Virus record (IMG/VR): IMGVR_UViG_3300035698_024714
Coordinates: 1-27,956 of that record
Source: a virus
Direction: 5' to 3' (one strand)
DNA: 27,956 nt
Shown: in pieces, positions 1-27,956 of the stretch
Numbering within the stretch: the first letter of the stretch is position 1
How the letters are laid out: each line of letters starts with the position of its first letter
Translations under genes and position numbers: made by a program
Notes under the pieces: model-generated
What the model saw: the letters and a program-made list of their open reading frames with translations, nothing else
The model's database searches: none
What the model was told of the DNA's origin: nothing

Positions 1-140
1 AAGTTGGAGATGTTATTCAAACATGTTTTGATTGGGAGAAAAAAGTAATTGAAGCATACGATAGTAGAGAAAAAAAAGAAGCAAACTTAGATATTATTAA
101 CGAATTCTTATTAAAAGTAAGAAAAGAATATTGGAAATAA
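1..140 (+). CDS. C-terminal end of an unrecognised protein (partial)
   Basis: An open frame enters from the left edge (first full codon at base 3) and ends at TAA 138-140, giving about 45 residues that end in KVRKEYWK. The visible part is charged and probably helical, with no motif I recognise. It lies just upstream of a small DNA-binding protein and a cytosine-5 methyltransferase, so a restriction or modification partner is possible, but nothing in the visible residues shows this. The start lies outside the window. Confidence 0.6.
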   Translation, partial: VGDVIQTCFDWEKKVIEAYDSREKKEANLDIINEFLLKVRKEYWK

Positions 141-167
141 TTATGAAAATTAGATATGCAAATAAAA

Positions 168-290
168 ATGCTTAAAGTTGCTTATCTTACAGTGTATCGA
201 TGGATACAAGCAAAAAAATTACCAGCAATTAAAGCTGGGAAACAATATAGGGTAAAGAAACAGGACTTAGATGCTTTCACAAAAAACTAA
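168..290 (+). CDS. Small helix-turn-helix (excisionase/MerR-like) DNA-binding protein, possibly frameshifted
   Basis: This 40-residue ORF contains the segment TVYRWIQAKKLPAIKAG followed by YRVKKQDLDAF, the recognition helix and wing of the helix-turn-helix family used by excisionases and small phage regulators. Family members normally have about 10 more residues before this point, including the first helix. An ATG at 143 opens a different frame (MKIRYANK) that would join this one if a single A were removed from the A5 run at 164-168. The joined reading gives ANK-MLKV, which fits the family better. Either the gene is short, or it carries a frameshift (real or a sequencing error). Its end overlaps the methyltransferase start by 20 bases. 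It may regulate that gene or act in excision; both are inference. Confidence 0.6.
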   Translation: MLKVAYLTVYRWIQAKKLPAIKAGKQYRVKKQDLDAFTKN

Positions 291-1320
291 TATGCAAAAA
301 AAACTAGATTTTAATAAAGACAAAAAAGAAGAGAAGAAAAAGCAAGCAAGCTTTCATTTCATAGACTTATTTTCTGGCATCGGAGGGATAAGACTTGGCT
401 TTGAAAAAGCAGGTGGTTATTGTGTTTATTCATCAGAAATTGAGCCAGAATGTGTAAAAACATATGAGGTAAACTTTGATGAAACACCTGATGGCGATAT
501 TACAGAGGTTAATTATGATTCAATACCAAATCATAATGTTATTTGCGGAGGATTTCCTTGTCAACCATTTTCAATTAGCGGAAAAATGAAAGGCTTCGAA
601 GATACAAGAGGAACTCTCTTTTTTAGCATACTTGAAATTATAAAAACAAAGAAACCAGAAGTGGTATTTTTAGAAAATGTCAAACAATTGAAATATCACG
701 ACAAAGGAAATACCTTAAAAGTAATAATAAAATCCTTAGAAGATGAGGGTTATATTGTATCTTGGAAAGTTCTTAACGCACTCAATTTTGGAGTTGCTCA
801 AAATAGAGAAAGAATTATTATTGTCGGCTCCAAGACAAAGAAGTTTGATTTTGAAAAAGTTAAGCTTAAAGAACATAAAATATTAAAGGATATTCTTGAT
901 AAAGAAGGTGATTTTGAATACCTTGATGAAAGTGAATACACAATCATTCCTAAAATCCTATGGAAAAAACAAAAAAGTGGTTTAATTTTTTGTGGTCATC
1001 GCAACAAATCTATTAGAAAAGCAGGAGTTAGACCAAATACAGAACATCTTTCGAGGGTTCACAAACAACCAAATAGGATTTACCACATTGATGGAACACA
1101 CCCAACGCTTCCATCCCAAGAAACTTCTGGAAGATTTTGGATTTATGATGGAAAAACAGTTAGAAAATTAACAATTGACGAATGTTTTCGACTAATGGGT
1201 TTTCCAAATAACTTCAAAAGAGTTAGCACTAATGGTCATCTTTACAAACAAATAGGAAATTCTGTTTGCGTGCCGATGATGGAACAACTAGCAGTATCAG
1301 TTAAAAAACAATTATTATAG
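271..1320 (+). CDS. DNA (cytosine-5) methyltransferase
   Basis: This enzyme transfers a methyl group from SAM to carbon 5 of cytosine in DNA. The 349 residues carry the family motifs in order: motif I DLFSGIGG (about 32-39), motif IV GGFPCQPFS with catalytic Cys97, motif VI ENV (135-137), motif VIII QNRER (177-181), a target-recognition region in about 190-270, and a C-terminal GNSV motif X. Length is usual for a phage or type II enzyme. The start at 271 has AGGA five bases upstream and overlaps the HTH gene; the ATG at 292 is an alternative. No restriction enzyme is visible, so an orphan methyltransferase shielding phage DNA from host restriction is likely, but the partial upstream gene leaves an R-M pair open. 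The recognition sequence cannot be read from the protein. Confidence 0.93.
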   Translation: MLSQKTNMQKKLDFNKDKKEEKKKQASFHFIDLFSGIGGIRLGFEKAGGYCVYSSEIEPECVKTYEVNFDETPDGDITEVNYDSIPNHNVICGGFPCQPFSISGKMKGFEDTRGTLFFSILEIIKTKKPEVVFLENVKQLKYHDKGNTLKVIIKSLEDEGYIVSWKVLNALNFGVAQNRERIIIVGSKTKKFDFEKVKLKEHKILKDILDKEGDFEYLDESEYTIIPKILWKKQKSGLIFCGHRNKSIRKAGVRPNTEHLSRVHKQPNRIYHIDGTHPTLPSQETSGRFWIYDGKTVRKLTIDECFRLMGFPNNFKRVSTNGHLYKQIGNSVCVPMMEQLAVSVKKQLL

Positions 1321-1327
1321 AAAAAAT

Positions 1328-2302
1328 ATGACAGAACTACACCAATCAGAACTAGAACAGATATACGAACAAGCTACGGCGTTACTAAAAGAAAATAAAA
1401 ATGATAAAAAATGGATAATGAAAAAACTATATATGACTCTAGGTCTACCAGCTTCTGGAAAAAGTACATGGGCTAAAGAGATGCAAATTAAAGATCCCAA
1501 CATAGTTAGGGTTAATAAAGATGATCTAAGGGCTATGCTCCATAATGGCAAACACACAAGGGGTAATGAAAAACAAGTGCTGAGAATGCGTGATCAAATA
1601 ATTGTTGATAGCTTAAAATTGGGCAAAGATGTTATTGTTGATGATACAAACTTTCACCCTCCACACGAAGTTAAATTAAAAGAACTTGCGGTAAAACATA
1701 ATGCGAAATTTAAAATAATAGATTTTACTGATATCCCACTAAATAAATGTATTGAAAATGATTTAAAAAGACCAAAATCAGTCGGTGCTAAAATAATTAA
1801 AGAAATGCACAAAAAATACATAAAAGGTGAAGTAGAAAGAGGCAACCCATTAAATCCTCTAGTGTTTGATAAAGATTTGCCATACTGTTTTATTGTGGAT
1901 CTTGATGGAACTTTAGCTCACATTCATGACAGAAGCCCCTTTGATGGAAAGTCATGTGCTTCAGATTTACCAAATAGTAGTGTAATACAGCTTGTTAATC
2001 ATCTTTATGAAGAAGATGGATCTGGGTATAGAGTAATATTATTTTCAGGAAGAAATGGTGAGTCGGAGCCAGAAACAATAGAGTGGCTTAAAAAAAACAA
2101 GATAAAATACCACGAACTACATATGAGAAAACCAGGAGATATGAGGAAAGACTTAGTTGTTAAAAAAGAAATGCTCGACACATTTATAAAAGACAAATAT
2201 AATGTTGTTGGTGTAATAGATGATAGAAAACAAGTAAAGAGAATGTGGGTTGAAAACGGATTGACAGTTTTTGATGTTAATCAAAATGATGTTGAATTTT
2301 AA
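1328..2302 (+). CDS. pseT: Polynucleotide 5'-kinase / 3'-phosphatase (T4 Pnkp-like)
   Basis: This is a two-domain RNA/DNA end-healing enzyme. The N-terminal kinase has P-loop GLPASGKST (39-47) and NKDDLR (63-68), matching the NRDD..R active-site segment of T4 Pnkp. The C-terminal HAD phosphatase has DLDGT (191-195), an LFSGR motif near 237-241 and DDRKQVKRMW near the end. Domain order and length match T4 Pnkp (301 residues), plus about 30 extra N-terminal residues; ATG 1418 (residue 31) would give a T4-like start. In T4 this enzyme repairs tRNAs cut by host anticodon nucleases, together with an RNA ligase. No ligase is seen in the window. The gene directly precedes an island of tRNAs, tRNA-like RNAs and a tmRNA, which supports a tRNA-repair role. 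Confidence 0.93.
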   Translation: MTELHQSELEQIYEQATALLKENKNDKKWIMKKLYMTLGLPASGKSTWAKEMQIKDPNIVRVNKDDLRAMLHNGKHTRGNEKQVLRMRDQIIVDSLKLGKDVIVDDTNFHPPHEVKLKELAVKHNAKFKIIDFTDIPLNKCIENDLKRPKSVGAKIIKEMHKKYIKGEVERGNPLNPLVFDKDLPYCFIVDLDGTLAHIHDRSPFDGKSCASDLPNSSVIQLVNHLYEEDGSGYRVILFSGRNGESEPETIEWLKKNKIKYHELHMRKPGDMRKDLVVKKEMLDTFIKDKYNVVGVIDDRKQVKRMWVENGLTVFDVNQNDVEF

Positions 2303-2310
2303 ACTAATTA

Positions 2311-2339
2311 TTGACAAATATTAGTTTATAGAATAAAAT
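2311..2339 (+). promoter_or_regulatory. Strong sigma70-type promoter
   Basis: TTGACA (2311-2316) and TAAAAT (2334-2339) are separated by 17 bases, close to the bacterial consensus. It lies 8 bases after the Pnkp stop and faces the Arg-rich mini-ORF and the two tRNA-like genes, so it probably drives the RNA island. Confidence 0.7.
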
Positions 2340-2373
2340 GCATGTATCGTCAAATTAGTGTTAGGCTATTAAA

Positions 2374-2463
2374 ATGCCGTACTCTAAAGCATGGGCTTTG
2401 AAGGTTCAGTATGATGCTGTAAAACGCTTACGAAGTTATACTCGTCGTCGTCGTCGTCGCTGA
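2374..2463 (+). CDS. Possible 29-residue Arg-rich peptide
   Basis: An ORF from ATG 2374 to TGA 2461-2463 encodes a peptide whose last six residues are all arginine, written CGT five times and then CGC. Arg elsewhere in the window is nearly always AGA, so this segment has foreign codon use. The first residues read MPYSKAWALK. There is only a weak AGG about 10 bases upstream of the ATG. A strong promoter sits just before it. It could be a small basic nucleic-acid-binding peptide, or it may be untranslated: the same bases form short hairpins (AAAGC/GCTTT around 2387-2400) and could belong to a leader or noncoding RNA. I do not recognise a family. Confidence 0.3.
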   Translation: MPYSKAWALKVQYDAVKRLRSYTRRRRRR

Positions 2464-2572
2464 TTTTATATCTTTGTCGTAACCCTTGGAGAAATCTGGG
2501 GGTTTTCTGTAAATTAAAAAAAGGAATATATGAAAGATGGAACACAAGCAGGTATTTAATAGAATATTAAAT

Positions 2573-2748
2573 GAGAGAGTGGCGGAAGTAGTAGACGCAA
2601 GAATGACTAGAGGAAACATGAAAACTCATAAAACCATGTCATTAGAGTAGTTATCTAATTATGCAAGGTGGAGGCAACTGTAAAATCAGAAGGTGAGAGC
2701 CAATATAATAGGCGTTGAAATGCGATCAGGGAATCCTTGCCTCTCTCA
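2573..2748 (+). tRNA. Aberrant tRNA-Leu-like gene with insertions in the anticodon and T arms
   Basis: The 5' part is a near-perfect tRNA-Leu start: acceptor GAGAGAG (2573-2579), then TG and a leucine-type D arm ending in GTAGACGC (2591-2598). The matching acceptor strand CTCTCTC (2741-2747) with discriminator A lies 162 bases downstream. AATGAC (2602-2607) can pair with GTCATT (2638-2643) as an anticodon stem, but the loop is 30 bases, not 7. AGA/TCT (2644-2654) could be the variable arm. GCAAGG (2663-2668) pairs with CCTTGC (2735-2740) as a T stem enclosing 66 bases instead of 7, with no TTCRAAT loop. No anticodon can be assigned. It may be an intron-bearing, degenerate or repurposed tRNA; the insertions are far too short for group I introns. 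Confidence 0.55.
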
Positions 2749-2765
2749 TTTAGTGTTTTATATAA

Positions 2766-2860
2766 GGTTGGGTAGCTCAATGGATAGAGCGCTTGCAGAT
2801 ATCACCCATTAAGCTGATGGGGGCGACAAGAGGCTATTGGTTCAAATCCAATCCCATCCT
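2766..2860 (+). tRNA. tRNA-like gene with an enlarged anticodon arm
   Basis: Most tRNA parts are clear: acceptor GGTTGGG (2766-2772) against CCCATCC (2853-2859, one mismatch), a normal D arm GCTC-AATGGATA-GAGC of the type common in tRNA-Arg, and a perfect T arm ATTGG-TTCAAAT-CCAAT (2836-2852). Between D and T arms, CTTG and CAAG pair as the base of the anticodon stem, but they enclose about 31 bases. Inside is a second stem CCCAT/ATGGG with a seven-base loop TAAGCTG. This is some 22 bases more than normal, and no loop has the usual U33 plus anticodon arrangement. CCA is not encoded. Amino acid identity is unassignable. It sits 17 bases after the other aberrant tRNA-like gene and may share its promoter. 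Confidence 0.6.
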
Positions 2861-3001
2861 CACTTGTTTATGGTTTTAATCTACACAGATTCGTGTAGTT
2901 TAGAATTTGCCACTTGCTTTATTAAATACAAATGTCATAATAGATATATCTTAAGAGGATGGTTTATAAAGAATCTTCGTCTTAAGTCTATAGCAGATGA
3001 A

Positions 3002-3030
3002 TTGCAATAACGACCTCCATCTGTTATAAT
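3002..3030 (+). promoter_or_regulatory. Promoter with extended -10
   Basis: TTGCAA (3002-3007), 17 bases, then TATAAT (3025-3030) preceded by TGT, which gives an extended -10. Predicted transcription start is near 3037, about 45 bases before a strong terminator, so this promoter appears to serve a small RNA. Confidence 0.65.
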
Positions 3031-3036
3031 AAATAA

Positions 3037-3109
3037 ATTCAAGTTAAGTAATTGATTTGAATTTTACCCCTTTCGAACTAGACCCTGATTAATTTCGGGG
3101 TCTTTTTTT
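3037..3109 (+). ncRNA. Candidate small RNA (about 73 bases)
   Basis: A promoter with extended -10 ends at 3030 and an intrinsic terminator ends at 3109, with no ORF between. The predicted transcript has two hairpins: AAATTCAA (3035-3042) with TTGAATTT (3057-3064), then the terminator stem AGACCC/GGGTCT. The unpaired linker contains a C-rich stretch (TACCCCTTTCGAAC). Layout is that of a free-standing bacterial small RNA. The target and function are unknown. It could also be a short leader transcript that sometimes reads through into the genes at 3175 onward. Confidence 0.5.
3080..3109 (+). terminator. Intrinsic terminator
   Basis: AGACCC and GGGTCT flank a short loop and are followed directly by a run of seven T (3103-3109), a classic rho-independent terminator. 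It separates the RNA island from the promoter at 3123. Confidence 0.85.
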
Positions 3110-3122
3110 ATATACCACATTC

Positions 3123-3131
3123 TGATATAAT
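3123..3131 (+). promoter_or_regulatory. Extended -10 promoter for the 3175-3906 genes
   Basis: TGATATAAT is a perfect extended -10 element; the -35 region is only T-rich. The core TCTGATATAATA is repeated almost exactly at 26447-26457, and with T for A at 3021 and 5170. It probably drives the three overlapping small genes and perhaps tRNA-Ser and tRNA-Cys. Confidence 0.6.
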
Positions 3132-3174
3132 AGATACATATATAAATTATGATGTTATTAAGTAGTGGAATTTT

Positions 3175-3360
3175 ATGCAATTTATAAAAGAACATGTACC
3201 AGATAAAAGAAGACATAATGGCTTGAGACCAGTTGAGGTGAGGAGTAATTTTTTCTTTTACTTTTTATGGAAAATAACTTCTGTTTTTAAAAATATGTTT
3301 TCAATAATGAAAATGAATATAGAAAAGACATTTATAGAAGTAGAACAAAAGGAAGATTAA
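3175..3360 (+). CDS. Hypothetical small protein
   Basis: A 61-residue ORF, basic at the N-terminus, with an aromatic hydrophobic stretch (FFFYFLW, about 26-32) and an acidic end. The stretch is short for a confident membrane helix. There is no good ribosome binding site (GTGGA upstream). Support for reality comes from the promoter about 45 bases upstream and a TAATG overlap with the following gene, typical of coupled phage genes. I recognise no family. Confidence 0.5.
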   Translation: MQFIKEHVPDKRRHNGLRPVEVRSNFFFYFLWKITSVFKNMFSIMKMNIEKTFIEVEQKED

Positions 3361-3602
3361 TGAATATAGTAGAGATAGATGGGCACAAAATAAACCTAGA
3401 TGTAATGATTGGAATACCATTTCATACAGAGAGAATTAATACTCCAGAAGGCGGAGAACAAGACATAATCGTTTTTAGTAAGGTGGAAACATTACCAGAA
3501 GATTATAGCGATGCAGATGTTGGTAAAGCTAAGGCTAAGGCTCTTATAGAAATATATAAAATATTAAAAATGACCTTTGTGGAGGATAAAAATGAGAACT
3601 GA
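3360..3602 (+). CDS. Hypothetical small acidic protein
   Basis: 80 residues with no family I recognise. The N-terminal half looks beta-rich (VEIDGHKINLDVMIGIP) and the C-terminal half is a probable helix rich in Ala and Lys. The ATG overlaps the stop of the previous ORF by one base, and its own end overlaps the next gene by 11 bases, so it sits in a tight three-gene operon with a DUF1599-like protein. Confidence 0.65.
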   Translation: MNIVEIDGHKINLDVMIGIPFHTERINTPEGGEQDIIVFSKVETLPEDYSDADVGKAKAKALIEIYKILKMTFVEDKNEN

Positions 3603-3906
3603 ACCTAAAAATTTTGAAGAAGCTGTTGAAATAATAATGAAAGAATCAACTGGGATGCTTGTTAAAAAAGGAAAAGACTACGGAAGAGACAATATAAACA
3701 TATTTGGTCTTCAAGGAGTAGTTGTAAGACTATCAGATAAAATAATGAGATTAAAACAATTCTTATTTGGAAATCACACATATAGCTATGAAAGTCTCGA
3801 TGATACAATCGATGATACCATTGGCTATGCAATATTGGCAAAAATGCAAAGTTTAAAGACAGCGGACGGCGATGTATGGTATAATTTACCATTCAGGAAG
3901 GACTAA
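3592..3906 (+). CDS. DUF1599-like protein (nucleotide modification associated domain 1)
   Basis: About 104 residues. The core KKGKDYG, FGLQGVVVRLSDKIMRLK and then ESLDDTIDDTIGYAIL follows the DUF1599 pattern (KxxDYG, GxxxRxxDKxxRL, ESxxDTxxDxxxYA), a small helical domain named for its link to phage nucleotide modification. Biochemical activity is not established; the acidic residues resemble MazG-type metal-binding nucleotide hydrolases, which is inference. The start at ATG 3592 is chosen because GGAGG lies 8 bases upstream; a TTG at 3577 would add five residues. The last 11 bases, including the TAA, are also the first bases of tRNA-Ser. Confidence 0.7.
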   Translation: MRTEPKNFEEAVEIIMKESTGMLVKKGKDYGRDNINIFGLQGVVVRLSDKIMRLKQFLFGNHTYSYESLDDTIDDTIGYAILAKMQSLKTADGDVWYNLPFRKD

Positions 3907-3979
3907 GCATTGGTGAGCTCAGCAGTCTTGAAAACTGTGACTTTATGTCGTAGGGGTTCAAATCCCCTTCCTTCCGCCA
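3896..3979 (+). tRNA. tRNA-Ser(UGA)
   Basis: Acceptor GGAAGGA pairs with TCCTTCC (3969-3975), discriminator G, and CCA is encoded (3977-3979). Anticodon stem GCAGT/ACTGT holds loop CTTGAAA with anticodon TGA. The long variable arm has stem GAC/GTC, as expected for serine. The T arm is AGGGG-TTCAAAT-CCCCT. It reads UCA, a frequent codon in this AT-rich genome. The 5' end lies inside the preceding gene. Confidence 0.95.
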
Positions 3980-3983
3980 CCAC

Positions 3984-4055
3984 GCATCAGTGGTAGATTG
4001 GATATACAACTGCCTGCAAAGCAGTTATATGCGAGTTCGATTCTCGCCTGATGCT
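3984..4055 (+). tRNA. tRNA-Cys(GCA)
   Basis: Acceptor GCATCAG/CTGATGC, anticodon arm ACTGC-CTGCAAA-GCAGT with anticodon GCA, T arm GCGAG-TTCGATT-CTCGC, and discriminator U, the cysteine identity base. CCA is not encoded. It starts four bases after tRNA-Ser, so the two are likely one transcript. Confidence 0.95.
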
Positions 4056-4109
4056 CAATGATAATCAAGGTTTATACCATTCTTTTTTACTAAAGAAGAT
4101 TATCTTAAT

Positions 4110-4433
4110 GGGGATGTACTGATTTGATTTAGTAGCACATTAATATCTGCATGTAGTATGATTCCGCTTTATGGATCAAAAAAACATAAATGCAAAATTT
4201 ATTGAAAAAACAAGAAGCTTAATTGCTTCAGTAAAGAACAAAATCGTTTCAGCAGCTGGCGAGTTCTTTGCTCCAAACACAGCTACTTACGCCTTTTCCT
4301 AAGCGTTAATTAGGAAAAACTTCTCCTACGAAGTAAAACATAGGTGATCGCAGGAAATGATTCGTCATTCTTAAAACATGTAGACGGTATTAATTTGAAA
4401 CTAAAGACGCGACCTCAATAGTCGCCATCTCCA
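4110..4433 (+). ncRNA. ssrA: Transfer-messenger RNA (tmRNA) with its own tag
   Basis: tmRNA rescues stalled ribosomes and adds a degradation tag. The ends form a tRNA-like domain: GGGGATG (4110-4116) pairs with CATCTCC (4426-4432), and GCGAC-CTCAATA-GTCGC (4409-4425) is the T arm. Inside, a frame opens at a likely resume codon GCA (4192) after ATAAAT and stops at TAA 4300-4302. The 36-residue tag begins AKFIEK and ends NTATYAFS, like the small hydrophobic ends (YAFA, YALAA) of known tags. The stop codon lies in a hairpin TTTTCCTAA/TTAGGAAAA, the usual place for tmRNA helix 5. A tag of 36 is long, and the resume codon could lie further in. Pseudoknots were not verified. CCA is not encoded. An inverted repeat GATAATC/GATTATC (4060-4066, 4098-4104) precedes it. 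Confidence 0.88.
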
Positions 4434-4471
4434 CAACTTGCAATATATATTATTTAATTATTAAAAAAAAT

Positions 4472-4702
4472 ATGAAATATAAAATAAAAGACATATTATC
4501 AAGAGGAAACCATCCCCATAACTTAAGGGAAGTTGTTGATATTAAAGATAACTATTACATATTAAAGGTTCTTTCTGAAACAAAAAAAGAGAGAGAATTT
4601 GCAGTAATGGATGACAAATCTTTAATGGTAAATGGTTTTGCTATTACCAGTGTTGAGGACGGAGAACTGGTGGAAGAGAAGCAAGAGAAAATGCCTCTAT
4701 AG
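4472..4702 (+). CDS. Hypothetical protein ending inside tRNA-Thr
   Basis: 76 residues with a likely small beta-rich fold (KYKIKDILSRGNH, then YYILKVLSETK) and an acidic C-terminus. No family recognised. The start follows an A-rich leader with no clear ribosome binding site. The final codons CCTCTATAG form the start of tRNA-Thr, so its stop codon is made by the acceptor stem of the tRNA. It lies between the tmRNA and a tRNA. Confidence 0.6.
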   Translation: MKYKIKDILSRGNHPHNLREVVDIKDNYYILKVLSETKKEREFAVMDDKSLMVNGFAITSVEDGELVEEKQEKMPL

Positions 4703-4765
4703 CTCAGTCGGTAGAGCACCTCACTTGTAATGAGGTTGTCAGAGGTTCGAATCCTCTTAGAGGCT
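4693..4765 (+). tRNA. tRNA-Thr(UGU)
   Basis: Full cloverleaf: acceptor GCCTCTA/TAGAGGC, D arm GCTC-AGTCGGTA-GAGC, anticodon arm CCTCA-CTTGTAA-TGAGG with anticodon TGT, T arm AGAGG-TTCGAAT-CCTCT, discriminator U. CCA is not encoded. It reads ACA, a favoured threonine codon here. Its first ten bases are shared with the upstream gene, and the next gene starts five bases after its end. Confidence 0.96.
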
Positions 4766-4770
4766 CAAAT

Positions 4771-5169
4771 ATGAATATATTAAAAAAACTCAAAAACATT
4801 TTTAAAAAGAGTGAAACCAAGGTTGAACAAGAGGCGTACGAAGATTCTTTTTTTAGGGAAAATGTAGTTAAAAATAAGATAATGTTTATATCAAAAGAAA
4901 AAACATTAAAAGACTACTTTATTTACTCATATATTGCAAATAAAAACAAAATACCGTTTGAAAAGGTTCTTTTTGAAGAAGATTCTTATATAAATGTATA
5001 TATAGACCTACACAGACAGGGTTCAATCACAACAAGTGATGGAGAACCACCAAAGTATCCATTCGTCAATGGAAAGCAGTCACTTCAATCAATTAAAGAG
5101 CCCTATTCTGGAAAACATTTGCGTGTATTTGTTATTAAAAAAAATAATGAAAACACTATAGTTAATTAA
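4771..5169 (+). CDS. Hypothetical protein
   Basis: 132 residues starting with a strongly basic helix-like segment (MNILKKLKNIFKKSETK), followed by a mixed domain with EEDSYINVYIDLHR and a YPFVNGKQSLQSIKEPYSG segment. No family recognised. It begins five bases after tRNA-Thr with no Shine-Dalgarno sequence, so translation probably depends on tRNA processing or a structured leader. A promoter for the next gene overlaps its last codons. Confidence 0.65.
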   Translation: MNILKKLKNIFKKSETKVEQEAYEDSFFRENVVKNKIMFISKEKTLKDYFIYSYIANKNKIPFEKVLFEEDSYINVYIDLHRQGSITTSDGEPPKYPFVNGKQSLQSIKEPYSGKHLRVFVIKKNNENTIVN

Positions 5170-5180
5170 TCTGTTATAAT
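5170..5180 (+). promoter_or_regulatory. Extended -10 promoter
   Basis: TCTGTTATAAT: TG one base ahead of TATAAT (5175-5180), no convincing -35. Predicted start near 5187 leaves a leader of only about 9 bases before ATG 5196, with no Shine-Dalgarno sequence. Confidence 0.55.
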
Positions 5181-5195
5181 ATAGACAGTATTTAT

Positions 5196-5468
5196 ATGAA
5201 AGAAATTATGGAAAAAGTATTTAGAACAAGATCATTACAAACAGCAGCATTTATTTATATACAAGAAGATGTTCAGTTATTAAACTTTGATGAAAGTGAC
5301 CCAAGAAACATTCATTTTGAATTTACTCCAGAAGAAAAAGCAAAAGAGTATGAAAGTGCATACATCATGAACACAATGACTTGTAATCCAAAGAAACTAA
5401 TGGAAGCTTTCAACACTCTTAAAGAAAAAGTTTTTCAAATTAAAAGAGAAAACTCTATTTCTAGATAA
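5196..5468 (+). CDS. DUF5659-like small protein
   Basis: 90 residues. The order FRTRSLQTAAFIYIQ, then LNFDESDPRNIHFEFT, then NTMTCNPKKLMEAFNTLKEKV fits the DUF5659 pattern I know from phage and mobile-element proteins: an N-terminal strand and helix, a central F-x-F strand and a C-terminal helix. The function of that family is unknown. The match is from pattern memory and is moderate. It has its own promoter and an almost leaderless start; ATG 5208 is an alternative start. The minus-strand ORF next to it converges with no spacer. Confidence 0.6.
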   Translation: MKEIMEKVFRTRSLQTAAFIYIQEDVQLLNFDESDPRNIHFEFTPEEKAKEYESAYIMNTMTCNPKKLMEAFNTLKEKVFQIKRENSISR

Positions 5469-5672
5469 TTAAAATAAAGAACCTTGTTTCTCACTCTCTT
5501 TAATCTTTTGGTACCCTTTTGAGTACTTACTTTCTATATTCAATCCATTTATTAGTTTAATACTAACTCTTCCAGACTTATCACAATTATAAGATAGGTG
5601 TTTTGTATTATTCTTCATTATTAAATAATAAAGACTATGTTCTTTAAAGCAATTCTTACATATTTTTGTCAT
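5469..5672 (-). CDS. Possible small zinc-binding protein
   Basis: 67 residues on the minus strand beginning MTKICKNCFKEH. CxxC (residues 5 and 8), a nearby His and a third Cys near residue 30 hint at a zinc ribbon. Lysine-rich, with a short C-terminal tail. It is the only minus-strand candidate in the window, converges with the upstream gene to within a base, and has no clear ribosome binding site, so it may be chance. No other function can be given. Confidence 0.4.
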   Translation of the reverse strand: MTKICKNCFKEHSLYYLIMKNNTKHLSYNCDKSGRVSIKLINGLNIESKYSKGYQKIKESEKQGSLF

Positions 5673-6035
5673 ATATACAACATTCTTTTACAAGGCTAGA
5701 GGACACAGATGCCCAAATAGGAATGTTTCCCATTAATTAATATATCAAAGTATTAGTCAGTTTTCTCTCTGTACTTTTAAGCTTATTACCTCAAAAAACT
5801 AGTCAGGGTGCTCAGTTTGTCTGTGAGTGTTCTTGTCCTGCTAGAAAAAAAGACTGCGTAATGCGCCACAGATATCTCTTCTTTTTTAAAGTTAGAATTC
5901 CTTTTAAAGGAATGAGGTTTCCAACCCTGCTTACATCATCGTTTTTTTAAAGGTTTCGTTTTCCCTTGGGACTGATGTCATGCCTGTAGGTATCCCCGTG
6001 ATTGATTACACGATAAGGTGTATTTTAACACACTA
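5673..6035. ncRNA. Unidentified structured noncoding region
   Basis: About 360 bases with no credible ORF. GC rises to about 43-47 percent in 5821-6000 against roughly a third in the genes around. It contains several inverted repeats: ATTCCTTT-T-AAAGGAAT (5897-5913), GGTT-TCC-AACC (about 5917-5927), ACATCA (5933-5938) pairing with TGATGT about 40 bases later, and AAAGG/CCTT around 5950-5968. This pattern suggests a structured RNA such as those found in phage tRNA regions. I looked for RNase P, 6S, SRP and tmRNA landmarks on both strands and saw none. Orientation is unknown; a regulatory or replication-origin role is equally possible. Confidence 0.4.
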
Positions 6036-6064
6036 TTGTATTATTGCAAGTAATAGATTATAAT
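6036..6064 (+). promoter_or_regulatory. Promoter
   Basis: TTGTAT (6036-6041), 17 bases, TATAAT (6059-6064). The expected transcription start (about 6071) coincides with ATG 6072, so the first gene of this operon may be made from a leaderless mRNA. Confidence 0.6.
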
Positions 6065-6071
6065 AGAGTTA

Positions 6072-6461
6072 ATGCAAACATTTATTTCAAAAGATTTATT
6101 TTTAGACTCAAAAGGAACAGTAGTTCAAAGAGTTTTAGAAGTAGCAAATTTGAAAAGTCAATATATTTCAAATAGAAATGATATTAATGAGCACCTGACT
6201 ATAGGAAGTATTTTATCAGCTATAAACTCGCACATAGATCCAGGATATCATATTTATTCAATGAAAATGGAGGGTCCCAAGTGGTCTGTAGAATCAACAA
6301 TATCAAAAGTAACAAATAAAACCCTAGTTAATGCATTGTGGAAATCATGCTTATATGCGTATGATGAAGAAGCAAGAAAAAAAGAATTAGAAGAAAAACA
6401 AAAAGTATGGAGGAACAATGAAGAACTGGTCTATATCAAAAACTCTATCAGAGGGATTTAA
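6072..6461 (+). CDS. Hypothetical protein preceding the nuclease
   Basis: 129 residues with no recognised family. The C-terminal third is a charged helix (EEARKKELEEKQKVW). It lies directly after a promoter with essentially no leader, and overlaps the following PD-(D/E)XK nuclease by 44 bases. The coupling suggests a partner or regulator of that nuclease, which is inference. Confidence 0.65.
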   Translation: MQTFISKDLFLDSKGTVVQRVLEVANLKSQYISNRNDINEHLTIGSILSAINSHIDPGYHIYSMKMEGPKWSVESTISKVTNKTLVNALWKSCLYAYDEEARKKELEEKQKVWRNNEELVYIKNSIRGI

Positions 6462-7338
6462 GTCTGAGCGAAGACCACCTAAAGAGAGAGAATACATCTA
6501 TGCCTCTGAAATTGGTAAACAATTTTTTGATAGATATTATAAGATGAATGGCTATGAGCCATCAGAGAAACTAAGTTCAAGAACTTATTTTAGATTCTTT
6601 ATTGGTGACTTATTAGAATATGGAATATTAAGATTATTTCACCGAGCAGGAATGCAAATTCAAGTTCAAAAAGGTAGAGAAAAATGTATTGTTGAAACAG
6701 AAGGTCTTTTTCCAGTATCTGGAAAGTATGACGCAATTATTTCAGCAGACGGAGATTGGGATACTGCTATACGAAATATTAAAATAACTCCACTTGATGT
6801 TACTGAATCCTTTATTGATAGATATGCTATAGGAATAGCTGAATACTGTAAAAAACATTATCCTGAAGGATTTGATAATCAATTATTTGAAATAAAAACA
6901 ATTAACTCAATGTCGCTTAAAAGCAACATGAAAAAGGGATTAATGGCTAAAGAGTATTACCATTATCACTTACAATTATATACATATATGAAGTATCTTG
7001 GTGTTGACAAGGGAATTATATTTTATATTTCAAAAGATGATGGTGTATTTCATGTGCAAGAAGTACATAAAACAGAGCAGTTAGAAAAAGACTGGCTAGC
7101 AGATGTAAAGGGTATAACGGAATGCATAAGAAAAGATATTCCACCAGAGTTTCCACAACCCTACCGCTTGAAAAATGATAAATATGTGGTAGACTGGTCA
7201 GTAGTTGGTAGCGACTTCTTAGAGTTTGCTGGAATAGAAGATAAAGAGGAATTCCAACACGAAACTAAAAAATTAGTAGGCAGATTAAATTACAAAATTA
7301 CAAAAGCTAAAAAAGAAAAAGAAAAAGGTAAAAAATGA
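6418..7338 (+). CDS. PD-(D/E)XK nuclease, Cas4/RecB-like
   Basis: 306 residues. The order of motifs is that of Cas4/RecB-type exonucleases: YASEIGKQFFDRYY near 28-41, a metal-binding aspartate in SGKYDAII (Asp105), LFEIKT with Glu158 and Lys160, and HLQLYTYMKYLG, the conserved Q-x-x-x-Y-type helix (from about 184). The four cysteines that bind an iron-sulfur cluster in many Cas4 proteins are not evident. Such phage enzymes resect DNA ends for recombination or replication; the exact role is inference. ATG 6418 is preceded by GGAGG (6410-6414), so the start is well supported even though it overlaps the previous gene. The C-terminus is Lys-rich. Confidence 0.8.
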   Translation: MKNWSISKTLSEGFKSERRPPKEREYIYASEIGKQFFDRYYKMNGYEPSEKLSSRTYFRFFIGDLLEYGILRLFHRAGMQIQVQKGREKCIVETEGLFPVSGKYDAIISADGDWDTAIRNIKITPLDVTESFIDRYAIGIAEYCKKHYPEGFDNQLFEIKTINSMSLKSNMKKGLMAKEYYHYHLQLYTYMKYLGVDKGIIFYISKDDGVFHVQEVHKTEQLEKDWLADVKGITECIRKDIPPEFPQPYRLKNDKYVVDWSVVGSDFLEFAGIEDKEEFQHETKKLVGRLNYKITKAKKEKEKGKK

Positions 7339-7565
7339 ACTGTGACATCTGCCCACAACCAATTCAGGAAACAACAGAAGCTCAAATAAAATATTTTGTA
7401 GTAATACCAGATTATATCCCATTTGAAACAATGGAGGACGCATCTCACTACATTCAAGATGAGGTAGATATGGGATGTGATGTAAATGACTTTGTAGTAG
7501 TATTTGCATATGTTGATGATTTTTATGAAGCACAAGAAATTATAAACTTATCAAAAATGTTTTAA
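7335..7565 (+). CDS. Hypothetical small acidic protein
   Basis: 76 residues, strongly acidic, with CDICPQP near the N-terminus and two aromatic beta-like segments (KYFVVIPDYIPF, DFVVVFAYVDDF). No family recognised. It overlaps the nuclease by four bases (ATGA) and ends 9 bases before groES, so it belongs to the same operon. Confidence 0.65.
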   Translation: MNCDICPQPIQETTEAQIKYFVVIPDYIPFETMEDASHYIQDEVDMGCDVNDFVVVFAYVDDFYEAQEIINLSKMF

Positions 7566-7574
7566 GGAAATAAA

Positions 7575-7817
7575 ATGAAAGCAATGAATGAATATCTAGT
7601 AATTACTAGAGAAGAATCAAAAGAAGAAGACCTTGGTGGAATCACTATCCCAGATCAACCAAAAGCTTATAATGAACTACTAGTTGGAAAAGTAATGCTT
7701 GCCAATGAAGAATCTATATATAAGAAAAATGATCGAGTAGCATACAGCCAAAGAGAAGTTGAAATATTTGGTGACAATGATGTTATAGAAGAAAAAGCAG
7801 TCAGAATTAAATTATAA
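7575..7817 (+). CDS. groES: GroES-like co-chaperonin
   Basis: 80 residues; bacterial GroES is about 95. The family fold is visible: the first strand around MNEYLVITREE, the mobile loop with GGITIPDQ (the GGI-hydrophobic element that docks on GroEL), GKVMLANEESIYKKNDRVAYSQ, and C-terminal KAVRIKL. The roof loop region is shortened, as in phage co-chaperonins such as T4 gp31. It sits directly upstream of groEL with AAGGA as ribosome binding site. It presumably caps the phage GroEL ring, and may also adapt the host GroEL to bulky phage proteins (inference from T4). Confidence 0.9.
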   Translation: MKAMNEYLVITREESKEEDLGGITIPDQPKAYNELLVGKVMLANEESIYKKNDRVAYSQREVEIFGDNDVIEEKAVRIKL

Positions 7818-7833
7818 AAGAAAAAGGAAATAA

Positions 7834-9441
7834 ATGAACAAAACAAGAATACTATACGATCAAGAAGCTAGAGACGCACTTAAGAATGGTGTTAATAAAG
7901 TAGCTAGAGCAGTTGTTACCACACTGGGTCCAAAGGGACAAAATGTAGCATTATCAACAAGGTATGGTGTGCCTTCTATTGTTCATGACGGAGTATCGGT
8001 TGCGAAAAGAATTTTTCTAGAAGACCCAGCAGAAGATGAGGGTGCTAAGTTAGTTAAAGAAGCAGCTGGAAAAACAAACCAATTAACTGGGGACGGAACT
8101 ACAACAGTAACTCTCCTAACATCAGAGATGGTTAATAGAGGTATGAAGTTTATCTCCTCTGGTGCAAATGGAATGACTGTTAGAAAAGGAATGGAATCAG
8201 CAAAGAAGCAGATTATTTCCAACCTAAGAAATGAATCAAGGGATGTTAAAAAATCAGAATGGGAAAGTATTGCTACTATTTCAGCACAAGATGATGAGAT
8301 AGGATCATTTATTTCTCAGGCTTTTAACTTGGTTGGAACTGAAGGATCTATACAAGTAGAAGAAGGAGCTGGAGATAAAATAGAAATTGAACATAAAGAA
8401 GGATTTAGTTTTGAAGAAGGTTACATGAGTGACTACTTTATTACTGATTATGGAAGATTAAACTGTGTATATGATGATGCAAATATTCTTGTTACAGATA
8501 TTAACATTAATAATATATCCCAATTTAAAGCTATTGCACAGGCATGGAACAAACCAGGTCAGAACAATAAACCGATAATTATAGTTTGTGGTGGAATGAG
8601 TAGTGATATTTTAGCTATAACAGCTACAAATAAACTCAAAGCAGCATTTCCTATTGTTGTAGTAAAAGCTCCAGACCAAGGTGATAGAATGGCTCAAATA
8701 TTAAATGATGTAGCCCTCTTTACTGGAGCAAAAATGATTTCAGCAGAAGCTGGAATGAAATTAAATGAAGTTAAGAACGAGGATTTTGGAATGGTAAAAA
8801 GAGTTGTCGTAGATAAATTCTCAACAACTATCATGGCAGATCCTGAAAAAGAACATGTTGATGCTAGAATAGCAGAAATTAAAACTCAAATGAAAGCAGA
8901 AACTAATGAGTTTAATATTGAATTCCTAAAGAAAAGAATGGCTAAACTTACCAATGGAATAGCTATCCTCTATGTTGGTGGAAAAACAGAGTCAGAAACC
9001 AAGGAAATTAGAGAACGAGTTTATGATGCAGTTGGTGCAACTAGATCAGCGATTGAAGAAGGTGTTGTTTTAGGAGGCGGAATGGCACTCTATAATGCAG
9101 CTACTGAAAATGTAACAACTAGCGATTCAGCAGAAGATGATTTTTCATTCGGAGCAAAACTGGTTATAGATTCTTGTTTAATGCCAATGAGAAAACTTAT
9201 CGAAAATTGTGGAGATGATGCAGGACAAATGGTTGAAAGAATACAATCAATAAATGCTGCTGACAAAAGCTCAAGTTGGGGTTATAATGCTTACACATCA
9301 GAAATCTGTGATCTAAATGAAAAAAACATATTAGACCCATTTAAAGTTGTTAGGGTAGCATTAGAAAATTCAGTTTCAGTCGCAGGATCAATATTAACAA
9401 CCGCATGTTTAATTGTGGATATAGAAGAGGAAAAAATATAA
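7834..9441 (+). CDS. groEL: GroEL-like group I chaperonin
   Basis: 535 residues, close to the full 540-550. Equatorial ATP-site motifs are intact: TTLGPKGQNVAL (29-40), HDGVSVAKRIFLEDP, TGDGTTTVTLL (about 86-96), and DAVGATRSAIEEGVVLGGGMAL with the catalytic Asp at the start of that block. The apical domain is present in between. The C-terminus stops at VDIEEEKI and lacks the GGM-repeat tail of bacterial GroEL, as some phage versions do. It should form an ATP-driven folding ring with the GroES encoded just upstream. Ribosome binding site is AAGGA. The gene overlaps the SPFH gene by one base (TAATG). Phage groEL genes are uncommon; having both subunits suggests a self-contained system. Confidence 0.95.
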   Translation: MNKTRILYDQEARDALKNGVNKVARAVVTTLGPKGQNVALSTRYGVPSIVHDGVSVAKRIFLEDPAEDEGAKLVKEAAGKTNQLTGDGTTTVTLLTSEMVNRGMKFISSGANGMTVRKGMESAKKQIISNLRNESRDVKKSEWESIATISAQDDEIGSFISQAFNLVGTEGSIQVEEGAGDKIEIEHKEGFSFEEGYMSDYFITDYGRLNCVYDDANILVTDININNISQFKAIAQAWNKPGQNNKPIIIVCGGMSSDILAITATNKLKAAFPIVVVKAPDQGDRMAQILNDVALFTGAKMISAEAGMKLNEVKNEDFGMVKRVVVDKFSTTIMADPEKEHVDARIAEIKTQMKAETNEFNIEFLKKRMAKLTNGIAILYVGGKTESETKEIRERVYDAVGATRSAIEEGVVLGGGMALYNAATENVTTSDSAEDDFSFGAKLVIDSCLMPMRKLIENCGDDAGQMVERIQSINAADKSSSWGYNAYTSEICDLNEKNILDPFKVVRVALENSVSVAGSILTTACLIVDIEEEKI

Positions 9442-10268
9442 TGAACTATAAATTTATAGGGATATTCCCCCTGGTACTCATATTGTTAATCTCGTTCTTT
9501 TCAGCTTTTAAAACAGTAAGTGCAGGACAAGTAAAAGTAGTAACACGATTTGGAGAAGTTACTGGGAGAGTACTAAATCCAGGAGCACACTTTATAACTC
9601 CATTTGTTGAAGGTACTTATACTTATAATACTAAAAAACTTACTTATGAAACTAGCTCACAAATAAAACAAGACACAAGTAATGCTGATTACCTAGATTT
9701 TCCAGTAGACACAAACACCTCAGATGGTCAACAGGTTGATATATTCTATACAATAAGATTTAGTGTTGATCCAACCAAGGCTAATTGGGTTGCTCAAAAT
9801 ATTGGTCAAGAAGAATCACTTGTAGAAAAAATTGTTAAAACTGAATCAAGAGTTGTAATGAGAAATGTTCCTAGAGAATATCAGGCAGCTGATCTTTATA
9901 CAGGAAATGTACTAGATGTACAAAACAAATCCTTTGACACACTAGTTGGTGTGTTTGCTGAAAATGGAATTATTCTAGACTCAGTTGGTATTAGAGAAAT
10001 AAAATTTTCTGAAGAATATGTTACTGCCATTGAAGCAAAACAGATTGAAGCAGTTAGAGTAGAAACAGAAAAAAATAGAGCAGAAGCAGCTAAGTTTGAA
10101 AAAGAGAGAAAAATCACTCAAGCAGAAGCACAAGCTGAAGAACAAAGACTTCAAAGAGAAACAATTTCTAGTGAATTACTTGAAAAGATGTGGATAGAAA
10201 AATGGAGTGGAGAATTACCAAGATATATGACTGGAGATGCAAGTACATTAATCCAGTTGCCTAACTAA
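9441..10268 (+). CDS. SPFH/band-7 (prohibitin-like) membrane protein
   Basis: 275 residues from ATG 9441, chosen because GAGG lies about 12 bases upstream and the family N-terminus begins here; an upstream start at 9405 would be inside groEL. It has one N-terminal membrane helix (FIGIFPLVLILLISFFSAF), then the SPFH domain start SAGQVKVVTRFGEVTGRVLNPGAHFITPF, cut here to its key features, and later a long Ala/Glu-rich coiled coil (about 200-245). Prohibitin-like proteins form membrane rings that scaffold or protect membrane proteases and stabilise membranes. In a phage it may support membrane integrity, protease control or lysis timing; this is inference. It is translationally coupled to groEL. 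Confidence 0.88.
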   Translation: MNYKFIGIFPLVLILLISFFSAFKTVSAGQVKVVTRFGEVTGRVLNPGAHFITPFVEGTYTYNTKKLTYETSSQIKQDTSNADYLDFPVDTNTSDGQQVDIFYTIRFSVDPTKANWVAQNIGQEESLVEKIVKTESRVVMRNVPREYQAADLYTGNVLDVQNKSFDTLVGVFAENGIILDSVGIREIKFSEEYVTAIEAKQIEAVRVETEKNRAEAAKFEKERKITQAEAQAEEQRLQRETISSELLEKMWIEKWSGELPRYMTGDASTLIQLPN

Positions 10269-10280
10269 TAAAGGAGACTT

Positions 10281-11045
10281 ATGCCAAAAGGTGTAGTACT
10301 AGCAGGTGGTCGAGGAACAAGACTCAGACCAATGACACAGATTATTAATAAACATTTATTGCCAGTGTATGATAAACCTATGATTTATTACCCACTAGAA
10401 ACCCTAAAACAGGCTGGAATAGATGAAGTTATGGTGGTTGTAGGAGGAGATAATGCAAATGGCTTTTTTGAGCTTCTTAAGAACGGTGAAGAATTCGGCT
10501 TTAAACGCCTTGAATATGCTTATCAAACTGGTAGTGGTGGTATTGCTACTGCCCTTTCTCATGCCCGTAATTTTGCTGACGGTGATCCTATTGCTGTTAT
10601 CCTTGGTGATAATTGCACTGACGCTGATATTTACTTTAATCCCGACAATAATCCTAACAATGCTCGCATATTTCTTAAGCAAGTCAGTGATCCTCATAGA
10701 TTTGGCGTTGTTGAATTTAAGGAAGATGAAGAAATAAAGATTGAGAAAAATGGAAAAGATCTTGCATACAAGCTTCCACTAAAGAAGCTGGTAGAAAAAC
10801 CGAGTAATCCTCCAAGTAATTATGCAATTACTGGACTTTATTTTTATCCCAATGATGTTTTTGATTTTATTGATGATTTAAAGCCATCAAGCAGAGGTGA
10901 AACAGAAATCACAGATGTAAATAACTGGTATTTAGATCAGGGAAAACTAGATTATTCATTCTTAGATGGATTCTGGAGCGATGCTGGAACTCCTGATAGC
11001 CTGGTTGATGTCAATAACCACTGGAGAAATAAAAATGTATCTTGA
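10281..11045 (+). CDS. Sugar nucleotidyltransferase (RfbA/RmlA-like)
   Basis: 254 residues. It joins a sugar 1-phosphate to a nucleoside triphosphate, typically glucose 1-phosphate and dTTP. Signature GVVLAGGRGTRLRP (4-17) is the nucleotide-binding loop; PVYDKPMIYYPLETL, GDN (about 113-115, metal site), LVEKP and ITGLYFY follow in family order. It is shorter than RmlA (about 290), resembling compact versions without the C-terminal extension. GGAG precedes ATG 10281. It begins a glycan operon and should supply its activated sugar. Odd: bases about 10465-10710 use CGC/CGT, GCC and GGT codons while both ends use AGA, GCA and GGA, so the gene looks like a mosaic. Confidence 0.9.
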   Translation: MPKGVVLAGGRGTRLRPMTQIINKHLLPVYDKPMIYYPLETLKQAGIDEVMVVVGGDNANGFFELLKNGEEFGFKRLEYAYQTGSGGIATALSHARNFADGDPIAVILGDNCTDADIYFNPDNNPNNARIFLKQVSDPHRFGVVEFKEDEEIKIEKNGKDLAYKLPLKKLVEKPSNPPSNYAITGLYFYPNDVFDFIDDLKPSSRGETEITDVNNWYLDQGKLDYSFLDGFWSDAGTPDSLVDVNNHWRNKNVS

Positions 11046-11124
11046 AGACAAAATTTATGAATATTTTTTACTGGGATTGATTTTTATTACTATGTATATT
11101 ATAATTGCTAAAGTAACATTATGA
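11035..11124 (+). CDS. 29-residue single-pass membrane peptide
   Basis: ATG 11035 has GGAG about 8 bases upstream; the ORF starts inside the end of the nucleotidyltransferase gene and its TGA overlaps the ATG of the next glycosyltransferase (ATGA at 11121). A short charged N-terminus (MYLEDK) precedes one hydrophobic helix of about 17 residues (FLLGLIFITMYIIIA). The overlaps on both sides and the ribosome binding site argue for real translation. It could anchor or couple the enzymes on either side to the membrane, but no family is known to me. Confidence 0.6.
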   Translation: MYLEDKIYEYFLLGLIFITMYIIIAKVTL

Positions 11125-12023
11125 CACACTCTTTAATAATACCAGTAATGAATGAGCTACATGAGACAAAAGGAATAATGGAGTTGCTCAAAAAAGTAAC
11201 TACTCCTGATGTAGAATTTGTTTTTATAGATAATGGATCTACTGATGACTGGGAAACTTTTATTTATAGATACTTAAAACCAAAAAAAGTACAATACATA
11301 AGGAATGAGGAAAACATTGGCTTAGTTAAGACAATGCAACAGGGATATGAAAAAACTAATTCAGATATTATTACTTATATCCATAATGATGTTTTTCTTT
11401 ACGAAAATGCCTGGAATCGTCAAGTAGAAAACCTTTTATCTCAAGATGACATTGGAACTATTGGAGCTTTTGGTTCTGGTGGAGTGTACCCAAATGGTGG
11501 GAGATCTCAAATAGAAACTGATAGAAATAAAGCACCAGGTCTTTCTAACATGCTTGAGGCAGAAGTTCACGGAACAAGAATTGAAAAAGGATCTCACTGT
11601 TTTGCTTCTATCTTTGATGGATTTTTGATGAGTGTTAAAAGAGAATTATTAGATAAAACAGGCGGATTTGACCAACAATACGAATGGCATCATTTCTATG
11701 ACAGAGATCTATGTTTGGAATCCCTCAGACATGGTTACAAAAATGTAGTATATGCTTTTGATTGTCATCATGTATCTGGAAGAACAGCAAATCAAGCACA
11801 TTATCAAAATATGATAAAAGATAAATATCCAAAAGGAAAATACGATCACACAAACAAATATGAAGGTGATAAAGCAACACATGATGATAATATGTGGAAA
11901 TTTGAACAAAAATGGGGCGAAGTATTACCAGTTCATGTTGACAGAAAAACAGGCGAATTTATAAATAGAGCTCCATATATTGGAGATAAAATTGTAGGAT
12001 ACGGATTACAAGAGGAGAAATAA
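11121..12023 (+). CDS. Family 2-like glycosyltransferase (GT-A)
   Basis: 300 residues. N-terminal nucleotide-sugar fold: SLIIPVMNELHE, VEFVFIDNGSTDD (about 36-48), ENIGLVKTMQQGYE, and the metal motif region ITYIHNDVFLY, with HND standing for DxD. The acceptor half has HHFYDRDLCLE, the usual ED/D base region, and GYKNVVYAFDCHHVSG. It transfers a sugar from a nucleotide donor to a glycan or protein; donor and acceptor are unknown. It is soluble, with no membrane helix. It overlaps the 29-residue peptide and ends with one-base overlap to the next gene, so it is part of a single operon. Confidence 0.85.
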   Translation: MTHSLIIPVMNELHETKGIMELLKKVTTPDVEFVFIDNGSTDDWETFIYRYLKPKKVQYIRNEENIGLVKTMQQGYEKTNSDIITYIHNDVFLYENAWNRQVENLLSQDDIGTIGAFGSGGVYPNGGRSQIETDRNKAPGLSNMLEAEVHGTRIEKGSHCFASIFDGFLMSVKRELLDKTGGFDQQYEWHHFYDRDLCLESLRHGYKNVVYAFDCHHVSGRTANQAHYQNMIKDKYPKGKYDHTNKYEGDKATHDDNMWKFEQKWGEVLPVHVDRKTGEFINRAPYIGDKIVGYGLQEEK

Positions 12024-13207
12024 TGCAAAAAGATGTTAATGATACATTTGTACCAGGAGAAACAAGAATAAAATATGGTGGAGCATTCTTTGATGCTGAA
12101 GATAGAGAAGCCATTGATGCAGTTTTAGATAGAAATTGGTGGACAATTGATGAAGAAGCAAGAAAACTAGAGCTAGAACTCGCAGATGTAACAGAAACAG
12201 AATATGCAACAATAACAAACTCAGGATCATCATCATTGTTTGTAATGTACTCAGTTTTAAGTCAGCTTGGATACTCTGGAGAAATAATAACTGGAGCAGT
12301 ACAGTTTCCAACAGCGATAAGTTCAATGGTGTGGAATGGATTTGAACCAGTATATGTCGATACAGAAAAAGATAACTTTTGCATAGATGTAAAGAAAATT
12401 GAAAATGCAATAACTGATGAAACAGTAGCTATTTTGGCAGTTAATATTGCTGGAAATATGCCAGACATTGATGAACTTATATATATATCTGAGAAATATG
12501 GCATCTTACTTTTATTAGATAACGCAGACGGCTTCGGCGGATTCTGGGATGGAAAACCAGTTGAATCTTTCTTTGATATGGCTATTACCTCTTTTCACGC
12601 AGCTCATATCTTAAATATGGGTGAAGGCGGTGCTATATTTACAAGTAATCCAAAATTTAATGAAGTAGCTCATTCAATAAGAGAATGGGGAAGAGTTGGA
12701 GATACTGACTCAAATAAAGTTTTTGATGATATCCCAGCAGATTATCCTGGAAGATATATTTTCCAATACCTTGGAATGAATTTAAAACCCCTAGAATTGC
12801 AATGTGCACTCGGAAGAACTCAATTGAAAAAACTAGACATTATTAAAAATAAAAGATCTGATAACTTTGATATCTTAAAAGAAGGATTAAAAGATGTAGA
12901 TCAAGTTAACTTGCCAGAGGTTTATTACCAGTGCAAAGCAAGCTGGTTTTCTTTTCCTATGAATGTTAAAGACAGAGCTGGATTAAGAGAATTCCTAGAA
13001 TCAAGAAACATTGAAACAAGAACAATCTTTGGTGGAAATATAATGAGACAACCAGCATACAAAAACATCGGTAGATCTTCTGGAGAATTAACAGAAGCTA
13101 ATATTTGTATGACTGATGGAATGTTTGTAAGTGTTCATCCAAATAGTACACCTGAAATGATGGATTATGTTGTTAAATCAATAAAAGAATATTATAATGA
13201 ATTTTAG
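12023..13207 (+). CDS. RfbH/ColD-like sugar dehydratase of the DegT aminotransferase family
   Basis: 394 residues of the PLP-dependent DegT/DnrJ/EryC1 fold. The block LLLLDNADGFGG (PLP-binding Asp166), then SFHAAHILNMGEGGAI (190 onward) closely follows RfbH, where SFYPAHHITMGEGG replaces the SFHPTKN-type sequence of aminotransferases. His195 occupies the position of the Schiff-base lysine. In RfbH (E1) and ColD this change turns transamination into C3 deoxygenation of a 4-keto-6-deoxysugar. C-terminal SWFSFPMNV and GGNIMRQPAY also match RfbH. The iron-sulfur cysteines of E1 are not clearly present. It suggests that the operon makes a 3,6-dideoxy-type or related sugar. Ribosome binding site GAGGAG. 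Confidence 0.85.
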   Translation: MQKDVNDTFVPGETRIKYGGAFFDAEDREAIDAVLDRNWWTIDEEARKLELELADVTETEYATITNSGSSSLFVMYSVLSQLGYSGEIITGAVQFPTAISSMVWNGFEPVYVDTEKDNFCIDVKKIENAITDETVAILAVNIAGNMPDIDELIYISEKYGILLLLDNADGFGGFWDGKPVESFFDMAITSFHAAHILNMGEGGAIFTSNPKFNEVAHSIREWGRVGDTDSNKVFDDIPADYPGRYIFQYLGMNLKPLELQCALGRTQLKKLDIIKNKRSDNFDILKEGLKDVDQVNLPEVYYQCKASWFSFPMNVKDRAGLREFLESRNIETRTIFGGNIMRQPAYKNIGRSSGELTEANICMTDGMFVSVHPNSTPEMMDYVVKSIKEYYNEF

Positions 13208-13913
13208 TGTAATATTAACCACATATAACAGACCAAATATGCTTGAGAAAGCTATATTATCTGTATTAAATCAAACAAATCAAAACTTTGAATTACTTCT
13301 AATGGATGACAACTCAGATGATAAGAAACAAATTGACATTTTGAATAAATATAAAAATCATGAAAAAGTTGTATTTTTTAAATCAGATGTGACTCCGCAA
13401 GAACGAAGAAAAAAAGTAAGATACTCAGTACTAATAAATGAAGCACTGAAGATTGCAACCGGAGAACTAGTTTCATACATTTGCGATGACGATTATTTTG
13501 AATTAAATAAGTTAGAACGAATGAAAAAGTGGTTTGAGACAAACCCAGACAAACATGTTCTTATGGGAAACCAGAGATGTGTTTTATTAGAGGGAGCAAA
13601 AGAGGTTGATATGCCAACCCCTATTAGAACTCAGCCAAGTCAGAGACAAGATCCAAACTGTAATGTTGACCATTCTTCAGTTGCCCATCGAATGTCTGTC
13701 ATAGAAAAAGCAGGGGAGTGGATTATTGATCCAAATTACTGGGGATCAGCTGATGGAGAGTTTTTTGATAAATGTATCGCCCAAGGTTTTACCTTTTATG
13801 GTCTAGGTGGCAATTACACTGACACCCATGTTTATCATGATGGTAGTTGGACAAAAGATGCTCAACATCAATATCTTGGAACAGAGAGAGAAAAAGATGT
13901 CAAACAAGCGTAA
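13197..13913 (+). CDS. Family 2 glycosyltransferase
   Basis: 238 residues, a compact GT-A enzyme. Opening SVILTTYNRPNMLEKAILSVLNQT is the classic family 2 N-terminus; LLLMDDNSDD is the nucleotide-binding strand, and YICDDDYF (about 94-101) the metal-binding DxD. A later segment DPNYWGSADGEFFDKC may supply the catalytic base. It overlaps the previous gene by 11 bases and the epimerase by 17. Donor and acceptor unknown. Confidence 0.88.
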   Translation: MNFSVILTTYNRPNMLEKAILSVLNQTNQNFELLLMDDNSDDKKQIDILNKYKNHEKVVFFKSDVTPQERRKKVRYSVLINEALKIATGELVSYICDDDYFELNKLERMKKWFETNPDKHVLMGNQRCVLLEGAKEVDMPTPIRTQPSQRQDPNCNVDHSSVAHRMSVIEKAGEWIIDPNYWGSADGEFFDKCIAQGFTFYGLGGNYTDTHVYHDGSWTKDAQHQYLGTEREKDVKQA

Positions 13914-14835
13914 AGCCCTTCTTATTGGCGGTGCAGGATTTATAGGTTCTTATTTGGCAAACAAGCTTTTTAATGAAGGTTATGAAGTTGAAATAGTTGA
14001 CTGTTTTCAAGTATATTCCAACATAGAAGAAGACCACCTCAAAAAAGTAGCAGGATTTAGAAAATCACAACTCCTTAAGAATGCAGTCCTACATAATGGA
14101 AAATTTGAAGATATAGGGCTAAAAGTATGGTCAGAGTTCAAGCCAGATATTGTAGTTCACCTAGCAGCTCTCCCGCTTGAAGGAACTGATAATAGACAGT
14201 TTGAAGTTGCACAAATAGTTCACGATCATTCGCTAACTTATCAAATTGCTTACTATGCAAGGGAATTTAATACAAAAGTTATATATATGTCTTCACTTTT
14301 TGCATATGGTAATACGCCAAAACTTGTTAAAGAGACACACCCACTAAATCCGACAACTGCATATGGAATAGATAAGGCAGCTGGCGAATTTGTTATAAAA
14401 AACATCTGTCCTAGATGGAATATTATCAGATCAGCTGGTATTTATGGATTCGGTGACGCAAATATGAGAGCAACTCAAATATTTATGATGAATGCAATGA
14501 AAAAGAAAAACTTTTGGGTAAACTCAAATGCAATACTTGATTTTATTTATATTAAAGATTTTATAGATGGATTATTTGCTATTGTTGATAAAGATATTGA
14601 TAATGAAATATTTCACATATCTGGAGGAAAAGCAAGACCTCTTTCTGACTTTGTAAAAGAGCTTGCAAAAAAGTTTGAATTAGACTATTATGAAAAAGGA
14701 ATAAAAGATAGACCAAGCTTCGCTGCAATGAGTAATGCAAAAGCAAAAAGAATGTTAGACTGGAAACCAAAGTACACACTAAGAAAAGGAGTTGCTGAGT
14801 ATATATCTCATGCAAAATTATATAAACATGCCTAA
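13897..14835 (+). CDS. NAD-dependent sugar epimerase/dehydratase
   Basis: 312 residues from ATG 13897; an upstream start at 13807 would lie within the glycosyltransferase, whereas 13897 puts the Rossmann motif at the N-terminus. LLIGGAGFIGSYLA (8-21) is the NAD(P) loop GxxGxxG. VVHLAALP, MSSLFAYG and AYGIDKAAGE supply the Ser and Tyr-x-x-x-Lys catalytic residues of extended short-chain dehydrogenases. FIYIKDFIDGL and the C-terminal WKPKYTLRKGVAEYI are typical of nucleotide-sugar epimerases. It converts an NDP-sugar at C4 or C3/C5, or dehydrates it; the exact product cannot be told. It fits with the nucleotidyltransferase and RfbH-like enzyme upstream. Confidence 0.9.
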   Translation: MSNKRKALLIGGAGFIGSYLANKLFNEGYEVEIVDCFQVYSNIEEDHLKKVAGFRKSQLLKNAVLHNGKFEDIGLKVWSEFKPDIVVHLAALPLEGTDNRQFEVAQIVHDHSLTYQIAYYAREFNTKVIYMSSLFAYGNTPKLVKETHPLNPTTAYGIDKAAGEFVIKNICPRWNIIRSAGIYGFGDANMRATQIFMMNAMKKKNFWVNSNAILDFIYIKDFIDGLFAIVDKDIDNEIFHISGGKARPLSDFVKELAKKFELDYYEKGIKDRPSFAAMSNAKAKRMLDWKPKYTLRKGVAEYISHAKLYKHA

Positions 14836-15622
14836 AATTGCTATAACATTTCCTATTTACATAAATAATGAAGATCATTTTTATTTCACTAAAAAGACAT
14901 TAGATTCAATTAAAACAAAACATGATTATGAAGTATATGTTGTGGAGAATTATGTCAATAAAGAATTCAGAGATAAAGTTGATACTTTATATAGCGATGA
15001 TAGGATCAGCAGCTTTATTAATCCTACTGGTAATAATGTTTCAGCTGCATGGAATCTCGGTATCGAAACTGCCTTTAGCAGATCCATTGATATCGTATTA
15101 GTTCCAAATAATGATATTATATTTCACCCAGAATGTATTGATAATTTGGTTGAATTTACCAATAATGAAGAGTTTGTTATGTGGACAGCCTTAGAGCATG
15201 GAAACTTAAGAGGATTATTATCAGCAGATGTTGGAACAAGTTATGACAATCATCCAGGTTTTTCATTATTTGCAGTTACTAGATCAGGAATAAATAAACT
15301 TAAGGAAATGGAAAAAAACACATTTGAACCATTACCTGGAATGTTTGACCCAGGTTATGACAAAGCATATTTTGAAGATCAAGACTTTCATCAAAGAATA
15401 CTTAGGGCAGGTTTTGATGCTGGAAAAACTTCATCAGCAAGATATTACCACTTCGGTTCAAGAACAATAAAGGTTGATGAATCACTTAATAATGAAAACT
15501 TTATAACTTATGAAAAAAATAGAAGATATTTTGAACACAAATGGGGCTATGATTCTCATGGAAAAGCTCCAAACAATAAAGAGAGGGTAGAGTGGGGATA
15601 CAAAACAGCATTCAACAAATAA
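14828..15622 (+). CDS. Glycosyltransferase, GT-A type
   Basis: 264 residues from ATG 14828, where MPKIAITFPIYINNEDHF gives a family-like N-terminus; the longer start at 14792 would overlap the epimerase needlessly. The pattern is YVVENYVNKEF, GNNVSAAWNLGIETA, IVLVPNNDIIFHP (NND as the DxD) and YFEDQDFHQRILRAGF, the ED catalytic region of family 2. KARYYHFGSRT-type residues follow. Soluble. It closes the glycan operon and overlaps the second DNA methyltransferase by 31 bases. Confidence 0.83.
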   Translation: MPKIAITFPIYINNEDHFYFTKKTLDSIKTKHDYEVYVVENYVNKEFRDKVDTLYSDDRISSFINPTGNNVSAAWNLGIETAFSRSIDIVLVPNNDIIFHPECIDNLVEFTNNEEFVMWTALEHGNLRGLLSADVGTSYDNHPGFSLFAVTRSGINKLKEMEKNTFEPLPGMFDPGYDKAYFEDQDFHQRILRAGFDAGKTSSARYYHFGSRTIKVDESLNNENFITYEKNRRYFEHKWGYDSHGKAPNNKERVEWGYKTAFNK

Positions 15623-16581
15623 AATATTGTGATCTCTTTGCTGGTGTAGGTGGTTTCCACTTGGGAATAGATAATGTAAATAAATATGGAATTGAAAATG
15701 CTACAACTTCCACACGGAGCGAACAAGGGTTATCTAAGGAAAGCGAAGGTAGTTCCGTCAATGACAATCAGCCAATGGCAACACAACAATTTACTTGTGT
15801 TTACTCAAACGAATGGGACAAATATGCAAACTCAGTCTACAAAAAACACTATGGAGAATGTGACAGCAGAGACATTAGAGAAGTTAAGGCAGAAGAATTA
15901 CCAAAATTCGACCTACTCTGCAGTGGATTTCCTTGCCAGAGTTTTTCAGTTGCTGGAAAAAGAGGGGGATTTGACGACACCAGAGGGACTCTCTTTTTTG
16001 AAATCGCAAGGATTCTTAAAGAAAAAAAACCACGATATTTACTACTCGAAAATGTTAAGGGTCTACTTAGTCATGACCGCGGAAGGACTTTCGAGACGAT
16101 CATTGGGGTTCTTACCAACCTTGGGTATGGTGTGCAATGGCAGGTACTTAATTCAAAAGACTTCGGAGTTTCCCAAAATAGAGAGCGCGTCTTTATTGTC
16201 GGACATTTTAGAGGAACATCCCGACCACAAGTATTTCCTATCCTCGGAAAAAACAAAGCGGTTGCTCAGTCAAATGAAGTAGCAATTCCCGTACTAACCC
16301 CAGACAGAGTAAACAAAAGACAAAATGGTAGGAGATTTAAAACAAACGGTGAACCTAGTTTTACTCTAACAAAACAAGATAAACACGGTATTTATAATGG
16401 TGTAAATATCAGAAGATTCACTCCGATAGAATGTGAGCGATTACAAGGATTTCCTGATAATTATTCAAAAACTGGTCATGATGGAAAAGAGATATCAGAC
16501 TCCCAGCGCTATAAAATGATGGCAAACGCAGTTACCACCAATGTTATTACTGCAATCATTCAAAAACTATTCCCCTTGTAA
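15592..16581 (+). CDS. DNA (cytosine-5) methyltransferase, GC-richer and with an insertion
   Basis: 329 residues from a GTG start (GAGAGGG upstream). Motif I DLFAGVGG (14-21), motif IV SGFPCQSFS with Cys115, motif VI ENV, motif VIII QNRER and motif X ANAVTTNV are all present, so it should be active. Between motifs I and II lies an insertion of about 30 polar residues (35-66, with TTSTRSEQG) not needed by the family. The middle of the gene, about 15900-16250, uses codons such as CGC, GAC and GTC more than its neighbours, a sign of recent transfer. It shares motifs but little sequence with the methyltransferase at 271-1320, so a different target sequence is likely. It sits between the glycan and packaging operons like an acquired cargo gene. 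Confidence 0.93.
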   Translation: MGIQNSIQQIKYCDLFAGVGGFHLGIDNVNKYGIENATTSTRSEQGLSKESEGSSVNDNQPMATQQFTCVYSNEWDKYANSVYKKHYGECDSRDIREVKAEELPKFDLLCSGFPCQSFSVAGKRGGFDDTRGTLFFEIARILKEKKPRYLLLENVKGLLSHDRGRTFETIIGVLTNLGYGVQWQVLNSKDFGVSQNRERVFIVGHFRGTSRPQVFPILGKNKAVAQSNEVAIPVLTPDRVNKRQNGRRFKTNGEPSFTLTKQDKHGIYNGVNIRRFTPIECERLQGFPDNYSKTGHDGKEISDSQRYKMMANAVTTNVITAIIQKLFPL

Positions 16582-16604
16582 CATCCCATAATAAATGCTA
16601 TAAT
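16576..16604 (+). promoter_or_regulatory. Promoter of the packaging operon
   Basis: TTGTAA (16576-16581), 17 bases, TATAAT (16599-16604) with TGC in front, giving an extended -10. Predicted start near 16611, followed by AGGAG (16624-16628) and ATG 16637. It probably drives the glycosyltransferase, terminase, portal and head genes. Confidence 0.75.
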
Positions 16605-16636
16605 AAACTTGTAAAGATTTTACAGGAGATTTTATT

Positions 16637-18079
16637 ATGACAAAAAAGACAAAAAAAATTAAAATATTAGCCTGGGGAGATAGCCCAGCCTGTAGTACTG
16701 GATTTGGCGCTGTTATGCGTGGAATATTTGGAAACCTTGCTAAAACTGGAAAATACGAAATAGATTTAATTGGTATTAATGATACTGGAGGATATAAAGA
16801 TCCAGAAAAATACCCAAACATGAGAATTTACCCTGCTCTCCCTGGTATATCCAATAGTAGGGACTATCATGGTAGATCAAGACTAGTGCAATCCATCTTT
16901 GGTAAAGACAGAGAAATAAAGCCAACTTGGGATATTGTTTTTACCCTAAATGATCCTTTTGTTTTAGACTTAAAAGTGAATGAAGGTCATGGAACAATGG
17001 AAATGATTATCAGAGCACAAATAGCATATATGCTTAATCAACCAGCAAAGGACTGGTTTAAGGTTGTTTCTTACTGGCCAGTTGATTCAAGGCTAAAATC
17101 AAATTGGATTAAAGACACAATGTCTCTTCCAGACAGAACCGTTGCATACACCGAATATGGAAAAGCTGAAATGATTGCAGCCAACAAAAGACTTTCACAT
17201 GATTTTATTGAGGATTTAGAAGATAGAATTGATGTAATATATCACGGATATGATGCAGATAAATTCTTTAAAATTAGTGATGATGAAAAATCAGACTTTA
17301 GAAAGAAATTCTTTGATGGATCAGTGTCTGATGACACTTTTTTAGTTACAGTTGTTGGTAGAAACCAAATGAGAAAAGACATTCCAAGAGCAATGAAAAT
17401 ATTTAGAGAGTTTAAAAAGAGAAGACCAGATGCATTCTTATACATTAATGCAAAAAAGGATGATGTATGGGGAAGTATTAGTGAATATGGAAATGAACTA
17501 GGATTAGAATATGGAAAAGATTATGCATGCCCAGCAAACTTTAATGAAAATGTTGGTCTAAAAATAGATGTTTTAAATAAAATATATAACTCCTCTGATG
17601 TGGTCTTATCAACAAATGTAGGCGAAGGTTTTGGAATGACTTATATTGAAGCCATGGGAGCAGGAACTATTAATCTATCTCCACACAATACAACAGTTCC
17701 AGAATTGTTTGATCTCAAATCTACTGATATAGATGAAAATGCAAGGGGAATCTCTTTCAAGTCAGGATCAACAAGTTCTGAATGGGCATTCTTTGGAGCA
17801 AATGACCTTGCTAGAGAAAGACCACTTGGGAATATTGAAGACGCTGTTGAAAAACTGATTTGGATATATGATAACCCCGAGAAAGTTGAAGCAATTGAAA
17901 AAAATGCTGAAGAATGGATTTCTAAGTTCACTTGGGAATATATTGCTGGAGTATGGGATAAACTATTTACTGAAACATATGAAAGCCTTCAAGAAGATAG
18001 GAAAAAAGAAAAACAGATTAAAAAAGATTTATCAGAAAGACTAGGAATACCGGATAAAAAAGATGCCAGCACCAAGTAA
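16637..18079 (+). CDS. Family 4-like glycosyltransferase (GT-B), first gene of the packaging operon
   Basis: 480 residues. The N-terminal domain begins KIKILAWGDSPACSTGFG. The C-terminal donor domain has FLVTVVGRNQMRKDIPRAM and GEGFGMTYIEAMGAG, the E-x7-E-like nucleotide-sugar site of GT-B retaining enzymes. SYWPVDSRL and YHGYDADKF also fit. Soluble, with a charged C-terminal tail of about 40 residues. It has its own promoter and overlaps the small terminase gene by 17 bases, so it is made together with packaging and head proteins. That suggests it glycosylates a virion component or phage DNA, rather than belonging to the upstream glycan operon; this is inference. Confidence 0.87.
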   Translation: MTKKTKKIKILAWGDSPACSTGFGAVMRGIFGNLAKTGKYEIDLIGINDTGGYKDPEKYPNMRIYPALPGISNSRDYHGRSRLVQSIFGKDREIKPTWDIVFTLNDPFVLDLKVNEGHGTMEMIIRAQIAYMLNQPAKDWFKVVSYWPVDSRLKSNWIKDTMSLPDRTVAYTEYGKAEMIAANKRLSHDFIEDLEDRIDVIYHGYDADKFFKISDDEKSDFRKKFFDGSVSDDTFLVTVVGRNQMRKDIPRAMKIFREFKKRRPDAFLYINAKKDDVWGSISEYGNELGLEYGKDYACPANFNENVGLKIDVLNKIYNSSDVVLSTNVGEGFGMTYIEAMGAGTINLSPHNTTVPELFDLKSTDIDENARGISFKSGSTSSEWAFFGANDLARERPLGNIEDAVEKLIWIYDNPEKVEAIEKNAEEWISKFTWEYIAGVWDKLFTETYESLQEDRKKEKQIKKDLSERLGIPDKKDASTK

Positions 18080-18650
18080 ATATAACTGGCTTGACTTAAA
18101 AAAGGAATACTTAGTTTCCAATGATGTCTCTGTGGTTGCTTTTTGTAAGAGAAAAGATTTGCCGGCACCAAGTGAAAATAACTATGTTGCAAAGATGACT
18201 AGTGGCTGGTCTGGTGATAAAGAAAATGTTCAAAAAAGAGCACTACAAATATATGCAGAGCAAGTATCAGAGGATATGTTAACTGATACAAAGGCAATTA
18301 GATTAGAACAAGCAAAAGCAGCAAGACTAGCAGCAAAAAAAGCAATACATTTTATATTAGATAAAGCCAATGCTATTAAAAGTATTGAAGAGGCAAGAAA
18401 GTTGTATGAAACAACAACTAAAATTCAAAATGCTGCTTTAGGAATATCAGAAAAATTAGGAGCAGAAAAGAACTTAACTCAGATTAATATTATAGATAGT
18501 AAATTTGGTAACTTATTGGAAGAAGGAAATGTCGAAGAAATTGTCGGATTACTTGGAGCAGTTAGGACCGCTAGACGAGAACACTCTAACCCAGTTGGAG
18601 AATTTAGCGAGCAAGCAGCTCGAGAAGAAATTATTGGAGAATCTCGATGA
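18063..18650 (+). CDS. terS: Terminase small subunit (probable)
   Basis: 195 residues. The N-terminal 50 residues look like a DNA-binding helix-turn-helix (WLDLKKEYLVSNDVSVVAFC), followed by long Ala/Lys-rich helices (about 70-130) suited to oligomerisation. Position immediately before a clear large terminase supports the call; sequence alone would not. Small terminases recognise the packaging site and feed DNA to the large subunit. The last 122 bases are shared with the large subunit gene in another frame. Confidence 0.75.
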   Translation: MPAPSKYNWLDLKKEYLVSNDVSVVAFCKRKDLPAPSENNYVAKMTSGWSGDKENVQKRALQIYAEQVSEDMLTDTKAIRLEQAKAARLAAKKAIHFILDKANAIKSIEEARKLYETTTKIQNAALGISEKLGAEKNLTQINIIDSKFGNLLEEGNVEEIVGLLGAVRTARREHSNPVGEFSEQAAREEIIGESR

Positions 18651-20256
18651 TTTTTTCACCTGGGTAAAACTTGTTTGGGTAAACTCAAGAGGAAACTCAC
18701 TAGAGTTTAAAGACAGATTTTATTTAGAGGGAATATATCGAGATCAGCACAAAAGTATTGTGTATATTAAGGCTGCCCAAATGGGTTTGTCTGAACGACT
18801 ATTGTCTGAGGCAGTATGGATTCCTGAGCAACTTGGAAAAGTTGTACTTTATACCTTTCCAGCATCAAGCCAGCTTCAAGACTTTACACAGGCTCGACTA
18901 GACCCTGTTTTTGAGCAAAGCCCTTATTTAAATGATGTATACCAAAAATCATCTAATGGAGTTCAAAAGATAGAACTTAAAAAGATAGGCAATGGGTATC
19001 TTTATTTCCGTGGTTCACAAAATCAAAAGCAGATTATTTCAATCGACGCTGACGCCGTATTTCTTGATGAGCGAGATCGTTTTAATGCTGAAGCAATTCC
19101 TTATATTGATAAAAGAACACTTGCATCTGATTTAAGATGGAGAAGAGAGGCTTCAACACCAACTTATCCAGGCGTTGGAATTCATCAAGCGTATTTAGAT
19201 TCCGATCAAAGAGTTTGGGAATTAGAATGTACCAAGTGTGGAGTTTGGCAAGAGATTGATTTTTTTAAGAATATAAATCATGAAGAGTATAGAGTTCATT
19301 GTAGTAAGTGTAAGGCATCAATCAATAGGCTTAAAAAAGGAAGGTGGAGAGCACTATATCCTGAAAAGTCAGAGGACATACATGGGTACAAGATTAGTGG
19401 TATTTTAAATCCGAGAAGAACTATTAAAGAAATTGTAGAAGACTATTATAAATGTCTCAGGGGTTCAATATCAGATCTCGAGCAGTTTTATAATCAGACT
19501 CTAGGAACACCTTTCCAAGTAGAGGGAATGAAGTTAACAGAGGAGAATATAGATTCGTGTAGAAGAGCCTATAATATGCCTATTGAAGTCCAACCAGCCT
19601 ATGGTGGTTGCGATGTTGGTCAGGTTCACAACATAACAGTCAGTGTGCCAAATGGATCAGATGCCGATGGTAATAGAAAAATGAGATTAATATACGCAGG
19701 AAGAGTCACAAAGTTCTTTGGACCTAGTGATAGTATTGAATATATTATGAATAAATATAATATTAAAATGCTGGTTATTGATAAACATCCAGAGACAAGT
19801 AGTGTTATGAGACTAATGGAGAAATTCCCTGGCAGAGTATATGCTGCAACCTATCCTACAAAGAAATTTACAGTTGACAATTATATCATGTGGGATGACA
19901 TTACCAAAGAGGTAAAACTTGACAGGACTATCAGTTTAGACTATCTTGTAAGTGACATACAAAACCAAAGACTGGATCTTCCAGACAATATTAATTTTGT
20001 AGATGAGTTCTATGAACAGCTTTGTTCTTCTGTCCGAGTTTCGGTAAAAAATAAGAGAACTGGTGAGGATTATGCAAAGTGGGTTGAGGAGAAACCTGAC
20101 CACTATTTCCACACTTTAAATTATAACAGAATAGCAATATTAAAAGGAGGAGTTGGCCAGGCTTTAGTCGAGTATTACAAGACACCAGAAAGTCAGTCAA
20201 ACTCCCTTTCCCAGATGGTTCAGTGGGTAAGGTTAAACGGTAAAAGGATAATGTAA
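18529..20256 (+). CDS. terL: Terminase large subunit, GpA-like
   Basis: 575 residues from ATG 18529, chosen for the AAGGA just ahead; 18505 is an alternative. It packages DNA with an ATPase and cuts it with a nuclease. The ATPase P-loop region reads IKAAQMGLSE (80-89), the deviant form seen in lambda GpA-type enzymes, and Walker B is DAVFLDE (175-181). CTKC (234-237) and CSKC (258-261) form the zinc finger typical of this group. Nuclease-domain acids include GGCDVG near 365 and DKHPE. Conserved sequence starts near residue 37, so the N-terminal 36 residues encoded within terS are extra. It is followed after one base by the portal gene. Confidence 0.92.
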   Translation: MSKKLSDYLEQLGPLDENTLTQLENLASKQLEKKLLENLDDFFTWVKLVWVNSRGNSLEFKDRFYLEGIYRDQHKSIVYIKAAQMGLSERLLSEAVWIPEQLGKVVLYTFPASSQLQDFTQARLDPVFEQSPYLNDVYQKSSNGVQKIELKKIGNGYLYFRGSQNQKQIISIDADAVFLDERDRFNAEAIPYIDKRTLASDLRWRREASTPTYPGVGIHQAYLDSDQRVWELECTKCGVWQEIDFFKNINHEEYRVHCSKCKASINRLKKGRWRALYPEKSEDIHGYKISGILNPRRTIKEIVEDYYKCLRGSISDLEQFYNQTLGTPFQVEGMKLTEENIDSCRRAYNMPIEVQPAYGGCDVGQVHNITVSVPNGSDADGNRKMRLIYAGRVTKFFGPSDSIEYIMNKYNIKMLVIDKHPETSSVMRLMEKFPGRVYAATYPTKKFTVDNYIMWDDITKEVKLDRTISLDYLVSDIQNQRLDLPDNINFVDEFYEQLCSSVRVSVKNKRTGEDYAKWVEEKPDHYFHTLNYNRIAILKGGVGQALVEYYKTPESQSNSLSQMVQWVRLNGKRIM

Positions 20257-20257
20257 A

Positions 20258-22033
20258 ATGGCAATAAAAAGCAAAATGAGGGCTATTGAATCACTTCAAC
20301 CCCTAATTAGAAGTAAAATTAAAAAAAAACAAGAGGATTCAAGGTTTAACAAAGCCCTAGCTTCAGGCAGCAGTGAAAACAAACCTGCAATGATGCCTGT
20401 TACAAGAGATCCAGACGGTGTTGTTAAAAAAAGACCTTTTTATGGCATAACTTTTTCCCAACTTAGAGCCTTTGCAGACTCATACCCTATCGCTCGAGCA
20501 TGTATTAATCATAGAATCTCACAAGTAACACAACTTGATTGGAAAGTAGCCCCAATGGAGGTTATTACTGAAGATGAAGATGAAAAAGAAGTGTTTGATA
20601 GAGCAAAAGAAGTAAGAAAGATGCTTAAATTCCCAACTGGTAACAAAAGTCTTACATTTCGCGGATTTATCACTCAAATTGTAGAAGATGTTCTTACTAT
20701 AGATGCAGTAGCAGTTGAAAGAATTAGAAGCTATGGTGATAAAGTAATAGGGTGGAGACCATTTGACTCTGCGACAATTGAAATATTACTATATCCAGAC
20801 GGAAGTCTTCCAGAACCACCAGAACCAGCATATCAGCAAAAAGTTGATGGAAAAATCACAGCAAGGTTGACTTCTGATGACATTTACTACGGAAAAATGC
20901 ATCCTAGAACACACACCCCATATGGTATGTCACCTCTAGAAACACTCGTTGCAACAATTACAACAGCATTAAAACTGCAATCATATAATTTAGCATACCT
21001 TCAAGATGGAAATGTTCCAGAAGGATTTGTTGAAATACCTAAAGAAATAGCAAGTAACCCAGATCAGCTAAAGGAATGGCAAAACGCATGGGATGCTATT
21101 TTTTCAGGAGATCCAAGATATCAAAGAAAATTAAAGTTTTTACCAGAGGGGATGAAATATCATCCAACTAAGTCAGCATCAGATATGACATTTGAAAAGT
21201 TTGAGAAGTGGTTACTTCTTAACACATGTGCTGTATTTAAAGTTTCACCTCAAGATATTGGATTTACCTATGATGCAAACAAAGCAATCGCAGAAACTCA
21301 ATGGGAAATAGGAAAAGAAAGAGGTATGATGCCTCTTGTTCATTTTGTTAAAGAGATGATGGATCAGGTTGTTCAAGATGATCTTGGACATGAAGATTTA
21401 GAATTTGTATATTTAAATTTAAATCCAACGAATAAACTAGAAGAAGCAAAAGTTTTCCAAATTTTAGTAAACTCTGGAGCGGTTTCCGTAGATGAGTGGA
21501 GAATAGGTGAGGGAATGAAGCCAATAGGTATCCCTCATTTTATGAATACTCCAATTGGACCAATTTTTGCAAAAGATTTGCTCGAGCAATCAGAATCTGG
21601 TCAAGAGCCTGCTATGCCTTATGGACCACCAAGAGTTGCAGAAACTGGTGCTTCACCAAGTGGAAATAATCCAGAAGGAAACGGCACAAAACAAGGAGGA
21701 AATCAAGTAACCAATCCAGAAACAGCTAGAAGACAGTCTAGAAATGAAAACTCTGGAAAAAAAGGTGGCTCAAGCAAAGCAGAAATGGCAAGTGAGCTTA
21801 AAAAATGGAGAAAAGTAGCAAAAAATGATGTTAAATCAAACAAACCATTCAGAGAATTTTATTCAGATGTTCTTGGAAAAAGAACTAAATGGTTGATTGA
21901 CAACGGCTTACAGAAGGCTGAAACAACTGATGATGTTAATAAAGTATTTGATTCTTTTTTAGATATGGAAAAAAATCAAGTTGATGGAATGAAAGATCTT
22001 TATGGAAGAATTAACGATATTATCACAGGATAA
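20258..22033 (+). CDS. Portal protein
   Basis: 591 residues. The portal is the ring at the head vertex through which DNA enters and leaves. The core has family features: YPIARACINHRISQVTQLDWKV, cut to its key part ARACINHRISQV near 80-92, DVLTIDAVAVERI, YGMSPLETLVATI and the C-terminal TYDANKAIAETQWEIGKERG, the helix and tail of phage portal proteins. Residues about 440-500 are Gly, Asn and Ser rich and probably flexible, followed by a charged helical C-terminus. Position between terL and a Mu F-like protein confirms it. Ribosome binding site AGGAT. The end overlaps the next gene by 32 bases. Confidence 0.9.
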   Translation: MAIKSKMRAIESLQPLIRSKIKKKQEDSRFNKALASGSSENKPAMMPVTRDPDGVVKKRPFYGITFSQLRAFADSYPIARACINHRISQVTQLDWKVAPMEVITEDEDEKEVFDRAKEVRKMLKFPTGNKSLTFRGFITQIVEDVLTIDAVAVERIRSYGDKVIGWRPFDSATIEILLYPDGSLPEPPEPAYQQKVDGKITARLTSDDIYYGKMHPRTHTPYGMSPLETLVATITTALKLQSYNLAYLQDGNVPEGFVEIPKEIASNPDQLKEWQNAWDAIFSGDPRYQRKLKFLPEGMKYHPTKSASDMTFEKFEKWLLLNTCAVFKVSPQDIGFTYDANKAIAETQWEIGKERGMMPLVHFVKEMMDQVVQDDLGHEDLEFVYLNLNPTNKLEEAKVFQILVNSGAVSVDEWRIGEGMKPIGIPHFMNTPIGPIFAKDLLEQSESGQEPAMPYGPPRVAETGASPSGNNPEGNGTKQGGNQVTNPETARRQSRNENSGKKGGSSKAEMASELKKWRKVAKNDVKSNKPFREFYSDVLGKRTKWLIDNGLQKAETTDDVNKVFDSFLDMEKNQVDGMKDLYGRINDIITG

Positions 22034-22838
22034 GTTGAGAAAAATACATATTGAAGTTTCTGATTATTTTTATAAATCAAATGTTAACATTGCTATTGAG
22101 AATGCTTTAAAGAAAAAGAATTTTAAAGAATTTAAGAAAAAGATTCAGGATGCATTTGCAAAGCAAATTAAGCCATTTACTACTGAAAAGACAATTAAAA
22201 AAGTAATTTCAAAGATAAGTAAAGCTGATAGAGCAATTGAATTAGCAGTTGCAGCAACAGCACTTATTACACTTGCTGATGCATTATCTGGCGGAGAAAA
22301 AACAATACTTTTATACTTTCTATGGGCTAGCGAACTTGGTGGATCCGATGCTTTAAATAAATTAAAAGTATCCAATGTTAACTTTACACTAGTTGATGAA
22401 GATGGATTTTCTATTATAAATGATAGATCAACATATTTACTAAGACAATTAGACGAAACAACAGTTTCCTGGATATCTAATATAATTGAAGATGGCATAG
22501 CTGATGAATTTACAGCACTAGAAATTGCAGCAATAATAAAAGAAAATTCTCCAGCAATGATAGAGAGAAGAACAAACATGGTTGGTGAAAACGAATTAAT
22601 GTTTATGTTTAATGCAATGCAAACTTACACATTTTTGAAAAATGGAATAAAAGAAGCAAAGTGGATCACAGCTGGTGACGAGAGAACTTGTCCCATTTGC
22701 AATGGAAACTCTGGAGACGGATACATCCCAATTAGCGATTTGTTTAGCTCTGGTCATGAGTATCCTCCAGCTCACATTGGCTGTCGGTGCTACATTCAAC
22801 CAAGAGGGAAAAGATCAGATAAAGTTTGGAGAGGATAA
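22002..22838 (+). CDS. Mu F-like minor head protein
   Basis: 278 residues. The C-terminal domain carries the MuF signature: WITAGDERTCPICNGNSG (about 220-237), then HEYPPAHIGCRCYIQP (about 251-266), with paired cysteines and the H-x2-C-R-C ending. In Mu and SPP1 relatives (gpF/gp7) it is an internal head protein needed for proper assembly and sometimes ejected with DNA. The N-terminal 200 residues are helical and unrelated to known effector domains that I can see. The start overlaps the portal gene, a usual arrangement for these two genes. Confidence 0.87.
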   Translation: MEELTILSQDKLRKIHIEVSDYFYKSNVNIAIENALKKKNFKEFKKKIQDAFAKQIKPFTTEKTIKKVISKISKADRAIELAVAATALITLADALSGGEKTILLYFLWASELGGSDALNKLKVSNVNFTLVDEDGFSIINDRSTYLLRQLDETTVSWISNIIEDGIADEFTALEIAAIIKENSPAMIERRTNMVGENELMFMFNAMQTYTFLKNGIKEAKWITAGDERTCPICNGNSGDGYIPISDLFSSGHEYPPAHIGCRCYIQPRGKRSDKVWRG

Positions 22839-23230
22839 TGTACTCAAAAACAGCACAAGTTAAGAAAAAGAAAAAAAGAGGAAAAACCTGGTATCGAGAT
22901 AAGATGGACACACTCTTTTCTAAAATCATAAGACAGCGTGATGAGAGATGTCAAAAATGTGGAAATACCAATAGTTTGCAGTGCTCTCATGTTATCCCAA
23001 AGTCACAAAGCTTGCCACTTAGGTGGGACAATCTTAATGCAAAAGCTCTTTGTCTCTCATGTCATCTTTATTGGTGGCATAAGGATATTTTAGCTGCTCA
23101 GGAATGGTTTACTAATACTTTTCCCGATAGATCAAAGTACTTAGAAGAACATAGAAATGACATAATTAAATTTAGTCTTGATGATTATAAAGAAATGTAT
23201 GAAAAAATGCAAAGTGAGTTTACTCCATAA
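22838..23230 (+). CDS. HNH endonuclease (NinG-like zinc fold)
   Basis: 130 residues from ATG 22838, which follows GAGAGGA and overlaps the previous stop by one base; 22826 is an alternative. A basic N-terminus (KKKKKRGK) precedes CQKCG, LQCSHVIPKS and LRWDNLNAKALCLSCH, giving a CxxC...CxxC zinc site with a central His of the HNH nuclease, in an arrangement like lambda NinG. In packaging clusters, HNH proteins often assist terminase cutting. It could alternatively be a homing-type nuclease, but its coupling to head genes favours packaging. Confidence 0.83.
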   Translation: MYSKTAQVKKKKKRGKTWYRDKMDTLFSKIIRQRDERCQKCGNTNSLQCSHVIPKSQSLPLRWDNLNAKALCLSCHLYWWHKDILAAQEWFTNTFPDRSKYLEEHRNDIIKFSLDDYKEMYEKMQSEFTP

Positions 23231-23235
23231 ATAAT

Positions 23236-23265
23236 TTGACAAGAATGTTATAGGATGTTTATAAT
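23236..23265 (+). promoter_or_regulatory. Strong promoter for the 23.3-24.3 kb virion genes
   Basis: TTGACA (23236-23241), 18 bases, TATAAT (23260-23265), a consensus pair. It starts 6 bases after the HNH stop and is followed by the 54-residue gene and the 172-residue virion-type gene with a perfect AGGAGG, suggesting high late expression. Confidence 0.8.
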
Positions 23266-23294
23266 AAATAGCATTACCTTTATAGGAATATAAT

Positions 23295-23459
23295 ATGTGG
23301 CTTTTTTTTAACAAAGATTATAAGAAAAACAATAGAAGAGATGTAGTTTTTATTGAAAATATAGATGAAGCAAGTAGTCTAATAGATAAAAAAATAGCTC
23401 AAGAAGTAAATCCACATGAGGCAATTAGTAACTTAGAAAAGAAAAACGAAAACAATTAG
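23295..23459 (+). CDS. Hypothetical small protein
   Basis: 54 residues from ATG 23295 with AGGA upstream (23284-23287), ending at TAG 23459. Sequence begins MWLFFNKDYKKNNRR and is otherwise acidic-basic helix (NIDEASSLIDKKIAQE). No family recognised. It is the first gene after a strong promoter and lies 8 bases ahead of the virion-type gene. Confidence 0.65.
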   Translation: MWLFFNKDYKKNNRRDVVFIENIDEASSLIDKKIAQEVNPHEAISNLEKKNENN

Positions 23460-23467
23460 GAGGAAAA

Positions 23468-23986
23468 ATGGCAGCAACATTTAGCGTAGCACAACAATAT
23501 GGCACAGGCGGCGGTCAAGTTAGTTTACTTGGAGCAACTGGATCTTTATGGTATTTTAAACAGGCAACAAGCCCTGGAACATCAAATTACAATGACGCAG
23601 GATCAAACATTCCAGCTGGACAAAATTCATTTGGAATGCAATTTCGACCATACTTTAGCTCAACAGCAACAAACACATTCAGTGATATCAGATTTTATAT
23701 GTCAACAGAATGGACTGCTACATCTTATGGTGCAGTAGGAACATCAACTAATGCTTACACTCAAGCAACTAATTCATCAACAGCAATCGCTGATGGTGGA
23801 GCTTCAAGTGTAGCAGTTCCAACAGGATCAGCAACAAATGCAGCAATCGCACTTGGATCAATGACTCTTGGAAATGCATCTGGGTATGGACCTAATTACC
23901 TTCGTGTTCAAATGACCACAAATGCAAATGCACAAGCTGGAGATACCCCTTTTGCAGGATTTACATGGGTATATGACGAAAGTTAA
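23468..23986 (+). CDS. Probable virion structural protein
   Basis: 172 residues rich in Ala, Thr, Ser and Gly, with few charges and likely all-beta (FSVAQQYGTGGGQVSLLGA at the start, FAGFTWVYDES at the end). No signal peptide or membrane helix. Composition, perfect AGGAGG and a strong promoter point to an abundant structural protein, such as a head decoration, head fibre or tail component. The family is not recognised, and it is too short for a typical major capsid protein. Two tiny basic genes follow in the same unit. Confidence 0.6.
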   Translation: MAATFSVAQQYGTGGGQVSLLGATGSLWYFKQATSPGTSNYNDAGSNIPAGQNSFGMQFRPYFSSTATNTFSDIRFYMSTEWTATSYGAVGTSTNAYTQATNSSTAIADGGASSVAVPTGSATNAAIALGSMTLGNASGYGPNYLRVQMTTNANAQAGDTPFAGFTWVYDES

Positions 23987-24012
23987 TGACGAGTCATTAA
24001 AAAAGGAAAACA

Positions 24013-24162
24013 ATGTCAAGACAAAATAAAGTAGCACAAGATTTGAAACCATCTGTAAGCAATTATAGAAGTGGTCCATCAAATTCTAAACCAAAGGCAG
24101 TAAAGATAAAATCTATAAAGCCAGGTTATAAAGCTAACCAAAATAAACAACAACCAAGTTAA
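24013..24162 (+). CDS. Small basic hypothetical protein
   Basis: 49 residues from ATG 24013 (AAAGGA upstream, 24002-24007). Rich in Lys, Ser, Asn and Gln, with a low-complexity C-terminus (NQNKQQPS); probably disordered. It lies between the virion-type protein and another small basic gene, each with a good ribosome binding site. Similar tiny disordered basic proteins in phage head regions can be virion or DNA-binding components, but nothing here proves that. Confidence 0.6.
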   Translation: MSRQNKVAQDLKPSVSNYRSGPSNSKPKAVKIKSIKPGYKANQNKQQPS

Positions 24163-24170
24163 AGGAAAAA

Positions 24171-24323
24171 ATGAACGATAGAAAACCAAAAGTTGCTAAT
24201 GAAACAGCAACTCAACCAACAAATGGACCAGCTAGACAAGGTGTTATGCAAAACACTAGAGTTCCAGCTAATAAGCCAACAGCTCAAAAGACTCACGATT
24301 CAATTCGTGGAAAAAGAAGATAG
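24171..24323 (+). CDS. Small basic hypothetical protein
   Basis: 50 residues from ATG 24171, with AAAGGA ending 5 bases upstream. It is rich in Asn, Thr, Pro, Lys and Gln and ends in GKRR; probably disordered. Composition resembles the gene just upstream, so the two may be an old duplication, though no clear alignment is seen. A perfect hairpin follows 22 bases after its stop. Confidence 0.6.
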   Translation: MNDRKPKVANETATQPTNGPARQGVMQNTRVPANKPTAQKTHDSIRGKRR

Positions 24324-24341
24324 TCCTATAGTTTTTAACTA

Positions 24342-24370
24342 TTGCAGAACAACCACATTAGAGGTATAAT
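24342..24370 (+). promoter_or_regulatory. Promoter embedded in a hairpin
   Basis: TTGCAG (24342-24347), 17 bases, TATAAT (24365-24370). The -10 spans the loop and 3' arm of the hairpin at 24346-24381. Predicted start near 24377 would serve the fusion gene at 24408. Confidence 0.5.
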
Positions 24371-24388
24371 GTGGTTGTTCTTATTTTG
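24346..24388 (+). terminator. Perfect 15-bp hairpin, terminator-like
   Basis: AGAACAACCACATTA (24346-24360) pairs perfectly with TAATGTGGTTGTTCT (24367-24381) around a six-base loop GAGGTA, followed by TATTTT. It can end the upstream virion transcript; the weak T-tract makes efficiency uncertain. The same inverted repeat covers a promoter, so it could also be an operator. Confidence 0.65.
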
Positions 24389-24407
24389 ATATAAAAGAAA
24401 GATTAAT

Positions 24408-26012
24408 ATGCGACCAGGATTATTTAAATCTTATTTCGGAGCAATTTGTGTTCCACAGCTAGACAACGCAAATGGAGAAGTCTCAAAAGTAACTCATGAC
24501 TGGGCACACTCAATGGCTGGAATAGGTGGCGGTCTTGCTGTAACAGTATTAAGACTTAGTGTCAAAAATAGAGAAGTAGGTCAAGCAAAAGAAAAATTAG
24601 TAGAACAAGCACTTGCGCACAATGTCCAATGGTTGTTTTTTGTTGATGATGATGTTTTAATTCCACCAGATGCTTTGATGAAAATGATTCAAAGATGGAA
24701 ACAAGATGACAAATACCAGATACAAAATGGTGTTTACTGGTCAAAATCTGAACCCCCACAGCCACTTATTTTTAAAGGATCTTTTGAAGGTTCATACTGG
24801 AACTGGCATGTTGGTGACTTAATTGAAGCTGATGCAGCTGGAGCAGGCTGTACCTTTGTTTCAGCAGATGTATTTAAGAATATGCCAAAACCTTGGTTTA
24901 GTACTAATTATTCCTACGATGACCCAAGAGCAACCTATGATGACCAATTATGGCAATTAGAAGATGAACTTAACCAAATGGTTAGACAAAAAAATGTACT
25001 TGATTCTAAACAAGAGAAAAGAATGAGCGAACTTATGGAAAGCATTCCCAGTCTTTATGAAGATATGGAAAAAATGAAGAAAGAAAAAATAATCCCTTCA
25101 AGCTTTTTAAATAATATGCAGTCATCAGGATCAGCAACAGAGGATCTTTACTTTTACAAGAAAGCAAAAGAATATCTTGGTCTTAGCTGTTGGGTTGATA
25201 CATCAATCCAATGTGGACATCAAGACAAAAGAACAGGAAGAATATTCGGTATTAGACCAGACTTCCCACAAGCAAAAAAACAACATGAGATAACAACGGG
25301 TGAATCAAAAGGAAAATTACTTGATGTTGGATGTGGAGAATATAGTCCTCACCACGGAGATTATGATGTGGTTAGAGTTGATATAGATCCAGAAGTAAAA
25401 CCAGATATACTTGCAGATGTTAGAAATTTACCTCTCCCAGACAGAGAATTTGATGTTGTGTTTGCATCTCATGTTCTCGAGCACTTTGGTTTTAAATGGA
25501 CAAAGAATGTTCTAAAAGAGTGGATTAGAGTACTTAAGGTTGGCGGTGAATTACAAATAGTAGTTCCAAACATCGAGTATGCAGCAGAAAAAGTATTAAA
25601 AATGAGAGATGGTGAAGCAGTCCACCCTGAAGAAGTTGAAAGATCAATGTTTATGTATTTCTCTGCACAAAAAGATGGTGGAAAATTTGACTATCATAAA
25701 GCAGGATTTACACCAGCGTCACTTAAAAAACTTCTCGAATCTCTTGGAACATTAGCTGATGTAAAGGTAGAAACATCAAGTGGAAACATAGGAAATTGGG
25801 AAGAAAATCCTGGAAACTATAACATTATTGCGTGGGCTAAAAAAGTAAAGCATGATAGCCCAGTAAGTGTTCATGAAAATGTTTCAATTCATCAACAGGA
25901 GATTGCAAAATTTGACCAACTCCCACATGAATTAAAGCCAATCAAAACAAAGAAAAAATCTGCCAAAAAGAATCCAAAGAAAAAGAAGAAAGTATCTAAA
26001 AAGAAAAAATGA
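24408..26012 (+). CDS. Glycosyltransferase-methyltransferase fusion with Lys-rich tail
   Basis: 534 residues. Residues 1-270 are a GT-A glycosyltransferase: WLFFVDDDVLIPPDAL (75-90) with the DDD metal site, and TEDLYFYKKAKEYLGLSCWVD, cut to its key part EDLYFYKKA, near 245-253. This domain is split by a charged coiled-coil-like insertion at about 178-228. Residues 300-485 are a class I SAM methyltransferase: LLDVGCGEYSP (304-314), VDID, LPLPDREFDVVFASHVLEHF. The last 35 residues are mostly Lys with Ser, a possible nucleic-acid or capsid tether. The two domains suggest sequential addition and methylation of a sugar. It lies among virion genes, so the target may be a structural protein (inference). 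Confidence 0.85.
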   Translation: MRPGLFKSYFGAICVPQLDNANGEVSKVTHDWAHSMAGIGGGLAVTVLRLSVKNREVGQAKEKLVEQALAHNVQWLFFVDDDVLIPPDALMKMIQRWKQDDKYQIQNGVYWSKSEPPQPLIFKGSFEGSYWNWHVGDLIEADAAGAGCTFVSADVFKNMPKPWFSTNYSYDDPRATYDDQLWQLEDELNQMVRQKNVLDSKQEKRMSELMESIPSLYEDMEKMKKEKIIPSSFLNNMQSSGSATEDLYFYKKAKEYLGLSCWVDTSIQCGHQDKRTGRIFGIRPDFPQAKKQHEITTGESKGKLLDVGCGEYSPHHGDYDVVRVDIDPEVKPDILADVRNLPLPDREFDVVFASHVLEHFGFKWTKNVLKEWIRVLKVGGELQIVVPNIEYAAEKVLKMRDGEAVHPEEVERSMFMYFSAQKDGGKFDYHKAGFTPASLKKLLESLGTLADVKVETSSGNIGNWEENPGNYNIIAWAKKVKHDSPVSVHENVSIHQQEIAKFDQLPHELKPIKTKKKSAKKNPKKKKKVSKKKK

Positions 26013-26437
26013 ATGAAATAAATTACCCAGACCCAGCTTACAGATTCACTGTTGTATTAAAAGATGGTAGAGAAATAATGCAAGAAGATGAAAAGGGGCG
26101 TGTTGTTTTAGATCATTGCAACATTGATAGTGATGCAGAAATAGAAATATATTCATTAAGAAATCGCCCAGGAGACCATGTTATATCAGTTAATTTTGAT
26201 AATGGTAGTTTTTCCATAAATGGCGAAATAGTTAAGATGATGTTTGATGACTTTGATCTTATTACTGATAAACATAGAAAAATAAAGTTTAAACCAAAAT
26301 ACGGCAGAAGAAAAGTCGGTGGCAATTGGGGAGAGAGAACCTTCTTTTTTTGCGGCTGGGAAACAACATACAACAATAAGAAATTTAAAAGAGTTTTACT
26401 TGTAGATGAACATGGAAGACTTTATTTTGAGTGCTAA
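26009..26437 (+). CDS. Hypothetical protein
   Basis: 142 residues beginning MNEINYPDPAYRFTVVLKDG, probably mostly beta. It has a basic patch KIKFKPKYGRRKVGG and FFFCGWETTYNN in the second half. No family recognised. The ATGA overlap with the fusion gene shows translational coupling, so a helper or acceptor role for that enzyme is possible. A promoter for the next unit overlaps its last codons. Confidence 0.7.
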   Translation: MNEINYPDPAYRFTVVLKDGREIMQEDEKGRVVLDHCNIDSDAEIEIYSLRNRPGDHVISVNFDNGSFSINGEIVKMMFDDFDLITDKHRKIKFKPKYGRRKVGGNWGERTFFFCGWETTYNNKKFKRVLLVDEHGRLYFEC

Positions 26438-26456
26438 ATAACCAATCTGATATAAT
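26427..26456 (+). promoter_or_regulatory. Promoter with extended -10
   Basis: TTGAGT (26427-26432), 18 bases, TATAAT (26451-26456) preceded by TGA. The core TCTGATATAATA matches the promoter at 3121. Predicted start near 26463, only about 20 bases before a terminator stem. Confidence 0.65.
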
Positions 26457-26481
26457 ATAAATACATTAGTTTATAAATTAT

Positions 26482-26514
26482 AAAGACAACATTATTATTT
26501 TGTTGTCTTTTTTT
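26482..26514 (+). terminator. Intrinsic terminator or attenuator
   Basis: AAAGACAACA (26482-26491) pairs perfectly with TGTTGTCTTT (26501-26510) and runs into a seven-T tract. It lies about 20 bases after the predicted transcript start and 17 bases before the gene at 26531, so it may attenuate that gene or end a tiny RNA of about 50 bases. Confidence 0.8.
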
Positions 26515-26530
26515 ATTCCGAAAGGATTAT

Positions 26531-26899
26531 ATGTGGAAACCCCCAAAAAGAAATTTTAATAATATTCAGTTTGAAAAATACAGAAGAGCAGTTGATTTTA
26601 AATTCAATAAGTTGGCAGATGATCTATCAGATTGTTATTATAATTATTGGAAAAAAGGTTTGAGTAAACCATTTCAAGAATATGATGTATTAGAGACAGT
26701 AGAAGAATCTAAAACCCAATTTGATAAGCTACATGGCTTGATATGGCTAGAACATGAAGAAGAATTAGAAAAACACCATGAAAGACAACCTAAAACAAAA
26801 AAAGATAATAATTTTGAAAAAATAAAACAAAATAAAGATACTAGAAAAAAGAATCAAAAAAACATATCTGATTTTAAAAAAACGAAAATTAAAATATAA
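26531..26899 (+). CDS. Hypothetical basic protein
   Basis: 122 residues; AAAGGA precedes ATG 26531. The first 85 residues are probably helical (KYRRAVDFKFNKLADDLSDC), and the last 35 are Lys, Asn and Gln rich and likely disordered. No family recognised. It ends directly before the tail-fibre-like gene (TAA 26897-26899, ATG 26900), so the two are co-transcribed; a virion or assembly role is inferred only from position. Confidence 0.65.
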   Translation: MWKPPKRNFNNIQFEKYRRAVDFKFNKLADDLSDCYYNYWKKGLSKPFQEYDVLETVEESKTQFDKLHGLIWLEHEEELEKHHERQPKTKKDNNFEKIKQNKDTRKKNQKNISDFKKTKIKI

Positions 26900-27956
26900 A
26901 TGCCAGTATTTATAAGTTCTCCACCAGTCTATACACCCGCAGCAGTACTTGTTTGGGAAGACATTGATGATTCTAATGTCCCAGATGGTGCTACTGGAGT
27001 TATCCTTCGAGTTAGTAATATAGGTGGTCAAGCAAGTGTTTATGTAAGAAAAAACGGTAGTACAGATGGATTTATGGGTGGATTCATTTGGAATGGTAAC
27101 GCAAATTCTTATGTTTATATGTATGTTGGTGTAGATGGAAGTGGAATATTTGAGCTTAAAGGTGATAGTACAACTTATTCTAAAATAGAAATAATGGGAT
27201 ATTTTACAGAGGGAACATTCTTTACTAATCAAGTTCAAAAAACAATAAGTTCTACATCGACATGGGAAGACATTGATATTAGTGGAGATACTGGGGCAGA
27301 CACTGCTGTTGCAGGAATATTTAACATACTTGATGATAATGATGGTGTTGGAATGAGAAAAAACGGCAGCACTGATACTGCATCATTGAAATTAATGAAT
27401 ATTAATGGTGCTGTTTCTGGCTTTATAGTTGGTGTAGATGGAAGTGAAATATGTGAGGCATATAGAGAAGACCCATCAAACAACTTTAATTTGATAGGTT
27501 ATTTTCAGGCAGGAGAAGGTGTTACAATGAACACTAATGCCACAGATTTGACACCAGGCTCTCCTGGATCATATGTTGATGGAACTTCCTCAGGTGATAC
27601 AGCATCGATAGTCTTTGCAGGGTCATTTGGTGCATTTGGTATTGATGTGAGAAAAAATGGTAGTAGTTCCACTTATTATTATGATACTGGAACTGTATTT
27701 GTTGTTGAGGTTGATGAGTCTAAAAAAATAGAATCAAAAATAGAAACCACTTTTGGTGGCATATTAATTTTAGAACTAGGTTATTTCGACAATATTGAAA
27801 CAGTATTTAACTCACCCACTTCATCTAAATCAAACATTGTTAGACAAAATAGTTTTATTGAAAATGATGTCAAGGGAAATTTAATATCAAAGACAGTCAT
27901 AGTTTCTCCAATATCGGGAACAGAATCTTCTCCAGTTTATTTAGTATGGACAATAC
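26900..27956 (+). CDS. Tail-fibre or appendage-like repeat protein (partial, continues past window)
   Basis: The frame from ATG 26900 stays open to the window edge, at least 352 residues. It is rich in Gly, Ser, Thr, Asp and beta-branched residues, with no signal peptide. Three imperfect repeats of about 100 residues share VRKNGS-type cores (50, 153, 251) and GYF ends (100, 200, 294); the first two also share WEDID and VGVDGS. Such beta-repeat proteins are typical of phage tail fibres and other virion surface appendages. The region after residue 300 is different and may start another domain. Its coupling to the basic gene upstream places it in a virion unit. The receptor, if any, cannot be told. 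Confidence 0.75.
   Translation, partial: MPVFISSPPVYTPAAVLVWEDIDDSNVPDGATGVILRVSNIGGQASVYVRKNGSTDGFMGGFIWNGNANSYVYMYVGVDGSGIFELKGDSTTYSKIEIMGYFTEGTFFTNQVQKTISSTSTWEDIDISGDTGADTAVAGIFNILDDNDGVGMRKNGSTDTASLKLMNINGAVSGFIVGVDGSEICEAYREDPSNNFNLIGYFQAGEGVTMNTNATDLTPGSPGSYVDGTSSGDTASIVFAGSFGAFGIDVRKNGSSSTYYYDTGTVFVVEVDESKKIESKIETTFGGILILELGYFDNIETVFNSPTSSKSNIVRQNSFIENDVKGNLISKTVIVSPISGTESSPVYLVWTI
26948..27787 (+). repeat. Three tandem ~100-residue coding repeats
   Basis: Coding repeats within the fibre-like gene at about 26948-27205, 27257-27505 and 27569-27787. Shared markers are WEDID (repeats 1 and 2), RKNGS (all), VGVDGS (1 and 2; VEVDES in 3) and GYF (all). Spacing of the RKNG cores is 103 and 98 residues. 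The third copy is the most divergent. Confidence 0.75.

What the first reader, a model, noticed from the sequence alone, without database searches (positions are those of the whole stretch)
2573..2860. Two adjacent tRNA-like genes with rebuilt anticodon arms, next to a tRNA-repair kinase
Both genes keep good acceptor and D arms, and the second keeps a perfect T arm. The anticodon arm is enlarged in both (30-base loop; about 31 enclosed bases with a nested hairpin), and no anticodon can be read. The first also has a 66-base T-loop. The three normal tRNAs nearby show that the phage maintains canonical tRNAs, so decay of only these two, in the same arm, is striking. They lie just after a T4 Pnkp-like gene and a strong promoter. 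One possibility is that they are decoys or nuclease-resistant mimics that occupy tRNA-targeting defence enzymes; another is that they carry small unrecognised introns.
Basis: partly seen in the sequence, partly recalled or inferred. Interest (0 to 1): 0.8.

Follow-up and report, generated by a model that had tools for sequence, protein, structure and literature searches.

The report
Phage tRNA-like genes lacking an anticodon
Two neighbouring genes in this virus keep most of the shape of a transfer RNA but have lost the part that reads the genetic code; similar anticodon-less tRNA look-alikes turn out to be common in viruses of bacteria, some carry several in one genome, and what they do is unknown.

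Summary
Element 2 (2766-2860) is an Arg-like tRNA (Rfam tRNA, 50.6 bits) whose anticodon arm encloses 31 nt with a nested hairpin; no single excision restores a decoding loop. Element 1 (2573-2748) is missed by Rfam and ARAGORN, but its Leu-type D arm (17/19) and 20-bp closing stem exceed every shuffle. Its T loop is 66 nt. No relative of either was found, so neither can be tested for compensatory change directly. The kind is not rare. Two pattern scans of viral contigs each hit their limit of 120 stretches; most have intact acceptor stems, which the patterns did not demand. In arms without an ordinary anticodon, U33 falls to chance (19/75, against 30/33 in ordinary tRNAs). The class-I pattern finds none in 299 Pseudomonadota genomes and only two false hits in 287 Patescibacteria. 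One phage contig carries six copies of one Leu-like scaffold with six different inserts. The phiC31 family keeps an anticodon-less arm through compensatory changes. Aeromonas T4-like phages instead carry a true intron-like insert after UCU; one relative has the ordinary tRNA. Best reading: non-decoding tRNA-like RNAs (element 2 firmly by anatomy, element 1 probably). The decoy function remains unproven.

The parts
2573..2748 (+). Element 1: Leu-like tRNA-like gene (acceptor, D arm, enlarged anticodon arm, variable-like hairpin, T-like stem with a 66-nt loop, A73)
   Evidence: not detected by Rfam or ARAGORN
2559..2761 (+). Extended closing stem of element 1 (arms 2559-2579 and 2741-2761, 86% Watson-Crick complementary, 20 bp with G-U)
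   Evidence: 21 bp against 10-14 in shuffles
2602..2643 (+). Element 1 anticodon-like arm: AATGAC / 30-nt loop with ATGA..TCAT hairpin / GTCATT; no U33 plus cognate Leu anticodon in any register
2663..2740 (+). Element 1 T-like stem GCAAGG/CCTTGC with a 66-nt loop (consensus T loop absent)
   Evidence: direct reading
2766..2860 (+). Element 2: Arg-like tRNA-like gene with rebuilt anticodon arm, U73 then C74
   Evidence: Rfam RF00005 50.6 bits; ARAGORN tRNA-???; D arm matches phage tRNA-Arg genes
2792..2830 (+). Element 2 rebuilt arm: CTTG [CAGATATCA] CCCAT-TAAGCTG-ATGGG [GGCGA] CAAG
2311..2339 (+). sigma-70-like promoter TTGACA-17-TAAAAT upstream of both elements
   Evidence: 11 of 12 matches; number of sites in the region at chance level
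1328..2302 (+). PNKP-like kinase/phosphatase gene (neighbour; not shown to be functionally linked)
   Evidence: adjacency not a feature of the class
3896..3979 (+). ordinary tRNA-Ser(UGA), comparison
3984..4056 (+). ordinary tRNA-Cys(GCA), comparison
4693..4766 (+). ordinary tRNA-Thr(UGU), comparison

Best explanation
Element 2, and more tentatively element 1, are non-decoding tRNA-like RNAs. They descend from tRNA genes (Arg-like and Leu-like) and keep the acceptor, D and (in element 2) T arms, so that transcripts should fold, be trimmed and persist like tRNAs. The anticodon arm has been replaced by another structured arm. They belong to a widespread, heterogeneous kind of phage RNA in which a tRNA body carries a variable insert in place of the anticodon loop. 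Shown here: the anatomy, the loss of U33 and anticodon, the recurrence in viruses, and conservation of such an arm in the phiC31 family. Inferred: tRNA-like maturation and stability. Guessed: the insert engages or misleads a tRNA-handling enzyme of the host, such as a tRNA-targeting defence nuclease; leucylation of the Leu-type bodies is also possible because LeuRS does not read the anticodon.
For: Anatomy and significance. No single excision gives a canonical loop for element 2. Class-I-body pattern: at least 120 viral stretches, 93 of 117 distinct middles with 6-7/7 acceptor pairs, although the pattern does not fix the acceptor. U33 in 19/75 against 30/33 in ordinary tRNAs of the same loci, while the 27-31/39-43 stem is fully paired in 27/75 against a 4.4% null. 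Leu-body pattern: at least 120 stretches, 98 of 115 distinct middles with 7/7 acceptor pairs. Sixty-three distinct inserts on one AGTCAGG/CCTGACT scaffold. Six copies with six different inserts in one 62-kb contig beside 26 ordinary tRNAs. phiC31 family: 99% of cells paired, 7 pairs with two-sided change against 0-1 when slid, 3 of them inside the enlarged arm; inner hairpin capped by GNRA or UUCG. Payload helix with seven two-sided changes in the L254/L262/L291/L339 family. Rare in chromosomes.
Against: No relative of either window element was found, so selection on them is not shown directly; the tools may also withhold very near records. Their inserts resemble none of 210 others. Element 1 has neither a consensus T loop nor C74, and element 2 has an acceptor mismatch; both are compatible with decay. 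Leu-type inserts as a set are hardly more structured than control DNA (mean z -0.48 against -0.26). No expression data exist for any of them.
Confidence: 0.5

Rival explanations
1. Both are decaying tRNA pseudogenes of this phage. Former tRNA-Leu and tRNA-Arg genes gained insertions in loops and now drift.
For: No relatives conserve them. Element 1 has lost G18, the T loop and C74; element 2 has U3.U70. Annotators have filed such genes as pseudogenes or other (three pseudo-tRNAs in Aeh1, PMC1524935; 'tRNA-OTHER').
Against: Stems are intact while loops changed. Element 1's closing stem is far longer than chance. Comparable elements elsewhere keep compensatory changes and acceptor pairing, which decay would not.
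Confidence: 0.3
2. They are pre-tRNAs with small introns in the anticodon loop (and in the T loop of element 1), removed during infection.
For: Aeromonas T4-like phages have such inserts: CTTCT + 26-28 nt + AA after the UCU anticodon in PX29, Ah1, avDM12, Aeh1, AsFcp4 and phiWae14, while phiAS5 has the ordinary tRNA-Arg at the same site. A Leu-cognate triplet (UAG or GAG) can be read in element 1 in some registers.
Against: For element 2 no excision gives U33 and R37. For element 1 no register gives U33, R37 and a Leu anticodon together. A T-loop excision would not restore UUCRA (direct reading). U33 is at chance level across the viral set. No group I or II intron family matches.
Confidence: 0.12
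3. The elements are attachment sites or scars of integrative elements in tRNA genes.
For: T7-like cyanophages S-TIP37 and S-TIP28 carry a partial tRNA-Leu sequence directly after their integrase.
Against: No integrase within 500 bp of any of 239 such loci; any integrase in 6/120 class-I-type and 0/119 Leu-type loci. The elements are whole, with both acceptor strands. No integrase was recognised among the window proteins that were scanned; not every ORF was tested.
Confidence: 0.03
4. Assembly artefact or chance fold.
For: Only one metagenomic record is available for the window, and element 1 is invisible to covariance models.
Against: Rfam significance of element 2 and shuffle tests for element 1. 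The same kind occurs in sequenced phage isolates, for example more than ten Klebsiella jumbo phage records and phiC31 relatives.
Confidence: 0.03

Closest known systems
tmRNA (ssrA)
   Same: Anticodon-less tRNA-like body with acceptor and T arm
   Different: No tag ORF recognised and far shorter; a separate, recognisable tmRNA lies at 4110-4436
phiC31-family tRNA-like gene between gp13 and gp14 (Vash, Euratis, Lilbooboo 'tRNA-Gly', phiBT1, RemusLoopin and others)
   Same: Class I body with an enlarged arm: outer 4-bp stem, 9-nt and 5-nt internal-loop strands, inner hairpin, no anticodon. Element 2 has the same 4 bp / 9 / 5 layout
   Different: No sequence similarity in the arm; single gene without a tRNA cluster
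Leu-like AGTCAGG scaffold RNAs of viral contigs (G592, G621, G622 and others)
   Same: Leu-type D arm, A73, insert in place of the anticodon arm
   Different: Element 1 has another acceptor, a 66-nt T loop and no C74
Intron-like tRNA-Arg(UCU) genes of Aeromonas T4-like phages (PX29, Ah1, Aeh1, AsFcp4)
   Same: Enlarged, hairpin-forming anticodon arm in a phage tRNA gene
   Different: They keep U33 and the anticodon and become ordinary on excision; the window elements do not
Phage tRNAs with anticodon-loop mutations that resist anticodon nucleases (PMC10264068)
   Same: Altered anticodon loops in phage tRNAs, proposed counter-defence role
   Different: Those keep a decoding loop with point changes; the paper does not mention insertions or decoys

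Membership tests
Decoding tRNA | Acceptor, D and T arms | tested here: met
   Element 2: Rfam 50.6 bits. Element 1 only in part: no consensus T arm
Decoding tRNA | 7-nt anticodon loop with U33 and a readable anticodon | tested here: not met
Intron-containing pre-tRNA | Removal of one segment leaves a canonical loop with U33, R37 and cognate anticodon | tested here: not met
   (positive controls PX29, Ah1 and AsFcp4 pass)
Group I or II intron in tRNA | Covariance-model match to the intron family | tested here: not met
Phage anticodon-less tRNA-like RNA (kind described here) | Paired 7-bp acceptor stem | tested here: met
   Element 1 7/7; element 2 6/7
Phage anticodon-less tRNA-like RNA (kind described here) | Consensus D and T arms | tested here: inconclusive
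   Element 2 both; element 1 D arm only
Phage anticodon-less tRNA-like RNA (kind described here) | Closing anticodon-type stem kept, U33 and anticodon gone | tested here: met
   4 bp in element 2, 6 bp in element 1
Phage anticodon-less tRNA-like RNA (kind described here) | Homologues with compensatory changes in the arm | tested here: inconclusive
   Met in the phiC31 family; no relatives of the window elements found
Phage anticodon-less tRNA-like RNA (kind described here) | Stable processed transcript | not testable with these tools
   No RNA data
tRNA decoy against defence nucleases | Binds or occupies a tRNA-targeting nuclease and protects the phage | not testable with these tools
   Needs experiments

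The most novel reading that the evidence does not exclude
Phages commonly encode a hitherto unrecognised kind of RNA: a tRNA body (acceptor, D and T arms, probably chargeable in the Leu type) used as a maturation and stability scaffold that displays a fast-changing RNA payload instead of an anticodon, sometimes as several paralogues with different payloads in one genome. It would act against host tRNA-handling or defence factors. The two window elements would be an Arg-bodied and a Leu-bodied example.
Probability: 0.4. Interest if true: 0.92.

Novelty: new variant of a known kind. Interest (0 to 1): 0.76.

Why it matters
Standard annotation labels these genes ordinary tRNA, 'undetermined', 'other' or pseudogene, or misses them. 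If they are functional, phage tRNA counts and codon-compensation analyses include many RNAs that cannot decode. The function of phage tRNAs, an old open question, would gain a testable non-decoding branch. The phiC31 family gives a laboratory system in which the element can be deleted. The Aeromonas T4-like genes would separately make small-intron tRNA splicing in bacterial viruses testable.

Tried and rejected
Relatives of the window through PNKP, PD-DEXK and GroEL proteins, through D-arm or body patterns and through a pattern of the rebuilt arm: nothing related. The host is unresolved; RmlA hits scatter over many phyla. Payloads as antisense RNA to their own contig: no excess complementarity (+0.1 nt). 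Attachment-site hypothesis: no integrases nearby. Shared partner protein near the AGTCAGG scaffolds: none common to more than 8 of 64 loci. AGTCAGG scaffold borrowed from the host: absent from 118 Bacteroidota genomes, the only phylum tried. Rfam families inside payloads: only tRNA is called. Literature search for anticodon-less phage tRNA-like RNAs found nothing matching, but only open-access papers were searched. Part of the first viral set is not of this kind: 18 have normal anticodon arms with a long variable region, and some are a tRNA followed by a second fragment.

Full report
WHAT IS THERE. The window is a 27,956-base linear virus record with terminase, portal, GroES/GroEL and other phage genes. 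Element 2 (2766-2860) is a clear tRNA by covariance model (50.6 bits, gathering 29). Its D arm is like that of phage tRNA-Arg genes, and its T arm and 3' end (U73, C74) match the phage's own Cys and Thr tRNAs. Its anticodon arm, however, is CTTG [CAGATATCA] CCCAT-UAAGCUG-AUGGG [GGCGA] CAAG. Element 1 (2573-2748) is not seen by Rfam (E<=10) or ARAGORN. It nevertheless has a Leu-type D arm (17/19; shuffled windows reach 12-14) and a closing stem that runs on to 20-21 bp (shuffles 10-14). Its anticodon-like stem is AAUGAC/GUCAUU with a 30-nt loop, and its T-like stem is GCAAGG/CCUUGC with a 66-nt loop.

INTRONS? I excised every contiguous segment and asked for a canonical 7-nt loop with U33, R37 and an anticodon fitting the body. 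Element 2 never passes. Element 1 gives Leu triplets only without U33. Three Aeromonas positive controls pass. In that Aeromonas T4-like group, at one site after gp57B (an Acb1 homologue), phiAS5 has an ordinary tRNA-Arg(UCU). PX29, Ah1, avDM12, Aeh1, AsFcp4 and phiWae14 have the same loop CTTCT..AA interrupted by 26-28 nt whose 3' end pairs with the anticodon.

IS THE KIND RECURRENT? The pattern AGCTCA-N5..7-AGAGC-N37..67-GGTTCRAATCC (ordinary spacing about 26) reached the limit of 120 stretches in viral contigs. The D and T arms are fixed by the pattern, so their presence means nothing. The acceptor stem and the 27-31/39-43 stem are not fixed: 93 of 117 distinct middles have 6-7 acceptor pairs. 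Of the 75 elements with such an acceptor that lack an ordinary anticodon arm, 27 have the anticodon-type stem 5/5 paired (4.4% in shuffles), while U33 is at chance (19/75, against 30/33 in ordinary tRNAs of the same loci). The arms are therefore rebuilt, not simply interrupted. A Leu-type pattern also reached 120 stretches, with 98 of 115 distinct middles 7/7 at the acceptor. Controls: the first pattern gives 0 in 299 Pseudomonadota genomes, where the ordinary-length pattern is found in 57 of 60 genomes, and two false hits in 287 Patescibacteria genomes. The Leu pattern gives 3 of 198 Bacteroidota genomes, one in a phage-like region and two of unclear setting. So they are strongly, but not exclusively, viral.

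A SCAFFOLD WITH VARIABLE PAYLOADS. Sixty-three distinct Leu-type inserts (37-98 nt between the D and T arms) sit on one scaffold, acceptor AGTCAGG/CCTGACT, with A73 in 54 and C74 in 60. Contig G592 (62 kb) has six copies with six different inserts among 26 ordinary tRNAs, G622 (162 kb) has seven D-arm copies and G621 (41 kb) has four; one insert is shared by G592 and G622. Inserts fall into small families. In one of them a 9-bp helix carries seven two-sided changes. Most inserts are singletons, and as a set the Leu inserts are only slightly more foldable than control DNA. Rfam names only the tRNA. No integrase is near, no antisense signal appears, no shared partner gene was found, and PNKP is near only 1 of 239.

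BEST COMPARATIVE CASE. Isolated phages carry such genes: phiC31 relatives, Microbacterium phage Schubert, Klebsiella jumbo phages ('tRNA-OTHER'), Bacteroides phages BF1-TP2 and BS-TP4. In the phiC31 family, at one site between gp13 and gp14, nine sequences keep an anticodon-less arm with a 4-bp outer stem, 9-nt and 5-nt internal-loop strands and an inner hairpin closed by GNRA or UUCG. The structure is 99% paired, with seven pairs changed on both sides (three in the enlarged arm), against 0-1 when slid; phiBT1 has a shortened arm. Element 2 has the same layout (4 bp, 9, inner hairpin, 5) but no sequence similarity.

JUDGEMENT. That element 2 is an anticodon-less tRNA-like gene is shown; that it is functional is inferred by analogy with the phiC31 family and the wider set. 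Element 1 is a real Leu-derived tRNA-like structure but fits the kind less well, and decay is a serious rival. Decoy, mimic or other counter-defence roles, and charging of the Leu type (LeuRS does not read the anticodon; own knowledge), are untested. Earlier genome papers filed such genes as pseudogenes or odd tRNAs (PMC1524935).

Noticed in passing
Its apparent tag is unusually long (36 codons, AKFIEKTRSLIASVKNKIVSAAGEFFAPNTATYAFS) and its T loop is CUCAAUA.
   Followed up: partly
window 2374-2463: Tiny ORF of 29 codons ending in six arginines (MPYSKAWALKVQYDAVKRLRSYTRRRRRR), between the promoter and element 1, with no database test made.
   Followed up: no
window 7575-9441: Adjacent GroES-like and GroEL genes; GroEL only about 40% identical to those of other phages.
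   Followed up: partly
L224, L375-L380 (Aeromonas T4-like phages): Intron-like 26-28-nt inserts directly after the UCU anticodon of tRNA-Arg, with the anticodon paired to the insert's 3' end; phiAS5 (L379) has the ordinary gene at the same site. The tRNA bodies differ between phages while insert features recur. Candidate small introns in bacterial-virus tRNAs.
   Followed up: yes
L357 (G592), L358 (G621), L359-L361 (G622): Several copies per phage contig of one Leu-like scaffold (AGTCAGG/CCTGACT) with different inserts, beside large ordinary tRNA arrays.
   Followed up: yes
L354, L355 (Bacteroidota genomes): Two related Leu-type genes with a long extended anticodon arm in cellular contigs; unclear whether in mobile elements.
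   Followed up: partly
L114, L120, L123, L132, L157, L180, L187, L193: Viral tRNAs with anticodon loop (C/T)TTATAC (UAU anticodon), class I body and an unusually long variable region; a separate recurrent kind.
   Followed up: no
L225 672 (Klebsiella jumbo phage MJ359) and L149 4829: Leu-type D arm with a 94-nt insert and non-consensus T arm, similar in style to window element 1, in an isolated phage.
   Followed up: partly
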